Positions 1 through 64,000 of a stretch of 64,000 bases of DNA are shown here, one piece after another. The notes under the pieces are model-generated. The model did no database searches. It saw only the letters and a list, made by a program, of their open reading frames with translations, and had not been told where the DNA came from. The position numbers and the translations under genes were made by a program. Each line of letters starts with the position of its first letter. The stretch's first letter is position 1. Location: NCBI RefSeq assembly GCF_014174405.1, contig NZ_JACEGA010000001.1, forward strand, positions 2,892,501 to 2,956,500, read 5' to 3'. Origin of the DNA: Variimorphobacter saccharofermentans. Lineage in GTDB: Bacteria; Bacillota; Clostridia; Lachnospirales; Lachnospiraceae.

Positions 1-258
1 TATTCATCACTAGTCAACAACAATTTGTTTGAATTTTGTATAAAATTTATTACAATTTTATTTTCCCTTTCCGCTAAGGATTTCCTTATTCGTTAACCCT
101 TAAATAACGGCGGAAGTCAATCTTAACACATCTGTATTGTTAAGTCAATAATAAATTGCATTAATTTTATATTCAATTTCTTACAATTAAGATATAGCGC
201 ACTTAGGCTAATTTTACTCATCCATTCATAATTTACATACACTAATTCATCTTATATA
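1..258. other. AT-rich intergenic edge region
   Basis: No open reading frame with a convincing ribosome binding site is visible. A small cluster of short complementary segments lies around 70-117 (TTCCGC pairing with GCGGAA, and the palindrome AAGGATTTCCTT). It has no clear U-run, so I do not call a terminator. The stretch is downstream of the acetyltransferase on the minus strand. Confidence 0.4.
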
Positions 259-759
259 CTAATCATTCTCATAATTATTTAAATTACAAATCATTATATA
301 TTCTTCCACTGTTTCTTTTACTATTTCGAAACCAACAGCCTGATACATTCTAGTAGCATAATTATCTTTTTGAACAGCTAAAGAAGCTTGCCGATATCCT
401 TTATCCTTAAGTAGTATCAGCATATTCTTCATAAGTGAGGTTCCAATTCCTTTGTCACGATATTCTTTATATAAGGATATTGCAAACTCAGGTGTGTTCT
501 CATCAACATTGCCATAGCCCTTTACAGCTCCAGCTATTATTCTGGTCCACACTGCTCCTACAACCTTACCTCCCACCTCTGCTACTAAACAATAATCGTC
601 CGGTTTTCCAAAGTCTTCAATAAATACTCTTAATTCCGGTTGATTAATAATCTCTCTGGATACTAGATTATTTTCATCCCTTTGAAAAATGGCTTCATAT
701 AAAAAGTCCTCAAGCAACTTTATTTCTGAGGATTTTATTGGACGTATGACGTAATTCAT
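259..759 (-). CDS. GNAT family N-acetyltransferase
   Basis: A 166-residue protein of the GCN5-related acetyltransferase fold, expected to move an acetyl group from acetyl-CoA to an amine. The substrate cannot be told from sequence. The acetyl-CoA pyrophosphate loop is seen as RDKGIGTSLM around residues 101-110, followed by the motif-B segment NYATRMYQAVGF near 133-144, typical of this fold. The start is the ATG at 759 because GGAGGG lies 4 to 5 bases upstream. A longer frame reaching 810 lacks such a site and would overlap the upstream gene. The upstream gene ends at 807 on the same strand, so the two may be co-transcribed. Confidence 0.85.
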   Translation of the reverse strand: MNYVIRPIKSSEIKLLEDFLYEAIFQRDENNLVSREIINQPELRVFIEDFGKPDDYCLVAEVGGKVVGAVWTRIIAGAVKGYGNVDENTPEFAISLYKEYRDKGIGTSLMKNMLILLKDKGYRQASLAVQKDNYATRMYQAVGFEIVKETVEEYIMICNLNNYEND

Positions 760-806
760 ATTACCCTCCATTCTATCGACAACCTGCGAATTTAAGTGGC
801 AGCACA

Positions 807-1373
807 TCAAACTGAATCAGCCTTCCTTTTTACAGCAAACGTTTTAAACGCCAATGCAATTAATCCTGAAGCTATAAGAGTCATACTAATTATAATAAAG
901 AAACTCTTTACCTGGGTAAAACGATTAGCTATTCGTACAATTCCATCCATTCGGTTTGGATAATTATTCAATAGAATAAATATCATTATATTCTCCAGCC
1001 AGTCAAAAAGCATAGCAGCCAATCCTATGAATCCAATAAGCCAGGGTTTATTAACTTTTTTCCACAATTCTTTCACAATAAGAGTTAACGTTATAAAGTA
1101 AAAAAGTCCATACGATAAAGGAAATATGATATCTATAGGCATTATGTACTTTAAATGAAAGCTTCTACCTTCTGCTCCAAGATGATCTAAAATCTCATAT
1201 GCCCTATCTACAGAGTATCCCATAAGCTCCATATCAAGAATACTGTGTCCACCAGTGATTTCCATAAGCTTTGCTAAACCGAATGGTTTTCCATTAATAA
1301 TGAAATTCGTAAGCAAAAAGAATACAAAAAACAGTATGGCATTACGTGCACAAAATAAGCCCTTCCTTTTCAT
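807..1373 (-). CDS. Four-helix integral membrane protein, unknown function
   Basis: I do not recognise this 188-residue protein. It has about four hydrophobic segments (near residues 9-26, 83-102, 111-133 and 152-175) and short basic tails at both ends (MKRKG, AVKRKADSV), so it should sit in the cytoplasmic membrane. A polar loop of about 55 residues separates the first and second helices. The motif FDWLENIMIF precedes the long third helix region. A GGGAGGGG site lies about 13 bases before the ATG at 1373, a rather long spacing. It is probably co-transcribed with the acetyltransferase that follows within about 50 bases. Confidence 0.65.
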   Translation of the reverse strand: MKRKGLFCARNAILFFVFFLLTNFIINGKPFGLAKLMEITGGHSILDMELMGYSVDRAYEILDHLGAEGRSFHLKYIMPIDIIFPLSYGLFYFITLTLIVKELWKKVNKPWLIGFIGLAAMLFDWLENIMIFILLNNYPNRMDGIVRIANRFTQVKSFFIIISMTLIASGLIALAFKTFAVKRKADSV

Positions 1374-1522
1374 TATATATATATAACCCCTCCCTTAAGT
1401 AATCAAATAATCACCTCAAAAATAAAACTTAATATAGCTTCACGATAATTATGTGCTACTATTCGTTTATCATATGGACTTATCTTATTATAAGTGGAAT
1501 TTCCTGTCAATCATATAAATAA

Positions 1523-3096
1523 CTTGAGTTTCCGTAGTTTTATCCACAGTATCCCTGTTTCATCAGTATTGTAATAAACAACTTTTAGAAAATGCCCAAA
1601 ATATAAGGAATCCTCATCCTTTTTGTAGTAGAATAATGGTGTCTAAGCAAAATCTACACTAAACAATAAAGAAAGGGACTCCTTATGCTTAATTCTACTA
1701 CAAATACTTACACTTTGAAACGTGAAATTTTATCTTTTTCAAACAAAATATCCCGAAAGCTTTCCAAACCGGATCGAAAGTTTACTGCAGACATGACTTA
1801 TGGCATGTTAGCTTCTGGCAGTTGCCTTCTGACTGATGTTGTGGATCAGCTTCACGAAGATTCCAAAAAGGTCAACAGCGTGGAAAGACTTACCCGACAT
1901 CTCAATAAGGGAATCCATAATTCTGCCTTGTCTTCGTATCTGCATACAATACGTAAATGGGTGCCGGATCAACCAGTTATCCATATCGATGATAGTGATA
2001 TCATCAAGCCTGACGGCTACAAGTTCGAAGCACTGGGACTTGTTCGGGATGGTTCCAAAAGCACCGATACCAAAAATGTCTATGAGAAGGGCTACCATGT
2101 AACAGAGGCTTGTGTTATGACTAAAAGCAATCATCCTGTCAGCATTTATTCTAAAATCCATTCTTCAAAAGAAAAGACCTTCACCTCTGTCAATAACGTA
2201 ACCTTTGATGCCATGGAGCGCGGAAAAGCAATGTTTGGCAAAGCTACTTTTGTAATGGACAGGGGCTATGATGATAATAAGATGTTTCTTAAGCTTGATG
2301 AATTAAAGCAGGACTATGTGATCCGACTTACAGCTAAAAGAAAGCTACTTTTTCATAACAAATGGGTGGCCGCTACTGAACTGCGAAATCGTCGAAAAGG
2401 CAAAATCACAACACCTGTGTTCTATAAGGGCAAAAAAAGGGAAGCTTATCTATCCCATGTGAAGGTTCAAATCACTGCATCCAGAAAGGATATTTATCTG
2501 GTTCTTGTCTATGGCATCACAGAGCATCCGATGATGCTCGCAACAAACAAGGAGATAAAGTCCCGAGAAGATGTAATACGAATTGCAAGGCTTTATTTCT
2601 CCCGCTGGCGCATTGAGGAATATTTCCGCTGCAAGAAACAGGTTTTCCAGTTTGAAAACTTCCGTGTCCGGAAGCTGAAAGCAATTAATGCTCTCAATTT
2701 TTATATCACCTTGTGTATGGCATTTCTTGCTCTGGTTTCAATGAAAGCAGAAACAAATGCCCTAAAGGTTTCAATCATACAGACAGCAGCTCCTGTTAAG
2801 GAGAAAGTTCAGTTCTGCTATTATCGGTTAGCAAAAGGTATCTCCGGCATACTCTCGTATGCAAAAGAAGGCGTCAGGCTATGGTTCAGGACAAAACGTC
2901 CTGCATACCGTCAACTTTGCTTTAAGCTAATCGCTTAAATAGATAAAAGAATACTTATCCCGAAGTCCGGTTTTAAACGGGGCTTATTAAGCTTCTTCTG
3001 ATCTAGATACTGCCACTCTTACACTTAAAAAAATCAGCAAATTGGCACTGTCATTAGATTTATTCATTTTCAAAGTGCAATTTGCGGAAACTCAAG
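1523..3096 (+). mobile_element. IS4-family insertion sequence, copy 1
   Basis: A 1574-bp element with perfect 12-bp terminal inverted repeats (CTTGAGTTTCCG at 1523, CGGAAACTCAAG ending at 3096). It is flanked by a 9-bp direct repeat TATAAATAA at 1514-1522 and 3097-3105, the target duplication. It carries a single transposase gene. A hairpin of about 11 bp near 2960-2990 follows the gene. The same element occurs at 35586-37159 with the same length and an identical encoded protein. Intact ends, an intact gene and a perfect target duplication point to recent insertion. Confidence 0.95.
1685..2938 (+). CDS. IS4-family DDE transposase (copy 1)
   Basis: A 417-residue transposase that would cut and join the element's ends. 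The catalytic acidic residues sit in HIDDSDIIKPDG (first Asp) and FVMDRGYDD (second Asp). The IS4 signature Y-x2-R-x3-E-x6-K is present exactly as YFSRWRIEEYFRCKK, which supplies the third catalytic residue. The N-terminal 90 residues are the usual helical DNA-binding part. The ATG at 1685 follows AAAGGGACT. The copy looks full length and functional. It is oriented toward the amidase gene, which reads in the opposite direction. Confidence 0.95.
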   Translation: MLNSTTNTYTLKREILSFSNKISRKLSKPDRKFTADMTYGMLASGSCLLTDVVDQLHEDSKKVNSVERLTRHLNKGIHNSALSSYLHTIRKWVPDQPVIHIDDSDIIKPDGYKFEALGLVRDGSKSTDTKNVYEKGYHVTEACVMTKSNHPVSIYSKIHSSKEKTFTSVNNVTFDAMERGKAMFGKATFVMDRGYDDNKMFLKLDELKQDYVIRLTAKRKLLFHNKWVAATELRNRRKGKITTPVFYKGKKREAYLSHVKVQITASRKDIYLVLVYGITEHPMMLATNKEIKSREDVIRIARLYFSRWRIEEYFRCKKQVFQFENFRVRKLKAINALNFYITLCMAFLALVSMKAETNALKVSIIQTAAPVKEKVQFCYYRLAKGISGILSYAKEGVRLWFRTKRPAYRQLCFKLIA

Positions 3097-3140
3097 TATA
3101 AATAAGGGGTTAAAATCATCAAAACCACATCATCAAAAAA

Positions 3141-3332
3141 GGGGATGTTGCATAATGTATCAGCCGGGACAATTACTTACCATAATGCACTGTCGGAAGA
3201 ACATATTGCTATATTTTGTATGTCTCATGCGAATATTCATATTCGTATGAGACATACAAAATCAGTGATGTGTCCTTCCGTCTGTGTGTGAGGTAAGTAA
3301 TTGTCCCGGCTGATACATTATGAAACATCCCC
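3141..3332. repeat. 192-nt palindromic element, copy A
   Basis: A nearly complete hairpin. The outer 40 bases on each side (3141-3180 and 3293-3332) are complementary with one mismatch. The middle is imperfectly paired (core CATAATGCACTGTCGG on the left, CCGTCTGTGTGTGAG on the right). The apex is a further stem built on GTATGTCTCAT and ATGAGACATAC. The same element lies at 58041-58231. It sits between convergent genes, 17 bases after the amidase stop codon. It may terminate transcription, be a non-autonomous mobile element, or encode a structured RNA. The GGGxTGTTGCA-like outer ends resemble insertion-sequence termini, which is recollection rather than proof. Confidence 0.85.
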
Positions 3333-3348
3333 TCATTTATGATATTTC

Positions 3349-4701
3349 TTATTTAAATGGAGGCGGAACTCTATGACCGATTACACGTTCCACTTCATAG
3401 GCATATGCGATTAGTTCCATATCCGTCTTTGCTGTCATATAAATTCCAAAGGGCATTCCATCGTCTTGTAAACCACATGGGATTGTTATACCCGGTAATG
3501 CTGTGTATTGTAAAATGTTGTTACAGCTTAACATGATACAAAAATCGAACTCCTTAATTTGTTCTCTAATCGTAGCCATTCGTTCCCTGCGGTCCTGTAG
3601 TACAGACTGATAAATGTCTTCATCCAACCTCCCTGAGGTATTCTCCTGTGCATCAACCAGATAGGTCTGACCATATTTTAAGGTCTTCTCTGGATGCCTT
3701 TCGTTGAATTCAATAATATCACTTAAGGTCTTAATCGGATAATCTTCCGGTAATGTACTTAAGTATTGGTTCATATCATATTTAAACTCGTATTTCATGA
3801 TATCTCTGATATGCTTCGTCTTGGAGATATCCACTTTTCTAATAACTGCTCCTTCTCCCTCTAATTCTTTCATTACATTCTGGATTCTTGTCACAATATT
3901 CTTCGGCATATTTTCCATATTCCAGACATTAAATCCAATCACCTTACCTTTTTGATTATTGTTGTGGTCACGAATCACAGGATATCCTGTTAATGCTGCA
4001 TATAATACTGCACAGTCTTCCACCGTTCTGGCAAACGGCCCTGCTGTATCCAAGGTATGACTGATAGGAATAATTCCTTTCTGGCTGACACTGCCTGTAC
4101 TGGGGCGAAATCCTATAACACCATTCGCGAGCGCCGCAGCAATGATTGAATTACTGGTATCCGTACCGATGGATGCGCTACAGAGATTTGCTGTAACTGC
4201 TACCGCTGAACCGGTACTGGAACCTGAAGGGTCTTTTTCCTTATTATATGGGCTGATTGTTTTTCCACCTCTGGAGCTATATCCTGCGGGCATATTCTCC
4301 GTCATGTAATTCGCAAGCTCAGTCATATTCGTTTTTCCTAGAAGTACTGCGCCAGCTTTTCTAAGATTTTGTATCAACTCCGCGTCACATCTGGCATAGG
4401 AATCCGCTAATGCAAGTGAACCAGCTGATGTATGCATACGATCGGCGGTATCAATATTATCCTTCACTAGAATAGGAATCCCAAATAATAGATTATTTTG
4501 ATCATTTCCCTTCTGATCCAGTTCTTCTGCAATATATAATGCATCCGGATTGATTTCCAGAACACTGTGCAGACCATTCGGTCCCTGATCTATATTCTGA
4601 ATACGTGTAATATATTCTTGTACTAGTTCCTTCACTGATAGTTTCTTCTCATAGAACATGGCTTGGAGTTCTTTTATCGTTTTTTCACAAATATCAAACA
4701 T
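3349..4701 (-). CDS. Amidase signature family hydrolase
   Basis: A 450-residue amidase of the Ser-cisSer-Lys family, hydrolysing a C-N bond of an unknown amide. Lys80 (ILVKDN), Ser161 (DPSGSSTGS) and Ser185 (GTDTSNS) have the spacing of the catalytic triad, including 24 residues between the two serines. The oxyanion-loop segment reads GTDTSNSI where most family members have GTDTGGSI, so substrate handling may differ. No signal peptide is seen, so it should be cytoplasmic. The ATG at 4701 is preceded in frame by a stop codon and has only a weak binding site; a better GGAG lies about 40 bases upstream before a tiny frame. No gatB or gatC is nearby, so a role in tRNA amidation is unlikely. Confidence 0.88.
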   Translation of the reverse strand: MFDICEKTIKELQAMFYEKKLSVKELVQEYITRIQNIDQGPNGLHSVLEINPDALYIAEELDQKGNDQNNLLFGIPILVKDNIDTADRMHTSAGSLALADSYARCDAELIQNLRKAGAVLLGKTNMTELANYMTENMPAGYSSRGGKTISPYNKEKDPSGSSTGSAVAVTANLCSASIGTDTSNSIIAAALANGVIGFRPSTGSVSQKGIIPISHTLDTAGPFARTVEDCAVLYAALTGYPVIRDHNNNQKGKVIGFNVWNMENMPKNIVTRIQNVMKELEGEGAVIRKVDISKTKHIRDIMKYEFKYDMNQYLSTLPEDYPIKTLSDIIEFNERHPEKTLKYGQTYLVDAQENTSGRLDEDIYQSVLQDRRERMATIREQIKEFDFCIMLSCNNILQYTALPGITIPCGLQDDGMPFGIYMTAKTDMELIAYAYEVERVIGHRVPPPFK

Positions 4702-5096
4702 TTATTTACGAATTATCCAATCATCATATATGGTAGTTGGATTTCTCCTTTCTCACCTATATTCCATCATTCACTGTTAAACAGTAAATAATATATTCTA
4801 ATTAGCAGTTTAAAATAAAATGATATTCGAGTGGATTATACATATATTATGTATATATAAGCACTGAATTATTAAAGTTTATCTTTTCTCATTCGTGCAC
4901 TCATATTTCCTTATAATCGTAGTCAAATTAACCTGCAGCAGAATATGAATGATAGTACCATAAACCCCCACGATAACAATACGAAATGACAGTAACTGAT
5001 CAATCGCAGTATTATGTGGGGGTATCTATCTGGGTACATATTTTAGTTAGTATTTTGTAATCAATTGTATTATATCTATATCGTATATGTCTGTAT
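4702..5096. other. Intergenic region with terminator-like hairpin
   Basis: This 395-base gap holds no supported gene. A hairpin pairs ACCCCCAC at 4964-4971 with GTGGGGGT at 5016-5023, extended by AATAC/GTATT inside. On the minus strand it is followed by TTTATGG, so it probably ends the amino-acid transporter operon. The rest is AT-rich and would contain the amidase promoter, which I could not place with confidence. Confidence 0.5.
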
Positions 5097-5837
5097 CTAT
5101 TCTTGATTTAATACTCGTTTTAAAAACTCTCTCGTTCTTTCCTGTACTGGATTATTAAATATTTGCTCCGGAGTACCCTCTTCTGCAATAACCCCTTTAT
5201 CCATAAACACGACACGGTTGGATACTTCCTTGGCAAATCCCATCTCATGGGTAACAACCAGCATAGTAAGACCACTCTTCGCTAAATCTTTCATTACATT
5301 GAGTACTTCACCTACCATCTCCGGATCCAGAGCAGAAGTAGGTTCATCAAACAGCAATACATCCGGTTCCATTGATAAAGCTCTGGCAATAGCTACTCTT
5401 TGCTTCTGACCTCCGGATAACTGCTTCGGCTTTGCGTTGATATATTGGTCCATACCAACTACCTTCAGGTATTTCATTGCAACCTCTTCCGCTTCTTCCT
5501 TCGAGCGTTTTAACACCTTAATTTGTCCAATCATACAATTACTTAATACATTATGATTATTGAAGAGATTGAACTGCTGAAAAACCATACCGAGCTTAGT
5601 CCGGTATGCATAAATATCATGTTTATCGTCAAGAATATTCTCTCCGTTATAGATTATTTCTCCGCCACTGGGCTTTTCCAGCAGATTGATACATCGAAGC
5701 AGTGTAGACTTACCGGATCCCGAGGCCCCGATGATACAGACCACCTCACCCTTATTCACAGAGAAATCTATATCCTTTAATATCTCGTTGGATCCGAAGG
5801 ATTTTCTTAAATGTTGAATCTCAATTACCCGTTCCAT
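5097..5837 (-). CDS. Polar amino-acid ABC transporter, ATP-binding subunit
   Basis: A 246-residue ATPase that powers uptake through the permease encoded just upstream. Walker A is GASGSGKST near residue 36, the signature is [15 protein letters not shown] near 140, Walker B is [14 protein letters not shown], and the switch histidine is in VVTHEMGFA. The whole sequence matches the GlnQ/ArtP/HisP class in length and motifs. It starts at the ATG at 5837 with GGGAGG seven bases upstream. It is the last gene of the three-gene operon binding protein, permease, ATPase. The exact amino acid carried is not predictable from sequence. Confidence 0.95.
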
Positions 5838-5908
5838 TTCGACCTCCCTATATCTATATCAAACTCATTGTTCTTCTTAGTACTCTTAATATCAATTAGC
5901 TAACCAAT

Positions 5909-6640
5909 CTAGACCTGCATCTGATTACCAGGAATAATATTAAAATTCTCCGGTCCTTCCATTTTTCGTTCTATGAAACGAAGAATTCTGGTAACCACAA
6001 GCGTCATAACTAAATAAATGATACAAGCTACAAAGAAGGATTCAAAGTATCGGAAGTTATTACCGGCAATTGATTTCGTCTGGAAGAATAACTCTGATAC
6101 GGATATTACGTTCAATACGGATGTATCCTTGATATTGATAACAAACTCATTACCGATAGCGGGTAAAATATTACGCAATACCTGAGGTAATACAACATAC
6201 AACATAGTCTTCGCATGATTCATACCGATTGCATGTGCTGCTTCAAACTGTCCCTTATCAACTGAGATAATACCGCCTCTGACAATCTCAGCTGTATATG
6301 CACCAGTATTAATTGATACTATGAATATGGCAGCTAAAGTCCTGTCCATGTCTATACCAAAGGCCATCGCTGATCCGTAGTAAATAACCATGGCTTGTAC
6401 AATCATTGGAGTTCCACGGAAGAATTCAACGTATATTGATAGTATGGTATTAACTACCTTAAGCAGGCCTCTCTTAAATCCTTTTTCAGGCATAGGAATT
6501 GTACGTATTGTACCTATTAATAAACCAATGATAGCTCCTAATACCGTACCGATAATTGAAATAAGTAATGTCAGCCCTGCTCCTCTTAAGTACATCGGCC
6601 AGAATTCGGCAACTATTTTAACAAACCACTCCCATGTCAT
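5909..6640 (-). CDS. Polar amino-acid ABC transporter, permease subunit
   Basis: A 243-residue inner-membrane protein of the His/Glu/Gln/Arg permease family. It has about five hydrophobic segments. The cytoplasmic EAA loop, which docks on the ATPase, is visible as GQFEAAHAIGMNHAKTMLYVVLP around residues 131-153. One gene serves for both halves, so the channel is probably a homodimer. The ATG at 6640 follows GGTGAG. It lies between the binding-protein gene and the ATPase gene; a terminator-like hairpin upstream of it should lower its expression relative to the binding protein. Confidence 0.93.
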   Translation of the reverse strand: MTWEWFVKIVAEFWPMYLRGAGLTLLISIIGTVLGAIIGLLIGTIRTIPMPEKGFKRGLLKVVNTILSIYVEFFRGTPMIVQAMVIYYGSAMAFGIDMDRTLAAIFIVSINTGAYTAEIVRGGIISVDKGQFEAAHAIGMNHAKTMLYVVLPQVLRNILPAIGNEFVINIKDTSVLNVISVSELFFQTKSIAGNNFRYFESFFVACIIYLVMTLVVTRILRFIERKMEGPENFNIIPGNQMQV

Positions 6641-6685
6641 ATTCTCACCAAACCTTTCCTATATATAACCTATATAATATAGAAA

Positions 6686-6726
6686 AGACTGTTCCAAATG
6701 ATGTATCAAAGATTTTGGAACAGTCT
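6686..6726 (-). terminator. Intercistronic terminator between binding protein and permease
   Basis: On the minus strand AGACTGTTCCAAA pairs perfectly with TTTGGAACAGTCT over 13 bp and is followed by TTTTC. It lies 13 bases after the binding-protein stop codon and before the permease start. A partial terminator here would let the binding protein be made in excess, as is common for ABC importers. Confidence 0.85.
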
Positions 6727-6738
6727 CTAAGCTTACAC

Positions 6739-7578
6739 CTATTCTGCAGCCGGTTGATTCTTAATCGCTTCGTCCATAATGCTAATGCGTTCTTCTTCTG
6801 AAATTCCAGCTAAAATCTCATTTATTTTTGCAGTCAGGTCGCTGCCCTTTTTAATACCTACTGCAATGGCCGTATCGTCCTCAGAGGTAACAAAACCATC
6901 TGTGAACTCAACCATAGCAAAATTAGGATTAGCAGCTGTTGCGCTAACTCCTTCCGGACGCTCTGATACATATCCATCAATAACTCCAGATTCCAAAGCA
7001 ACTCTCATTGCAGGAAAGTTATCCATTGCTGGTTGAATGTTTACACCCTCAATCTGTTCAATTACAGAATAGTGAAATGTATTTAACTGTGCAGTAACCT
7101 TTGCTCCGCTGAAATCCTGAATTGAAGTGGCACCTTCATAAGCACCGCCCTTTTTCACAACCATAACCAAATCTGATTTATAGTAGTTATCCGTAAAATC
7201 AATGGTCTCTTTTCGTTCTGCAGTTGGAGACATACCTGCTATGATAGCATCAATCTTACCTGATGTAAGTGCAGGCACTAATCCATCCCATTCTGTCTTA
7301 ACTATAACAAGCTCTTTTCCTAATCCTTCTGCAATTCTCTTCGCAATTTCAACATCATATCCGCCTGCGAATTCAGCACTTCCATCAATCGGAACACCAC
7401 CGTTGGAATCATCAATCTGTGTCCAGTTAAATGGCGCATAACCTGCTTCCAATCCCACCTTAAATGTACCACCGGATTGCGTATCGCTCTTCTGTGCTGG
7501 TTCTTTTGTTCCGCAGCCAGTAAGACTCATAACAGCCAAAGCCGCTACGGCAATTATGACAGACATCCTTTTTCTCAT
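6739..7578 (-). CDS. Polar amino-acid ABC transporter, substrate-binding lipoprotein
   Basis: A 279-residue extracellular solute-binding protein, family 3. The N-terminus is a lipoprotein signal: basic MRKRM, a hydrophobic core, then the lipobox LTGC with Cys22 as the lipidated residue, so it is anchored to the outside of the membrane. The family-3 signature FAGGYDVEIAKRIAEGLG is present near residues 70-87, and KIDAIIAGMSPTAERKETIDF follows. It is the first gene of the importer operon, with GGGGAGG before the ATG at 7578 and a promoter overlapping the end of the preceding gene. The ligand is probably a polar amino acid, but which one is unknown. Confidence 0.93.
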   Translation of the reverse strand: MRKRMSVIIAVAALAVMSLTGCGTKEPAQKSDTQSGGTFKVGLEAGYAPFNWTQIDDSNGGVPIDGSAEFAGGYDVEIAKRIAEGLGKELVIVKTEWDGLVPALTSGKIDAIIAGMSPTAERKETIDFTDNYYKSDLVMVVKKGGAYEGATSIQDFSGAKVTAQLNTFHYSVIEQIEGVNIQPAMDNFPAMRVALESGVIDGYVSERPEGVSATAANPNFAMVEFTDGFVTSEDDTAIAVGIKKGSDLTAKINEILAGISEEERISIMDEAIKNQPAAE

Positions 7579-7698
7579 ATAATTTTCTCCTCCCCTCGTA
7601 GTATATCATTACTACTATGACTATCCTTCATGATGGTTAATGTATTATACTTACAACATCTGGAATAATCATGCTGTTCTTTTCAAAATCACGCTAAT

Positions 7699-7728
7699 AG
7701 TGTACATCATAAGCATTATGTCTGTCAA
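7699..7728 (-). promoter_or_regulatory. Predicted sigma-A promoter of the amino-acid ABC operon
   Basis: On the minus strand TTGACA (7723-7728) is separated by 18 bases from TACACT (7699-7704). The -35 box overlaps the last codons of the upstream membrane-protein gene, whose stop is at 7725. A second AT-rich box, TATAAT-like, lies near 7645. Confidence 0.6.
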
Positions 7729-9512
7729 TTCAAATCCTTAATCCGAATAAGAATATTAGCGTCAATTGATCCCTCAATGCCCTCATTCCATTCTGATAAT
7801 GAAATCGTATTAAAGATTATCTTTATCACAGACTTGGAATTCTCCTTAAGAATTGTCATTTCATCATTAGATAGTATATATTTATCAACGCTATTTGTAT
7901 CGGTAAATTGCTTCATGATATCCTTAACTGGAAATCGGATAAGCTCGTTTTGACGATCTTGAAAGATAACAATTTCCTGTTCATCCATGGTATCTCCCTG
8001 GATTTCGAAGAAGTATTCCGAATCTGTCAGCATATTACCATCAAGAGTATAACGATTGTTACCCACATTCACTGTGATGCGAAGCAATATGTCATATCCC
8101 TCTAACAGAATTGGTTCATAAGTATTCCTAATTAGATTAATATTCTTATAATCCGGAAGACTGTACTGATACTCAGCAAATCCAAAAGTACCCTCAAAAT
8201 TGTACGTCTTCTCATATTCATGGAGCCATTCAATTCTACGAAGGTCATTGTTTACTCGAAGGTATTGAACCGAATTAATGATTATGTTACGATCCTCTTC
8301 ATCAACCTTCGAATTCGGATGAATGGTATCCCCCTCTAGCATATTATTGCGTATCAAGGTTTTCTCCAGCCTGTTTCTCTGATTCCTGTAGCCTACGGTA
8401 AATGCATCAAAGGGAGGTATTATTGATATAAGAGAAAGCACAATCAGAATTGGTGCAATCAATCCATTTTTTTGAGTTGGACAGAAACTGAATATGATTC
8501 CTGCTACTGTTGAAAATAATCCAAATATGATAACAAAGTACCTGCCTGAGGTAACTCCCTCCTCTCCTATTCTAAGAGTGGATGAAACAGTCTGGAATAA
8601 TACAATGGGAACTAAAAGCTTCGGAAATATTTTACGAAACATGTTCGTTATCTTATTATTGACTGTCGAGGATAATAAGTAAATAACAATAACAGCTATC
8701 GAATAGGATAGCAGCATAGGCTCCATTAAATTGTCAGTCCAAAAATCACCCATAATATTTATCATAATATAGGCCAGTAATATAATAGAAAAAACTGCTG
8801 CAAGTGGTATCATAACATAGGATATTAAAGTTTCCAGAAATTTAGAGGGAACTAGGTTACTTACCTGTGTCTCTTCCTCATCCAATATCGATATCATGGG
8901 TGAGTGTGTTCCCGGATAAACCGGAATATAGGAAAGAAGATATATCGGTGCTAATAGGACAAATATTATATTCGCAGTGTGTGAATAAGAATCACCACTG
9001 ACATTGGTGAAAAGAAGATCAATCGCCTGGATAATCAGAACCACTCCGATATAAAGCACACCGGAAAATGCTAATGACGTAAAAAAGCCTTTCCATATGG
9101 CTAAAAAGCTTTCATTAAAATTACGACTGCTTTTTATCACCGGAACCCAGAGAATAGCAATTAATATGATGAAGAAAATAACTATGGTACGTATGATAAC
9201 CGGTTGCTCCCATTCGGTATTCCGTATGACCACATAGTAGCATCCTGATACAATCAGAGCAATCAAATAGATTGCCCATCGCATTGAAGCTTTTTGAAGA
9301 AAGCGCTCGAAGATCATCTGCCCTAACACGGATAAGGCAGAAGCAAGAAGCAAGGAAAGGAACAGACGGCTATACTGTTCCTCATTATAGAAATGAATCG
9401 ACATCCCATTCGTAATTGTTGCACTGAATAATAATATAGCGGTTATCGGAAAACGTGTAATTGTGTCTTGTATGCTACTAAACCGTTCAAACATTCGATT
9501 TTGATCTTTCAA
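7725..9512 (-). CDS. DUF4153-type multi-pass membrane protein
   Basis: A 595-residue protein with a membrane domain of about ten to twelve hydrophobic helices over residues 15-370 and a soluble C-terminal part of about 210 residues. The size and arrangement fit the DUF4153 family, whose function is not established. I choose the TTG at 9512 because GGGAGG lies seven bases upstream; the longer frame to 9578 has no binding site. The C-terminal part holds the segment RRIEWLHEYEKTYNFEGTFG. It is a single-gene unit ending where the next operon's promoter begins. A second protein of similar type is encoded at 47331-48908. Confidence 0.7.
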   Translation of the reverse strand: MKDQNRMFERFSSIQDTITRFPITAILLFSATITNGMSIHFYNEEQYSRLFLSLLLASALSVLGQMIFERFLQKASMRWAIYLIALIVSGCYYVVIRNTEWEQPVIIRTIVIFFIILIAILWVPVIKSSRNFNESFLAIWKGFFTSLAFSGVLYIGVVLIIQAIDLLFTNVSGDSYSHTANIIFVLLAPIYLLSYIPVYPGTHSPMISILDEEETQVSNLVPSKFLETLISYVMIPLAAVFSIILLAYIMINIMGDFWTDNLMEPMLLSYSIAVIVIYLLSSTVNNKITNMFRKIFPKLLVPIVLFQTVSSTLRIGEEGVTSGRYFVIIFGLFSTVAGIIFSFCPTQKNGLIAPILIVLSLISIIPPFDAFTVGYRNQRNRLEKTLIRNNMLEGDTIHPNSKVDEEDRNIIINSVQYLRVNNDLRRIEWLHEYEKTYNFEGTFGFAEYQYSLPDYKNINLIRNTYEPILLEGYDILLRITVNVGNNRYTLDGNMLTDSEYFFEIQGDTMDEQEIVIFQDRQNELIRFPVKDIMKQFTDTNSVDKYILSNDEMTILKENSKSVIKIIFNTISLSEWNEGIEGSIDANILIRIKDLN

Positions 9513-9759
9513 ATTGAAACCTCCCGCTTTCAGAATATAAAAATATACATCGCATACCTTTACTGTATATTTTACCATGTATAGCTAGATAATATAAGTA
9601 ATTATGCTTGCAATTTTATTTTTCCACAGAAATACAATAGCAATTATTAACAATTTTATAAATATTCCATAAAGATTTTTATAAAAAAATGACGAATCCC
9701 ACTTTACAAAAGTATAAAAATATGCAAAAATAAAAAAAATCACAGGAGGTAAAGTAATT

Positions 9760-11175
9760 ATGTCTTCAAAGAAACAACCCGTCGGCTATTTGCCTGACGA
9801 AAGACCCCCCATCGTGGAATTAATCTTATTTGCATTGCAGCAAATCGTTGTAATGTTTCCCGCAACTGTTCTCGTTGCTATTCTTACTGGATTCCACGTA
9901 TCCACTACCATTTTTGCCAGCGGCTTGGCAACCCTATGTTTTATTCTTATTACCGGTAGAAAAATCCCCTTGTATTACGGTTCCAGCTTTTCTTACATTA
10001 CGGCAATTGTTTCTATCATGTCTGCAGAGCAATTTGCAACATATAGTCACAACGATAAAATCGCAATTGCTCAATTCGGTATCGTAATGTCAGGTTTCGT
10101 ATCCATAGCAGCCGGTATCATTATTCAGAAGTCAGGAAGAAAATTAATTGATAAGGTTCTTCCCGCTACAGTAACTGGTAGTATCGCTATTATTATTGGT
10201 TTATCCCTCGCGGCAAATGCTATGGGAAATGCAGCAAGCTCCGGCTATATCGCAGGTGTATTAGCAGCTCCAGCAGATTATTCAAGTACCATTGTATCAG
10301 CTGTAGAATCTGGTCAATATGCAAATTATTCTTGGATCATTGCTATTGTAACTCTTATTTCCACAATATTATATTCGGTATATTTGAAAGGCAAACTCAG
10401 TCAGTTGCCTATTCTTTTTGGCCTTTTAACAGGATATATCGTTGCTGTTATCATTGGTATAGTAACGGGTATTCCTTTTGTAAGCTTTAATACGATTGAA
10501 TCAGACAGTATCATAAGTCTGCCAATCTTTACTCTTCCGAAGCCGTCACTGGCTGCAATCGGTGCAATCATGCCAATAGCAATTGCAACCATTCCGGAAT
10601 CAACTGCTCATGTATATCAATTAGATATTTATGTAAACGACTTAGCAAAGAAGAAAAAAAGTGGTAAGGTATTCAATATTGCAGATAAGTTAGGTCTGAA
10701 CTTAATTGGTGATGGTATTGGTGATATCGTTTCCGGTATGATCGGTGGACCAGCAGGAACCAATTATGGTGAAAATATTAGTACCATGGCGATATCAAAA
10801 GTTTTCTCCATACCGGTGCTGATCGCCGCTTCCATCATTACTATGGTAATCTCCTGCTTTACACCATTAATTAATGCTGTATACTCCATACCAACCGCAG
10901 TTATTGGAGGCCTCTCCATTTACTTATTCGGTGTTATTGCTGCACAGGGTATCACCATTATGATGGATCGTAAGGTGGATATGTTTAAAGCAAAGAATAT
11001 GGCCATTATTGCTATCATCTTAATCATTGGTCTTGGTGGATCCTTCGGATTTAGTAATGGTATGATACCTCTGTTCGGTGTAGAGTTCCCTGCACTTGCT
11101 ACCGCAGCTGTAGTAGGCATCTTGATTAATCTTCTACTTTCCATCGGTGATAAAGAGGAAGAGACAGCCGAATAA
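9760..11175 (+). CDS. uraA: NCS2-family uracil permease
   Basis: A 471-residue nucleobase:cation symporter with the 14-helix pattern of the NCS2 family. The substrate-site signature GGPAGTNYGENISTMAIS matches uracil permeases (glutamate within YGENI) better than xanthine permeases. The conserved ALQQIVVMFPATVLVA is present in the first helix. The ATG at 9760 follows AGGAGG with nine bases spacing. It stands alone, facing a purine permease gene, with a shared hairpin terminator between. No purine or PRPP riboswitch was seen in the 180-base upstream gap. Xanthine as substrate is the main alternative. Confidence 0.85.
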   Translation: MSSKKQPVGYLPDERPPIVELILFALQQIVVMFPATVLVAILTGFHVSTTIFASGLATLCFILITGRKIPLYYGSSFSYITAIVSIMSAEQFATYSHNDKIAIAQFGIVMSGFVSIAAGIIIQKSGRKLIDKVLPATVTGSIAIIIGLSLAANAMGNAASSGYIAGVLAAPADYSSTIVSAVESGQYANYSWIIAIVTLISTILYSVYLKGKLSQLPILFGLLTGYIVAVIIGIVTGIPFVSFNTIESDSIISLPIFTLPKPSLAAIGAIMPIAIATIPESTAHVYQLDIYVNDLAKKKKSGKVFNIADKLGLNLIGDGIGDIVSGMIGGPAGTNYGENISTMAISKVFSIPVLIAASIITMVISCFTPLINAVYSIPTAVIGGLSIYLFGVIAAQGITIMMDRKVDMFKAKNMAIIAIILIIGLGGSFGFSNGMIPLFGVEFPALATAAVVGILINLLLSIGDKEEETAE

Positions 11176-11227
11176 GAACCTGATTGTTAGAATGTCATAA
11201 ATAGAAACTATATTAAGACGTCATCAT

Positions 11228-11286
11228 AAAAGAGAGCATATGCTGAATTGATAATCAATACAATTCAGCATATGCTCTCTTCTTTT
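11228..11286. terminator. Bidirectional terminator between the two nucleobase permeases
   Basis: A perfect 20-bp stem (11231-11250 with 11261-11280, GCATATGCTGAATTG pairing with CAATTCAGCATATGC) has a 10-base loop. AAA precedes it and TCTTTT follows, so it can act in both directions between the convergent genes. Confidence 0.9.
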
Positions 11287-11356
11287 ACATTCCTATACGT
11301 ATCATCATTTCATCAATAAAAGGATTTAATATAAATTCCTTACTATGAACTATATA

Positions 11357-12721
11357 TTATATAATCGCAAGAATAACGAAATTAGCAATAAACAAAGCGG
11401 TTGCAACCCATAATACCGGGTTAATATCTTTCGCCTTTCCTTTTACAATCTTAACAATTACGTAGAAGATAAATCCACCAGCAATACCATAGGAAATACT
11501 ATAGCAAAGTGCCATGAAGATTGCAGCAAAGAATGCCGGAATAGCCTCTTCTAATTCATCCCATTTGATTTCTTTAAAGGAAGAAATCATCATAATACCT
11601 ACTGCAATTAAAGCAGGTGCTGTAGCCTGTGTAGGAACAATTCCTACGATCGGTGCAAGGAAGATACTTAGCAGGAATAAAGCTGCAGTCACAACAGAAG
11701 TAAGACCGGTACGTCCACCTGCTCCAATACCAGCAGCACTCTCTACATAGGTTGTTGTATTGGAGGTACCAACGATAGCACCAATACTGGTTGCGATAGA
11801 ATCTGCAAATAAAGCCTTGTCCATTTTAGATTTAAATCCTGTACCTTCTTCCAATGCCTTCTCATCCGCTTCATCAAAGATACCGGACTTTCTTCCTGTA
11901 CCGATAAATGTACCGATGGTATCAAAAGTATCGGATAAGCTAAATGCAAAAATAGTCATTATTACAAGCGGGATACGGGATGCATCACTAAACAGGGAGC
12001 CTAATCCCTCACTACCAAATGCAGCACCAAAGGTAGTGCCCAAATCCTTAAAGGAGTCAGCTAATCCTGCAGTAGCACCAAGAGTGCTTAAATCTACCAC
12101 CTTTAACGGAATTCCAAGAACGGTTGTAGCAGCAATTCCGATTATGATTGCACCCTTTACTTTTAATATAAGTAAAATAAAGGTAATCACAATACCTACC
12201 AACGCAAGGATAAGTCCTTTATTATCAAAATTAGACAGTGCTGGAACCCCAGATTCAAAGTTAACCATACCAATATTTAATAAACCAATATATGCAACAA
12301 AGATACCAATACCGCCACCGATTGCATGTTGTAAGCTCTCTGGTATTGCTTTAATAATCAGCTTACGGATCTTTGTAACAGTAATAATTACATTAATAAT
12401 ACCACAGATAAATACCATCATTAACGCTTCCTGCCAGGTAAATCCCAGACCAAAGCATACGGTATAGGTAAAGAATGCATTCAATCCCATACCAGGAGCC
12501 TGCGCATATGGAACATTAGCAAATAATCCCATAACCAAAGTTCCAGCTACTGATGCAATAATTGTTGCCAGAAATACCGCTCCCGCAGGCATTCCTGTTT
12601 GTGATAACATTCCCGGATTAACAAAGATGATGTAGGCCATAGCAAAGAAAGTAGTAATACCGGCTACCACTTCAGTCGAAACACTCGTTCCGTGCTCCTT
12701 CAGTTTAAAAAACTTTTCCAT
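11357..12721 (-). CDS. NCS2-family purine permease, AzgA/PbuG type
   Basis: A 454-residue membrane transporter of the adenine/guanine/hypoxanthine permease branch. The N-terminal EVVAGITTFFAMAYIIFVNP and the segment YAQAPGMGLNAFF are diagnostic for AzgA-type proteins. About twelve to fourteen helices are present. The ATG at 12721 (MEKFFKLKEHG) follows AAGGAG, so I reject the 33-residue extension. It should import purine bases with protons for salvage. The promoter region contains a run of seven G residues just after a TATAAT box. No purine riboswitch was recognisable in the roughly 150-base leader. Confidence 0.88.
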   Translation of the reverse strand: MEKFFKLKEHGTSVSTEVVAGITTFFAMAYIIFVNPGMLSQTGMPAGAVFLATIIASVAGTLVMGLFANVPYAQAPGMGLNAFFTYTVCFGLGFTWQEALMMVFICGIINVIITVTKIRKLIIKAIPESLQHAIGGGIGIFVAYIGLLNIGMVNFESGVPALSNFDNKGLILALVGIVITFILLILKVKGAIIIGIAATTVLGIPLKVVDLSTLGATAGLADSFKDLGTTFGAAFGSEGLGSLFSDASRIPLVIMTIFAFSLSDTFDTIGTFIGTGRKSGIFDEADEKALEEGTGFKSKMDKALFADSIATSIGAIVGTSNTTTYVESAAGIGAGGRTGLTSVVTAALFLLSIFLAPIVGIVPTQATAPALIAVGIMMISSFKEIKWDELEEAIPAFFAAIFMALCYSISYGIAGGFIFYVIVKIVKGKAKDINPVLWVATALFIANFVILAII

Positions 12722-12768
12722 AAAAACTCTCCTTTGATTTAATTTTATAAAAAGAGAAATCCAATGGA

Positions 12769-12822
12769 CCCCCCCAATTATACTAATCCCAGCTCTTAAT
12801 AATATGCCTTGTTCCCTCAAAT
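12769..12822 (-). promoter_or_regulatory. Purine permease promoter region with G7 tract
   Basis: On the minus strand TTTACA is followed after 17 bases by TATTAT (near 12795-12825). A second -10-like TATAAT (12777-12782) is followed one base later by GGGGGGG (12769-12775). If transcription starts in the G tract, slippage or GTP-sensitive initiation is possible. The first pair is the better-spaced promoter; the second lacks a clear -35. Confidence 0.4.
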
Positions 12823-12868
12823 GTAAACAAGCAAGTGTATGATAAGAGTTTTTGTAAAAAACGTATAG

Positions 12869-12945
12869 AAGGCTATCCTGTTATTCCCCTGTAAGGATGC
12901 AAATTCTTCTCATCCCATCCTACAACGTAGGTAACCGGATAGCCC
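12869..12945 (-). terminator. Terminator of the EF-G paralogue
   Basis: A long branched hairpin follows the stop codon at 12960. GGCTATCC pairs with GGATAGCC at the base, extended by GTTA/TAAC, with an inner stem TGTAGGATG/CATCCTTACA. A U-rich CGTTTTTT follows on the minus strand. Confidence 0.7.
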
Positions 12946-12959
12946 TCTGATATTAATCA

Positions 12960-15047
12960 TTAAGCTTCTGCTTCTTCTTCCTTTGCATTTTCTTCAATAA
13001 CCTTTTGCTGTACATCAGAAGGAGCCTGCTCATATCTTGAAAATTCATATGAGAATTCTCCAATTCCACCAGTCATAGATCTTAGATCAGTGGAATATCC
13101 ATATAGTTCAGCCATCGGAATATCTGCTATAATTTCTTGTTTTCCGCCAGAAACCGGGTTCATTCCTAGTACTCTGCCGCGTCGTTTATTCAGATCACCC
13201 ATAATATCACCGGTGAATTTATCTGGTACAAGTACTTTTAGGGAAGCAATTGGTTCAAGAAGTACCGGAGACGCTTCCATAAATCCTTGCTTGAAAGCCT
13301 GAATGGTCGCTAGCTTAAATGCCATTTCAGAGGAGTCAACCGGATGATACGAACCATCCACCAATGTAGCTTTTATTCCCACTACTGGATATCCGGCAAC
13401 TGGACCCTTTAATACAGATTCTGCTACTCCCTTTTCTACTGCCGGGAAATAATTCTTCGGTACGGCTCCACCGAAAATCTTCTCCTCAAAGATATAATGC
13501 TTTTCAAGATCACCGGAAGGTTCAAATTCGATATGAACATCACCGTATTGACCATGACCGCCGGATTGTTTCTTATGCTTACCCTGAACCCGAACCTTTT
13601 TACGAATTGTCTCACGGAAGGGAATTCTGGGTTTCATAACCTCAATCTCAACCTTATACTTTGTTAGAAGCTTATTTACTACTATATCAAGCTGTTGGTC
13701 ACCAATTCCATATATTAAAGATTGACGGTTTTCTTTATCATTTACGATCTTTAGAGTAAGGTCTTCATCCATCAGCTTTGCAAGCGCCTGGGATACCTTA
13801 TCATCATCACCCTTATTCTTCGTCTTATAGCGTAAATAAGTATAAGGCGTTGATACCTCAATACGATCGTATATCACAGGATTTGCCTTGGTTGACAGGG
13901 TATCTCCTGTAGTGGTATTAGTAAGCTTACCCAGTGCTCCGATATCGCCTGCATGGAGCTCATTTACCTCAATCTGCTCTTTACCTCTTAAGACATAGAT
14001 ACGATTTACTTTTTCTTCTGCATCCTTTTCTGCGTTGTAAATCGCCATATCAGATTTTAACACACCGGAACATACTTTGAAAAGAGAAAACTTTCCGATA
14101 AACGGATCGGCAATGGTTTTAAATACTCTTGCGCTAAACGGCTTTTTCTCATCATAATCTGCTGTAAATTCTTCTCCAGTCTTAGTATTTTTTCCGACTA
14201 TATTCTTCTTACTTGGGTCCGGGAAGTATTTTTCAATTGCCTGCAGTAACATAGTCGTTCCCTGAGCATTAATACCGGAGCCCATCATTACCGGCACTAC
14301 TGAGCCATCTATTACATTATTTCGAAGCGCACTAGAGATTTCTTCTTGAGTAAACTCCTCGCCTGAAAAATATTTTTCCATTAATTCTTCGCTGGTTTCT
14401 GCAACCGCTTCCAATAAGACTTCTCTAAACTTCGATAGATTTTCCTGACTATAATCTGGAATCTCACATTCTTCATAATTACTTGCTGTTGTAAATCTTC
14501 TGCCTGCCATCTTTACAACATTAACAAATCCAACAAATTTCTCATTTTCTCTAATCGGAATATGGAATGGAGCAATCTTCTTACCATATAGCTCCGTTAA
14601 TTTCTCAACTACCTCACGATAACTTGCGTTATCATCATCCATATCAGTTACAAAGAAAATCCTAGGTAAATTATATTTCTCACAAAAATCCCAGGCTTTT
14701 AATGTACCTACTTCTACGCCTGCTTTTGCTGAAACTAATATTACCGCTGCATCCGCAACCGCCAATGCTTCCTCAACTTCACCAACAAAGTCAAAGTACC
14801 CTGGCGTGTCCAAAAAATTAATCTTAATGCCTTCAAATTCAATAGGTATTACTGTGGTACTAATTGAGAATAGTCTCTTTTGTTCCTCTTTGTCATAGTC
14901 ACTGATTGTATTTCCCTCTTCCACTCTTCCCTGACGCTTTAAAATTCCTGTTGTATACGCCATGGCTTCGACTAAAGTAGTCTTGCCACAGCCACCGTGG
15001 CCTAACAGAACAACATTGCGAATCTTTTCTGAAGTGTAAACATTCAT
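12960..15047 (-). CDS. Elongation factor G-like GTPase (EF-G paralogue)
   Basis: A 695-residue translational GTPase with the five-domain layout of EF-G. The P-loop reads GHGGCGKTT at residues 16-24 where canonical EF-G has AHxDAGKTT. Switch II is DTPGYFDF. The base-recognition motif reads VTDMDDDN where NKxD is expected. These departures fit the EF-G-like paralogue group rather than the main fusA gene, which is normally next to rpsL/rpsG; none of those is here. The ATG at 15047 follows GGAGG; the 41-residue extension is unsupported. A ribosomal role such as translocation, recycling or a stress function is possible. Confidence 0.85.
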   Translation of the reverse strand: MNVYTSEKIRNVVLLGHGGCGKTTLVEAMAYTTGILKRQGRVEEGNTISDYDKEEQKRLFSISTTVIPIEFEGIKINFLDTPGYFDFVGEVEEALAVADAAVILVSAKAGVEVGTLKAWDFCEKYNLPRIFFVTDMDDDNASYREVVEKLTELYGKKIAPFHIPIRENEKFVGFVNVVKMAGRRFTTASNYEECEIPDYSQENLSKFREVLLEAVAETSEELMEKYFSGEEFTQEEISSALRNNVIDGSVVPVMMGSGINAQGTTMLLQAIEKYFPDPSKKNIVGKNTKTGEEFTADYDEKKPFSARVFKTIADPFIGKFSLFKVCSGVLKSDMAIYNAEKDAEEKVNRIYVLRGKEQIEVNELHAGDIGALGKLTNTTTGDTLSTKANPVIYDRIEVSTPYTYLRYKTKNKGDDDKVSQALAKLMDEDLTLKIVNDKENRQSLIYGIGDQQLDIVVNKLLTKYKVEIEVMKPRIPFRETIRKKVRVQGKHKKQSGGHGQYGDVHIEFEPSGDLEKHYIFEEKIFGGAVPKNYFPAVEKGVAESVLKGPVAGYPVVGIKATLVDGSYHPVDSSEMAFKLATIQAFKQGFMEASPVLLEPIASLKVLVPDKFTGDIMGDLNKRRGRVLGMNPVSGGKQEIIADIPMAELYGYSTDLRSMTGGIGEFSYEFSRYEQAPSDVQQKVIEENAKEEEAEA

Positions 15048-15241
15048 AATGATTTCCTCCAATACGCTTATAGTAAGTAGTAGGGTCCAATAAATCTCCC
15101 ATGAATACCTCTTAGTATATTTTACTAGAGGAAGATAACTTTTACAATAGTTTTGTGGAAATATACACAAAGATTCACTGTAGTTTCTTACTTTAGATTT
15201 CTTTTTCGCTTTAAACCGTAACGCTTTAATGTATTAATGTA

Positions 15242-15270
15242 TTGACATGGACTTCTAACAAGTGTATACT
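15242..15270 (+). promoter_or_regulatory. Predicted sigma-A promoter of the aromatic gene cluster
   Basis: TTGACA at 15242-15247 and TATACT at 15265-15270 are separated by exactly 17 bases. The start codon of the DAHP synthase gene is about 145 bases downstream. The leader is too short for a T-box and shows no strong terminator. It contains only a tiny frame beginning at the ATGCATG near 15304. Confidence 0.8.
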
Positions 15271-15413
15271 AAGCTACACCGTGGACTAATAAATCTTAGT
15301 GAATGCATGTATTACTTGATTTATGATTTCTTGAAGATTTTCCAAATATGCTTATACAATCAAAGAAATGAAACATAATAAACATAATACGTTTAACAGA
15401 GAGGATGATGTAA

Positions 15414-16427
15414 ATGATTATCGTAATGAAGCCCCGTGCGAAAATGGAATCTATCGAACGGATCAAAGCAATTATCGAAGAAAATGGATTGGACGCCCAC
15501 ATCTCCGCAGGTAAGGAAGTAACCATAATCGGAGTAGTCGGAGATAAATCAAAACTGCTGGAGCATAATCTGGAAATCTTTGATGATGTAGATAAAATAG
15601 TAGCAGTTACAGAAAGTTACAAGCTTGCAAATAAGAAATTTCATCCGGAGCCATCTGTAATAAGGGTTGGAAATGTAACGATCGGTGGTGACTCTCTGGT
15701 CATCATGTCCGGTCCCTGTGCTGTAGAAAGCAAGGAGCAATTGCTGGCAACTGCTCATGCAATTAAGAAAGCAGGTGCACAGATATTAAGAGGCGGTGCA
15801 TACAAGCCAAGAACATCCCCCTATGCCTTCCAGGGATTAGAGGAAGAAGGCCTTAAGTATATGAAGGAAGCTCGGGAAGAGACTGGTCTTCCAGTTATTT
15901 GTGAAGTAACCAGTCTTAATGCAATTGAGGCAGCCGTAAAATATGTTGATATGCTTCAGATCGGAGCCAGGAATATGCAGAATTTCTATCTCCTTAAGGA
16001 AGCAGGAAAATCCGGTCTTCCCGTTCTATTAAAACGAGGTCTCTCCGCAACCATTGATGAATGGCTGAATGCCTCCGAGTATATTATTGCAGAAGGCAAT
16101 CCCAATGTGGTACTCTGTGAGAGAGGTATCCGCACCTTTGAGACTGCTACCAGAAACACCTTAGACATTAGCGCTGTACCGGTCATTAAAGAAAAGAGTC
16201 ATTTGCCGATTATTGTAGATCCCAGCCATGCCACAGGAGTTAGAGCCTATGTAAAGCCTCTATCCATGGGCGCAGTGGCTGTAGGTGCAGACGGATTAAT
16301 GATTGAAACTCATCCGAATCCTTCCTGCGCTTTATCCGATGGTCCTCAATCACTAACCTTTGAGCAATTTGAAGATTTAACTAAGGATCTTAAACCACTG
16401 GCAGCAATGATGGGAAAAAAGTTATAA
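15414..16427 (+). CDS. aroF: 3-deoxy-7-phosphoheptulonate synthase (DAHP synthase)
   Basis: A 337-residue enzyme condensing phosphoenolpyruvate and erythrose 4-phosphate, the first step of the shikimate pathway. The first 70 residues form the ferredoxin-like regulatory domain of type I-beta enzymes. The catalytic barrel follows, with SGPCAVES, GGAYKPRTSPYAFQG, LLKRG and IVDPSHATG, which supply substrate and metal ligands (the cysteine of GPC and the histidine of DPSH). The ATG at 15414 follows GAGAGGATG. It leads a forward cluster with prephenate dehydrogenase and EPSP synthase. The N-terminal domain suggests feedback control by an aromatic product. Confidence 0.95.
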   Translation: MIIVMKPRAKMESIERIKAIIEENGLDAHISAGKEVTIIGVVGDKSKLLEHNLEIFDDVDKIVAVTESYKLANKKFHPEPSVIRVGNVTIGGDSLVIMSGPCAVESKEQLLATAHAIKKAGAQILRGGAYKPRTSPYAFQGLEEEGLKYMKEAREETGLPVICEVTSLNAIEAAVKYVDMLQIGARNMQNFYLLKEAGKSGLPVLLKRGLSATIDEWLNASEYIIAEGNPNVVLCERGIRTFETATRNTLDISAVPVIKEKSHLPIIVDPSHATGVRAYVKPLSMGAVAVGADGLMIETHPNPSCALSDGPQSLTFEQFEDLTKDLKPLAAMMGKKL

Positions 16428-16480
16428 TAAACAGCAGCAAGAGAATGAATAATTTACATGCTCAGTATGAATTAGATTTA

Positions 16481-16512
16481 TGTTGCACATATAACAATGC
16501 AACAGCTATAAT
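16481..16512 (+). promoter_or_regulatory. Putative tyrA promoter with inverted repeat in the spacer
   Basis: TTGCAC (16483-16488) and TATAAT (16507-16512) are 18 bases apart. A perfect 7-bp inverted repeat, TGTTGCA (16481-16487) and TGCAACA (16498-16504), covers the -35 box and most of the spacer. This layout would suit a repressor operator. It could also be a weak terminator of the preceding gene, but no U-run follows. Confidence 0.45.
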
Positions 16513-16560
16513 AGGGAACATAGAAAAAATGATAAGATAAACAAGATACAGGAGGTTTTC

Positions 16561-17682
16561 ATGAAGGATTTAGAGACTGATTTTAAGATTGGATTTATTG
16601 GATTTGGGTTAATCGGAGGCTCCATTGCACGTGCATTACGAAAGATTAATATAGAATATTATCTTATAGCCTATGATTATCACAAGGACAATCCGAGTAC
16701 TGACTTAAAAGCAGCTCTCGACGATGGAGTTCTGAATGAGGTCTCACACTCACTAAATGATTTTCATGATTGTGATATCATTTTTCTGTGTGCACCTGTT
16801 TTGAAGAATATTGAATATCTAAAGGAATTAAAACTTATCGTAAACCCTACCTGTATTATAACGGATGTGGGTAGTGTTAAAAGTAATATCCACACTGCAG
16901 TCTCTGAGCTTAATATGGAGAGTCAATTTGTTGGAGGTCACCCCATGACCGGTTCCGAGAAAACTGGTTATCTCAACTCCTATGCTTTGCTTTTAGAGAA
17001 TGCTTATTATATCTTAACTCCAACAAAGCAAACACCAAAGGATATGATCGATTTGCTACAGAGCCTGGTAAAAAAGATGGGTTCTATTCCGATTATTCTT
17101 GATGCATATGAGCATGATGAGATCACTGCTGCCATAAGCCATTTACCACATATCATAGCTGCACAGCTGGTTAATCTTGTAAGAGATTCTGATGATGAAA
17201 CGGAGAAGATGAGAACCCTTGCAGCTGGCGGCTTTAAGGATATTACAAGAATTGCCTCCTCATCACCAATTATGTGGCAAAATATCTGCTTAACCAATGC
17301 GAATGTAATCATACAGCTTCTGGACCGATACATATTATCCTTAAAGGCTGCTTCTGACGCTTTGGCACAAAATGATGGGGACTTTCTATATAAAATGTTT
17401 GATACTGCAGGTGAGTATCGCAATGCTATTCCAAATAAATCAACTGGAATGATTATTAAGCTATTCGAGATTTATCTGGATATCCGTGATGAGGCCGGTG
17501 CTATTGCAACAATCGCTACATTACTTGCCAGTAACCAGATCAGCATTAAGAATATCGGAATTATTCATAACAGGGAGTTTGAAGAAGGCGTATTGAAAAT
17601 AGAGTTTTACGATGAACAGGCAAAAATGCAGGCAGTGGAATTATTAGGCCGCTATAATTATAGAATACATGAAAGAAAATAG
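16561..17682 (+). CDS. tyrA: Prephenate dehydrogenase
   Basis: A 373-residue enzyme that oxidatively decarboxylates prephenate to 4-hydroxyphenylpyruvate on the way to tyrosine. The NAD-binding loop is GFIGFGLIGGS at residues 11-21. The catalytic histidine region is GGHPMTGSE near 126. The helical dimer domain contains ISHLPHIIAAQL. The last 70 residues (DEAGAIATIATLLASNQISIKNIGI) form an ACT domain, so tyrosine feedback is likely. The ATG at 16561 follows AGGAGG. It lies between DAHP synthase and EPSP synthase, in a partial aromatic operon. Confidence 0.94.
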   Translation: MKDLETDFKIGFIGFGLIGGSIARALRKINIEYYLIAYDYHKDNPSTDLKAALDDGVLNEVSHSLNDFHDCDIIFLCAPVLKNIEYLKELKLIVNPTCIITDVGSVKSNIHTAVSELNMESQFVGGHPMTGSEKTGYLNSYALLLENAYYILTPTKQTPKDMIDLLQSLVKKMGSIPIILDAYEHDEITAAISHLPHIIAAQLVNLVRDSDDETEKMRTLAAGGFKDITRIASSSPIMWQNICLTNANVIIQLLDRYILSLKAASDALAQNDGDFLYKMFDTAGEYRNAIPNKSTGMIIKLFEIYLDIRDEAGAIATIATLLASNQISIKNIGIIHNREFEEGVLKIEFYDEQAKMQAVELLGRYNYRIHERK

Positions 17683-17768
17683 GTTATCGATATTAAGCCA
17701 GATGATATTAGAATATACAATATTAAGTAATATAACAACGTTTTATGATAATAAAGGAGATTACATTC

Positions 17769-19070
17769 ATGATTTTTCAAAAACAAGGTCCCTTAAGAGG
17801 TACAATCGCTGTACCAGGTGATAAATCCATATCACACCGGGCTATTATGTTCGGTGCATTGGCGGAAGGTATCACTGAGGTCACTAATTTCTTACGGGGT
17901 GCTGACTGCCTCTCCACAATAAGATGTTTTCGTCAACTAGGGATTGACATCAATGACGATCCCGCTTCTGATCGGATTATCGTACACGGGAAAGGACTTT
18001 ATGGCTTAACTCCTCCTAAGGATATGCTAGATGTCGGCAATAGCGGCACCACGATGCGTCTTATCTCCGGTATTCTATGTGGACAGAATTTTCCTGTCTC
18101 ATTAACCGGTGATGAATCCATACAACGAAGACCCATGGGCAGAATTATGACACCTCTTACACAGATGGGGGCTGAGATTGAAAGTATCAGAGGTAACAAC
18201 TGCGCTCCTTTATCAATTAATAAGACAAAGAAGAATAATACCCGCTTACGTGGTATTCATTACAAATCTCCTGTAGCATCCGCTCAGATAAAGTCCTGTG
18301 TATTGCTGGCAGGTTTATATGCAGAGGGAGAAACCAGTGTAACTGAACCCTCCCTATCCCGAAATCATACCGAATTGATGCTGAGAGAATTCGGTGCGGA
18401 TATAAAATCAATGGACCTTACAGCAGCAATTACACCGAATCCTCACTTAACAGGTCATAAAATCCAAGTACCCGGAGATATCTCCTCCGCTGCTTACTTT
18501 ATAGCAGCAGGATTGATGGTCCCTAATTCTGAAGTTATTATCAAAAACGTTGGTATTAATCCTACCAGAGATGGCATCCTGCGCGTCTGTAAGCAAATGG
18601 GCGCAGATATTCGTCTCGAGAATATCATCGATCATGGTGGTGAGCCAGTGGCTGATCTTGTGGTACGTCACAGTGAACTTTACTCTACCGAAGTGAGTGG
18701 CTCTGTTATCCCCACCCTTATTGATGAAATACCGATTATTGCTGTATTGGCATGCTTCGCTAAGGGCCAGACAGTTATTAAGGATGCAGCCGAGCTGAAG
18801 GTAAAGGAATCCAACCGTATTGATGTTATGGTGGATAATCTCTCTCGAATGGGTGCTGACATTATAGCGACTGAAGACGGTATGATTATTAATGGTGGTA
18901 AGCCTCTGCACAGCGCAGTCATTGACAGCAAGGATGATCATAGAATTGCTATGTCCTTTGCAATCGCCAGCCTGATGGCAGAGGGTGATACCGAAATCCG
19001 TGGTGCAGAATGCGTTAATATTTCTTATCCCAATTTCTATTCGGATTTAAGGAAGCTGCAAATACTATAA
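17769..19070 (+). CDS. aroA: 3-phosphoshikimate 1-carboxyvinyltransferase (EPSP synthase)
   Basis: A 433-residue enzyme transferring the enolpyruvyl group of phosphoenolpyruvate to shikimate 3-phosphate. Family signatures are present: PGDKSISHRA near residue 17, LDVGNSGTTMRLISG, RPMGRIMTPL, and KVKESNRIDVM near the C-terminus. The two-domain inside-out barrel length is normal. I start at the ATG at 17769 (MIFQKQGPLRG) because AAGGAG lies eight or nine bases upstream; the frame opening at 17745 has none. It is the last gene of the aromatic cluster and meets the ABC permease gene convergently at 19123. Confidence 0.95.
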   Translation: MIFQKQGPLRGTIAVPGDKSISHRAIMFGALAEGITEVTNFLRGADCLSTIRCFRQLGIDINDDPASDRIIVHGKGLYGLTPPKDMLDVGNSGTTMRLISGILCGQNFPVSLTGDESIQRRPMGRIMTPLTQMGAEIESIRGNNCAPLSINKTKKNNTRLRGIHYKSPVASAQIKSCVLLAGLYAEGETSVTEPSLSRNHTELMLREFGADIKSMDLTAAITPNPHLTGHKIQVPGDISSAAYFIAAGLMVPNSEVIIKNVGINPTRDGILRVCKQMGADIRLENIIDHGGEPVADLVVRHSELYSTEVSGSVIPTLIDEIPIIAVLACFAKGQTVIKDAAELKVKESNRIDVMVDNLSRMGADIIATEDGMIINGGKPLHSAVIDSKDDHRIAMSFAIASLMAEGDTEIRGAECVNISYPNFYSDLRKLQIL

Positions 19071-19122
19071 TCTTACTATGTATAGCCATCACTAATTATC
19101 GTTATTCTACAGATAACTCAAG

Positions 19123-21609
19123 CTATTCATATCTCATGCTTTCCATGATACTGATTTTCCTGCTTTTCGTAAGCGGCAGAATCGATACCATAAGCATAGT
19201 GATAAAGCCGGTGATACTAAGGACAGCCATAACCGTATATGCCGGCTGGGTAGCTACTTTCCCCCACATGACACCTACAATTTGCGGTATTGTTGCAGTC
19301 ATGATTAAAGAAGCTGTCAGTCCGATCAAGCTACCTGATAGCCCTATGGTAATTGATTCCGATATCAGCATTTTACTAATTCCCTTATTACTCATGCCGA
19401 TACAACGATATAAAGCGAAACTTCGTTTTCTCTCCAGGAATCCTGACATGATATTATTGAACATACCAAGCATACCAACTCCTACAGCAAAGTAAGTATA
19501 GATACTGATGGCATTAAACATAGTGTCTACTTTATCTGCATTTGCTCGTTCCTGTTCCTGTTTCGTATTGATTGACAGGATATCCTTCGTAAATTCACGC
19601 TTTAGATTTAATTTCAACGTATCTGGATCAACATTTCCATCGACTTTAAAGGTATCATAGTAAGCGGCACCAATAAAGCTCTTAAAGTTGTCTCCAGAGA
19701 TGTAAGCCACATGTCCAATACCCAGATTTGTATCAACAAATCCAGTTATTTTATAGTTCTCAACCTTCTCTCCGTATCGTATCTTCAGTGTATCACCCAA
19801 TTGTACACCTAGTTTCATCTTTAGAATATTTGTGATTATAATATGTTTCCCCTGATTCAGTTCTAACAAAGCAGGCTTTATTTCATCCAGCCCTCCAACT
19901 ACATTCATTTCAAAGAACGAATCGTCTTCAATACCATACAACATATTGAGGAACAGCTCATCCTCACCCAGCTTGCAATTGTAATTCTCATAATAGCCAA
20001 CTGCCTCCGTTACACCATCCACTTCCTTTACTCTCTTCAAGCTTTCTTCATCTGCTTCTCTCAGAATAAAACTTACATCATAGAGATGTTGGTGATCCCA
20101 TGTATAATGAAGATCATAGGACATCGTATGAAAAATGGACGCCATATAGACAACAATTGCAATCATAGCTGAAAATAGCTTTAAGTTGCCAAGTAAGGCT
20201 TTGTCTTCAGAAACATTACGAATGCCAAGATAAATCTCCTGGGGAAGCCCAAGCTTATTGAAGGCCTCTGCCAGCATCCCGATGAAACCTGGAATAATCA
20301 ATACCAGACCGGCTAAAACTCCCGTTGCCAGAATACAACCAACCACCATTCCAAATATTGAGGTAGGAAGATAAGGTGGCAGGACAAGCGCGGTGAGTAT
20401 GAATACGAAACCGACCATCCATAGCTTCGATTTCTTCGTAAGCTTTTGATTTCTTTGGTAAAGAATGATCTCCTTGATCTGTAACTTTGCAACTTTATTT
20501 ATAGAAAGGATGGCACATGCGCCTGTAATCAATATAGCAGCCAAAGTAGTTGTAATAATTTCCTTCATTCCAAACTGTAACGGTGCACTATTGGCAAAGC
20601 TGCCATCATCCTGAAAGAATAAGTCCTTAATTAAAACAAGTACACCGATGCCGAATACACATCCTATCAATCCCCCAATGGCACCGATTCCCGCGCTTTC
20701 CAATATGAGAATTCTCTTTACCCTTTTCCTTGTAACACCGAGGCTTCTTAATATACCAAGGGAAGAGATCCGTTCCGATGTAATCATCCCAAATCCGGTT
20801 GAAATAATGAACATAGTCATAAAAATGACTGCCAGAGAGGATGCTCGAAAAGGTAATAAATAATTAGAGATCTCTGCATCAATGAGCTTCGAATCTACTG
20901 TGTATTCTACCTGATAGTCGGAAAAGGTTCTGCTGAGCCTTTCGTACAACTCCTCTCGCTTTGATGGTTCTTTCACCTTCAGGTAAACGATATTAGATCC
21001 CTCACCATATATAGCTTCCAAGGTTTCCTTTGGCATAAACAGCCTGCCTCCGTCTGCTAACTCTCTTGAGTAAATCCCCTCCTGATTTGCGATCCCTGCA
21101 ATTGTAAAGCTATGCTTATTTCCGTTCATCTCCAAGATTATGGTATCTCCTACTGAAAAGCTATACCGTTTGGCATAAATATCTCCTATTATCACCTTAA
21201 AGCCGTTCCATTCCTCATAACTTCCCTGTTGTAGACCAAATGGATTATGCTCCTGAAACTCCTTCATATTAACACCATATATTTGAAAATAGTACATGTC
21301 CTCTACGTTCGGAGCATATAAAGCCTGCTGTGACTGAATGGGACATACATATTCCAGTTCCTTACGATATTCACGCAGAAGATCAATATCCACCCATTCT
21401 ACCGCTCCTGCTTCCTTCTTTACCTCGATAAGAAAATCGGAATTACCGGCATTTCTGGTATTCGCTTCATGAAACATATATTCTATGGTACCTTTAAATC
21501 CTTCATTTGCAAAAATCAAAGCAGCAGAAACTGCAATTGAGAAAAGCACCAAGAAGGTTCTTGCCTTTTTTTCCAATAGACTTTTCCATAAATATTTAAA
21601 TAGTATCAT
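19123..21609 (-). CDS. FtsX/MacB-type ABC transporter permease
   Basis: An 828-residue permease with an N-terminal helix, a large extracytoplasmic domain of about 210 residues, and two FtsX-type three-helix cores (roughly residues 255-385 and 710-820), i.e. the duplicated arrangement found in LolC/MacB-like and peptide-resistance transporters. The final segment SITGFITMLMVSILPLTKSRKISIMESMRYE is typical of the family. I choose the ATG at 21609, eight bases or so after GAGGGA; the four-residue extension would put the binding site on the start codon. It follows its ATPase gene by 33 bases and ends the LytTR-led operon. Confidence 0.9.
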   Translation of the reverse strand: MILFKYLWKSLLEKKARTFLVLFSIAVSAALIFANEGFKGTIEYMFHEANTRNAGNSDFLIEVKKEAGAVEWVDIDLLREYRKELEYVCPIQSQQALYAPNVEDMYYFQIYGVNMKEFQEHNPFGLQQGSYEEWNGFKVIIGDIYAKRYSFSVGDTIILEMNGNKHSFTIAGIANQEGIYSRELADGGRLFMPKETLEAIYGEGSNIVYLKVKEPSKREELYERLSRTFSDYQVEYTVDSKLIDAEISNYLLPFRASSLAVIFMTMFIISTGFGMITSERISSLGILRSLGVTRKRVKRILILESAGIGAIGGLIGCVFGIGVLVLIKDLFFQDDGSFANSAPLQFGMKEIITTTLAAILITGACAILSINKVAKLQIKEIILYQRNQKLTKKSKLWMVGFVFILTALVLPPYLPTSIFGMVVGCILATGVLAGLVLIIPGFIGMLAEAFNKLGLPQEIYLGIRNVSEDKALLGNLKLFSAMIAIVVYMASIFHTMSYDLHYTWDHQHLYDVSFILREADEESLKRVKEVDGVTEAVGYYENYNCKLGEDELFLNMLYGIEDDSFFEMNVVGGLDEIKPALLELNQGKHIIITNILKMKLGVQLGDTLKIRYGEKVENYKITGFVDTNLGIGHVAYISGDNFKSFIGAAYYDTFKVDGNVDPDTLKLNLKREFTKDILSINTKQEQERANADKVDTMFNAISIYTYFAVGVGMLGMFNNIMSGFLERKRSFALYRCIGMSNKGISKMLISESITIGLSGSLIGLTASLIMTATIPQIVGVMWGKVATQPAYTVMAVLSITGFITMLMVSILPLTKSRKISIMESMRYE

Positions 21610-21642
21610 AATTTCCCTCATTCCTCAGAATAGTTTACAGCC

Positions 21643-22320
21643 CTAATCAATAATCATTCCATCCTTTAGACGAATCACTCTTGTTCCATACCGGGTAGAT
21701 TCCTCCGAATGAGTCACCATTACAATCGTCGTTTTTTTCTCTTGATTGATCTTTCGTAACAGCTCCAAAATCCCTATTCCGGTAACACTATCAAGATTAC
21801 CAATGGGTTCATCGGCAAACAGTATCTCTGGATCAGTAATGATTGCTCTCGCAATGGCTACTCTCTGCTGCTGACCACCGGATAACTCCTTAGGAGTATG
21901 GTTTCTATGAGCGGATAAGCCTACGATGTCGAGAATATCATTTAGTTTTGCTTCTAGGTCTTTCTTTTTCTTCCCCTCTAAAAGTAACGGGATAAGAATG
22001 TTTTCTTCCACTGTAAGATTCGGTATCAGATTATAGGATTGAAAGACAAAACCAATTTCCTGCCTTCTCATTTTGCTTTGTTGATCATCATTTAGGTCAG
22101 CAATATTTTTCGTATTTATCTCTATAGATCCCTTTGTTGCATTCTCCAAGCCACCCAATAAGTATAGCAGGGTACTCTTACCAGAACCCGAGGGTCCCAT
22201 AATCGAAACAAACTCCCCTTTTTGAATGTTCAGATCGATATTCTTCAACACCGGAATCTCCTGATTATTCAAAATAAAGCTTTTACTAACACTCTTCGTC
22301 CTTATTATCACCTGGTTCAA
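21643..22320 (-). CDS. ABC transporter ATP-binding protein, LolD/MacB type
   Basis: A 225-residue ATPase with Walker A GPSGSGKST, signature [15 protein letters not shown], Walker B ILFADEPIGNLDS and switch VTHSEESTR. It matches the short ATPases that partner FtsX-type permeases and use ATP for mechanical work outside the membrane rather than simple transport. It begins with TTG at 22320 (GAGGGA five to eight bases upstream), inside the last 35 bases of the DUF3021 gene, so translation is probably coupled. A GTG four codons later is an alternative start. Confidence 0.9.
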   Translation of the reverse strand: MNQVIIRTKSVSKSFILNNQEIPVLKNIDLNIQKGEFVSIMGPSGSGKSTLLYLLGGLENATKGSIEINTKNIADLNDDQQSKMRRQEIGFVFQSYNLIPNLTVEENILIPLLLEGKKKKDLEAKLNDILDIVGLSAHRNHTPKELSGGQQQRVAIARAIITDPEILFADEPIGNLDSVTGIGILELLRKINQEKKTTIVMVTHSEESTRYGTRVIRLKDGMIID

Positions 22321-22723
22321 ATCGCTTCCCTCTTTCCATTCTCTGTTTTATTTTCTCATTGATATAATCTACGTCCCGTTTTGCTCTGCTTAAATCTAAG
22401 AAATATCCAATAATATATACTGGTGTAATATATAAGAAGATCTGCCACAGATAATATAGCTTAAACCATCCCAAGGCCAGTCCTGCCATACTGACAATGA
22501 TACAAACCATAACATATTCTATGATAACCTCTAGTAGATAGTAATTACTCTTAAACTTACTAAGTAACAACTGGGCCAGGCTAATCAGTCCGGACACAAA
22601 GACCAGCTGCCATAAAAACAGAGTATCCCCCCATTTACCTTGTAAGATTGCCTGTACAGTATATACAACAAGTACAATCAGCGTGAAAAGGAGCATGCTT
22701 TTCTTAATGAATGTCTTAATCAT
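22286..22723 (-). CDS. DUF3021 membrane protein
   Basis: A 145-residue protein with four hydrophobic helices (about residues 8-28, 36-54, 64-84 and 90-110) and a charged C-terminal tail ending KRFEPGDNKDEEC. It fits DUF3021, a family usually encoded directly after a LytTR regulator, as here; the pair is thought to control a neighbouring ABC exporter. The ATG at 22723 overlaps the stop of the regulator gene by four bases (ATGA), and the 3' end overlaps the ATPase gene by 35 bases. Its biochemical function is not known; a membrane partner that restrains the regulator is an inference. Confidence 0.82.
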   Translation of the reverse strand: MIKTFIKKSMLLFTLIVLVVYTVQAILQGKWGDTLFLWQLVFVSGLISLAQLLLSKFKSNYYLLEVIIEYVMVCIIVSMAGLALGWFKLYYLWQIFLYITPVYIIGYFLDLSRAKRDVDYINEKIKQRMERGKRFEPGDNKDEEC

Positions 22724-23169
22724 TGTTGTTCTACCTCCTTACTTAATGCTTCCTTAATAATCGGAAGATAGGTTCTTGATATGGTTATTTTCTCACCATT
22801 AATCAATGTTGCCTCCATCCTACTGTTATAAAGGCTTTTTATGTATTCCAATACATCCAGATTCAGTATGCAGGATTTACTAACCTGTACAAAATCATAT
22901 TCCTTCAATTCCTCCACAAAATGATATAGCTTCTTCTCTGAGCGAAAGACTTGATCCCTGGTATAGATAAAGGTCTTCTTATCCACACTTTCAATATAAT
23001 AAATGTCATAAATGCTTATCTTGTACTGCCTTCCGTTATCAGAACCGACCACCGTATGATTACAAGATTCTATTTTCTGGACCAATCTTTTCACATCGGA
23101 ATTCATCTCATGATATCTGACAATGACTTCGATTTCCTTTTCCTTTCTCTGCTCTAAGAAAAGTTTCAT
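22720..23169 (-). CDS. LytTR-family DNA-binding regulator
   Basis: A 149-residue transcription regulator without a receiver domain. The C-terminal 100 residues form the LytTR domain: ISIYDIYYIESVDKKTFIYT, then FVQVSKSCILNLDVLEYIKS, and the closing KITISRTYLPIIKEAL, all characteristic. It should bind direct repeats near its own promoter. The ATG at 23169 follows AAGGAGG. It is the first gene of the operon regulator, DUF3021, ABC ATPase, FtsX permease, so autoregulation of the exporter is the likely purpose. The inducing signal is unknown; peptide antibiotics or envelope stress are plausible. Confidence 0.9.
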   Translation of the reverse strand: MKLFLEQRKEKEIEVIVRYHEMNSDVKRLVQKIESCNHTVVGSDNGRQYKISIYDIYYIESVDKKTFIYTRDQVFRSEKKLYHFVEELKEYDFVQVSKSCILNLDVLEYIKSLYNSRMEATLINGEKITISRTYLPIIKEALSKEVEQQ

Positions 23170-23317
23170 ATTTCGTTCCTCCTTATGTACCTTAAAATAT
23201 CATCCGGTTTATGATAAATCAATCCTTACACTACCAGCTTACAATTTCGAATAACTGACTTACATATTAATGTGTAAATTCTACCATTATCTAACTCTAT
23301 CTTACAATGAAAAAATA

Positions 23318-23351
23318 AAACTCCTTCTTTCCATAAAGGAATAAGGAGTTT
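23318..23351 (-). terminator. Terminator of tyrS
   Basis: On the minus strand AAACTCCTT pairs with AAGGAGTTT, with further TCC/GGA pairing inside, and TATTTTTTC follows. It lies about 20 bases after the tyrS stop codon. Confidence 0.85.
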
Positions 23352-23372
23352 ATTCTATATCAAAATTCTGCA

Positions 23373-24593
23373 TTATATATTCCGTATAACCCTAACGAAC
23401 TTTTTCTTTCCTACTTTTAGTACGATTTCCTTTTCCATCAGCTCCATATTAAGGTCGGTTACTTTCATTTGATTTGACTGTACCCCACCCTGTTGTACTA
23501 GACGGCGGAATTCGCTTCCGGAAGGAACTATACCATGTTCGACCAGTAACGGAATAAGCTCCATCAATGTCCTACCTCGATCACCGGCATCGATTAGCGG
23601 CATCTCCTGCGGCAATTCACCCTTCTGAAATACCATATGGAAGTATTCCTCTGCTTTTTGAACCTCCTCCGCACTATGGTAGAGGCCTGTAATAATCTTA
23701 GCCAGTTCCAGCTTGCAATCTCTCGGATTTTTCCCGTTCTCAAGCTCCATTCTGATCTCCGCTATACGGTCGGGATGCTCATCTGTTACCAGTTCATAGT
23801 AACGAAGTATTAGGTGATCCGGTATTTCCATGACTTTCTTAAACATCACCTCTGCCGGCTCAAAGATACCGATGTAGTTACCTAAACTTTTACTCATCTT
23901 CTCAACGCCATCGAGGCCTTCCAGAATCGGCATAAACATAGCAATTTGACGTTTCTTTCCCATACTGCTTTGCAGCGTTCTTCCCATAAGGATATTGAAG
24001 GTCTGATCCGTTCCGCCAAGCTCAAGATCTGCATTGATTTCTACGGAATCATAAGCCTGCATTAAGGGATAAAAGAATTCATGGAGCCCAATGGGTTCAC
24101 TACGTCTGAAGCGGCTCTGAAAATCATCCCGTTCCAATAATCTTGCAACCGTTGTGCTGGCTGCTAATCTCAGTACCTCCTCAAATTGTAATTTAGAAAG
24201 CCACTCACTGTTAAACCTTACCGTTGTTTTGCTTTTATCAATAACCTTAAAAATCTGATTCGTGTATGTCATGGCATTTTTACGCACCTGCTCCTCGGAT
24301 AATGGTTTCCGTGTTTTCGATTTTCCGGTCGGATCTCCGATTTTCGCTGTAAAGTCTCCGATGATGATTACTGCATGATGCCCCATCTCTTGCATCTGTC
24401 TGATTTTTCGAAGTACTACCGTATGTCCTAAATGAATATCCGGAGCAGTAGGGTCCAGACCTAGCTTAATTATCAGTGGCCTCCCTTCATTCTCAACCTC
24501 GCTAAGCTTTTCTCTCAGCTCCTCCACAGAGATAAGCTCAGCTGCTCCTTTTGAGATGATTTTAATTTGTTCCTCAATACTGATTCGTTTCAT
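23373..24593 (-). CDS. tyrS: Tyrosine--tRNA ligase
   Basis: A 406-residue class I aminoacyl-tRNA synthetase charging tRNA-Tyr. The HIGH-type motif is HLGH in LDPTAPDIHLGHTVVL near residue 51, and the KMSKS motif is intact in GVEKMSKSLGN near 230. The last 65 residues (SEFRRLVQQGGVQSN, KVGKKKFVRV) form the S4 RNA-binding domain. The PDIHLGH form resembles the TyrZ branch of Firmicutes. The ATG at 24593 follows a GGAAGAG site. Upstream is a complete T-box with a tyrosine specifier, so expression rises when tRNA-Tyr is uncharged. Confidence 0.96.
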   Translation of the reverse strand: MKRISIEEQIKIISKGAAELISVEELREKLSEVENEGRPLIIKLGLDPTAPDIHLGHTVVLRKIRQMQEMGHHAVIIIGDFTAKIGDPTGKSKTRKPLSEEQVRKNAMTYTNQIFKVIDKSKTTVRFNSEWLSKLQFEEVLRLAASTTVARLLERDDFQSRFRRSEPIGLHEFFYPLMQAYDSVEINADLELGGTDQTFNILMGRTLQSSMGKKRQIAMFMPILEGLDGVEKMSKSLGNYIGIFEPAEVMFKKVMEIPDHLILRYYELVTDEHPDRIAEIRMELENGKNPRDCKLELAKIITGLYHSAEEVQKAEEYFHMVFQKGELPQEMPLIDAGDRGRTLMELIPLLVEHGIVPSGSEFRRLVQQGGVQSNQMKVTDLNMELMEKEIVLKVGKKKFVRVIRNI

Positions 24594-24696
24594 GATAACT
24601 CTTCCTTTCTTTCTTCATTATTGATTAATCCAATTCATAATGAAACAAGCAAAATCCCTTTATTCAATAAAAACGTGACAATGACTGTAATATTGA

Positions 24697-24985
24697 ATAA
24701 AAAAACCCGCTCCTCTAATTACTTAGAGGGCGGGAAATCTCACGCGGTACCACCTCATATTTATCAACCATTCACATAGCTGACCTCTTTGAGTACGCCA
24801 AATTAGGTTATACTCTAGCACGGTAACGGGTGCAGGGAATCCGTCAACAGCCTACTTAGTGTTCACTGTTCGGTGTGAAGCTCAAAGATGTATTCGGAAC
24901 ACATTTTCCTGCACCTCTCATCGACCGGTAACTTTCTGTTGGAACGTAGTATTCTTACTCTTTCTTATCATCGCTTTATCTTATT
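24697..24985 (-). ncRNA. Tyrosine T-box leader (riboswitch) of tyrS
   Basis: On the minus strand the conserved T-box sequence GAGGTGGTACCGCG lies at 24743-24756. A specifier triplet TAC (Tyr) lies at 24890-24892 in the context CCGAATACATC, followed by a GAGC stretch. The terminator stem CCCGC(TCCTCTAA) with its U7 tail lies at 24697-24734. Stem I covers roughly 24830-24975. Between the terminator and the gene there is an extra 9-bp stem TATTCAATA/TATTGAATA (24661-24699). Uncharged tRNA-Tyr should pair with the specifier and the T-box bulge and prevent termination. Confidence 0.93.
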
Positions 24986-25166
24986 TGTTTTGATTGAATT
25001 ACTGGAAGTATACTAATTTCATTCCATTCTGTCAACACCTTTATTTCATTTTCTGATTTTATACCTTTATTTCATTTTCTGATTTTATTTCATTTTCTGA
25101 TTTTATTTCTTTAATGGATAAGTAAACTGCATTAAAATTAGATTTTACAGTCCGTTATTTATGTAT

Positions 25167-26954
25167 TTATTCAAACTGAGCCTGATACAGTTTATAATAG
25201 AAGCCCTTCTTCTCCATCAGCTCTTTATGTGTTCCTTGTTCTACTACATTACCCTGATTCACCACCAGAATATTATCCGCTCCCTGAATGGTGGATAAGC
25301 GGTGAGCTATTACAAAACAAGTCTTATCTTCCATCAGCTTTCTCATAGCCTTTTGTATCTTTATCTCAGTTCTGGTGTCTACATTGGAGGTTGCCTCATC
25401 CAATATAAGCATCTTAGCATCCAACAGCATTGCTCTGGCTATGGTCAGAAGCTGCTTTTGACCTTTTGATATATTAATTCCATCCTCATTTACAACGGTA
25501 TCATATCCTTTTGGAAGTCTCTTAATATAGGAGTGCATACCAACCAGCTTTGCAGCGGATACCACTTCCTCCATCGTTGCATTTTCTTTTCCATAGGCTA
25601 TATTTTCAAAAATGGTTCCCTGAAACAGCCAGGTATCCTGAAGAACCATTGCATATGCTTTTCTAAGACTATTTCTAGTCAGGTTTCTGGTTTCCTTAGA
25701 GTCAATATAGATACTTCCCTGCCACACATCATAAAACCTCATAAGAAGATTTATCATTGTGGTCTTACCTGCACCGGTCGGTCCGACTATTGCTGTCAGG
25801 CTACCAGGCTTCGCATGGAGGAATAAGTTTTTAATAATCATTCTATCAGGAAGATATCCAAAGGATACATTCTCAATAGAGACGTCCCCTTTTACCTCTG
25901 AAAGTTCCACTGCATCCGGTTTATCTAGCGCCTCCGGTTTCTCGTCTACAAGCTTGAATACCCGCTCTGCTGCAGCAGCTGCCGACTGAAGCTCACTGAT
26001 AATATTGGCTGTTTCACTGATTGGTCCGGAGAATTTTCTGCTATATTGAACAAAAGAAGAGATATTGCCCAATGTCATATATTCTAACAGGTATAGGATA
26101 GCACCGAAAACAGTAACCAGCGACAGTGATAAATTATTGATGAAATTCACGGTTGGTCCAGTGATGCTTCCATAATATTCTGCATCATAGTATGCATTCA
26201 CTGCTTCTTCATTTAAATTGTCAAACCGATTAATTACAGAGGACTCTGCTGCATAGGCCTTTATCGTTTTTTGCCCTGATACCATTTCTTCAATATAACC
26301 ATTTAATTCACCAAGCTTGGCAGAGCGCTTACGAAACAACGGACGAACTTTCTTTGCCATGTAACGAGTGTAAAGGATCGAAAGTGGAATCGTTATGAGC
26401 ATAGCCAGAACAAGCACGGGTGATATTAAGAACATCATGACCAGGGACCCGGCTACTGTTATGACACTGGTAAATATTTGTACAACGTCCGTTGATAATG
26501 ATGTATTTACTGTATCAATATCGTATGATATACGGCTGATAATATCTCCGGCCTGATTTCGGTCAAAATAGTTTACCGGTAGATCAACTAATTTCGTAAA
26601 TACATCCTCTCTCATTTTATTAACGATCTTCTGACTGAGATAAAGCATTAGAACGGACAACAGATAGGACAGAACAGAAGATAATATGTAGAATGCAATC
26701 ATCCATCCCGCATAATAAAATACCGTTTTAAATACAACCAGTCCTTTCCCTGGCTCGATAGCATCGATGGCGTAGCCCGATAGCATGGGGCCTATTAAAG
26801 CAAATAAATTACTGGCTATTGTTAATAGAATTGCCAGTATAAGCATCCATTTATAATGACTGATATAGTACCAAAGACGCTTTATAACATATTTCGTATC
26901 CTTGGGTTTATCCGTTTTATCACTTATCCACGCTCTTCCCGCATTTGCTGGCAT
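25167..26954 (-). CDS. Heterodimeric ABC multidrug-type exporter, subunit with canonical Walker B
   Basis: A 595-residue half-transporter: six membrane helices (residues 40-320) followed by a nucleotide-binding domain. Walker A is GPTGAGKTT, Walker B is LILDEATSNVD with the catalytic Glu, and the switch is VIAHRLST. Its signature motif is degenerate, ISKGQ instead of LSGGQ. That complements the partner encoded just upstream, whose Walker B and switch are degenerate, giving one normal and one silent ATP site as in TM287/288- or BmrCD-like exporters. The ATG at 26954 follows GGAGG. The substrate is unknown; lipids or drugs are typical. Confidence 0.92.
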   Translation of the reverse strand: MPANAGRAWISDKTDKPKDTKYVIKRLWYYISHYKWMLILAILLTIASNLFALIGPMLSGYAIDAIEPGKGLVVFKTVFYYAGWMIAFYILSSVLSYLLSVLMLYLSQKIVNKMREDVFTKLVDLPVNYFDRNQAGDIISRISYDIDTVNTSLSTDVVQIFTSVITVAGSLVMMFLISPVLVLAMLITIPLSILYTRYMAKKVRPLFRKRSAKLGELNGYIEEMVSGQKTIKAYAAESSVINRFDNLNEEAVNAYYDAEYYGSITGPTVNFINNLSLSLVTVFGAILYLLEYMTLGNISSFVQYSRKFSGPISETANIISELQSAAAAAERVFKLVDEKPEALDKPDAVELSEVKGDVSIENVSFGYLPDRMIIKNLFLHAKPGSLTAIVGPTGAGKTTMINLLMRFYDVWQGSIYIDSKETRNLTRNSLRKAYAMVLQDTWLFQGTIFENIAYGKENATMEEVVSAAKLVGMHSYIKRLPKGYDTVVNEDGINISKGQKQLLTIARAMLLDAKMLILDEATSNVDTRTEIKIQKAMRKLMEDKTCFVIAHRLSTIQGADNILVVNQGNVVEQGTHKELMEKKGFYYKLYQAQFE

Positions 26955-27000
26955 AACAACCTCCATTAATCTGTATTCAGGCAAATACTATCATTACTAA

Positions 27001-28707
27001 TTAGGCCATTAACTGTGACTGATAAATCTCCTGGTATACCTCACAGTTCTGAAGCAATTCATCGTGCGTACCATACCCCACCATTTGACCTTCCTCGATA
27101 ACCAGGATATGGTCCAGTTTCATCACGGAGCTGATACGTTGCGCAATCACTATCATGGTAATATCATTATAATATTCCTTTACTGCTTTTCTCACTAGGG
27201 AATCTGTTTTATAGTCCAGTGCACTGGAGGAATCATCAAATATTAAGATCTCCGGTTTTCCTGCCATCGCTCTTGCTATGAGCAAACGCTGTTTCTGACC
27301 GCCACTAAGGTTACTACCTTTGATTGCTAATTTATAGTCCAGCTTCCCATCCAGTTCATCTACAAACGAAAAGGCCTGCGCATGCTTCGTTGCCTCCAAC
27401 ACACTCTCTTTTGATAAATCTCTTCCAATACTGATGTTTTCATAAACTGTATCCGCAAACAGAATATCATTTTGGAATACCACACCAAACTTTTTACGCA
27501 GCTCCTGTTTCTCAAAGCTCCGGATATCCCGTCCATCAATAGTAATACTTCCCTCATCCACATCATAAAAGCGCATTAAAAGATTAATTAAGGTCGTTTT
27601 ACCGGAGCCCGTTGATCCGATAATCCCCAGACTCTTTCCCTTCTCTATACTAAAGCTCATGGAAGTAATACATGGCTCCTTGGTATAAGAAAACTGAACC
27701 TGATGAAATTCAACATGCATGGGCGATTTCTCTTGTATAGGATTAGGATCTTCTTCAGGCATATCCTCTTGTGTAATAAGAACCTCTGATATTCGAGCTG
27801 CGGAGGCTGTAGCCTTGGAAAGGACGACAAAAATACGGGTAATGGCCATAACTGCGTGCTGCATAATTGCAAAATAGGATAGAAACGCAACGATTTTTCC
27901 CGGCTGGGAAAACCCATTATTCACACGGAAGGCCCCCACAATGATAACCATGGTTAATCCAAGATTTAAGAGCAAATTCATGACCGGATTCGTAAATGCC
28001 ATAGTGGTTCCGGCTTTCAGTTCATTTGTCACGACTTCAGAATTAATTTTCGAAAAACGCTCTTTTTCATATTGAGTCTTAGATAGTGCTTTGATAACCC
28101 GGACACCGGAAATGTTTTCACGGACTACACGAACCATCCGATCCACTGTTTCCTGTAGCTTTAGATAAAGGGGTATTCCCTTCTTAGAAACCAAATATAC
28201 AACTAACGCCAGAAACGGTAGCACTCCTACCAGCACTAAGGTAAGTACCGGCTCCAGAGTAGCAGTTATCACAATTCCGCCAATGAGTATAATCGGAGCA
28301 CGAACTCCAATTCTCTGCATCATTCCAATCATATTATGGATATTATAGGTATCAGAAGTCATACGAGATTCGATGGATGACACTGTAAAATAATCCATTT
28401 GAGAACCTGAAAGCTTCATAATCTTCTCAAATAAATCATGTCTCAGAGTTTTGATGGAATCCCGCGCCACTCTGGCGGCCATTCGATTTGCAATAATATT
28501 AAAGCTTCTTGCTCCGACAGACAGGCCCAGCATTACAATACCCCAATAAAGAATCAAGGATATCTGTTTATGAGGGATCACTTCGTCAATGATGTAAGCC
28601 AGCACCCAAGGCAAGCCTAAATCCATGAAGGTCCCTAATACCTTTATCACAAAACCGAAGCTCATACGAACAGCATAGGGTTTCAGATATGTAAACACTG
28701 TTTTCAA
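27001..28707 (-). CDS. Heterodimeric ABC multidrug-type exporter, subunit with degenerate catalytic site
   Basis: A 568-residue half-transporter with six helices and an ATPase domain. Walker A is GSTGSGKTT and the signature [15 protein letters not shown] is intact. Walker B reads ILIFDDSSSALD, with Asp replacing the catalytic Glu, and the switch reads VIAQRISS, with Gln replacing His. These changes mark the silent site of an asymmetric heterodimer. I start at the TTG at 28707 (MKTVFTYLKPY) because GGAGG lies seven bases upstream; the ATG at 28743 has none. It is transcribed first, 46 bases before the partner gene. Confidence 0.92.
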   Translation of the reverse strand: MKTVFTYLKPYAVRMSFGFVIKVLGTFMDLGLPWVLAYIIDEVIPHKQISLILYWGIVMLGLSVGARSFNIIANRMAARVARDSIKTLRHDLFEKIMKLSGSQMDYFTVSSIESRMTSDTYNIHNMIGMMQRIGVRAPIILIGGIVITATLEPVLTLVLVGVLPFLALVVYLVSKKGIPLYLKLQETVDRMVRVVRENISGVRVIKALSKTQYEKERFSKINSEVVTNELKAGTTMAFTNPVMNLLLNLGLTMVIIVGAFRVNNGFSQPGKIVAFLSYFAIMQHAVMAITRIFVVLSKATASAARISEVLITQEDMPEEDPNPIQEKSPMHVEFHQVQFSYTKEPCITSMSFSIEKGKSLGIIGSTGSGKTTLINLLMRFYDVDEGSITIDGRDIRSFEKQELRKKFGVVFQNDILFADTVYENISIGRDLSKESVLEATKHAQAFSFVDELDGKLDYKLAIKGSNLSGGQKQRLLIARAMAGKPEILIFDDSSSALDYKTDSLVRKAVKEYYNDITMIVIAQRISSVMKLDHILVIEEGQMVGYGTHDELLQNCEVYQEIYQSQLMA

Positions 28708-28879
28708 TGTGAATCCTCCACTACTTGATATTAATACATTCAATATACCAATTCTAACACTCCCAAATGATATGTCAAGGCTACCGACATAAAAGCCAAA
28801 AATCTTCGGTCACCATTCACCCTACCACCCCTCATTAAAGAACCGCTATCTGCATATCCTCTTTCGAAAGGCATCACTT

Positions 28880-29107
28880 CGGTAATTAGGTTCTGTTCTT
28901 TAGAACATTATGTACCGATGAATAACAGATAGAAAGATGCCAGCCGGAAGCTGGAAATATATCCAGAGTCGGAGTATTTGCACTCGTCGGTACTTAGGCT
29001 CTGTACTTTAGTGCCTTACGTACCGTTACGTAGTGCAATTAAGCGCAAGCGGCTCCGTGGCGGATATATTTCCAGCTTCCGGCTGGCATCTTTCTATCTG
29101 TTATTCA
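28880..29107. repeat. Nested palindrome: 46-bp perfect inverted repeat plus duplicated 38-nt hairpin
   Basis: Positions 28919-28964 and 29062-29107 are perfectly complementary over 46 bp (core GATGCCAGCCGGAAGCTGG). The 97-base interior holds pairing segments CGGAG/CTCCG and TTGCAC/GTGCAA around a 38-nt hairpin (28988-29025, CGGTACTTAGGC with GCCTTACGTACCG). A sister copy of that hairpin (28880-28917, CGGTAATTAGG ... TTATGTACCG) lies just outside the left arm, with 31 of 38 positions identical. The element begins 24 bases after the stop codon of the activase gene. It may be a terminator, a miniature mobile element or an RNA. Confidence 0.85.
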
Positions 29108-29130
29108 CATCTACATGGACATAGGCTACA

Positions 29131-32100
29131 TCATTTATCCTGTTTGTCTCTCTCCGTCATATTTCTCATCGCCACAGAAAGCATTAGTTTTATACGGTTA
29201 AGCTGGTTTACATTGGATACCCCCGGATCATAATCAATGGGCATAATATTCGCCTGGGGAAACAGTTCCTTCACCGGTTTAATCATTCCCTTGCCTGTAA
29301 TATGGTTCGGGAGGCATGCCAAAGGTTGCACACATATAATATTACTGGTCCCCTGTTCAATGAATTCTATCATTTCCGCGGTAACAAGCCAGCCTTCTCC
29401 TGTCTGATTGCCCAGAGAAAGTACGGATGATGCCATCTTTGCCAGCTCGTCAATGGATGTGGGAGGAAGGAATCTTCTGCTTTTAGCCAGCTCGGTATTG
29501 ATAATGTTTCGATAACTCATAATATAGTTTTTCGCCATATCGCCTAACTGCTGGTTTAGTTTCGTCCCGGCAAGATACTTGAATTTGAAGCGTGAATTAA
29601 AAGCAGAATATAAGAAATAATCCATAAGATCAGGTACAACGGCTTCTGCTCCTCCCTCCTCGATAATATTTACAATATCGTTATTTGCTGTTGGATGATA
29701 TTTCACAAGAATTTCTCCGACAATTCCCACCCTGGGTTTCTTAATATCCACTAATTCCAAATGGTCGAAGTCACGGATAATTCCTTTTATATTTTGATGA
29801 AATTTACGTTTACTTCCTTCTCTGATATTTTCTCTGGCCCGTTCATTCCATTTTTGGTACAAAAGATCGGCAGATCCGGGAAATCTTTCATAAGGTCTTG
29901 TCCGATAAAGAACTCGCATAAATAAGTCCCCATATACGCAAGCCATTATGCATCGATTAATGAGTCCCAAGGAGAATTTAAATCCCGGTTGTTTTTCCAA
30001 CCCAACTGTATTAATGGATATGATCGGAATATGAGCAAATCCGGCCTGCTTTAGTCCAAGCTTTAAAAATGCCATATAGTTGGTTGCTCGACATCCTCCG
30101 CCGCTTTGTGTAATGATAACCGAGGTTTGATCCGAATTGTATTTACCGGATTTCAGTGCTTTTACAATTTGCCCAATCATAATGATCGCCGGATAACAGG
30201 CATCATTATTCACATATTTCAACCCCTCATCCACTGCTGAACGGTCAATTGCCGGTAACACCTCCAGTTGATATCCACAGGCTCTGGCTGCCTCCTGAAT
30301 CAAATCAAAATGTAAGGGTGCCATCTGTGGTGCCAGTATAGTATGAGTCCGTTTCATTTCTTTGGTAAATAGCGGAGTAGGTAATGTCTCTTCCGGCATA
30401 ACCTGAAATAGCTTGTTCTGAGATCGTTCCTCAATTGCTGCCTTTAGGGAACGTATTCTAATCTTAGCCGCGCCCAGATTATTCCCTTCATCAATTTTAA
30501 TCATGGTGTAGATTTTACCGCCATCCGCCAATATTTCAGCAATTTGATCCGAAGTAACCGCATCTAGTCCGCAACCGAAGGAGTTCAGTTGAATCATATC
30601 CAGGCAAGGCTCTTCTACAACAAGGCTGGCCGCCCTGTATAATCTTGAGTTATATACCCACTGATCCACAACCCTCAGCTTCTTCTTCAAGGTTGATAAA
30701 TGAGCGATACTATCCTCTGTTAACACTGCCATATCGAAGGACACAATTAACTCCGCCATTCCATGATTAATTTCGTTGTCAACATGATACGGTTTCCCGC
30801 AAAGTACAATTCCCCTCTTTCCGGTCCTCCTTAGAAATGCCAACACCTCTTCTCCCTTCGTTTGTATATCCCTCTTGTATTTTTCCTGCTCCTTTACTGC
30901 TTCCATTACCGCCTTCTTTATTTCCTCTTTTGGAATATGGAAGCCTTGCAGCTCATCCTGCATTCGTCGGGTCAATACTCTTATATTATCCAGAGAGAGG
31001 AAGGGGGTAATCATAGTTATGCGCCTGCGTTTAATCTCATCAATATTATTTCGAATCACCTCAGGATAGGAAATCACGATAGGACAGTTATAATGATTCG
31101 CCACATCCCTGTATTCTTTTTTCTCATAAACCACGGCAGGATAAAAAATCGTGTCAATTCCCCGATCAATTAAGTCCATAATATGTCCATGACACAATTT
31201 CGCTGGATAGCAGGCAGATTCTGAGGGTATGGTCTCCAATCCCTTTTCAAATAATTTCTTTGAGGATGGAGAAGATAGTACCACTCGAAATCCCAGTGAA
31301 GTAAAGAAGGTAAACCAAAATGGATAGTTTTCGTACATATTAAGGACTCTCGGAATTCCGATTACTCCTCTGATGGCCTCTTTCGGGCTTAGTGGTCTAT
31401 AGCCAAAGGTACGACGGTACTTATATTCATACAGGTTCGGTAGTTTTTCGGTTTTATCTTGTTCTATGCCCAAACCCCTTTCACATCGATTCCCGGCAAC
31501 AAATTTTTCTCCGTCAGAAAAGGTATTTATGGTAAGAAGACAATGATTGCCACAGTTCTCACAACGCCTGTTTGTTGTAGTCATCTGAAAATGGTTTAAT
31601 GCCTCAACCGGGAGAAGAGAGGTTTTCTCTCCTTCCCGATATCTCTCCTTTGAGATTAGCGCAGCACCATACGCACCCATAAGGCCAGCAATATCTGGTC
31701 GTATTGCATTCCTACCGGTAATTAATTCAAAGCTTCTTAATACTGCATCATTTAAAAAGGTACCACCTTGAACGATGATATTATCTCCCAAGTCTTTTTC
31801 ATCTCGTACCTTTATCACCTTAAATAGTGCATTCTTAATCACGGAATAAGAGAGGCCTGCCGATAAATCAGCGATACTTGCCCCCTCCTTCTGCGCTTGT
31901 TTTACTCTGGAATTCATAAACACGGTACACTTCGTACCAAGATCAACGGGATTCTTTGCTTTTAATGCTTCCTTTGCAAATTCCTTTACAGATAGATTTA
32001 AAGACTTGGCAAACCCTTCAAGAAAAGAACCACAACCTGAGGAACATGCCTCATTTAGCAGAATACTATCGACTGCACCGTTCTTAATTCTGAGACATTT

Positions 32101-33375
32101 CATATCCTGTCCGCCGATATCCAGAATGAAATCAACCTGGGGAAGTAAATGCTTTGCTGCCTTGTAATGGGCTATCGTTTCAATCTCTCCGTCATCCGCA
32201 TGCAACGCTGCTTTCATAAGAGCTTCACCATAACCTGTAACGGTGCATTTTGCTATCATAACTTCCCTGGGTAATTCATGATATAGATCCTTCAGAATGT
32301 CTATGAGCTTTGTAAGCGGATTACCTTCATTATTACTGTAATGGGAATATAATAGCTCTCCAGTTTCTCCGATTAGTGCAAGCTTCGTTGTAGTGGAACC
32401 GGCATCAATACCAAGATAGGCTCTACCCCTATAATCGCTTAGCTTTTCCTTCTTAATCTGATTCTGCTCATGTCGTCTGATAAATTGAATATAATCATCA
32501 ATATCCTGAAATAGTGGTTGAAGTCTGGCTGCTTCTTCCTCCTGATAATTCGAAATTCGTTCGATTCGCTTCATCAAATCCTGGTAGGAAATCACTTTTT
32601 CTCCTGACACAGATAATGCAGCACCCATCGCTGCATAAAGCTGTGAGTCTGGCGGGGAGATTGCATGATCCGGATTCAATCTTAAGCTTTCACAGAACCT
32701 CTTACGCAATTCAGATAAATAATGAAGCGGTCCGCCTAAAAAGGCAACCTTCCCACGAATAGGCTTTCCGCAGGCCAGTCCGCCAATAGTCTGATTCACG
32801 ACTGCCTGTAATATAGAAGCCGCAATGTCTTCCTTACTGGCACCATCATTAATGAGTGGCTGAACATCGGTTTTTGCAAATACTCCACAACGGGAGGCTA
32901 TAGGATATATCACCTTATGTCCCTTCGCATATTCGTTCAAGCCTGCTGCATCTGTGTCTAGTAATACAGCCATTTGATCAATGAAAGCGCCCGTACCTCC
33001 CGCACAGCTGCCATTCATCCTCTGCTCGATTCCACCCTTCAGATACGTTATTTTGGCATCCTCACCACCTAGCTCTATCACAACATCTGTCTGAGGAATA
33101 AACGTCTCTACCGCTTTAGAGCATGCAATTACTTCCTGAATAAAGCTTATGTTAAGCCACTTGGATACGGACAATCCTCCTGAGCCAGTCATGCTCAACT
33201 GAATCTTCACATTACCGATAGTGTCATAGCAATCTTTCACCAATTGTATAACCGTATTTTTCATATCTGAGTAATGTCGTTGGTAGTTGCTGTAAATCAA
33301 TTTATTATTATGGTCTAAAACAGCAATTTTCACCGTCGTCGAACCAATATCAATTCCTAATTTGTACTGCTTCAT
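29131..33375 (-). CDS. Giant 2-hydroxyacyl-CoA dehydratase activase-type protein
   Basis: A 1414-residue protein of the BadF/BadG/HgdC superfamily. Two tandem ASKHA ATPase units open it (GIDIGSTTVK at 7-16 and GIDAGSTTTK near 327). Each has the two cysteines that, in HgdC, hold a [4Fe-4S] cluster between subunits: Cys124 and Cys163 in the first, and CSSGCGSF with GTKC in the second. The spacing is 39 residues in both. A DUF2229-like region (PRVLNMYENYPFWFTF) and a dehydratase-like C-terminal part follow. The ATG at 33375 follows GGAGG. These proteins use ATP to drive low-potential electrons into a partner. No separate dehydratase gene is nearby and the substrate is unknown. Confidence 0.9.
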   Translation of the reverse strand: MKQYKLGIDIGSTTVKIAVLDHNNKLIYSNYQRHYSDMKNTVIQLVKDCYDTIGNVKIQLSMTGSGGLSVSKWLNISFIQEVIACSKAVETFIPQTDVVIELGGEDAKITYLKGGIEQRMNGSCAGGTGAFIDQMAVLLDTDAAGLNEYAKGHKVIYPIASRCGVFAKTDVQPLINDGASKEDIAASILQAVVNQTIGGLACGKPIRGKVAFLGGPLHYLSELRKRFCESLRLNPDHAISPPDSQLYAAMGAALSVSGEKVISYQDLMKRIERISNYQEEEAARLQPLFQDIDDYIQFIRRHEQNQIKKEKLSDYRGRAYLGIDAGSTTTKLALIGETGELLYSHYSNNEGNPLTKLIDILKDLYHELPREVMIAKCTVTGYGEALMKAALHADDGEIETIAHYKAAKHLLPQVDFILDIGGQDMKCLRIKNGAVDSILLNEACSSGCGSFLEGFAKSLNLSVKEFAKEALKAKNPVDLGTKCTVFMNSRVKQAQKEGASIADLSAGLSYSVIKNALFKVIKVRDEKDLGDNIIVQGGTFLNDAVLRSFELITGRNAIRPDIAGLMGAYGAALISKERYREGEKTSLLPVEALNHFQMTTTNRRCENCGNHCLLTINTFSDGEKFVAGNRCERGLGIEQDKTEKLPNLYEYKYRRTFGYRPLSPKEAIRGVIGIPRVLNMYENYPFWFTFFTSLGFRVVLSSPSSKKLFEKGLETIPSESACYPAKLCHGHIMDLIDRGIDTIFYPAVVYEKKEYRDVANHYNCPIVISYPEVIRNNIDEIKRRRITMITPFLSLDNIRVLTRRMQDELQGFHIPKEEIKKAVMEAVKEQEKYKRDIQTKGEEVLAFLRRTGKRGIVLCGKPYHVDNEINHGMAELIVSFDMAVLTEDSIAHLSTLKKKLRVVDQWVYNSRLYRAASLVVEEPCLDMIQLNSFGCGLDAVTSDQIAEILADGGKIYTMIKIDEGNNLGAAKIRIRSLKAAIEERSQNKLFQVMPEETLPTPLFTKEMKRTHTILAPQMAPLHFDLIQEAARACGYQLEVLPAIDRSAVDEGLKYVNNDACYPAIIMIGQIVKALKSGKYNSDQTSVIITQSGGGCRATNYMAFLKLGLKQAGFAHIPIISINTVGLEKQPGFKFSLGLINRCIMACVYGDLFMRVLYRTRPYERFPGSADLLYQKWNERARENIREGSKRKFHQNIKGIIRDFDHLELVDIKKPRVGIVGEILVKYHPTANNDIVNIIEEGGAEAVVPDLMDYFLYSAFNSRFKFKYLAGTKLNQQLGDMAKNYIMSYRNIINTELAKSRRFLPPTSIDELAKMASSVLSLGNQTGEGWLVTAEMIEFIEQGTSNIICVQPLACLPNHITGKGMIKPVKELFPQANIMPIDYDPGVSNVNQLNRIKLMLSVAMRNMTERDKQDK

Positions 33376-33566
33376 TCTTACCTCCAAATACCGCTTATTG
33401 CTATACTTATGTATTATTTACTGGATTATCAAAAATAATACATACAATAATGGTTTAGACGGCGGAGTAATTCAAAAATATGCTGGACGAATTCAACTTA
33501 TGTAATTATAATTATATATAATCGTAATGAACTTATAGTAAAGAATATACTTAAAGGAGTGGTTTC

Positions 33567-33692
33567 ATGGCTAATAGGGATATCAAGAAAGAAGTTAAGA
33601 AAAAGAAAAAATCAGAGACCAGTGCTTTACCATCATTAAAACCCATGATGGCGGAACCCGAATTAATTAAAAAGCAAAAAAAGAAAGCATAG
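33567..33692 (+). CDS. Lysine-rich small protein, 41 residues
   Basis: A short reading frame with AAAGGAG seven bases before the ATG. It encodes a very basic peptide, beginning MANRDIKKEVKKKKKSE and ending KKQKKKA, with a proline/methionine-containing centre (LPSLKPMMAEPELI). I do not recognise it. The high charge would suit binding to nucleic acid or the ribosome. A hairpin follows at 33749-33768. The strong ribosome binding site and terminator argue for a real gene despite its size. Confidence 0.6.
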   Translation: MANRDIKKEVKKKKKSETSALPSLKPMMAEPELIKKQKKKA

Positions 33693-33748
33693 TCACTTCG
33701 TTATTTTAGCTCTCCTTTTCCGTTCTTTAATAACTTAGGTACAATTTT

Positions 33749-33768
33749 GAGGGTGTGTCAACACCCTC
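33749..33768. terminator. Hairpin terminator between the small genes
   Basis: GAGGGTGT and ACACCCTC pair perfectly over 8 bp with a four-base loop. It is followed by ATTACTATTTT on the plus strand and AAAATTG on the minus strand side. It lies between the plus-strand lysine-rich gene and the minus-strand 76-residue gene and could serve either. Confidence 0.65.
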
Positions 33769-33800
33769 ATTACTATTTTGCAGATAATATTATCATCATT

Positions 33801-34031
33801 CTATATATCATCGCATTTATAAAATACAATGCTTTCACCTGTTTGCTTTTCATAGATTCTTTTCATATTCATAATGATAAAATAGTGCTTGTCCAATCTG
33901 TTCTTTATATAACATAAAATTGGTGATGATAAGCTCATGCCCCTCCTTACTAGATAATTCATAACTTTTCGATAAAACCGGAATACTCTCCACTCATACT
34001 CTAATCTGAATAACAATCTTTGCTCGCTCAT
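33801..34031 (-). CDS. Small hypothetical protein, 76 residues
   Basis: I do not recognise this protein. It is basic and aromatic-rich in the first half (LFRLEYEWRVFRFYRKVMNYLVRR), followed by a moderately hydrophobic middle and NMKRIYEKQTGESIVFYKCDD at the end. No membrane helix is clear. The ATG at 34031 has GGGAG nine bases upstream. It stands alone between a terminator-like hairpin and a divergently oriented regulator gene. Confidence 0.55.
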   Translation of the reverse strand: MSEQRLLFRLEYEWRVFRFYRKVMNYLVRRGMSLSSPILCYIKNRLDKHYFIIMNMKRIYEKQTGESIVFYKCDDI

Positions 34032-34210
34032 TTGCTATCGCTCCCATCGTTATGAATATGGTATTACCTGTAAATCAGAAGCTATTTAATTTCCTTTTTA
34101 TGTGATATAATATCATATTATGACAGCATTTTCTTTTATTATACTCTAAATTAGGAGTATATGCAATCCTTAAATCTCACCATACAATTATTAACAAGAG
34201 GGTGATTTTG

Positions 34211-34417
34211 TTGATTAGTTATATACCATTTTGGAAAACTATTAAGAAAAAAAATATAACTACCTATACTCTGATTGAAGAGTACAAACTAAGTAAGAGC
34301 CTAATTGATAAACTAAAGCATAACAAAGGAATTAATACCTCAACCTTAGATCAATTATGCCAGATACTTGACTGCAAAATCTCAGATATTGCAGAATTTA
34401 AACCAGACGAAAAATAG
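34211..34417 (+). CDS. Small Cro/CI-type helix-turn-helix regulator
   Basis: A 68-residue DNA-binding protein made almost wholly of one XRE-type helix-turn-helix domain: TYTLIEEYKLSKSLIDKLKHNKGINTSTLDQLCQILDCKISDI. It resembles single-domain regulators that start MISYxPFW, so I take the TTG at 34211 as the start, with GAGGGTGA upstream. The GTG at 34202 is too close to that site. A good terminator follows directly. Its targets are unknown. It could regulate the divergent 76-residue gene. Confidence 0.75.
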   Translation: MISYIPFWKTIKKKNITTYTLIEEYKLSKSLIDKLKHNKGINTSTLDQLCQILDCKISDIAEFKPDEK

Positions 34418-34451
34418 TTACGGCTTTAGAAATAAAGCGTAACTATTTTTT
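34412..34451 (+). terminator. Terminator of the small HTH gene
   Basis: AAATAGTTACG pairs with CGTAACTATTT across a 14-base loop and is followed by TTTT. The 5' arm overlaps the end of the coding sequence. Confidence 0.85.
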
Positions 34452-34594
34452 GATCTAATTAACTCTTGTTATTAAATTATGGTTTCCTTAGTTCGTAGAA
34501 ATATACGAATGCGATGTTATTTCATCATTTATAAATCATAAACACAGCTTATCTGGATCTCATTCCCTATACTAATTCGGTTTTGATATAGTCT

Positions 34595-35179
34595 CTAGGC
34601 TTTGGCATCAAACGTCGATATCTCCATATCATCCCATATGCCATCGTCTATATATTCCGCTAAACCGTTATCCCGTTGCTTCTTCTTTCTTCCACCTTTC
34701 TCCTTCTCATCCTCTTCAACTTCCGGCAACGATTTATATTTCAGTGTTTTCTTAAAATCCATGGTCACTTTCTGGTATGCACGATATAACATTTCCCGAT
34801 CGGGATCTTTCTTCCCAATACTGGACATGCTCTGCATATATACTTCTTCCACTTCCTTTTTTGATTTACAGTATTTCAACTTTCTCTCCAGCATTTCTCG
34901 TTGCATTTGCACGCGCTTAATACGAATATACATTTCAGGATTGGTTCTTCTTATATATTCCAGTTCACTTGGAGTAAGCTTTTCCCCATTTCTCGCTTTC
35001 TGATATATTTTATCTTCATAGGCCTTTTTTTGCTCCTCAGTCATACGACTCTCCGGCTGCATCATTGCCTTTATCTTTTCAAATGCAGTTTCCCGAGGAG
35101 ATTTCTCTTCCGATTTATTATTGACCCCATTATTATAGTTGCGAATTGTCTCGTTCACCTTCTTGATTGTGATATTCAT
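34595..35179 (-). CDS. Charged hypothetical protein, 194 residues
   Basis: I cannot assign a function. The protein is hydrophilic and strongly charged, with predicted long helices. The middle holds KLTPSELEYIRRTNPEMYIRIKRVQMQREMLERKL (not quoted as a known motif), then KSKKEVEEVYMQS. The end is a lysine stretch followed by an acidic tail, DDGIWDDMEI. There is no signal peptide or membrane segment. The ATG at 35179 has GGAG eight to ten bases upstream. It lies about 140 bases downstream of the ABC-F remnant on the same strand, and may now be expressed from that remnant's promoter. Confidence 0.6.
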   Translation of the reverse strand: MNITIKKVNETIRNYNNGVNNKSEEKSPRETAFEKIKAMMQPESRMTEEQKKAYEDKIYQKARNGEKLTPSELEYIRRTNPEMYIRIKRVQMQREMLERKLKYCKSKKEVEEVYMQSMSSIGKKDPDREMLYRAYQKVTMDFKKTLKYKSLPEVEEDEKEKGGRKKKQRDNGLAEYIDDGIWDDMEISTFDAKA

Positions 35180-35320
35180 ATACTCAACTCCAATCTCCGA
35201 TTTATCCTTAGTAAATAGCTTTTCGTTCCGTGGGATAATTAAAACAGTGCTGTTATATCCTATATCGGATCATTTTTCCTATTACTATAGTCCATATACT
35301 GATTTTAGCTACTTCAGGAT

Positions 35321-35433
35321 TTATTATTTCAAAGGGAAATTAGTCCGTATCGATTTAAAGCTGACATGTTCAAAGACATTGTCATAGGCTGTATCATATC
35401 CAAAGGTAAGATCGTTCACAATAATTTAGCCAT
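35321..35433 (-). pseudogene. Remnant of an ABC-F ATPase gene (N-terminal fragment, frameshifted)
   Basis: On the minus strand GGAGAGTAGCT precedes an ATG at 35433 that opens MAKL and then hits a stop. One frame over, the reading continues VNDLTFGYDTAYDNVFEHVSF, the usual opening of Lsa-like ABC-F proteins, and ends at two stops (TAATAA at 35321-35326) before any Walker A motif. So a start site and about 35 codons remain, with a frameshift after codon 4 and loss of everything downstream. Its promoter and a hairpin lie upstream. Recognition of the family rests on remembered homologues. Confidence 0.65.
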
Positions 35434-35488
35434 AGCTACTCTCCATTCATCTGCATAAATCGTATTATAATAGTTTCTATACTATAAA

Positions 35489-35516
35489 AACCACAAGAAA
35501 TCATCTTCTTGTGGTT
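35489..35516 (-). terminator. Hairpin with U-run upstream of the ABC-F remnant (attenuator or operon terminator)
   Basis: On the minus strand AACCACAAGAA pairs with TTCTTGTGGTT over 11 bp with a six-base loop, then TTTATAG. It lies about 30 bases after the -10 box of a strong promoter and 55 bases before the remnant start codon, the place of an attenuator. Before copy 2 of the insertion sequence arrived it was also about 80-90 bases beyond the histidine-kinase stop codon. Confidence 0.75.
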
Positions 35517-35544
35517 ATATACCGGAAATATGTTTATTTAGCAT

Positions 35545-35573
35545 ATTCTATCATCGCTAGCTGGCCATGTCAA
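35545..35573 (-). promoter_or_regulatory. Predicted sigma-A promoter facing the ABC-F remnant
   Basis: TTGACA (35568-35573) and TAGAAT (35545-35550) are 17 bases apart on the minus strand. The insertion sequence boundary is 12 bases upstream of the -35 box, so the promoter core is intact. Confidence 0.7.
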
Positions 35574-35585
35574 CTATGGCTTCTC

Positions 35586-37159
35586 CTTGAGTTTCCGTAG
35601 TTTTATCCACAGTATCCCTGTTTCATCAGTATTGTAATAAACAACTTTTAGAAAATGCCCAAAATATAAGGAATCCTCATCCTTTTTGTAGTAGAATAAT
35701 GGTGTCTAAGCAAAATCTACACTAAACAATAAAGAAAGGGACTCCTTATGCTTAATTCTACTACAAATACTTACACTTTGAAACGTGAAATTTTATCTTT
35801 TTCAAACAAAATATCCCGAAAGCTTTCCAAACCGGATCGAAAGTTTACTGCAGACATGACTTATGGCATGTTAGCTTCTGGCAGTTGCCTTCTGACTGAT
35901 GTTGTGGATCAGCTTCACGAAGATTCCAAAAAGGTCAACAGCGTGGAAAGACTTACCCGACATCTCAATAAGGGAATCCATAATTCTGCCTTGTCTTCGT
36001 ATCTGCATACAATACGTAAATGGGTGCCGGATCAACCAGTTATCCATATCGATGATAGTGATATCATCAAGCCTGACGGCTACAAGTTCGAAGCACTGGG
36101 ACTTGTTCGGGATGGTTCCAAAAGCACCGATACCAAAAATGTCTATGAGAAGGGCTACCATGTAACAGAGGCTTGTGTTATGACTAAAAGCAATCATCCT
36201 GTCAGCATTTATTCTAAAATCCATTCTTCAAAAGAAAAGACCTTCACCTCTGTCAATAACGTAACCTTTGATGCCATGGAGCGCGGAAAAGCAATGTTTG
36301 GCAAAGCTACTTTTGTAATGGACAGGGGCTATGATGATAATAAGATGTTTCTTAAGCTTGATGAATTAAAGCAGGACTATGTGATCCGACTTACAGCTAA
36401 AAGAAAGCTACTTTTTCATAACAAATGGGTGGCCGCTACTGAACTGCGAAATCGTCGAAAAGGCAAAATCACAACACCTGTGTTCTATAAGGGCAAAAAA
36501 AGGGAAGCTTATCTATCCCATGTGAAGGTTCAAATCACTGCATCCAGAAAGGATATTTATCTGGTTCTTGTCTATGGCATCACAGAGCATCCGATGATGC
36601 TCGCAACAAACAAGGAGATAAAGTCCCGAGAAGATGTAATACGAATTGCAAGGCTTTATTTCTCCCGCTGGCGCATTGAGGAATATTTCCGCTGCAAGAA
36701 ACAGGTTTTCCAGTTTGAAAACTTCCGTGTCCGGAAGCTGAAAGCAATTAATGCTCTCAATTTTTATATCACCTTGTGTATGGCATTTCTTGCTCTGGTT
36801 TCAATGAAAGCAGAAACAAATGCCCTAAAGGTTTCAATCATACAGACAGCAGCTCCTGTTAAGGAGAAAGTTCAGTTCTGCTATTATCGGTTAGCAAAAG
36901 GTATCTCCGGCATACTCTCGTATGCAAAAGAAGGCGTCAGGCTATGGTTCAGGACAAAACGTCCTGCATACCGTCAACTTTGCTTTAAGCTAATCGCTTA
37001 AATAGATAAAAGAATACTTATCCCGAAGTCCGGTTTTAAACGGGGCTTATTAAGCTTCTTCTGATCTAGATACTGCCACTCTTACACTTAAAAAAATCAG
37101 CAAATTGGCACTGTCATTAGATTTATTCATTTTCAAAGTGCAATTTGCGGAAACTCAAG
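35586..37159 (+). mobile_element. IS4-family insertion sequence, copy 2
   Basis: Same 1574-bp length, ends and gene as the element at 1523-3096; I found no base difference in the stretches compared. The flanking 9-bp direct repeat is TGGCTTCTC (35577-35585 and 37160-37168), different from that of copy 1, so the two copies inserted independently. It sits between the histidine-kinase gene's stop codon and the promoter/hairpin region to its left, oriented against the kinase operon. Confidence 0.95.
35748..37001 (+). CDS. IS4-family DDE transposase (copy 2)
   Basis: A 417-residue transposase identical in every residue to that of copy 1, with the same acidic motifs (HIDDSD, FVMDRGYDD) and the same YFSRWRIEEYFRCKK signature. 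Identity at the nucleotide level of two copies 34 kb apart implies recent copying or ongoing activity. Any read-through from the kinase operon would produce antisense RNA to this gene. Confidence 0.95.
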   Translation: MLNSTTNTYTLKREILSFSNKISRKLSKPDRKFTADMTYGMLASGSCLLTDVVDQLHEDSKKVNSVERLTRHLNKGIHNSALSSYLHTIRKWVPDQPVIHIDDSDIIKPDGYKFEALGLVRDGSKSTDTKNVYEKGYHVTEACVMTKSNHPVSIYSKIHSSKEKTFTSVNNVTFDAMERGKAMFGKATFVMDRGYDDNKMFLKLDELKQDYVIRLTAKRKLLFHNKWVAATELRNRRKGKITTPVFYKGKKREAYLSHVKVQITASRKDIYLVLVYGITEHPMMLATNKEIKSREDVIRIARLYFSRWRIEEYFRCKKQVFQFENFRVRKLKAINALNFYITLCMAFLALVSMKAETNALKVSIIQTAAPVKEKVQFCYYRLAKGISGILSYAKEGVRLWFRTKRPAYRQLCFKLIA

Positions 37160-37180
37160 TGGCTTCTCCTCATATTACCA

Positions 37181-38080
37181 TCATATTGACGGAAATCTAA
37201 GCTCTATCACAAACCATTCACCCTCAAGTCTGGCATCAATTCTTCCTTTCATTTTTTCGGTTAATATTTTGGTTATTGTAAGTCCAAGGCCTGTACTATT
37301 ATTATTACGTGATATGTCACCCGTATAGAAACGCTCAAAGATAAAAGAGAGTTCCTTCTCTGTCATGTTTCCTTTTTCATTCATAAACCGTATGACGCAT
37401 TCCTTATGATCACAATATTGCTTTATACGAAAACTATTAGCCGCATACTTTAAAGCATTTTGTATCAGATTATTAAAGATACGGTTCAATTGAATTTGAT
37501 CTGCAACAATATAACAATGCTTTTCATCCATTTCAAGCTGAACTGAAATCTCACGTTTTTCAAACTCATTGTAGTATGCTACAGCTGCCTCTGATAGCGC
37601 ATTCTGAACGGATATGGTATCAAAAAGTAAAGGATAATCATCTGTCTCAATCCTTGATAATTCATAAAAATCCTGAATGAATCCCTGTAGTACCTTGGCC
37701 CTTTGTTGAATGATATCCATATACTCATCCTTCTCAGCCTGATTATCGGAAGAACGAATTAAATCGATATAACCGATAATGGATGTCAGGGGCGTTCGTA
37801 AATCATGTGAGATGTTTTCTATCTCACGACGAATCTGAGTTTCTCTTCTCTGATATACGATTCGTTCCTGCTGCCTCGCTTTATAGATTAGGTTAATTCT
37901 AGTAAAGAGATGTTCTAAATCCCTATCCGATGAAAGTGCTTTCAGCTGATTGTTCTTTTCCGGATGCTGCTCTATCTCTTCCATCTGAGCGATAGCGGAT
38001 CTGATCGTATACTTCTGACGAATGCGAAATGTGACCAGAACAAATATCACAATAAACATACCGATTATTGCATATACCAT
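37181..38080 (-). CDS. Sensor histidine kinase
   Basis: A 299-residue kinase with a single N-terminal membrane helix (VYAIIGMFIVIFVLVTF) and almost no outside domain. The dimerisation box is NISHDLRTPLTSIIGYIDLI, with the phosphorylated histidine near residue 95. The ATPase part shows the N box (NRIFNNLIQNALKYA) and G box (STGLGLTITK). I start at the ATG at 38080, nine bases after GGAGG; the GTG at 38089 abuts that site. It is the last gene of an operon with a response regulator and an ABC exporter, an arrangement common for sensing peptide antibiotics, where the transporter may help in sensing. Confidence 0.92.
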   Translation of the reverse strand: MVYAIIGMFIVIFVLVTFRIRQKYTIRSAIAQMEEIEQHPEKNNQLKALSSDRDLEHLFTRINLIYKARQQERIVYQRRETQIRREIENISHDLRTPLTSIIGYIDLIRSSDNQAEKDEYMDIIQQRAKVLQGFIQDFYELSRIETDDYPLLFDTISVQNALSEAAVAYYNEFEKREISVQLEMDEKHCYIVADQIQLNRIFNNLIQNALKYAANSFRIKQYCDHKECVIRFMNEKGNMTEKELSFIFERFYTGDISRNNNSTGLGLTITKILTEKMKGRIDARLEGEWFVIELRFPSI

Positions 38081-38122
38081 TCCGATCACACCTCCTCTAC
38101 ATTTTTATTCCCTTACTACGAA

Positions 38123-38899
38123 TTATTTAATCTCCTTCTTACGGAATACCACAAAGCCAACAATTACTACAATGAGCATTTGTGCCAATCCCGCAATCCA
38201 GTATTTTACATGCCCGTTCTCCTGCCAGAATAATGTTAAAACATAATTCTCAAAATCAATATCAATGTTTCCAATTAAATTCCATGGTGTAATATTCGAT
38301 ATCTTATTAATAAACTCGAATTTCATACCTAAAAATCCTGTTACAATAGGAAATCCTATCATTAAACCGCAGGTAGCTGCAATAGAACCGGCCTCACTGT
38401 CCATGATAAAGGTAAAGCAATTCGTTGCTGCCAGAGCGAATAGGAACATTGGTACCACAGCTGCATACATTTTAAATAATAGTTCCATTATTTCCGGACC
38501 GGAATTCTCAAGTAATAAATAGCTGCTCCCTATATAACATCCGACGATAAGCGCAAATGCTAAAAATGCATATACGATCTGTACCATTAACTTTCCAAAA
38601 TATATGGTGCTTCTGGAAATACCATAGGAAATCGTATTTTTAAGTGTATGATTAGTATGTTCATTTCCAAATATCATATTGGAAACCGTAATACACAGAA
38701 AATAAACAATCATTACATTGGAAATCATTAAAGATATTGCAAAGTACGTAGTAGCATATGGGAAATCCGGTTCGCTTAATTTAACTATCGCCAGCAGGAT
38801 ACTAGCGCTGATTAATAATGCGGAGCAGATAATTATAAATAAATACGTGGATTTTGCATGAAATATCCGATAAAATTCACTCTTAAGATAATTAATCAT
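38123..38899 (-). CDS. ABC-2 type exporter permease
   Basis: A 258-residue membrane protein with six hydrophobic segments, beginning MINYLKSEFYRIFHAKSTYLF, the short cytoplasmic lead typical of BcrB/LanE-type permeases. It should form the channel for the ATPase encoded just upstream. Its start at 38899 overlaps the end of the ATPase gene by eight bases, implying coupled translation. Function in bacitracin- or lantibiotic-type self-protection is inferred from the neighbourhood, not from a specific motif. Confidence 0.88.
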   Translation of the reverse strand: MINYLKSEFYRIFHAKSTYLFIIICSALLISASILLAIVKLSEPDFPYATTYFAISLMISNVMIVYFLCITVSNMIFGNEHTNHTLKNTISYGISRSTIYFGKLMVQIVYAFLAFALIVGCYIGSSYLLLENSGPEIMELLFKMYAAVVPMFLFALAATNCFTFIMDSEAGSIAATCGLMIGFPIVTGFLGMKFEFINKISNITPWNLIGNIDIDFENYVLTLFWQENGHVKYWIAGLAQMLIVVIVGFVVFRKKEIK

Positions 38900-39815
38900 T
38901 TGACTTACCTCCTACCAATTGGATAAAATAATTCTCCAAATTAATATCCTTAATGGTAATAGCATTCAATGCAATGCCATTCCTTACCGCCATTTCGCTG
39001 ATTTTGGAGGGTTGATCCAAGTAATCATAGATATGGATTGTTAATTCTGGAGTTACTTTATAGGAGGTACAACCGAGCCTGGTTTCAAGAAGAGCGGTCA
39101 TCTCTTCCACCTTATCCACCTTTAATTCAATATATTGCTTACTTTCCTGAGCCAGCTCCTCACTGGACAACTGACGTACCATTCTTCCCTGATCAATAAA
39201 GCCATAATAAGTAACCAAATTCGTTAACTCCGATAAAATATGGCTGGAAATCAATATGGTGATATTCTTTTCTCTATTCAGCTTAAGTAACAGATTTCGT
39301 ATTTCTACTATTCCAAATGGATCCAGACCATTAATCGGCTCATCTAATAGCAAAAGTTCCGGTTGATTCATAAGGGCCAGAGCAAGACCCAATCTCTGCT
39401 TCATACCTAGTGAGAAGCTTTTATACTTCTTTTTACCGGCATCCAAAAGGCCTACCTCATGCAATGCTTCCCTTACGCAGTGCTTACCTGGAATTCCTCT
39501 TTGAACTCTGTAATACTCCAGATTCTGTTCTGCTGTCATATAAGAATAAAAGCTTGGTGTCTCGATAATTGCACCAATTCTCTTTCTTTGCTTGTTAAGC
39601 TCTCTTTCCGAGCCTACTCCAAACAAAGAGATAACACCTTCTGTAGCAAAGGTTTGTCCTGTAATACATCTTAGAAATGTAGTTTTCCCTGCTCCGTTTT
39701 TTCCGACCAGACCATAGATCTCGCCTTGCTTCAGTTCCACATTCACGTCATTCAGAGCTATATGATTACCATACATTTTCGACAATTTTCTTGCTGATAA
39801 TATAACTTCCTGCAC
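38892..39815 (-). CDS. ABC exporter ATP-binding protein, BcrA/LanF type
   Basis: A 307-residue ATPase: Walker A GKNGAGKTT near residue 38, signature FSLGMKQRLGLALAL near 131, Walker B LLLLDEPINGLDP, and switch ISSHILSEL. The C-terminal 90 residues are the extension seen in bacitracin/lantibiotic exporters. It starts with GTG at 39815, preceded by AAAGGAG. It follows the response-regulator gene by 100 bases and overlaps the permease gene. Confidence 0.92.
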   Translation of the reverse strand: MQEVILSARKLSKMYGNHIALNDVNVELKQGEIYGLVGKNGAGKTTFLRCITGQTFATEGVISLFGVGSERELNKQRKRIGAIIETPSFYSYMTAEQNLEYYRVQRGIPGKHCVREALHEVGLLDAGKKKYKSFSLGMKQRLGLALALMNQPELLLLDEPINGLDPFGIVEIRNLLLKLNREKNITILISSHILSELTNLVTYYGFIDQGRMVRQLSSEELAQESKQYIELKVDKVEEMTALLETRLGCTSYKVTPELTIHIYDYLDQPSKISEMAVRNGIALNAITIKDINLENYFIQLVGGKSND

Positions 39816-39915
39816 CTTTATACTCCTTTCAAATGATTGATTTGATATCTATCATTATAGGGGCTTTCTTTAAACAAGTACTTAATGAATCTTAAAGAAA
39901 GTATAAAGATGCAAC

Positions 39916-40608
39916 CTAATTTGCATCCATTTTAAATCCAATTCCCCAGACCGTCTTTATATAGGCTTCCTCATCATAGTCCTTTATTTTCTTACGGATA
40001 TTACTGATATGTACATTGATGGTATTGTCCTCACCATAATATCCGGTTTTCCATATTTCCTGATAAAGCTGGTCCTTTGTAAAGACCCTGTCCGGATGCT
40101 GAAGGAGCAGATATAAAATATCAAATTCATAAGCGGTAAGTGTAATCGAATTCTCCTTTACAAAAACCTCTCTTGAGGCCACCTTAAGAAGTAGATTCTT
40201 GAAGGAGATCTCATTATTCTCCGATGCTTCCATATTATTTACATGGCACCTTCTAAGCAAAGCCTCTATTCTGACAAGAACCTCTTCTCGTTCGAAGGGC
40301 TTCGTAATATAGTCATCTGCACCAATTTTTAAGACATTCACCTTATCCTCCAACGAACTCTTAGCAGATATTACGATAATCGGCGTCTGACTTTTCTTTC
40401 TAATCTCCTGAATGATCTCCTCACCGGATAAACCCGGAAGCATTAAATCCAGAATAATGAGATGAAAGTGCTCCATAGAAAATAATAACTGTGCTTCTGT
40501 CCCTGAAAATGCTGATTTCACCTGATAGCCTGCCTGCTCAAGAAACCGTTTCAGTATTCGGTTGATATCTTCATTATCTTCTACAACTAAGACTGATATC
40601 TGGTTCAT
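39916..40608 (-). CDS. OmpR-family response regulator
   Basis: A 230-residue regulator. The receiver domain has the acidic pair VVEDNED, the phospho-acceptor aspartate in LIILDLMLPGLSG (Asp54), and the lysine in DYITKPF. The winged-helix domain follows (LTAYEFDILYLLLQHPDRVFT, then VHISNIRKKI). The ATG at 40608 is chosen because GGAGA precedes it by about six bases; the four-residue extension starts on that site. It heads the operon regulator, ABC ATPase, permease, kinase, and probably controls that operon. Confidence 0.93.
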   Translation of the reverse strand: MNQISVLVVEDNEDINRILKRFLEQAGYQVKSAFSGTEAQLLFSMEHFHLIILDLMLPGLSGEEIIQEIRKKSQTPIIVISAKSSLEDKVNVLKIGADDYITKPFEREEVLVRIEALLRRCHVNNMEASENNEISFKNLLLKVASREVFVKENSITLTAYEFDILYLLLQHPDRVFTKDQLYQEIWKTGYYGEDNTINVHISNIRKKIKDYDEEAYIKTVWGIGFKMDAN

Positions 40609-40683
40609 ACTTTTCTCCATTCTAACGATCTATTATGATACAGTAATATATACTTCTCTAATTTAGTTTCTCTTAATCTATGA

Positions 40684-40711
40684 AAAAGCCCGCGATAAAT
40701 ATGCGGGACTT
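40684..40711 (-). terminator. Terminator of the 176-residue membrane-protein gene
   Basis: On the minus strand GTCCCGC pairs with GCGGGC around an AT-rich loop and TTTTTC follows. It lies about 25 bases after the stop codon at 40733. Confidence 0.8.
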
Positions 40712-40732
40712 CAGAATAACAGCAGAACTCTA

Positions 40733-41263
40733 TTACAATCCTTTGGAACTATAATAGAGATGCTTTGTTTTATAAAAGCTATATAAGAAATAAATATATA
40801 TTACTAAATTAGCGATAATAGCTGCAATACTGATAACAGGAATATAAAAAGCAAGATATGATAAAACACTTATAATAACAATAAGCTTCCAAATACTTAT
40901 TAATGTGTCTGCTTGGAGGAATACTGCATATTTCACTTCTATATCTTTAATAGCCATAATAATTGAGTAGAGAATATAGAGAAATATAACCGTAGCCATG
41001 ATTCCCAAGATAAAATCAAGATAACCCATGGAAGATTTCATTCCCAGCAAATTTATTATCCAGATGATACCACTGTATATTGCCATTCCCAGAACAAAGG
41101 CTTTGATCTTGGAGAACCACGCACTATCCTCCATCAGTTCTTCTACTCCTCTGAGCATCAGTATATATCCCGCAAAATCCGGGATTAACTCTATCGATGA
41201 ACTTCCTAAATTCAGATCAAAATCAATAAAGATTAATATGAGACCGATAAAAATATTTTGCAT
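40733..41263 (-). CDS. Integral membrane protein, unknown function
   Basis: A 176-residue protein with about five hydrophobic helices. It opens MQNIFIGLILIFIDFDLNLG, then has the short conserved-looking stretch ELIPDFAGYILMLRGVEEL, which I have seen in other clostridial hypotheticals but cannot name. The ATG at 41263 is ten bases after AGGAG; an upstream GTG overlaps that site. It lies between a zinc-ribbon protein gene and its own terminator. No substrate or partner can be inferred. Confidence 0.65.
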   Translation of the reverse strand: MQNIFIGLILIFIDFDLNLGSSSIELIPDFAGYILMLRGVEELMEDSAWFSKIKAFVLGMAIYSGIIWIINLLGMKSSMGYLDFILGIMATVIFLYILYSIIMAIKDIEVKYAVFLQADTLISIWKLIVIISVLSYLAFYIPVISIAAIIANLVIYIYFLYSFYKTKHLYYSSKGL

Positions 41264-41304
41264 TCCGCTGTACACTCCTAATTCTGTTCTTACATACCAG
41301 TCAA

Positions 41305-41688
41305 TTATAGTCCTGCTTTACAACGATTGCATAAACGCCCACTTCGAATCTTTACTCCACATTTCTCACAGGTAAACCAAGCGTACTCGGAATCATCAGA
41401 AAACTCCAAACGATCTTCCCGTATCCACTTCAGTAATTGCGAAGGAGTAACATCGTTATCATCAGCGATTTGAATGATGGAAGCACGCGGATTTTTCATA
41501 ATATATTCCTTTACCGCCTGGAACTTTAATTCATCTTCAATCACCAATGGCCGCAGTCTAGCTGTTAATAATTTATTCGTTTCCTCTTTATCCACATTGG
41601 GTAGTAATTTAACACAGTTTGGACATAACTCAGGACCATAAATATAATTGAACAATCTTCTGCAATTCTTACATATTTTTACTTCCAT
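41305..41688 (-). CDS. Zinc-ribbon/HTH protein resembling flagellar-operon protein YvyF
   Basis: A 127-residue protein with an N-terminal four-cysteine zinc ribbon (CKNC then CPNC), a central helix-turn-helix-like part (IIQIADDNDVTPSQLLKWIRE), and a second ribbon at the end (CEKCGVKI then CNRC). This layout matches the family annotated as flagellar operon protein, related to Bacillus YvyF. No flagellar genes are nearby in this window, so the role is inferred only from the family. The ATG at 41688 follows AAGGAG; the 15-residue extension lacks one. Confidence 0.7.
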   Translation of the reverse strand: MEVKICKNCRRLFNYIYGPELCPNCVKLLPNVDKEETNKLLTARLRPLVIEDELKFQAVKEYIMKNPRASIIQIADDNDVTPSQLLKWIREDRLEFSDDSEYAWFTCEKCGVKIRSGRLCNRCKAGL

Positions 41689-41836
41689 CCATATCTCCTT
41701 AGTGGTAAATAAATATTCTGAAATGCTTAGCAAATTTTACTTTATTTGGCCTTACTTGTATAGTAATACATATTTCCCAAACAAGCAATACACTTTTTAT
41801 CCTACTAGTTCACATATACTACTATAATGTAAAGAA

Positions 41837-41877
41837 AGCCCCGAAAGGCAGTAATAATTTTTACCACTTTCAGGGCC
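41837..41877 (-). terminator. Terminator of ddh
   Basis: On the minus strand GCCCTGAAAGTGGTAA pairs with TTACTGCCTTTCGGGGC with a few mismatches, then TTTC. It lies 14 bases after the ddh stop codon. Confidence 0.8.
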
Positions 41878-41890
41878 ATTTCCATACTAA

Positions 41891-42880
41891 TTATAACATT
41901 TCTTTCCGTAACTGCTCTCCGGATTTCATGGATAAATAAGCCGGTGCAATATCAAATACTGTCTTAGCACCGGAGCATCCTTCCTTGTTCATTCGATACG
42001 CTGCTCTTGCATAGGCTAATAATACATTAGCTGTAAAATCCGCATTAGAATCCAACTTAATTCGGTATTCGATCAGATGATTATTCTCGTTATTCAGACC
42101 TGTTTTACCGCTTTGTAATACAAAGCCTCCATGAGCTAAGCCTCCATGGTTCTTATCAAATTCCTCCTGAGTTATGAAATGAACTTCTGTGTCATAATCA
42201 GCGAAGTAGTTTGGCATGGTCTTTATCTCATGTTCAATTTTTGATTTATCTGCTCCTTCTGCAGCTACAACGTAGCATTCTCTTCTATGCTTCTCTCTGG
42301 TAGTAAACTCAGGAGTTTCTCCCTGACGGATTCTCTCCAGAGCACTTTCAATGGGAATTGTGTACTGTTTTGCATTTACTACGCCCTCTACTCTACGGAT
42401 CGCATCGGAATGTCCCTGGCTCACTCCCTTTCCCCAGAAAGTATAATTATGACCCTGAGGCAGGATTGCTTCTGCATATAATCGATTCAATGAAAACATT
42501 CCGGGATCCCATCCTGAGGAAATAACGCATACCTTGCCAGCTGCCTTAGCCTCTTTATCCATAGCATCATAATATTGCGGAATCTTTGCATGGGTATCAA
42601 AGCCATCCACGGTATTAAAAGAGGCTGCAAAAAAAGGTCCCTGTTCCGGCAAATCCGACATACTTCCACTACATAGGATCATGACATCAATTTGATCGGT
42701 CATGTTTTTCGCATCCTCGATTCGATATGCCTTTGCTCCCTCTGTCATGAGTTTGATTTTGGACGGATCTCTTCTTGTAAATACACCTGCTAGAACCATA
42801 TCCTCATTCTGTCTAATTCCTAATTCAGCACCTTTACCTAAATTACCATAGCCAACAATTCCAATTCTGATTTTGCTCAT
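41891..42880 (-). CDS. ddh: meso-diaminopimelate D-dehydrogenase
   Basis: A 329-residue NADP-dependent enzyme that makes meso-diaminopimelate directly from tetrahydrodipicolinate in the one-step branch of lysine and peptidoglycan-precursor synthesis. The Rossmann loop is GIVGYGNLGKG at residues 7-17. VFTRRDP, LCSGSMSDLPEQ and ISSGWDPGMFSLNRL are family hallmarks. The ATG at 42880 follows GGAGG. It has its own terminator and stands just downstream of ilvC, which is also separately terminated, so the two are probably not one operon. Confidence 0.93.
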   Translation of the reverse strand: MSKIRIGIVGYGNLGKGAELGIRQNEDMVLAGVFTRRDPSKIKLMTEGAKAYRIEDAKNMTDQIDVMILCSGSMSDLPEQGPFFAASFNTVDGFDTHAKIPQYYDAMDKEAKAAGKVCVISSGWDPGMFSLNRLYAEAILPQGHNYTFWGKGVSQGHSDAIRRVEGVVNAKQYTIPIESALERIRQGETPEFTTREKHRRECYVVAAEGADKSKIEHEIKTMPNYFADYDTEVHFITQEEFDKNHGGLAHGGFVLQSGKTGLNNENNHLIEYRIKLDSNADFTANVLLAYARAAYRMNKEGCSGAKTVFDIAPAYLSMKSGEQLRKEML

Positions 42881-42983
42881 ATTGTCCTCCTGTGGTTTTC
42901 AATTATTTTCTTCCAATGTATTGTTATTATTTCGTAAACGTATTCGACTATGCTTGATCATAATAATATGTGAATACTCAAAA

Positions 42984-43020
42984 AATACTCATCAGTATAT
43001 TTACCACTGATGAGTATTTA
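42984..43020 (-). terminator. Terminator of ilvC
   Basis: On the minus strand AATACTCATCAGT pairs with ACTGATGAGTATT over 13 bp, followed by TTTT. It begins about 20 bases after the ilvC stop codon. Confidence 0.9.
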
Positions 43021-43039
43021 CCTATCAATAAAACGAAAA

Positions 43040-44190
<1,151 letters not shown>

Positions 44191-44284
44191 AAATATATAT
44201 ATTCAAACACGTCTCCACGCATTTGTGTACTAATTACCTATCGCTATTCTTCCGTACAACTTATATACCGAAGAAGCATCGCTC

Positions 44285-44788
44285 TTAATCATCAAAATCA
44301 GAAATATCACCCGAGCCTCTGGAAAGTCCTGTGATACCGGTTCTAACCAGTTCTTTAATCGTATATGGCTCTAATAGTTTGATAAAGGCATTGATTTTAT
44401 CCTGATTACCAGTAAGTTCAATCATAAGTGATTCCATAGCTACATCCACAATCTTTGCTCTAAAAATATTCGCAACGGATATGATATCCTGCCGATTTTG
44501 CTCTGTAGCATTTACCTTAACCAATATTAACTCTCTTGTCACAGATTCCCCCGGTGCCAGCTCCTTAATCTCAATAACATCTTCGAGTTTCAGTAATTGC
44601 TTACGTATCTGGTCCAGTATCTGGTCATCTCCATGAGCTAATACTGTCATACGGGATATTGATGGATCCTGTGTCTCACCGACCGTCAAACTATCAATAT
44701 TATATCCTCTTCTACTAAATAATCCAGCTACTCGGCTGAGTACACCGGCAGTATTCTCTACCAAAATCGATAATACCATCCTCTTCAT
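44285..44788 (-). CDS. ilvN: Acetolactate synthase small (regulatory) subunit
   Basis: A 167-residue regulatory subunit that gives acetohydroxyacid synthase its feedback sensitivity to valine. The N-terminal ACT domain reads MVLSILVENTAGVLSRVAGL and RRGYNIDSLTVG, and the C-terminal part contains ELVRTGITGLSRG. The ATG at 44788 is about seven bases after GGGAGGAG; a longer frame would begin inside the leader hairpin. The catalytic ilvB gene is not adjacent, so the large subunit must be encoded elsewhere. A promoter and a terminator-like leader hairpin precede it. Confidence 0.93.
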   Translation of the reverse strand: MKRMVLSILVENTAGVLSRVAGLFSRRGYNIDSLTVGETQDPSISRMTVLAHGDDQILDQIRKQLLKLEDVIEIKELAPGESVTRELILVKVNATEQNRQDIISVANIFRAKIVDVAMESLMIELTGNQDKINAFIKLLEPYTIKELVRTGITGLSRGSGDISDFDD

Positions 44789-44842
44789 AGCGTGCTCCTC
44801 CCTATAATATGTACATTTTCTTGTGTCGATGTCTATAAGAAA

Positions 44843-44876
44843 AGCCCTGCACCACAGGACACTCTGCAATGGGGCT
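44843..44876 (-). terminator. Terminator-like hairpin in the ilvN leader
   Basis: On the minus strand AGCCC and GGGCT pair, with TGCA/TGCA inside and a small bulge, followed by TTTTCTT. It begins about 35 bases after the predicted transcription start. It may be an attenuator; I see no leader peptide before it and no T-box sequence. Confidence 0.6.
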
Positions 44877-44914
44877 TCTGTTGCTGTATAAATAGTAAGT
44901 TTTAAGTTTTAATT

Positions 44915-44943
44915 ATTGTAACAACAACATTTCTATTTGTCAA
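44915..44943 (-). promoter_or_regulatory. Predicted sigma-A promoter of ilvN-ilvC
   Basis: TTGACA (44938-44943) and TACAAT (44915-44920) are 17 bases apart on the minus strand, an almost consensus promoter. The ilvN start codon is about 125 bases downstream. Confidence 0.85.
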
Positions 44944-45180
44944 GTATAGATATAAATCCTTTCACCAATTTTTAGATGATACTGATTATAGATTCCAGCA
45001 GGTGCTCTAAGCAGATGTTTCATAAACGCTTTACTTAAGCATATTTGCGCTATACTACAAATGAGAGCACCCACTTTTCACATGAACAGTTCATAAACCA
45101 AAAAAGATTTTTGAACTACACTTGAGTTGCTCCATACTTCTCTTTCATCCCCACAATGAATGCATAAAAATTCATTCAAA
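44944..45180. other. Gene-free stretch downstream of the glycosyltransferase
   Basis: No reading frame is supported. GGTGCTCT (near 45000) pairs with AGAGCACC (near 45064) as a long-loop stem that contains a smaller AGCGC/GCGTT stem. Another short stem, TGAATG/CATTCA, lies by 45158-45180 next to the glycosyltransferase stop codon. These may help end that transcript, but no good U-run is present. Confidence 0.4.
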
Positions 45181-46110
45181 TCATATCATTAACATAAGTC
45201 CTATATTCCGAATAATCCCTGTTTTCAAATATCCGTATTTTATCAAAATCATTCTTTTTCGTATCATATTTTCCTGACTTAGATACGCAAACTGCTCTAG
45301 AATTTCTTTATTATGATCATTTAACAGTTCTCCATATATATGAAGAAAGTCGATAGCTTGACGTTCTAACGCGCGCAATGCCTCCTTCTGCATCTGGATG
45401 GATGTGATACGATTCTTTATATAGGCTCCAAACCCAATATCTCCGACCACATTCCCACCATGCTGACGATATAGTAAGGTGCCATCATTAATAAAGCCGA
45501 TTTTTCCGAATGCTGATGCAATGAGACCGACCCACCAATCATGAAAGCGTGCATTTGTCGGGAGCTCATGAGTATGAATTACCTTTCTAAGAGCAGCATT
45601 TACCATAACGGTGCAGCCTATCAGTTTATTTTCCATCAACATATGAGGAAGATCCGTTTTTCTGGTATTCAGATGACTGGAGCAGAAAAAGGAATTCTTT
45701 ATCACATTCAGGTTTTGATCCACCACAACTGCATCTGTGAATACTGCCAATGGCCTATCTTTCCCTAACTGGGCCTCCATGTGTCTGATTCTTTTTAGTG
45801 TAATAGCTATTTTATTATTCTTCCAGACATCATCCTGATCACAGAACATAATATAGTCCGAAGTGGTATGGCATAATGCATTGAGAAAATTCATCGTAAC
45901 ACCCATATTGGTCACATTCTGATAAACATGAATTTTATCCGGATATTGCTCCTCATAAGTCCGTAGTAAAGGAAGCGTCCCATCTTTAGAACCATCATCA
46001 TGAATAAAAAGTTCAAAATCCTGATAGCTTGAACCCAGTATTGAATCAATTTGATCTCCAACATACTTTTCCCCGTTATAGGTTGCCATTATGATAGCCA
46101 CTGTACTCAT
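45181..46110 (-). CDS. Glycosyltransferase family 2
   Basis: A 309-residue inverting glycosyltransferase with a GT-A fold. The nucleotide-sugar region is VAIIMATYNGEKYVGDQIDSIL at residues 4-25, followed by FIHDDGSKDGT. The metal-binding DxD is in MFCDQDDVWK, and WWVGLIASAFGKIGFINDGTLLYRQHG is the acceptor-side segment seen in rhamnosyltransferase-like members. No signal peptide is seen; the C-terminus is basic and hydrophobic (GYLKTGIIRNIGLMLMI). It follows another family 2 gene by 61 bases, so the pair probably decorates a cell-surface polysaccharide. The sugar is not predictable. Confidence 0.9.
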   Translation of the reverse strand: MSTVAIIMATYNGEKYVGDQIDSILGSSYQDFELFIHDDGSKDGTLPLLRTYEEQYPDKIHVYQNVTNMGVTMNFLNALCHTTSDYIMFCDQDDVWKNNKIAITLKRIRHMEAQLGKDRPLAVFTDAVVVDQNLNVIKNSFFCSSHLNTRKTDLPHMLMENKLIGCTVMVNAALRKVIHTHELPTNARFHDWWVGLIASAFGKIGFINDGTLLYRQHGGNVVGDIGFGAYIKNRITSIQMQKEALRALERQAIDFLHIYGELLNDHNKEILEQFAYLSQENMIRKRMILIKYGYLKTGIIRNIGLMLMI

Positions 46111-46171
46111 GTTTTATCTCTCCACATATCTATTATCTCTATCTGCTTTATTGATTGATCAGCCATTCATA

Positions 46172-47146
46172 TTATTTCCAATAGGATTTATTCATGCTAC
46201 AGCGCAGTATTATATTACGGGGCAATAAATCATAACGGAGTCCCATCTGGTATCCGATAAATTTAAATGCGCTGCTGATAATCAGGTCCGGTATTAGATA
46301 ATATTTCTTTTTTTGAATTAAATACTGCATGGTTTTCCTGACTAATTTAATTCCTTCTGATTCCGATTTTACACCATGGAGTACCTCTGCGTATTGATTA
46401 TGGGATACTCCAAGGTCAAAGTTCCGAGTAAATTGTTGTACATACGTATATTTATGGGAATGAATCACCTTTGCATTGGCAGCATACGCCACCTTGTAAT
46501 TGGCTCGAATCATCCCTGCTGCCATAATCATGTCCTCATTAAATATTGTCTTATCTACAAAACCACCCATTTCACGATACACCTTATTACGGTAAGAGGC
46601 ACATACATCGGAACAGAAGAAGGTCTTGATGCCAAGCTCGGGCAGGTCCTCAAGCGTTTTAATCCTGCTATGCTTCGGATAATTAAAATACCTTGTATAG
46701 CGCTCTAGCAAATCAGCTTTCTCGTCCGGGAGCTGTCTTGCATAGGAGGCTGCTACCATCGGATCTGAGTAGGGTTCTAAAAGATTCTCAATCAGTAAAT
46801 GATCAGCCGGAACTGCATCCTGAGTCATAAACAGAATAATATCCGCGTCCGATAAGGAAGCTCCATATTTTCTAGTACCACCATGATCATATTCTTTTTT
46901 ATTAATAGGAATGATCTCAATATTACTTCCCTCTATATCAGGTATCTTCTGCTCCTGTCCCTGATACTCTTCTGTGTGTAATATAATAACCCGATTGGGC
47001 TTTATTGTTTGTTGATATAATTTTATCAGCAGCTTGTCCAGCTTATCATCAGAATGATAGGTCGGAATAATAACATCCACCGTATATTTGCAGTCGATGT
47101 CTCCGCTCTCTGCTTTATCTTCCTGTCTCTGAATATTCTCTTTCAT
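46172..47146 (-). CDS. Glycosyltransferase family 2
   Basis: A 324-residue family 2 glycosyltransferase. The opening VDVIIPTYHSDDKLDKLL lies at residues 24-41 after a charged leader. IILFMTQDAVPAD contains the DxV-type metal motif. FCSDVCASYRNKVYREMGGF and FNEDMIMAAGMIRANYKVAYA supply the acceptor and catalytic region (ED). It resembles rhamnosyltransferases of surface-polysaccharide clusters. The ATG at 47146 follows GGAGG. It is the first gene of a two-gene glycosyltransferase unit with no polymerase or flippase in view. Confidence 0.9.
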   Translation of the reverse strand: MKENIQRQEDKAESGDIDCKYTVDVIIPTYHSDDKLDKLLIKLYQQTIKPNRVIILHTEEYQGQEQKIPDIEGSNIEIIPINKKEYDHGGTRKYGASLSDADIILFMTQDAVPADHLLIENLLEPYSDPMVAASYARQLPDEKADLLERYTRYFNYPKHSRIKTLEDLPELGIKTFFCSDVCASYRNKVYREMGGFVDKTIFNEDMIMAAGMIRANYKVAYAANAKVIHSHKYTYVQQFTRNFDLGVSHNQYAEVLHGVKSESEGIKLVRKTMQYLIQKKKYYLIPDLIISSAFKFIGYQMGLRYDLLPRNIILRCSMNKSYWK

Positions 47147-47290
47147 ATAACCTCCATAGAATTTGGTTCTCTTGGATTATTTATTAGATTATATACGATA
47201 ACATGTTCACGACCTCAAGCTCTGCTCACATACTAATAAGTCAACTCGCATCATGTTCACTATGCTTTATTATATCATATATGAAGAAAA

Positions 47291-47321
47291 AGGAAACGGA
47301 AAATATTATTTTCCGTTTCCT
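47291..47321 (-). terminator. Terminator of the DUF4153-type gene
   Basis: On the minus strand AGGAAACGGAAAA pairs with TTTTCCGTTTCCT over 13 bp with a five-base loop, followed by TTTTCTTC. It begins 10 bases after the stop codon at 47331. Confidence 0.9.
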
Positions 47322-47330
47322 AATGTTTCT

Positions 47331-48908
47331 TTATTTATCACTTTCTTGAACATATTTATAAGCAATATAATCAGATACGTTGAAATCCCGAATTCCCCGG
47401 TTTTCTGTTCGCTCTTTTATCCTATCATAATATCTGTTGATATATAAACCTGGCTCTTGGTATTCATAGTAATACTCATTACTGTATTCATCTTCATAAA
47501 CTACTTCATTGTTCCATTCACCAGTCTCAGTAATCAAGGGTACAACCACAGGAGCAGCATCCGATGACAGATTCATAGTAAGGTAGATCAAATCCTCAAC
47601 ATCCAATACTTCTTCATGATCCCGTAGATAGGCAGCGATATGATAATCCGGTTTTGCGAAGGAAAATGCCAGATAAAAGATTGCAACAACTGCCACGCAA
47701 TAATGAAACAGTGGAAATATCTTGCGATATACGGATATAATCACACCCGCTAATACAAAAGCATCAATCAGCAATGCCAGAAGTACAAACAATCGCAAAA
47801 AGGTTAGGTGATAAGCATCAATATATAGGAGCATACGATAGGTTGCAGAGGCAATCATGATATAAGTGCATAAAGTTATCATCGTTAAAATATACCGAAG
47901 AAGCTTGTTATCCTCAAACATATTCGTACAAATCAGTATTATGATTATGTTGATAATTGTTACGGCTAATAATTCAAAAAATCCTCTTCTGGCATACTCT
48001 GCAAAAGTGAATTCTTCCGGAAGAACGAATATACCACTGGTAAACAGGTAAGCTATCTGAATTCCGCAAAATAAGACATATACGAAACCGATTAATGAAA
48101 TTGCCGTAATTGCTATGGAAGCACTGGCCTTTTTTCCTTCCTTGCTGACTCTGCTTTGAACACCTGATGCTGCTCCGCATAATATACAATAACAAGCAAT
48201 GAAACCAAAGAGTGTCATCATAATAATAGTTATGATATTGGAGGAAAACAGTGTATCCATCATCCTCTCCGTCATTTTTCCAAAAAGTAAGTCTGCGTTG
48301 GACAGCAGTAACAGAATGATTATCAACATCGGAATCGCAATGACGACTCCGATCACTACATTGATTACCTTCTCATTCTTAAAGAACTTTGATTTTTTAC
48401 TAAAATGCACGCTATCGACAAAGGGCATACCGATTGCTGCAATGCTTTGAAAAATGAGTCCGAGCATCTTTAATAAATGCTTCGTAAAATCCCAAGGCTT
48501 CATATCATATAGCTGATACAGAAGAAGCAGGTCGAACAAAATCATAATCGCTACTACATTTAGAAATTGCAAAATAACACTGGCAGTTAGAAAGGTAGAT
48601 AAGCCAAATAGCAGAATTCCAATATAGAACATGGCTGCTCCCTTTCTACGAGGAACCTCAAGTTCTTTAAATGCGATGGTCAGTAGTATTAGTAACACCA
48701 ATGAATATAACAGTACATTAATTCCTATCTGTGCTTTATAAAAGAGAAGCGTAAAAAAAGTACCAAAGATAAGACTTATTCCTCCAAACACTCCGAATTT
48801 TAAGCGCAGTTTACTAAGCAGTGGCGAAACCACTTCTTTTTCTGAAGTGCCTGCAACTACCATTCTATCATCCTGAACTGTAGGATGACCATTATTCAAT
48901 TGTTCCAT
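47331..48908 (-). CDS. DUF4153/DUF4173-type multi-pass membrane protein
   Basis: A 525-residue membrane protein with about twelve hydrophobic helices between residues 30 and 410, then a soluble tail of about 100 residues rich in Tyr and Glu (YEDEYSNEYYYEYQEPG). The middle helix segment RRGFFELLAVTIINIIII is characteristic of this group. Function is not established. The ATG at 48908 follows GGAGG. Immediately upstream is a helix-turn-helix/DUF2975 pair, which may regulate it. It is of the same broad type as the protein encoded at 7725-9512 but smaller. Confidence 0.75.
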   Translation of the reverse strand: MEQLNNGHPTVQDDRMVVAGTSEKEVVSPLLSKLRLKFGVFGGISLIFGTFFTLLFYKAQIGINVLLYSLVLLILLTIAFKELEVPRRKGAAMFYIGILLFGLSTFLTASVILQFLNVVAIMILFDLLLLYQLYDMKPWDFTKHLLKMLGLIFQSIAAIGMPFVDSVHFSKKSKFFKNEKVINVVIGVVIAIPMLIIILLLLSNADLLFGKMTERMMDTLFSSNIITIIMMTLFGFIACYCILCGAASGVQSRVSKEGKKASASIAITAISLIGFVYVLFCGIQIAYLFTSGIFVLPEEFTFAEYARRGFFELLAVTIINIIIILICTNMFEDNKLLRYILTMITLCTYIMIASATYRMLLYIDAYHLTFLRLFVLLALLIDAFVLAGVIISVYRKIFPLFHYCVAVVAIFYLAFSFAKPDYHIAAYLRDHEEVLDVEDLIYLTMNLSSDAAPVVVPLITETGEWNNEVVYEDEYSNEYYYEYQEPGLYINRYYDRIKERTENRGIRDFNVSDYIAYKYVQESDK

Positions 48909-48993
48909 GATATAATATCCTCCTTTAATATTATTCTTCTTTCTTTATATGCTTCTATTCTGCTTCTTCGCAGATATTATGTTGTGTTACGGT

Positions 48994-49218
48994 TCAACCT
49001 CCTTCAATTATTTCTTCATCCTCTACGTATTCCAATATATCACCGGGTTGACACTTTAAAGCTTTACAGATTGCTTCTAATGTACTAAAACGTACTGCTT
49101 TTGCTTTGTTGTTCTTCAGTATGGAGAGGTTTGCCATCGTAATATCTACCTGCTCGGCTAGTTCGGTTAAGCCCATCTTTCTCTTTGCCATCATTACATC
49201 CAAATTTACCAGAATCAT
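48994..49218 (-). CDS. Small XRE-family helix-turn-helix regulator
   Basis: A 74-residue DNA-binding protein: MILVNLDVMMAKRKMGLTELAEQVDITMANLSILKNNKAKAVRF is summarised here as the helix-turn-helix part at residues 10-50 (key segments LTELAEQVD and ANLSILKN), followed by LEAICKALKCQPGDILEY. It belongs to the YozG-like single-domain type. The ATG at 49218 is eight bases after GGAGG; the GTG at 49227 touches that site. It directly follows the DUF2975 gene, a common pairing, and probably regulates this locus. Confidence 0.88.
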   Translation of the reverse strand: MILVNLDVMMAKRKMGLTELAEQVDITMANLSILKNNKAKAVRFSTLEAICKALKCQPGDILEYVEDEEIIEGG

Positions 49219-49230
49219 TCGCGGCACCTC

Positions 49231-49680
49231 CTATATGGTTAAGTCATTTTCGAGTTTATAAGTAACCGCCTGATCAAATACCTGGGATAGTACCAGTGAA
49301 AATAAACCAGCCACCACGAACACCGTAACCAGTACCAGCGCTGCTGGTGTAACAACAAAGAAGAGCCGAACCGCCATAATAACTGTAATAATGAAGGAGC
49401 ATAGACCCATACGCTTTAGGGAGGTGACATTCTCCTTCACAAAGGGATTCTCCTTTATTACTGTATGAAACATTCTTCGCAGTTCCCACAGAATAATCAA
49501 TGCAAATACGCCTGCTATCATAAATATCACACAATAGGGAATGTAGTAGTCTTTAAAAATACTGAAATACTTCCCTGCCTCCTTAAAGATAAAGGGTACT
49601 GTAATGCATATTAGGATTCCGGAAAAGAACATAAAATCTAGTAATAGTTTTGTAAATCTGATTAAGGGACTCCTACTCAT
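49231..49680 (-). CDS. DUF2975 membrane protein
   Basis: A 149-residue protein with four hydrophobic helices (about residues 8-30, 45-68, 90-110 and 113-135), fitting DUF2975. Such proteins are regularly encoded just before a small XRE-family regulator, as here with a 12-base gap. The molecular role is unknown; a membrane partner of the regulator is a reasonable inference. The ATG at 49680 (MSRSPLIRF) is eight bases after GAGGAGG; the eight-residue extension would start on that site. Confidence 0.85.
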   Translation of the reverse strand: MSRSPLIRFTKLLLDFMFFSGILICITVPFIFKEAGKYFSIFKDYYIPYCVIFMIAGVFALIILWELRRMFHTVIKENPFVKENVTSLKRMGLCSFIITVIMAVRLFFVVTPAALVLVTVFVVAGLFSLVLSQVFDQAVTYKLENDLTI

Positions 49681-49751
49681 ATTCATCCTCCTCGTTCTTA
49701 CCATATCTTTTTAGATTATTTATTAACTGTAGATTATCATATAAAAAAGCG

Positions 49752-49798
49752 AAAGTCAATAATTATTTATCGTTTTTCGATAAATAATTATTGACTTT
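49752..49798 (-). terminator. Terminator of the ABC-F gene
   Basis: A perfect 21-bp stem (49752-49772 with 49778-49798, GTCAATAATTATTTATCG and its complement) has a five-T loop and is followed on the minus strand by a short TCGC stretch and TTTTTT. It lies about 17 bases after the ABC-F stop codon. The symmetry would also let it act on the plus strand. Confidence 0.8.
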
Positions 49799-49814
49799 TA
49801 ATAGCTTGTTCTAT

Positions 49815-51524
49815 CTATTGCAGGCTTGAAAGTCTGGAAAGAACGTCGAGATATTCTGCCTCCAGTATTTCTTTTTTCGTCTCATTTTTCTTAAGCCCCA
49901 TCTCTGCTAGAAGCTGGGTAATACGTAGTTCTAAACGCATTCTCTCAGAATGTATGGAGAGGCTATTTTCTGCCGATTTTTTTGCTTCCTTATTCTTAGC
50001 AATTGCTGCCTCTTCATAGGCTTTCAGATTACCCTGAATTAGCTTCGTCTTCTGGTCTTCGATCATTAGCAGATAATCCGCTGTCTCATTAATAAAGTGT
50101 CTGTCATGAGAGACAAAAAGGATGGTTCCTTCATATTCTTTGATACGTTTCTGTAATGTCATAATGGATGGCATATCCAGATAGTTCGTTGGTTCATCCA
50201 GAACCAGTACATTCGCATTCGATACAAGCAGCTTGGCTAAGGCTAACTTCATTCGCTCACCGCCGCTCAGGACCTCGACTTTTTTCCCTAAATCATTACT
50301 TGTAAATAAGAACCCCGCTAAAATGCTACGTACCACTGACTCGGTTTGAACACTGTCTTTCATAGCGTTTTCTAATACCGTCTCTGACTTCTGCAGATTC
50401 TCCATCTTCTGATACAGAAATCCCAGAACCGCTTTAGGGACAATCCGAATCGTATCGCGAAACTCACCCTCTTGAAAAGAGGACCTTATGATGTTCAATA
50501 AAGTTGTCTTACCTACCCCATTGGGTCCGACTATCGCAATCTTTTTATGGTTCGGTATTCGAAACGATGCATTTTGGAATATTGCATGATCCCCGTACGC
50601 GAAATTAAGCTCACTAGCCTCCATAATGATTTTGTTTTCAGGAGGATTCGTCAATTTGAAATTCAGGGAGATTCTTGGTTCTTCCTTCGGCCTTTCTTTC
50701 ACCTCCATGTGATCAATGCGTTTTTTTACAGCGTCGGCTGCACGGTGAAGATTTTTTTGCTTACCATCGTGATTTCTGCCGGTAACACATAAAAAGTCGC
50801 GCATATGGGCCTCTCTGGGGCTCATTCCCTTAGGTATCCTCGCTGCATTTTCAGCAAGCTTCCGCTTTTCCACATACACCTCTTCCAGACGCTTCTTTTC
50901 ACCGATATAAGCTTCATATTCTTTCTTACATCGTTCCTTCTCTGCTTCCTTTAACCGTTCGTATTCCGAAAAATTCCCCGGATATTGAGTGATCTTCCCA
51001 TGGGCCACTTCCACTATCTTCGTACAGATTTCATCTAACAGGGCACGATCATGACTAATAATAAGAAGCGTCTCCATTCTTTTTAATTTTTGCTGAAGGA
51101 GTCGAATACCTTCCATATCAAGATTGGCAGTGGGTTCATCCAATAATACGATGTGACCTTGTTTGCCAAAGGCTCCCGCCAGCTTAAGTCTGGTTTCCTC
51201 ACCACCACTAATCTTATCCTGGTATAACTTATCATTAACATTAAGCTCCTTCAGTAGCTTTTGATGATCTCCTTCCTGCTCCAGATACTCCTGTTCCTCA
51301 TAATCTGAAAACTGAGGTACATAGGAGAAGGAGCCATAGGTGTTAATATAACCTTCCTCTGCCTCCAGCTCACCCAGCAGCAGTTTCAATAATGTTGTTT
51401 TCCCTGCTCCATTCGCTCCCACAACTCCGATTTTATCTCCAGAATAGATAGCGAACTCATCAATATCCAAAATCAAACGATCTCCGAAGTATTTCTTAAT
51501 ATTCTCTGCTTTTACTAATAACAA
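49815..51524 (-). CDS. ABC-F ATPase, antibiotic-resistance (ribosome protection) type
   Basis: A 569-residue protein with two ATPase domains and no membrane part. Walker A motifs are GANGAGKTT and GPNGVGKTT; signatures are ISGGEETRLKLA and LSGGERMKLALA; Walker B motifs are VLLDEPTANLD and LVLDEPTNYLD. The linker (about residues 185-290) is the ribosome-reaching part in this family; IPKGMSPREAHM within it is typical of the Vga/Lsa/VmlR-like group. A CplR-like role against pleuromutilin, lincosamide and streptogramin A drugs is plausible but unproven. It starts with TTG at 51524, eight bases after GGAGGG. That site is buried in a hairpin, and a leader of about 320 bases precedes the gene. Confidence 0.88.
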   Translation of the reverse strand: MLLVKAENIKKYFGDRLILDIDEFAIYSGDKIGVVGANGAGKTTLLKLLLGELEAEEGYINTYGSFSYVPQFSDYEEQEYLEQEGDHQKLLKELNVNDKLYQDKISGGEETRLKLAGAFGKQGHIVLLDEPTANLDMEGIRLLQQKLKRMETLLIISHDRALLDEICTKIVEVAHGKITQYPGNFSEYERLKEAEKERCKKEYEAYIGEKKRLEEVYVEKRKLAENAARIPKGMSPREAHMRDFLCVTGRNHDGKQKNLHRAADAVKKRIDHMEVKERPKEEPRISLNFKLTNPPENKIIMEASELNFAYGDHAIFQNASFRIPNHKKIAIVGPNGVGKTTLLNIIRSSFQEGEFRDTIRIVPKAVLGFLYQKMENLQKSETVLENAMKDSVQTESVVRSILAGFLFTSNDLGKKVEVLSGGERMKLALAKLLVSNANVLVLDEPTNYLDMPSIMTLQKRIKEYEGTILFVSHDRHFINETADYLLMIEDQKTKLIQGNLKAYEEAAIAKNKEAKKSAENSLSIHSERMRLELRITQLLAEMGLKKNETKKEILEAEYLDVLSRLSSLQ

Positions 51525-51560
51525 AAAAAGATCCCTCCTTGCATGAATGCCGGAAAGATC
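51523..51560 (-). promoter_or_regulatory. Hairpin that hides the ABC-F ribosome binding site and doubles as a terminator
   Basis: On the minus strand GATCTTTCC (51552-51560) pairs with GGAGGGATC (51530-51538) using two G-U pairs, with a GCAT/ATGC stem in the loop. The 3' arm is the Shine-Dalgarno sequence. Seven U residues follow, and the TTG start codon begins on the last of them. The hairpin could therefore block translation and also terminate transcription. Confidence 0.75.
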
Positions 51561-51673
51561 GAATAAAGAATTCTATATGATAAGTAGCTATAGATAAATA
51601 AACTGCATAGTTTTACCTATAACCAAGTAAGGTATCAGAAAATGGTATTGCCTTTCTGAACCTCAGTATCAAT

Positions 51674-51715
51674 CTATTCGATAATCCAGCGATAAAACAT
51701 AATACAGGAATCCAT
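51674..51715 (-). other. Possible 13-codon leader frame in the ABC-F leader
   Basis: ATG at 51715 opens MDSCIMFYRWIIE and stops at 51674. The nearest purine-rich sequences, AGGAG and AGGGG, are 14-20 bases upstream, which is far. It is placed where an attenuation peptide would be, but nothing more supports it. Confidence 0.25.
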
Positions 51716-51850
51716 ATAATACTTGTGAACCCCTGCTCCTACTTATTTCATTTACCATTCACTGAATTACCAAATAAACATTATACTTCACACCGTTACA
51801 AACTGCCTATAAATGCAATCTGTGTCCTTTCATTTTCAATTTATAAACCT

Positions 51851-51879
51851 ATTTTACTGTGCTTTCATGCATTTGTCAA
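51851..51879 (-). promoter_or_regulatory. Predicted sigma-A promoter of the ABC-F gene
   Basis: TTGACA (51874-51879) and TAAAAT (51851-51856) are 17 bases apart on the minus strand. The start codon is more than 320 bases downstream, so the transcript has a long untranslated leader. Confidence 0.8.
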
Positions 51880-51905
51880 TCACAAGGATCTTAAGACACT
51901 AATCA

Positions 51906-51947
51906 GAAAGTAGCAGATCAAATCTAGGCATTCAATCCGCTACTTTC
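51906..51947 (-). terminator. Hairpin downstream of methionine synthase
   Basis: GAAAGTAGC pairs with GCTACTTTC over 9 bp, extended by GAT/ATC, just after the stop codon at 51955. A U-run is missing on the minus strand, so termination may be weak. Confidence 0.5.
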
Positions 51948-51954
51948 CATAAAA

Positions 51955-54438
51955 TTAAAGGTTACCTAATATTTTTGAAACCAGTGTTACTGCAGATTGC
52001 GCATCCGGTGAATAACCATCTGCTCCGATTTCAATGGAATAGCTGTCCGTTATTACTGCTCCTCCAATGATAATCTTACTTGTAACACCATTTTCCTTTG
52101 CTAATTCTACGACGCGCTTCATCTCAACCATAGTAGTTGTCATCAGTGCGGACAATGCGATAATATCCGCCTTTTCTCTGATAGCTGTCTGAATTATGGT
52201 CTCGCTGGGCACATCCTTGCCCAGATCAATTACTCTATAACCATAGTTTTTCAGCATAAGCGAAACAAGGTTCTTACCGATATCATGAATATCACCGGCA
52301 ACCGTAGCAATTACAATCGTACCCTTGCTGCTTTCTTGATTCTCCTTTTGAAGCAGAGGCTCCAGATAATCAATTGCCATTTTCATTGTCTCGGCACCTG
52401 CTATGAGCTGAGGGAGAAAATACCTCTGGCTTTCATATAATTGTCCCACCTCATTGATGGCAGGAATTAATGTCTTCTCAATCAATTCATTGGGCTTAAT
52501 ACCAGTACTTAAGGCATCCTCTACCAATGCAATGATATTCTTTTTCTTTCCTTTTACAACTGCTTCAAAGACAGAAGGAACCAAATCTGAAGAGTTCTTT
52601 TTCATCTCTTCTTCCTTCACATTCTGCACTTCAGGTTTTTCCTGATTGGCAGAGCCTACTGATATCGTTGCCGGTCTCATGGTTACTCTGTCAATATAGC
52701 GTTCTGCTCCATCCTCAACACCACGAAGAAGATCGGATGCAAAGGCAGTATTCATCAATAAATCCTGAGAAGGATTTGCAATCGCCATCGTAAGTCCTGC
52801 TTGAATTGCAAATGCCAGGAAGGTACTATTGATAAACTGCCGTTCCGGCAGGCCAAAGGATATATTGGAAAGTCCAATGATTGTGGCAAGCTGTAGCTCA
52901 TCCTTACAATATCGAATCGTCTCCAGCGCTTCTATAGAAGCATTTTTATTAGCACCTACGGTATTCACAAGACCATCTACAATAATATCTTCCTTTGCTA
53001 ATCCGCATTCCAGCGCACGATCAATTATGGTATGAATTATTTGCTTCTTTTCCTCCAGGTTCTTTGGCATTCCCTGATCAGATAAAGGAAGCAGTATAAA
53101 CATAGCTCCATATTTCTTAGCAATCGGAATCAGATTGTCGTACTTTGCTTTTTCCAAAGAAATAGAATTAATAAGTGCACGGCCGGGATAAAGTCGTAAC
53201 GCTGCCTCTATTACTTCCACATGGCTGGAATCGATACACAGTGGTGTATCTGCTGCAAGCAGAGCCTCCTGCATAGCTAATAGCATAATCTGCTTCTCAT
53301 CGATTCCGTTCATTCCTACATTGATATCCAGAACTTGCGCGCCAAGTGCTACCTGTTCTTCAGCGAAGCGGGAGACGATGGACATATTCTCTTCCCGAAG
53401 CTCTGCCTGCAGATCCTTCTTTCCCGTAGGGTTAATGCGTTCACCCACAATCATAAACGGACCGGAGAGCGGTATTTCTACCGTCTTACTCTCTGTGGTT
53501 AATGCACGTATATGCGCTTTGCTTATCGCAGGTGGCTGGATATTCTTAACTCTTTCCACCAACTGTTTGATGTGTCTCGGTGTAGAGCCACAGCAGCCTC
53601 CGACAATACTTGCTCCTGCTTTTACGATTTCCTCCATCTCTGCTGCAAAGTCTTCTGCTTCCAACGGAAATACCGTTTTGCCATTCACCAGCTTCGGAAT
53701 TCCAGCATTGGGCTTTGCCATAATCGGAATATATGCATAACGCTTCATTTCTCTGACGATTTCTATCATTTTATCCGGGCCGGTGGAGCAATTAACACCT
53801 ACTGCATCTGCACCCATGCTTTGTAATACGATGATTGCTGTCTTCGGGTCCGTTCCAAAGATGGTTCTGTTCATTTCATTATACGTAAGGGATATAATTA
53901 CGGGAAGATCACAGGTTTCTTTCACCGCAAGCAATGCTGCACGGCACTCCTGCAGGCTCATCATCGTCTCGATTACAATTAAATCCACTCCGCAAGGAAG
54001 GATATAGCCTAATTGCTGCTTATATACATCAACCAACTCTTCAAAAGGCAGAGGACCTACCGGCTGAACCTGCACGCCGGTCATCGTTAAATCGGCTGCA
54101 ATATAGACCTTTCTATTACTCCCACAACGGCTGTAATACCTTTTTACTGCCTCGTAGGATAATCCTACCAGTTCCCGGTTGAAATCCTCAAGCTTCTCTG
54201 CCATTCCATATTCCGCCAGCTTAATTCTGTTAGCAGTAAAGGTCGGTGCAAATATAATATCCGAACCTGCTTCCAAGAACTCTGTCTGAAGTTCTATTAA
54301 TACTTCTGGATTATCTAATATCCATTGCTCAGGGCAAACACCCGTGGGCATTCCTCTTTGTTGAAGATTACTTCCGGTTGCTCCATCTACAAACATGATT
54401 CTTGACTGAACCAGGGATTGAAATTCCTTTTTTGTCAT
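51955..54438 (-). CDS. metH: Cobalamin-dependent methionine synthase lacking the reactivation domain
   Basis: An 827-residue enzyme that methylates homocysteine with a methyl group from methyltetrahydrofolate through cobalamin. The homocysteine domain spans about 1-295, with zinc ligands in GVNCSTGP and GGCCGSTP. The pterin-binding domain is about 325-575 (GPFMIVGERINPTGKK). The cobalamin cap and binding domains are about 620-827, with the axial histidine in GDIHDIGKNL (His718). It ends there, so the C-terminal domain that re-methylates inactive cobalamin with AdoMet is absent and must come from another gene. It overlaps the upstream gene by four bases (ATGA). Confidence 0.93.
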   Translation of the reverse strand: MTKKEFQSLVQSRIMFVDGATGSNLQQRGMPTGVCPEQWILDNPEVLIELQTEFLEAGSDIIFAPTFTANRIKLAEYGMAEKLEDFNRELVGLSYEAVKRYYSRCGSNRKVYIAADLTMTGVQVQPVGPLPFEELVDVYKQQLGYILPCGVDLIVIETMMSLQECRAALLAVKETCDLPVIISLTYNEMNRTIFGTDPKTAIIVLQSMGADAVGVNCSTGPDKMIEIVREMKRYAYIPIMAKPNAGIPKLVNGKTVFPLEAEDFAAEMEEIVKAGASIVGGCCGSTPRHIKQLVERVKNIQPPAISKAHIRALTTESKTVEIPLSGPFMIVGERINPTGKKDLQAELREENMSIVSRFAEEQVALGAQVLDINVGMNGIDEKQIMLLAMQEALLAADTPLCIDSSHVEVIEAALRLYPGRALINSISLEKAKYDNLIPIAKKYGAMFILLPLSDQGMPKNLEEKKQIIHTIIDRALECGLAKEDIIVDGLVNTVGANKNASIEALETIRYCKDELQLATIIGLSNISFGLPERQFINSTFLAFAIQAGLTMAIANPSQDLLMNTAFASDLLRGVEDGAERYIDRVTMRPATISVGSANQEKPEVQNVKEEEMKKNSSDLVPSVFEAVVKGKKKNIIALVEDALSTGIKPNELIEKTLIPAINEVGQLYESQRYFLPQLIAGAETMKMAIDYLEPLLQKENQESSKGTIVIATVAGDIHDIGKNLVSLMLKNYGYRVIDLGKDVPSETIIQTAIREKADIIALSALMTTTMVEMKRVVELAKENGVTSKIIIGGAVITDSYSIEIGADGYSPDAQSAVTLVSKILGNL

Positions 54439-56240
54439 TGCATATCCTCCTTACGCATGATTTTATCCATTAAGCTGACCCGGTTAAACGGAAGCATAAA
54501 ATAATACCCATCTGCCACCGTCTCCAACATATCCATTATTTCTCTAGCAATAGAAGCACCCACATTTTCTGCTTCCTCTCTGGACATATTCGGGTTGTAT
54601 CGATTTAATATATGATCCGGTACATGAATACCACTAATTTCGTTCTTGATGAATAACGCATTTCGATAGCTTACCAGGGGCATAATGCCACATAATATTT
54701 TCGTATCAACCCTTTCCTTGATACTGCGTATACGCATAACATCCTCTTCCGAATAAATGGGCTGAGTCAAAAAATACTTAGCACCCGCCTCCATCTTGCG
54801 TCTCATTCTGTCCACTACCTTATCAACTGTTCCTCTTCTATAATTAAGGGCTCCTCCGTAGAAGATGGGCTCATCAGAAAAATGCTCCTCATTCATTTCC
54901 CGTATATAATCCATAAGCTGTACGGAATTATAATCAAAGACTCCGGTAGTAGATACTCTGCTTTCTCCCGGTACCGGATCACCTGTGACCACCAACATGT
55001 TACGGATACCATGAATATAGGCACCCAGCAGCGTAGAGCGCATCGATATCATATTACGATCCCTACAACAGATATGGGGCATGACAGGTAGTTGCGTCTC
55101 ACCTGCAATTTTTATACTCATTAGTACTGAATCAACACGACTTCTACCCATTGGTGAATCAGCAAAGGTAATGATATCTGCTCCGCTATGCTTAAGTTTA
55201 TGAGCACACTCCATCACCTGATCAATGTTCGCATCATACGGAGGATCTAATTCCACTGCTATTACCTTATCTTTGCTATCAAACAGCCGATAGAAGGTAT
55301 TCTCCTTCACCGCCGGGGCAGCCATTTCTCTCCTGCTTCGGGGTTGTTTCACCAGCGGTGTATAAGCATTTGAACGTAGCATATCATTAATGTCGGCTAT
55401 ATATTCCGGTGTTGTTCCACAGCACCCTCCAATGATATCAATCCCTAACTCAGCAATCCGCTTCATATTGTCTGCGAAATACCGGGCATTGTCCATGAAG
55501 ACCATACGATTTTGCATTTGCTCCGGATAACCTGCATTGGGTGCTGCGTAACTATTTTTACCTTCAGGGAAGGTAACCTTTTGTAGAATTTGATGCATAT
55601 GTCCGGAACCAATTCCACAATTAAAGCCACAAGCGTCAATTTCATCAATCTGGGCTATCTTATCCATCAAACGTGTTGCACTGATTCCTGCCGCGGAATA
55701 CCCGTTTTTATTCACGGAAAAGCTTGTAAGAAGGAACATATCCTGTCTCTTTTCCTTTATGTAGGGAGCCAGCTTTTCAATATAGTTCGTTGAGGAAAAG
55801 GTTTCAAAATGAATACCATCCATTCCTTGTTCTAAAAAAATGTCACATAAAAGCCGGTATTCTTCCAGAATATCCTTCTCATTCGAATCGGCGTTCTCAG
55901 GAATCGGACCGATGTCTCCCAGAATCCAAATCCTTTCAGATATCATTAATTCAGTAGATGATTCCTCCACTGCTTTTTTCGCGATTTGACACGCGGCTAT
56001 GACCAATTCCCGTTGCTCTTCCTTATTTCGTTGTAATACTGTCCGATTGGCTGCAAAGGTATTCGTACGAATTAATCTGGCTCCGGATTTGATATACTCC
56101 TTATGAATTTGCTTAATCACTTCCGGTTCTGTTATATTAGCATATTCCGAAATAATCCTATCCTGATTTTTAATCAGGGAATAGTAGGTTCCCATGGATC
56201 CATCCGGAATCAATCTATGTTCTTTTAAATACTGCTTCAT
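54435..56240 (-). CDS. Homocysteine S-methyltransferase / methylenetetrahydrofolate reductase fusion
   Basis: A 601-residue two-domain protein like Bacillus YitJ. Residues 1 to about 290 form a homocysteine methyltransferase domain with zinc ligands in CGFNCGIGSGH and GGCCGTTPEY. Residues from about 325 on form a 5,10-methylenetetrahydrofolate reductase barrel (VIAVELDPPYDANID, LVVTGDPVPG, FLTQPIYSEEDV). The reductase makes the methyl donor for the methionine synthase encoded immediately after it. The ATG at 56240 follows AGGGA about four bases upstream and GGAGG further back; the 13-residue extension is unsupported. It is the first gene of the pair. Confidence 0.92.
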   Translation of the reverse strand: MKQYLKEHRLIPDGSMGTYYSLIKNQDRIISEYANITEPEVIKQIHKEYIKSGARLIRTNTFAANRTVLQRNKEEQRELVIAACQIAKKAVEESSTELMISERIWILGDIGPIPENADSNEKDILEEYRLLCDIFLEQGMDGIHFETFSSTNYIEKLAPYIKEKRQDMFLLTSFSVNKNGYSAAGISATRLMDKIAQIDEIDACGFNCGIGSGHMHQILQKVTFPEGKNSYAAPNAGYPEQMQNRMVFMDNARYFADNMKRIAELGIDIIGGCCGTTPEYIADINDMLRSNAYTPLVKQPRSRREMAAPAVKENTFYRLFDSKDKVIAVELDPPYDANIDQVMECAHKLKHSGADIITFADSPMGRSRVDSVLMSIKIAGETQLPVMPHICCRDRNMISMRSTLLGAYIHGIRNMLVVTGDPVPGESRVSTTGVFDYNSVQLMDYIREMNEEHFSDEPIFYGGALNYRRGTVDKVVDRMRRKMEAGAKYFLTQPIYSEEDVMRIRSIKERVDTKILCGIMPLVSYRNALFIKNEISGIHVPDHILNRYNPNMSREEAENVGASIAREIMDMLETVADGYYFMLPFNRVSLMDKIMRKEDMQ

Positions 56241-56334
56241 TCCCTCATTCCTCCATGAAATGCCACCTATGGCCAGCAAACCAATATGTTATCTTTGTTA
56301 CAGCAAAGTACTGGGTAGCAAAAACATTTTACCC

Positions 56335-56363
56335 ATTATATATCATTCTTTCCTACACCACAA
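56335..56363 (-). promoter_or_regulatory. Predicted promoter of the methionine-synthesis operon
   Basis: TTGTGG (56358-56363) and TATAAT (56335-56340) are 17 bases apart on the minus strand. The leader opens with a short hairpin GGGTA/TACCC near 56310-56335. No SAM or cobalamin riboswitch sequence was recognised in the roughly 90-base leader. Confidence 0.6.
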
Positions 56364-56629
56364 GTATTTTCACAATATTGAAGGAAGAAAGTTACAGATA
56401 GCTTATATTCGGATACCGACAGGATAAGAGCCAGTATTCTCCTATACTATATTAAAAAAGTAAGAATAATAGAGTTCTACCTTTTATCTTTTCGATTTCT
56501 ATATTCTATGATATAATACCTTGAGTATTTTCAATCTAATATATCACTTTGAATGTTTCAATTACAGGATTAATATTACATATATCACTCATATGAAATT
56601 ACAACCCAATTGAGGGAACGGAGACACAC

Positions 56630-57022
56630 ATGAATAAAATGAAATTATTAAAGATAATTACCATACTTATTCCAGTTCTCATGGCTATGTTATTTGCAGT
56701 CCATGAATATATTCTTAACTGGTTTATTAATCTTCCGCGTTGTCCTGCTGTAAGATGGTTCGATATCTATTGTCCTGCCTGTGGCAATACCCGAAGTACC
56801 ATTGCTTTACTTCACGGAGATATGCTTACATCTCTGCGATACAATATTGTACCTTTGATACTAGCTGTTCTACTGCTGGCTTCGTATATCGAGTTAGTAA
56901 CTTACAGCTTTGGAAGACACATACGGCTTCTTCCAAGAAAGCTAGGCTTCTATATCATACTTATCATATTACTCATGGCATACTTCATCATTCGCAACTT
57001 TATTCCTTATCTTACACCTTGA
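56630..57022 (+). CDS. DUF2752 membrane protein
   Basis: A 130-residue protein with three hydrophobic helices and the hallmark CPACGNTRS motif (residues 49-57), which identifies DUF2752. The two cysteines of CPAC sit at the membrane surface; a second pair partner may be the upstream Cys in LPRCPAV. Function is not established for the family. The ATG at 56630 follows GGAG with eight bases spacing. It is alone, divergent from the methionine operon, and shares a bidirectional hairpin terminator with the DUF4190-like gene. Confidence 0.88.
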   Translation: MNKMKLLKIITILIPVLMAMLFAVHEYILNWFINLPRCPAVRWFDIYCPACGNTRSTIALLHGDMLTSLRYNIVPLILAVLLLASYIELVTYSFGRHIRLLPRKLGFYIILIILLMAYFIIRNFIPYLTP

Positions 57023-57078
57023 ATTGTTTCGAATAGATTGTATATGACCATTGATATACAGTCTGTATAATTAAAAAG

Positions 57079-57110
57079 GCTCAGTAAAACATAATCTGCT
57101 TTACTGAGCT
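57079..57110. terminator. Bidirectional terminator
   Basis: GGCTCAGTAAA pairs with TTTACTGAGCT over about 10-11 bp between convergent genes. A run of A residues precedes it and AATTAATTTT follows, so it can work in both directions. Confidence 0.85.
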
Positions 57111-57151
57111 AATTAATTTTGAGCAATACCTATATACTTATTATATCAGTT

Positions 57152-57628
57152 TTAGTAATAGGAATCTAATCCCATCTCCCGGTATATTTCATTCAGGAAA
57201 TCTTCACTACCCAATAATGCTGCAACACCTGCAATCATTAAGATAGCTAAAACAACAGTAATACCGGATAAAATAACTCCTACAATTGCCATTCCCTTAC
57301 CGCCTGACTTCTTACTAAGGCTGACAATACCAAGAATAAGGCCAACAATCGATAAAGGTAAGCTTAGATAATAGCAGCAGCATAAAACCAGACCTACAAT
57401 ACCACATACTAAGGAAGCAATAGCTAAACCACTGCTCTTCTTTGGCTGATCATATTGAGTAGATGCGTCGTATTGATAGGAATACTGATATTGATTTGAA
57501 TCAGTCTGATACTGATTCTGCTGCGGTTGTTGATATACCGGCTGTTGATATTGATTCTGCTCCGGATTATTTTGCTGTTGATTATTTTGATTAAAATTGT
57601 TGTCTTCAGGATTGTTATAATCTCCCAT
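57152..57628 (-). CDS. DUF4190-like membrane protein with Asn/Gln-rich N-terminus
   Basis: A 158-residue protein in two parts. Residues 1-65 are cytoplasmic, low complexity and packed with Asn, Gln, Tyr and Pro (for example NNQQQNNPEQNQYQQP). Residues 70-140 contain two hydrophobic helices with glycine zippers (LAIASLVCGIVGLVLCCCYY and GKGMAIVGVILSGITVVLAI), as in DUF4190. The ATG at 57628 follows GAGGGGG. The tail ends YREMGLDSYY. Similar small proteins are common in clostridia; a role in membrane stress is only a guess. Confidence 0.8.
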   Translation of the reverse strand: MGDYNNPEDNNFNQNNQQQNNPEQNQYQQPVYQQPQQNQYQTDSNQYQYSYQYDASTQYDQPKKSSGLAIASLVCGIVGLVLCCCYYLSLPLSIVGLILGIVSLSKKSGGKGMAIVGVILSGITVVLAILMIAGVAALLGSEDFLNEIYREMGLDSYY

Positions 57629-57857
57629 AATAAGGACCCCCTCGCTATAGTAAATATACAATTCAAAATTGCTATTCATATCCTACCATATTATACTATT
57701 TTCTTCAACAAGCTTTTTTAATTTGTTAAACATTTAATAAGCTAATATCATTATAATGCTATTAGTTAATACTATATTACATAAATAGCAATCGATTCAC
57801 ACTCCACATATACATAATTTCTTTATTTTTCGTACATAGTAACCTTGAGGTGATTAT

Positions 57858-58019
57858 ATGTCATATGTTGCTCCTGCTATCAGGGAAAAATTTGAAACAC
57901 TTTCCGTCGACCTAAAAAATAACATATTAGAACGGAATGTGGAACTTTATACGATTCACGATTTAATCGATGTACTGGATCGTATCGTTAAGGAAGCTGA
58001 GGAAGAAGACAAGCAATAA
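57858..58019 (+). CDS. Small acidic conserved-type protein, 53 residues
   Basis: A short gene with TTGAGGTGA before the ATG. The product begins MSYVAPAIREKFETLSVDLK and ends with an acidic EEEDKQ, and looks like one helical hairpin with heptad-like leucines (ILERNVELYTIHDLIDVLDRIV). I recall similar 50-residue hypotheticals in Lachnospiraceae but no assigned function. The palindromic element copy B begins 21 bases after its stop codon and may terminate it. Confidence 0.7.
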   Translation: MSYVAPAIREKFETLSVDLKNNILERNVELYTIHDLIDVLDRIVKEAEEEDKQ

Positions 58020-58040
58020 GGATAATCTTCACAAGATTAA

Positions 58041-58231
58041 GGGCTGTTGCATAATACATTTACAGGGAATATGACTTACCATAATGCACTGTCGGAAGAA
58101 CAGATTGCTGTATTTTGTGTGAATCATGCGATTATTTATATTTGCATGAGACATACAAAATCAGCAATATGTACTTCCGTCTGTGTGTGAGGTAAGTCAT
58201 ATTCCCTGCATGTATATTGTGCAACAGCCCC
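58041..58231. repeat. 190-nt palindromic element, copy B
   Basis: Second copy of the element at 3141-3332, in the same orientation. The inner core (for example CATAATGCACTGTCGGAAG and TCCGTCTGTGTGTGAGG) is almost identical to copy A. The outer arms carry a different sequence, yet still pair with each other (58041-58079 with 58192-58230). It begins 21 bases after one gene's stop and ends seven bases before the stop of the convergent minus-strand gene, so it too lies between 3' ends. Confidence 0.85.
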
Positions 58232-58237
58232 TTTTTC

Positions 58238-58732
58238 TTATATATAATGTATTAACTGTATCAGTCCCGCTGACAGAAGTGCTATGAAGAAGCCAATTAT
58301 AATGCCTTTGCCAGCACCTATGGTATAAAAAAGGGGGTTACGATATTCTTCTACCATATCTTCTGTTCCAGGCACCCAGAATCTCTTACAATTCATAAAA
58401 ATAGCCAAATCCAAAATAAATAAATCATATAAATTTGCAACAAAGAATAAGAAAAATACATAGAAAAATGCTTTTCCAAAGGTTGTAGCTCCTGAATAAT
58501 ATGCGACTACTGACAGGATAAATACAATCACTACAGCTCCCACTATTTTAACCAAGATATGATTTGATTCCTTTTTCTTTATTTTATCCTTATATTGCGG
58601 TAATGACTCCACCCTCTTTCTGACATTAACTGGAAATGACATGATCATACTAGCTGGATCCTTAGCCAAAGGGATTAATATAACGACTGTGAATATTGCA
58701 CATAAGATTAAGCTTTCAATTAGAAATAACAT
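58238..58732 (-). CDS. Four-helix membrane protein, unknown function
   Basis: I do not recognise this 164-residue protein. It has four hydrophobic segments (about residues 3-22, 62-80, 86-110 and 137-160) and a basic loop after the first (NVRKRVESLPQYKDKIKKKE). The third segment carries FYVFFLFFVANLYDLFILDL, and the loop after it has CKRFWVPGTED. The ATG at 58732 follows AAGGGGA inside the end of the preceding frame, so the two are likely translated together. Copy B of the palindromic element follows its stop by seven bases. Confidence 0.65.
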   Translation of the reverse strand: MLFLIESLILCAIFTVVILIPLAKDPASMIMSFPVNVRKRVESLPQYKDKIKKKESNHILVKIVGAVVIVFILSVVAYYSGATTFGKAFFYVFFLFFVANLYDLFILDLAIFMNCKRFWVPGTEDMVEEYRNPLFYTIGAGKGIIIGFFIALLSAGLIQLIHYI

Positions 58733-59013
58733 ATGGAATCCCCTTCTTTCTCAAATATATAATCTAATAACTGGTCTTGCATAAGCCTGATGTTTTCTTC
58801 TAAAACCTCCTGATGTAGAAACTCCTTATTTTCTACTGCTAAAGCCATGATTTTCTTCACGTCTAAATAATTCTTATACTTATCATCATTGACTATATCA
58901 GGTATCACATATCTATCCGTTGGATTTAAAGGTCTTTGTTTCTGTGCTCTTACTATAAATGGCAAAAAATAATTATTGACACTCAGTAATTTTAAATGTA
59001 TAATTAACGACAT
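58720..59013 (-). CDS. Hypothetical protein, 97 residues, possibly 5'-truncated
   Basis: The product is soluble and mostly helical, with a hydrophobic start (MSLIIHLKLLSVNNYFLPFI) and QRPLNPTDRYVIPDI in the middle. I cannot name it. The ATG at 59013 has no good ribosome binding site. In-frame codons upstream (YDYASLS) lead to a stop without another start, so the beginning may have been lost or an alternative internal start is used. It overlaps the following membrane-protein gene by 13 bases, which supports the reading frame being real at its 3' end. Confidence 0.45.
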   Translation of the reverse strand: MSLIIHLKLLSVNNYFLPFIVRAQKQRPLNPTDRYVIPDIVNDDKYKNYLDVKKIMALAVENKEFLHQEVLEENIRLMQDQLLDYIFEKEGDSICYF

Positions 59014-59515
59014 TGATAGGGATGCATAATCATATTTAAATCAATGACGATTTGTAGGTTAGTAATGACAAACAAATCGTCCTTTTTATTTTCTTAGGAT
59101 TATGCTCCTGTATTTATTTTTAAGAAAACGCAAGTTAATGTAGCTACTTTAATTGCTGCAAAGAGTAAAATTCATCAACTATAAGCATCAGTGAGAGACA
59201 AAGGTGTCTGAGGATGTAGATATACATCAGCAGACACCTTATTTGATGATTCATCAGAAATCACTCGTGTATATAAAATCAGGATTACTTCGAAGGATAA
59301 AATAAAGAATTCAGGAAATATTGTTATTATGATGTTTCCTCAGCACTTGTGTTATCTATGACACAAGGATTGGTTATCAGAGCTGGTCAGATTGGACCAG
59401 ATGCGATTTATCATGCAGAAGTCGCATTTAATCACGCTATATTCCACATATTTGTATCAACATATCCAGATGGCCCTGTCGCTATGACAGGGCCGTCTCC
59501 CTTTATACGAAAAAT
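59014..59515. ncRNA. Hairpin-dense gene-free stretch, candidate structured RNA locus
   Basis: About 500 bases without a convincing gene hold seven separate perfect hairpins: GACGATTTGT (59046) with a CTTTTTATTTT tail on the plus strand, AAGGTGTCTG (59201), AGGAAA (59313), CTTGTGT (59346), CTGGTC (59383), ATGCGA (59401) and GGCCCTGTC (59472), each with its complement nearby. The first is a good plus-strand terminator without an obvious gene before it. Decayed coding pieces may also be present. The strand and identity of any RNA are unknown. Confidence 0.35.
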
Positions 59516-59516
59516 A

Positions 59517-59553
59517 AGGGTTTCGTAAGTCATTATGTGATTTACGAAACCCT
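59517..59553 (-). terminator. Terminator of the GGGtGRT gene
   Basis: On the minus strand AGGGTTTCGTAA pairs with TTACGAAACCCT over 12 bp, followed by TATTTTTCG. It lies about 35 bases beyond the stop codon at 59590. Confidence 0.88.
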
Positions 59554-59589
59554 CTAGTTAATGTATTAGCTCGAATCTGCTATCGTTAC

Positions 59590-60600
59590 TTAGAAACGAT
59601 TAGCATCAGCTGCTTCCTGAATCGCAACTGCTACAGCTACCGTAGCACCAACCATCGGGTTATTACCCATACCGATCAGACCCATCATTTCAACGTGAGC
59701 CGGAACGGAGGAGGAACCTGCGAACTGAGCGTCAGAGTGCATTCTACCCATAGTATCTGTCATACCATAGGAAGCAGGACCAGCTGCCATGTTATCAGGA
59801 TGTAATGTTCTACCTGTACCACCACCGGAAGCAACGGAGAAGTATTTCTTACCCATCTCGATACATTCCTTCTTGTAGGTACCTGCAACCGGATGCTGGA
59901 ATCTGGTAGGATTGGTGGAGTTACCGGTAATAGATACGTCAACACCTTCCTTATGCATAATTGCAACACCTTCGGTTACATCATTAGCACCATAGCAGTT
60001 TACTGCTGCTCTAGGGCCATTGCTGTAAGATTTGCGGAATACTTCCTTAACCTTACCTGTATAATAATCCATCTCAGTCTCAACATAGGTAAAGCCGTTG
60101 ATACGGGAGATAATCTGAGCTGCATCCTTACCAAGACCATTTAAGATTACTCTTAAGGGTTTCTTTCTAACCTTGTTCGCAGATTGAGCGATACCGATAG
60201 CACCCTCTGCTGCTGCGAAGGACTCATGTCCAGCTAAGAAGCAGAAGCAATCAGTGGACTCCTCCAATAACATCTTTCCAAGGTTACCATGGCCTAAGCC
60301 AACCTTTCTCTGATCAGCAACGGATCCAGGAATACAGAAAGCCTGTAAGCCTTCACCAATCGCTGCTGCTGCATCAGCAGCTCTTCTAGCGCCTTTTTTA
60401 ATTGCAATAGCAGCACCTACTATGTATGCCCAGCTTGCATTCTCAAATGCAATCGGCTGAATACCTTTTACCATATTGTATACATCAAGACCGGCATCCT
60501 TTGTAATCTTCTCTGCTTCTTCGATGGAAGCGATGCCGTAGCTGTTTAATACAGCATTGATCTGGTTAATTCTTCTCTCATATGATTCAAATAAAGCCAT
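59590..60600 (-). CDS. GGGtGRT family protein
   Basis: A 336-residue protein named for the motif SGGGTGRTLHPDN, here at residues 258-270, which places it in the GGGtGRT family (Pfam PF14057 as I recall), of unknown function. Other fixed-looking stretches are AFCIPGSVADQRKVGLGHGN, CFCFLAGHESFAAAEGA (Cys118 and Cys120) and NGLGKDAAQI. It is soluble, with alternating helix and glycine-rich loops. The ATG at 60600 follows GGAGG. It begins 19 bases after a NifU-like gene, a pairing that suggests an iron-sulfur or metal-related job. Strong codon use and binding site suggest high expression. Confidence 0.92.
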   Translation of the reverse strand: MALFESYERRINQINAVLNSYGIASIEEAEKITKDAGLDVYNMVKGIQPIAFENASWAYIVGAAIAIKKGARRAADAAAAIGEGLQAFCIPGSVADQRKVGLGHGNLGKMLLEESTDCFCFLAGHESFAAAEGAIGIAQSANKVRKKPLRVILNGLGKDAAQIISRINGFTYVETEMDYYTGKVKEVFRKSYSNGPRAAVNCYGANDVTEGVAIMHKEGVDVSITGNSTNPTRFQHPVAGTYKKECIEMGKKYFSVASGGGTGRTLHPDNMAAGPASYGMTDTMGRMHSDAQFAGSSSVPAHVEMMGLIGMGNNPMVGATVAVAVAIQEAADANRF

Positions 60601-60619
60601 TGTTATGTATCCTCCTTTA

Positions 60620-61312
60620 CTATTCGTGTCTCGGGTCGATAATCTTCACAGCATCCGCAACACGTCCATATTGACCTTTGGACTTTTCATATGCGGTGTT
60701 TGGATCATCGCCTTTTTTGATGAAATCCATCATTTTGCCAAGGCTCACGAATTGATATCCGATAATTTCATTATCAGCATCAAGAGCGATACCGGTTACA
60801 TAACCTTCTGCCATCTCAAGATAACGAGGTCCTTTTGCAAGTGTTCCGTACATGGTACCAACCTGGCTGCGAAGTCCTTTTCCTAAATCCTCTAAACCAG
60901 CACCAATCGGAAGACCGTCCTCAGAGAATGCACTCTGTGTTCTTCCGTAAACGATTTGTAAGAAAAGCTCTCTCATTGCTGTATTAATAGCATCACATAC
61001 TAAGTCTGTGTTCAATGCCTCAAGAATAGTTCTACCTGGTAATATCTCTGCTGCCATCGCTGCGGAGTGTGTCATACCGGAGCAGCCTACTGTCTCTACT
61101 AATGCTTCCTGAATGATACCGTCCTTAACATTCAATGTTAATTTACAGGTACCTTGTTGCGGTGCACACCAGCCAATTCCATGTGTTAAGCCGGAGATAT
61201 CTGTAACTTCCTTTGCCTTTACCCATTTTGCTTCTTCCGGAATAGGTGCAGCGCCATGGTTTACGCCCTGTGCAACCGGACACATCGTTTTTACTTCATG
61301 TGAATAAATCAT
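60620..61312 (-). CDS. NifU/IscU-like iron-sulfur scaffold-type protein
   Basis: A 230-residue protein whose first 125 residues resemble the IscU/SufU/NifU scaffold fold. Cys49 (GWCAPQQGTC) and Cys77 (VGCSGMTHSAAMAAEI) fall where the first two cluster ligands usually lie; Cys11, Cys56 and Cys106 are also present, but the usual third ligand position is not obvious. The last 80 residues (EMAEGYVTGIALDADNEIIGYQFV) are an extra domain. The ATG at 61312 follows AAGGAG; a 20-residue extension is unsupported. It is co-transcribed with the GGGtGRT gene. Ordinary scaffold activity is doubtful. Confidence 0.85.
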   Translation of the reverse strand: MIYSHEVKTMCPVAQGVNHGAAPIPEEAKWVKAKEVTDISGLTHGIGWCAPQQGTCKLTLNVKDGIIQEALVETVGCSGMTHSAAMAAEILPGRTILEALNTDLVCDAINTAMRELFLQIVYGRTQSAFSEDGLPIGAGLEDLGKGLRSQVGTMYGTLAKGPRYLEMAEGYVTGIALDADNEIIGYQFVSLGKMMDFIKKGDDPNTAYEKSKGQYGRVADAVKIIDPRHE

Positions 61313-61520
61313 GTTGTTAAAACTCCTTTCAATATACATAGTATCGTATTTCATTTTCTCTATTCGTTGCAAGAGAAAGCTTTACCCTTCACTTACAGTA
61401 AAGATAATGCATTCCTACGAAATAACACTTTATTGTTATTTACTTAACATATTTTCGCATAAAACTACCAATAAGTCCATAGTTTTTTTAGCAAAAGTTC
61501 TCTGTATTTACGGCAAGAAA

Positions 61521-62189
61521 TTAATACTTTCCTACAATTTCTCCGGCTGTTTTATATATGCTCCTCTCCGGTACAAAGCCTCTCACCATAGAAAGGGGAT
61601 AGATATTCGCATTTCTTCCTATGACAGTTCCGGGATTCAGTACACTGTTGCAACCTACTTCCACATAGTCACCCAGAATAGCACCGAATTTCTTCAGGCC
61701 TGTCTCAAGCTTTAGCTCTCCGGCTTTTACAGTAACCGGAGTCTTATCTGACTTCACATTGGAAGTAATGGATCCCGCTCCCATATGGGACTTGAAGCCC
61801 AGTACGGAATCTCCAACATAATTATAATGGGGTACCTGAACCTTATTGAACAGGATCACATTCTTTAGCTCAGTTGAATTGCCAACCACTGCACCTTCCC
61901 CCACAATGGCGCTGCCTCGAATAAAGGCACAATGCCTTACCTCTGCATCCTTACCGATAATTGCGGGTCCATTAATACAAGCGGTAGGGGCTACCTTGGC
62001 GGATTTGGCAATCCAGATATCCTCACCAACTTTATCATACTCATCAGCCGGTAAAGTGGCACCAATTGTGATAATTCCGTTCTTAATTTTGCTTAGTACC
62101 TCCCATGGATAGATGCAGCCTTCGAATAAATCCGCTGCAATGGTTTCCTTCAAATCAAATAATGACTTAATCATAAGCTGTTCCGACAT
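61521..62189 (-). CDS. Left-handed beta-helix protein, UDP-GlcNAc pyrophosphorylase-like
   Basis: A 222-residue protein dominated by hexapeptide repeats (GPAIIGKDAEVRHCAFIRGSA, AIVGEGAVVGNST, CNSVLNPGTVIGRNANIYPL) that fold as a left-handed beta-helix. It looks like the C-terminal half of bifunctional GlmU-type or similar sugar-nucleotide enzymes, without a nucleotidyltransferase domain. Such stand-alone proteins could be acyltransferases. GFKSHMGAGSITSNVKSDK is the region that binds acetyl-CoA in GlmU relatives. The ATG at 62189 follows GGGGG. It sits 54 bases after a homocysteine methyltransferase gene. Confidence 0.82.
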   Translation of the reverse strand: MSEQLMIKSLFDLKETIAADLFEGCIYPWEVLSKIKNGIITIGATLPADEYDKVGEDIWIAKSAKVAPTACINGPAIIGKDAEVRHCAFIRGSAIVGEGAVVGNSTELKNVILFNKVQVPHYNYVGDSVLGFKSHMGAGSITSNVKSDKTPVTVKAGELKLETGLKKFGAILGDYVEVGCNSVLNPGTVIGRNANIYPLSMVRGFVPERSIYKTAGEIVGKY

Positions 62190-62243
62190 GTCGAATACCC
62201 CCTATAGTTTACTTATCGTTTATATTCATTAATTGTTGACTAC

Positions 62244-63161
62244 TCACAGTCTGCGTGCAATATGATCCATATGTCTGTGATCGGTGCCGCAGCATCCTCC
62301 GAAGATTTTTATATTGCTTATTGTACGTAATCTTATCATGTCTTCGGCTAAGGCTTCTGGTTCAGAGCTCTTCAAGTCTGTAGAATTATCTAATTCAGCA
62401 TATGACAAAGGAGAAGTATTAGCCTGTATTCCCAAAAAACGGCTTTGCACCACATCATTCCTATTATACGGCTGTGATAGCGCCTCGTAAAGAATATTCG
62501 GATGCACACAGTTTGTCATATAGCATATTGGCTTATTCTCTGTTTGGCTATCAATTTCCTGAATGGCATCTGAAATCCTTGTTCCATCGATCAGTTTACC
62601 ATCCTTTTGAATGGTAAAGCTGATGATATATGGTATACCCGTATCTGATATTACGTGAGCCATTCCTATGATCTCCGGTAAAGCAGGCATAATACCTGCA
62701 TATAGAAAGTCCACATTTGCTTTATGGAACAGATCGACCTGCCATTTGTGAAATTCAATTGCTTCTTTCGTTGACAGTGCACCCTCTCCAGTATATGCAT
62801 CTCCTTTACATCCAAGAAGTCCGCCTACATACATTTCTACGTCACTTTCTTTTTGTATGTTCTGAAGGAAGCTTGCATTATCCAGTATAATGGAAGAATC
62901 ACAGCCTGCTTTCTCAACACGTTCCCGATTGGCACGGCGAGTAGGTGTCGTAGCTAAAAACGGCAGATTATATTTCCGCGCAATCGTAATATACTCCTGC
63001 CATATCGCTTTCAAAGCAGATGCACCATCCGTATTATATATCATTTTCGCTAATGCAACATCTTTATCAAAATCCAAATGATATTCTCGCTTCAGCCTCT
63101 CACCAAGAGCGCCTTCCATTAATATGCTGGCATGTTGTTCAATGCAATCTACAAAACTCAT
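62244..63161 (-). CDS. Homocysteine S-methyltransferase family protein
   Basis: A 305-residue single-domain member of the homocysteine methyltransferase family. The zinc ligands are visible as the cysteine in MTNCVHPN (near residue 215) and the pair in GGCCGTDHRHM (near 292), and the opening LMEGALGERL takes the place of the usual DGGMGT. Homologues move methyl groups from S-methylmethionine, AdoMet or a cobalamin protein to homocysteine or another thiol. The altered N-terminal motif means the acceptor could differ. The ATG at 63161 follows GAGGAAA. It is the third protein with this domain in the window, away from the other two. Confidence 0.85.
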   Translation of the reverse strand: MSFVDCIEQHASILMEGALGERLKREYHLDFDKDVALAKMIYNTDGASALKAIWQEYITIARKYNLPFLATTPTRRANRERVEKAGCDSSIILDNASFLQNIQKESDVEMYVGGLLGCKGDAYTGEGALSTKEAIEFHKWQVDLFHKANVDFLYAGIMPALPEIIGMAHVISDTGIPYIISFTIQKDGKLIDGTRISDAIQEIDSQTENKPICYMTNCVHPNILYEALSQPYNRNDVVQSRFLGIQANTSPLSYAELDNSTDLKSSEPEALAEDMIRLRTISNIKIFGGCCGTDHRHMDHIARRL

Positions 63162-63371
63162 ATCGTTTTCCTCATCATTCGATAATTCAGCTTCATCCGA
63201 AAGTAAAATCGATAAGCAGCTTATATACTATTATATACTAATTACTCCGTCTCACCAAGAGCTAAATCCTCATAAGGATTGCGTAACTATACTGTAGGAA
63301 ATAGAGAGGCGGAGTTCACCAAAGATGTGTTTTAGAATTCACACCTATACTATACCTTTTTATATATTCTT

Positions 63372-64000
63372 TTACAAGCCCCATATATGGGCGTTAAACC
63401 ATGCATATTTCCTTACATCAGCACTCACACTATGGCTTATACTTTCCATATACTTACCCAGTTCATTACGTTTATTCTTCTCAGAACGAAGAACCTCCTC
63501 ACAGCTTATTATATCATTTTCTTCAGCTCCTGCAGCCTTTGTCTGCCTCCTCTGTTTTCTTACCAATTCCAGCATATCTCCACCATTATAATAATACGCT
63601 CTTAAATGTGCCATCTTATCTACACCCATCCTACTCCATCCCATTGGTCTTGAACTCATCCTTGAGGACAGCACATGACTGACATGGCCTTCTGCACTAC
63701 ATCCCACTATACCTTCTTTTTCTTCTAAACGAACTTTCACTGCAGACCAATTAGAGAGAATATATTCTTTACTCTCTTTGACTCTCTTTATGGTTGCTTC
63801 TCCGTCTGTAACCTTCAAAATCTTTTCTATCACTTTTTCGAATTCTCTCTTCGTCCCACTTCTCATCGTTTTATACATTTCCTGACGTGCTTCTTCAGCT
63901 GAATCCAGTAAATGTGATGTGGCTCGTATCATATACTTGCTTAAATGAAATTCATCCAGAACATAGGTAAGTCCGGCCAGTCTTCTTTTTCCTGCTTTTA
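63372..64000 (-). CDS. ISLre2-family transposase, cut by the window edge
   Basis: The C-terminal part (at least 209 residues) of a transposase of the ISLre2/UPF0236 family. Reading from the right edge the frame is open and runs KRRLAGLTYVLDEFHLSKYM into the rest. The family-typical segments VLDEFHLSKYM, EGHVSHVLSSRMSSRPMGWS and MAHLRAYYYNGGDML are all present. The stop is at 63372. The 5' end lies beyond 64000. No terminal repeat could be located on the left; a hairpin built on ACTCCG/CGGAGT near 63243-63316 may be related to the element's end. Confidence 0.88.
   Translation of the reverse strand, partial: KAGKRRLAGLTYVLDEFHLSKYMIRATSHLLDSAEEARQEMYKTMRSGTKREFEKVIEKILKVTDGEATIKRVKESKEYILSNWSAVKVRLEEKEGIVGCSAEGHVSHVLSSRMSSRPMGWSRMGVDKMAHLRAYYYNGGDMLELVRKQRRQTKAAGAEENDIISCEEVLRSEKNKRNELGKYMESISHSVSADVRKYAWFNAHIWGL

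Follow-up and report, generated by a model that had tools for sequence, protein, structure and literature searches.

Among the MITEs and small bacterial palindromic repeats that invite comparison with the family described here are the ERIC, Correia and REPIN elements. Such repeats, BOX and RUP being further examples, are short and non-coding, carry inverted ends and occur in many intergenic copies, all of which applies to the present palindromes as well; the latter differ from them in having arms that vary widely yet stay paired, a near-invariant asymmetric internal loop and sister forms that are devoid of the core. A second related system is the IS1182 family of insertion sequences, one member of which, IS1272, is reported to replace stem-loops without target duplication (PMC5678879). 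The palindromes have ends, GGGGCTGTYGC, that agree with those of the resident IS1182-family element at 10 of 11 bases, and they resemble the family in the absence of target duplication, in an excess of palindromic flanks and in their location at terminator sites; unlike these elements, they contain no transposase gene and consist of one ~190-bp palindrome with a fixed internal loop, and the replacement of stem-loops is, in their case, only presumed. Finally, template switching has been published as both the maker and the keeper of hairpins (PMC8794818). RNA hairpins maintained in this manner show paired changes in both arms and a possible extension of the stem into the flank, as is the case here; that work, however, concerns RNA genes, whereas the present subject is a repeat that is dispersed through one genome in about 100 parallel copies.

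Structure and distribution of the palindromes

The window, by which we mean the whole analyzed stretch of 64,000 nucleotides (G000:C1:2892501-2956500, from a genome of 4.16 Mb), contains two full copies, both on the plus strand. Element A (L001; positions 3141-3332), delineated from the sequence and its RNA fold, is composed of a left outer arm with the terminal GGGGATGTTGC (3141-3174), the left side of a closing helix, ACTTACC (3175-3181), the conserved motif TAATGCACTG on the left side of an internal loop (3183-3192), an inner stem with its apical hairpin (CGGAAG ... CTTCCG; 3194-3280), the conserved motif CTGTGTGTGAGG on the right side of the internal loop (3282-3293), the GG of which starts the right side of the closing helix (GGTAAGT; 3292-3298), and a right outer arm (3299-3332). 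Element B (L022; 58041-58231) has its left and right outer arms at 58041-58073 and 58198-58231 and the motifs TAATGCACTG and CTGTGTGTGAGG at 58082-58091 and 58181-58192, respectively, and differs from A at 34 of 191 aligned positions. A full copy is thus a single hairpin of ~190 nt that consists of the ends (AA)GGGGCTGTTGC/GCAACAGCCCC(TT), variable outer arms and the core, arranged inward as ~34-bp outer arms, closing helix ACTTACC/GGTAAGT, internal loop, inner stem and apical hairpin. The RNA fold of element A has a predicted energy of -132.3 kcal/mol on the plus strand (z = -23) and -118.7 kcal/mol on the minus strand (z = -20.6), and is equaled by none of 200 shuffles in either case.

The features that a preliminary description had attributed to A and B are borne out in full. 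The block at 3157-3175 pairs with 3298-3316 at all 19 positions and the block at 58056-58074 with 58197-58215 at 15 of 19; nine positions differ between the outer-arm blocks of the two copies, six of them being paired in both, and the 45-base inner core starting with ACTTACC shows two differences. Both elements adjoin the 3' end of a minus-strand ORF, encoding 450 aa beside A (3349-4701) and 164 aa beside B (58238-58732), with the ORF edges at 3349 and 58238 lying 16 and 6 bases past the element ends. The observation was, accordingly, correct, and understated as to the size of the family; what it missed is that the family is dispersed and mobile-looking, has IS1182-like ends and includes core-less forms.

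Several other features of the window were recorded. Two identical 1575-bp insertion sequences (1523-3097 and 35586-37160), flanked by 8-bp target duplications, encode a 417-aa DDE transposase (PF01609; IS4-like below cut-off), and the first of them stops 43 bases short of element A. A large inverted repeat with 55-nt arms that are 93% complementary and spaced 97 nt apart, without the element core, lies at 28910-29116, a T-box leader (Rfam RF00230, 105 bits) at 24723-24980 on the minus strand, and two short repeats in tandem, each around a GGAGGA hairpin and 62-63 bases apart, at 44064-44190.

The search of the genome and its relatives with the core, which the preliminary description had proposed, yields about 100 copies in the own genome. 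With up to three mismatches, a 29-base core is found at 85 genome sites, and the left and right core halves at 97 and 89 sites, the reversed controls giving none in each case; the 88 own copies with both core halves served as the working set. A covariance model built from 49 copies and searched across the genus at E 0.001 matches at least 28 of 34 genomes (Mobilitalea/Herbinix group, own genome counted), with at least 101 copies in the own genome, at least 99 in G012 and at least 58 in G009; among the matches listed at this threshold, there are none in G002, G003, G005, G006, G021 and G033. Outside the genus, under stricter filters, at least 4 of 299 family genomes and at least 3 of 246 order genomes match, the own genome being counted in each, and among seven outside loci inspected a single one (L172, in G156) has both motifs clear. 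The motif pair was also seen in 15 stretches from named relatives, namely, Mobilitalea sibirica DSM 26468, MAGs of Herbinix sp. and Lachnoclostridium sp., and a Bacillota soil MAG. The family is, then, mainly a genus-level one with a very uneven copy number. A chance origin of the elements was considered and is ruled out by the fold z-scores of -23 and -20.6 together with the 85 core sites against none in the reversed control. No Rfam family matches at the gathering score, the hits below it being hairpin-like microRNA models with E-values down to 3.8e-19; no relatives were found at the blastn level in plasmid and phage collections, from which near records may be missing; and literature searches, so far as the texts were accessible, returned no paper that shows this palindrome family. 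At one locus (L070), two copies stand in tandem ~164 bases apart and share part of an arm.

The length of the core varies in a discontinuous manner: among the 88 copies, 64 have cores of 119-123 bases, 11 of 141-142, four of 158-162 and two of 178-179. The longer cores carry extra palindromic units at the apex, in steps of ~20 bp (11 copies at 141-142, three at 158-162, one at 179), with lengths of 131, 137 and 152 falling between the steps. In L087 and L097, the length is due to another hairpin at the apex, not to added palindromic units; this hairpin has ends like TGACCCCC...GGGGGTCTA, which presumably recall the termini of the IS3 family.

Pairing in the core and in the outer arms

The motifs TAATGCACTG and CTGTGTGTGAGG are nearly invariant throughout the genus and are opposed in the fold as the internal loop, the wobbles of which are conserved as well (U.G in 47 of the 49 copies, G.U in 40); invariant columns alone could equally mark a DNA-binding site. 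In the 49-copy alignment, 37 of 49 pairs show changes on both sides with the pairing retained, 92.6% of the cells are paired compared to 79.6% after shuffling, and the covariation score is 0.396, compared to 0.157 for the shuffles, which leave the relatedness of the copies uncorrected, and to at most 0.083 when the partners are slid by 1 to 3 columns. If the folded strand is under selection, G.U on that strand should exceed A.C. In the inner stem, the G.U:A.C ratio is 152:44 among 71 copies thinned from 159, against 1.48:1 with swapped arms, and in 86 of the 88 copies it is the plus strand that has the better fold. As G.U far exceeds A.C, we conclude that selection acts on the core as a folded plus strand; most likely, it would serve as a recognition site of the mobilizing machinery.

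The outer arms, in which left arms from different copies are on average 67% identical, are paired preferentially within a copy: the Watson-Crick fraction is 0.83, compared to 0.67 when arms are swapped (maximum of 0.73 in 2000 permutations), in 20 copies thinned from the 34, out of 88, that have equal arm length. Over the first 34 aligned positions, pairing is 80% or more in 47 of the 88 copies, 60-80% in 39 and less in two. The 95th percentile of swapped arms is exceeded by 67 of 71 copies from relatives, a set in which no fewer than two motif pairs are false (the second rows of both L235 and L238), by 55 of 88 own copies, and, in G009 alone, where the copies share a consensus, by two of nine; the poorly paired L016 resembles a chimera of two subfamilies. 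The strand bias of the outer arms is 132:75 overall, with 89:41 in relatives and 43:34 in 27 thinned own copies, against 1.26:1 for swapped arms of own and related copies taken together; for the first 16 bp, it is 58:10 in relatives and 15:15 in the thinned own copies. The near arms of the relatives are therefore under plus-strand structural selection, as the core is, and no strand-specific selection is clearly apparent in the own outer arms. Structural selection, one of the two explanations that the preliminary description had offered for the paired arms, thus holds for the core stem, where the strand bias and the two-sided changes both speak for it, and does not extend in any clear way to the own outer arms.

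The other explanation was the correction of one arm against the other by template switching. Among the 34 own copies analyzed out of 88, there are 118 paired double changes, compared to 41.8 with arms swapped (maximum of 65 in 500), which speaks for copying. Against it, the double changes are not significantly patchy (16 adjacent versus 12.1, p 0.13), single changes that break consensus outer pairs lean toward G.U (60 versus 44 A.C), and relatives have the G.U excess in the first 16 outer bp given above. Pair swaps in the own outer arms comprise 87 transversion versus 55 transition cells (26 and 23 distinct column types), and those in the own inner stem 11 and 39 (7 and 13 types). This transversion excess is no clean signal, since the inner stems of relatives also show an excess (59:46) and the innermost 10 outer pairs of the own genome do not (7:9), so that the contrast is confined to the own genome. 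A more direct indication comes from L033. In this copy, a host tandem repeat of four 68-bp units supplies the left outer arm, which corresponds to the beginning of the fourth and last unit; the right arm is an inverted copy of the same stretch. L033 favors an origin of one arm by copying of its counterpart and, with the lack of a clear strand bias, lends the template-switching explanation support as regards the own outer arms, of which template switching may be the main keeper. The lengthening of apices in steps of ~20 bp likewise speaks for copying between arms; the core lengths of 131, 137 and 152, which do not fit the steps, and the different hairpin in L087 and L097 count on the opposite side. 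Arms that match flanking sequence had been named in advance as an argument against structural selection; L033 is such a case, and the match is established for that copy, not family-wide.

These results bear on the possibility that the hairpin functions in its entirety as a structured RNA, in which selection acting on each copy keeps all stems paired, the outer arms included. The covariation well above both controls, the conserved wobbles and the excess of G.U in the inner stem and in the relatives' first 16 outer base pairs are what such an RNA would be expected to display, but the own outer arms are without a clear strand bias, the copies show no preferred orientation with respect to the gene that faces them with its 3' end (29 against, 20 with), six of the 34 genus genomes are without a listed match, palindromes without the core occur, the arms of L033 derive from a host repeat, and Rfam contributes no match at the gathering score. 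We therefore consider an RNA role for the entire hairpin doubtful.

Insertion sites, ends and candidate enzymes

The copies are found primarily next to the 3' ends of genes. As judged with a simple ORF-calling script, convergent genes flank 33 of the 88 copies, 49 face one 3' end, two lie between divergent genes, two are inside an ORF and two could not be assigned. Furthermore, AA precedes the ends in 53-56 of 74 copies and TT follows in 49-53. The position next to the 3' ends of genes of either strand, together with a G+C-rich foot that is preceded by AA and followed by TT, is compatible with the copies being retained as bidirectional transcription terminators, their pairing selected for that use. 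A terminator needs pairing only at the foot of the stem. Here, in contrast, pairing extends along the whole hairpin, the fixed internal loop would be left unexplained, T runs are weak from the third base on (22-37 of the 74 copies at each position, against a background of 0.31) and host terminator-like hairpins stand intact beside some copies (L029, L065, L016), which makes retention as terminators an unlikely explanation. The intact neighboring hairpins also indicate that not every target was replaced.

Target duplications show no excess over swapped flanks in the 74 of 88 copies compared. The flanks, on the other hand, pair with each other across the element more than expected (mean score 3.42 versus 1.38), and seven of the 74 copies reach a score of at least 8 where swapped flanks predict 0.2, a count that includes two copies with flanks related to each other (L017 and L078). 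A flank of the form GAGCC...TGTATC/GACGAAGAA recurs to the left of L029, L037, L066, L017 and L078; it could be either an additional module or a terminator that is repeated.

Several pairs of copies stand at shared or neighboring positions: L033 and L119 have the same gene pair on either side and opposite orientation, as do L029 and L198; L065 and L122 have one gene in common and opposite orientation; L074 and L156 have the right-hand gene in common; and L016 and L144 lie in a common neighborhood with a different gap. Either independent insertion or inversion may account for these pairs. Among 104 sites compiled by hand, 62 copies are oriented against and 42 with the replichore, given a skew switch near 2.0 Mb, which is unconvincing; the best free strand split has breakpoints near 0.8 and 2.85 Mb, away from the skew switch (permutation p 0.0185). 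No autonomous copy, that is, an ORF between core halves, was seen among the inspected core-half sites, those without a partner being shortened or decayed cores.

The own genome contains three near-identical elements of the IS1182 family (NF033551, 324 bits, cut-off 270). Their ends, GGGGCTGTCGC, equal the palindrome end GGGGCTGTTGC at all but one of 11 bases and can each form a hairpin, and no target duplication is apparent by reading; the rest of the resident element contains none of the four core motifs searched. Given the similar ends, the absence of target duplication and the IS1272 precedent, we take the palindrome to behave like an element of the IS1182 type, of which it is a candidate member. 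Being near-identical, the resident copies must be recent, whereas many of the palindromes are old and diverged. A full-length IS1182 transposase is present in only two of 34 genus genomes (G000, G015), PF13751 in four of 34, and G012, with its large number of palindromes, has no match to the transposase; hence, either the transposase comes and goes, or another enzyme acts. One IS1182-family copy (L265, G000:C1:2738617-2742018) has its end directly next to a Y1 (PF01797) transposase gene, on the 3' side of that gene.

Two other candidate partners were rejected. For a REPIN-like link to a Y1 transposase (TnpA-REP), the distribution does not fit: PF01797 is present in 18 of 34 genomes, including the copy-free G002, G005 and G006, and absent from several that bear copies, such as G026 and G030. 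The insertion sequence at 1523-3097 has other ends and generates 8-bp duplications.

Core-less forms and the nature of the family

The end pattern, with up to three mismatches, occurs at 176 sites, compared to 10 for the reversed control. Of 20 sites drawn from those listed among the 176 and located away from known long copies, 16 are palindromes without the full core, as judged from folds read by eye; six of the core-less palindromes have the tip GYAAGY in common, and three (L284, L291, L295) keep a partial core. The occurrence of such palindromes shows that palindrome and core can be separated and that the former does not require the latter. It also raises the question of whether the core alone is mobile and inserts into the tips of older palindromes, in which case the differing paired arms would be those of the target. 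Core-less palindromes with the same ends and a shared tip would be the expected targets, and the arms of L062 and L080 are indeed unlike the consensus. However, the long form, too, has GTAAGY at its inner edge, so that loss of the core also explains the tips, the partial cores of L284, L291 and L295 look like deletions, and the close copies L013, L021 and L022 have both arms and core in common; mobility of the core on its own is, in our estimate, very improbable.

The interpretation that we favor, to which we would give an even chance, is that the elements are non-autonomous mobile palindromes, similar to MITEs, that transpose in the IS1182 manner, with outer arms kept paired by copying and a core that is selected separately. 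The large family with its uneven copy number across the genus, the coupling of the arms, the strand bias of the core, the position at 3' ends of genes, the lack of target duplications and the IS1182-like termini are direct observations; the acting transposase, the replacement of stem-loops, the part of template switching in the upkeep of the own outer arms and the role of the core are what we infer. Under this scenario, an IS1182-like transposase, or another enzyme with the same preference for ends and targets, would recognize the ends GGGGCTGTYGC, and the palindrome would enter or replace stem-loops such as terminators just past stop codons, without the target being duplicated. Once inserted, a copy would be a long hairpin in which replication could copy one outer arm from the other by template switching, such that a change in one arm would subsequently appear in both and an arm could take in flanking host sequence. 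The core, with its inner stem and near-fixed internal loop, is under separate selection as a folded plus strand, either RNA or single-stranded DNA.

More tentatively, and well short of an even chance, the family could represent a mobile hairpin of a new type, in which recognition of the folded plus strand (RNA or single-stranded DNA) takes place at the fixed asymmetric internal loop, host stem-loops are the sites to which the hairpin is moved, and the arms are rewritten in place by hairpin-templated copying that is able to take in host sequence. If this is the case, strong covariation, which is widely regarded as the foremost indication of functional RNA structure, would arise without any RNA function in the outer arms. 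The existence of about 100 parallel copies in a single genome, together with many species, makes it possible to separate, within one molecule, selection, as seen in the strand-biased inner stem, from mutational copying of the arms, as may apply to the outer arms of the own genome, which have no clear bias. For the IS1182 elements that target stem-loops, the family also provides a candidate non-autonomous partner.
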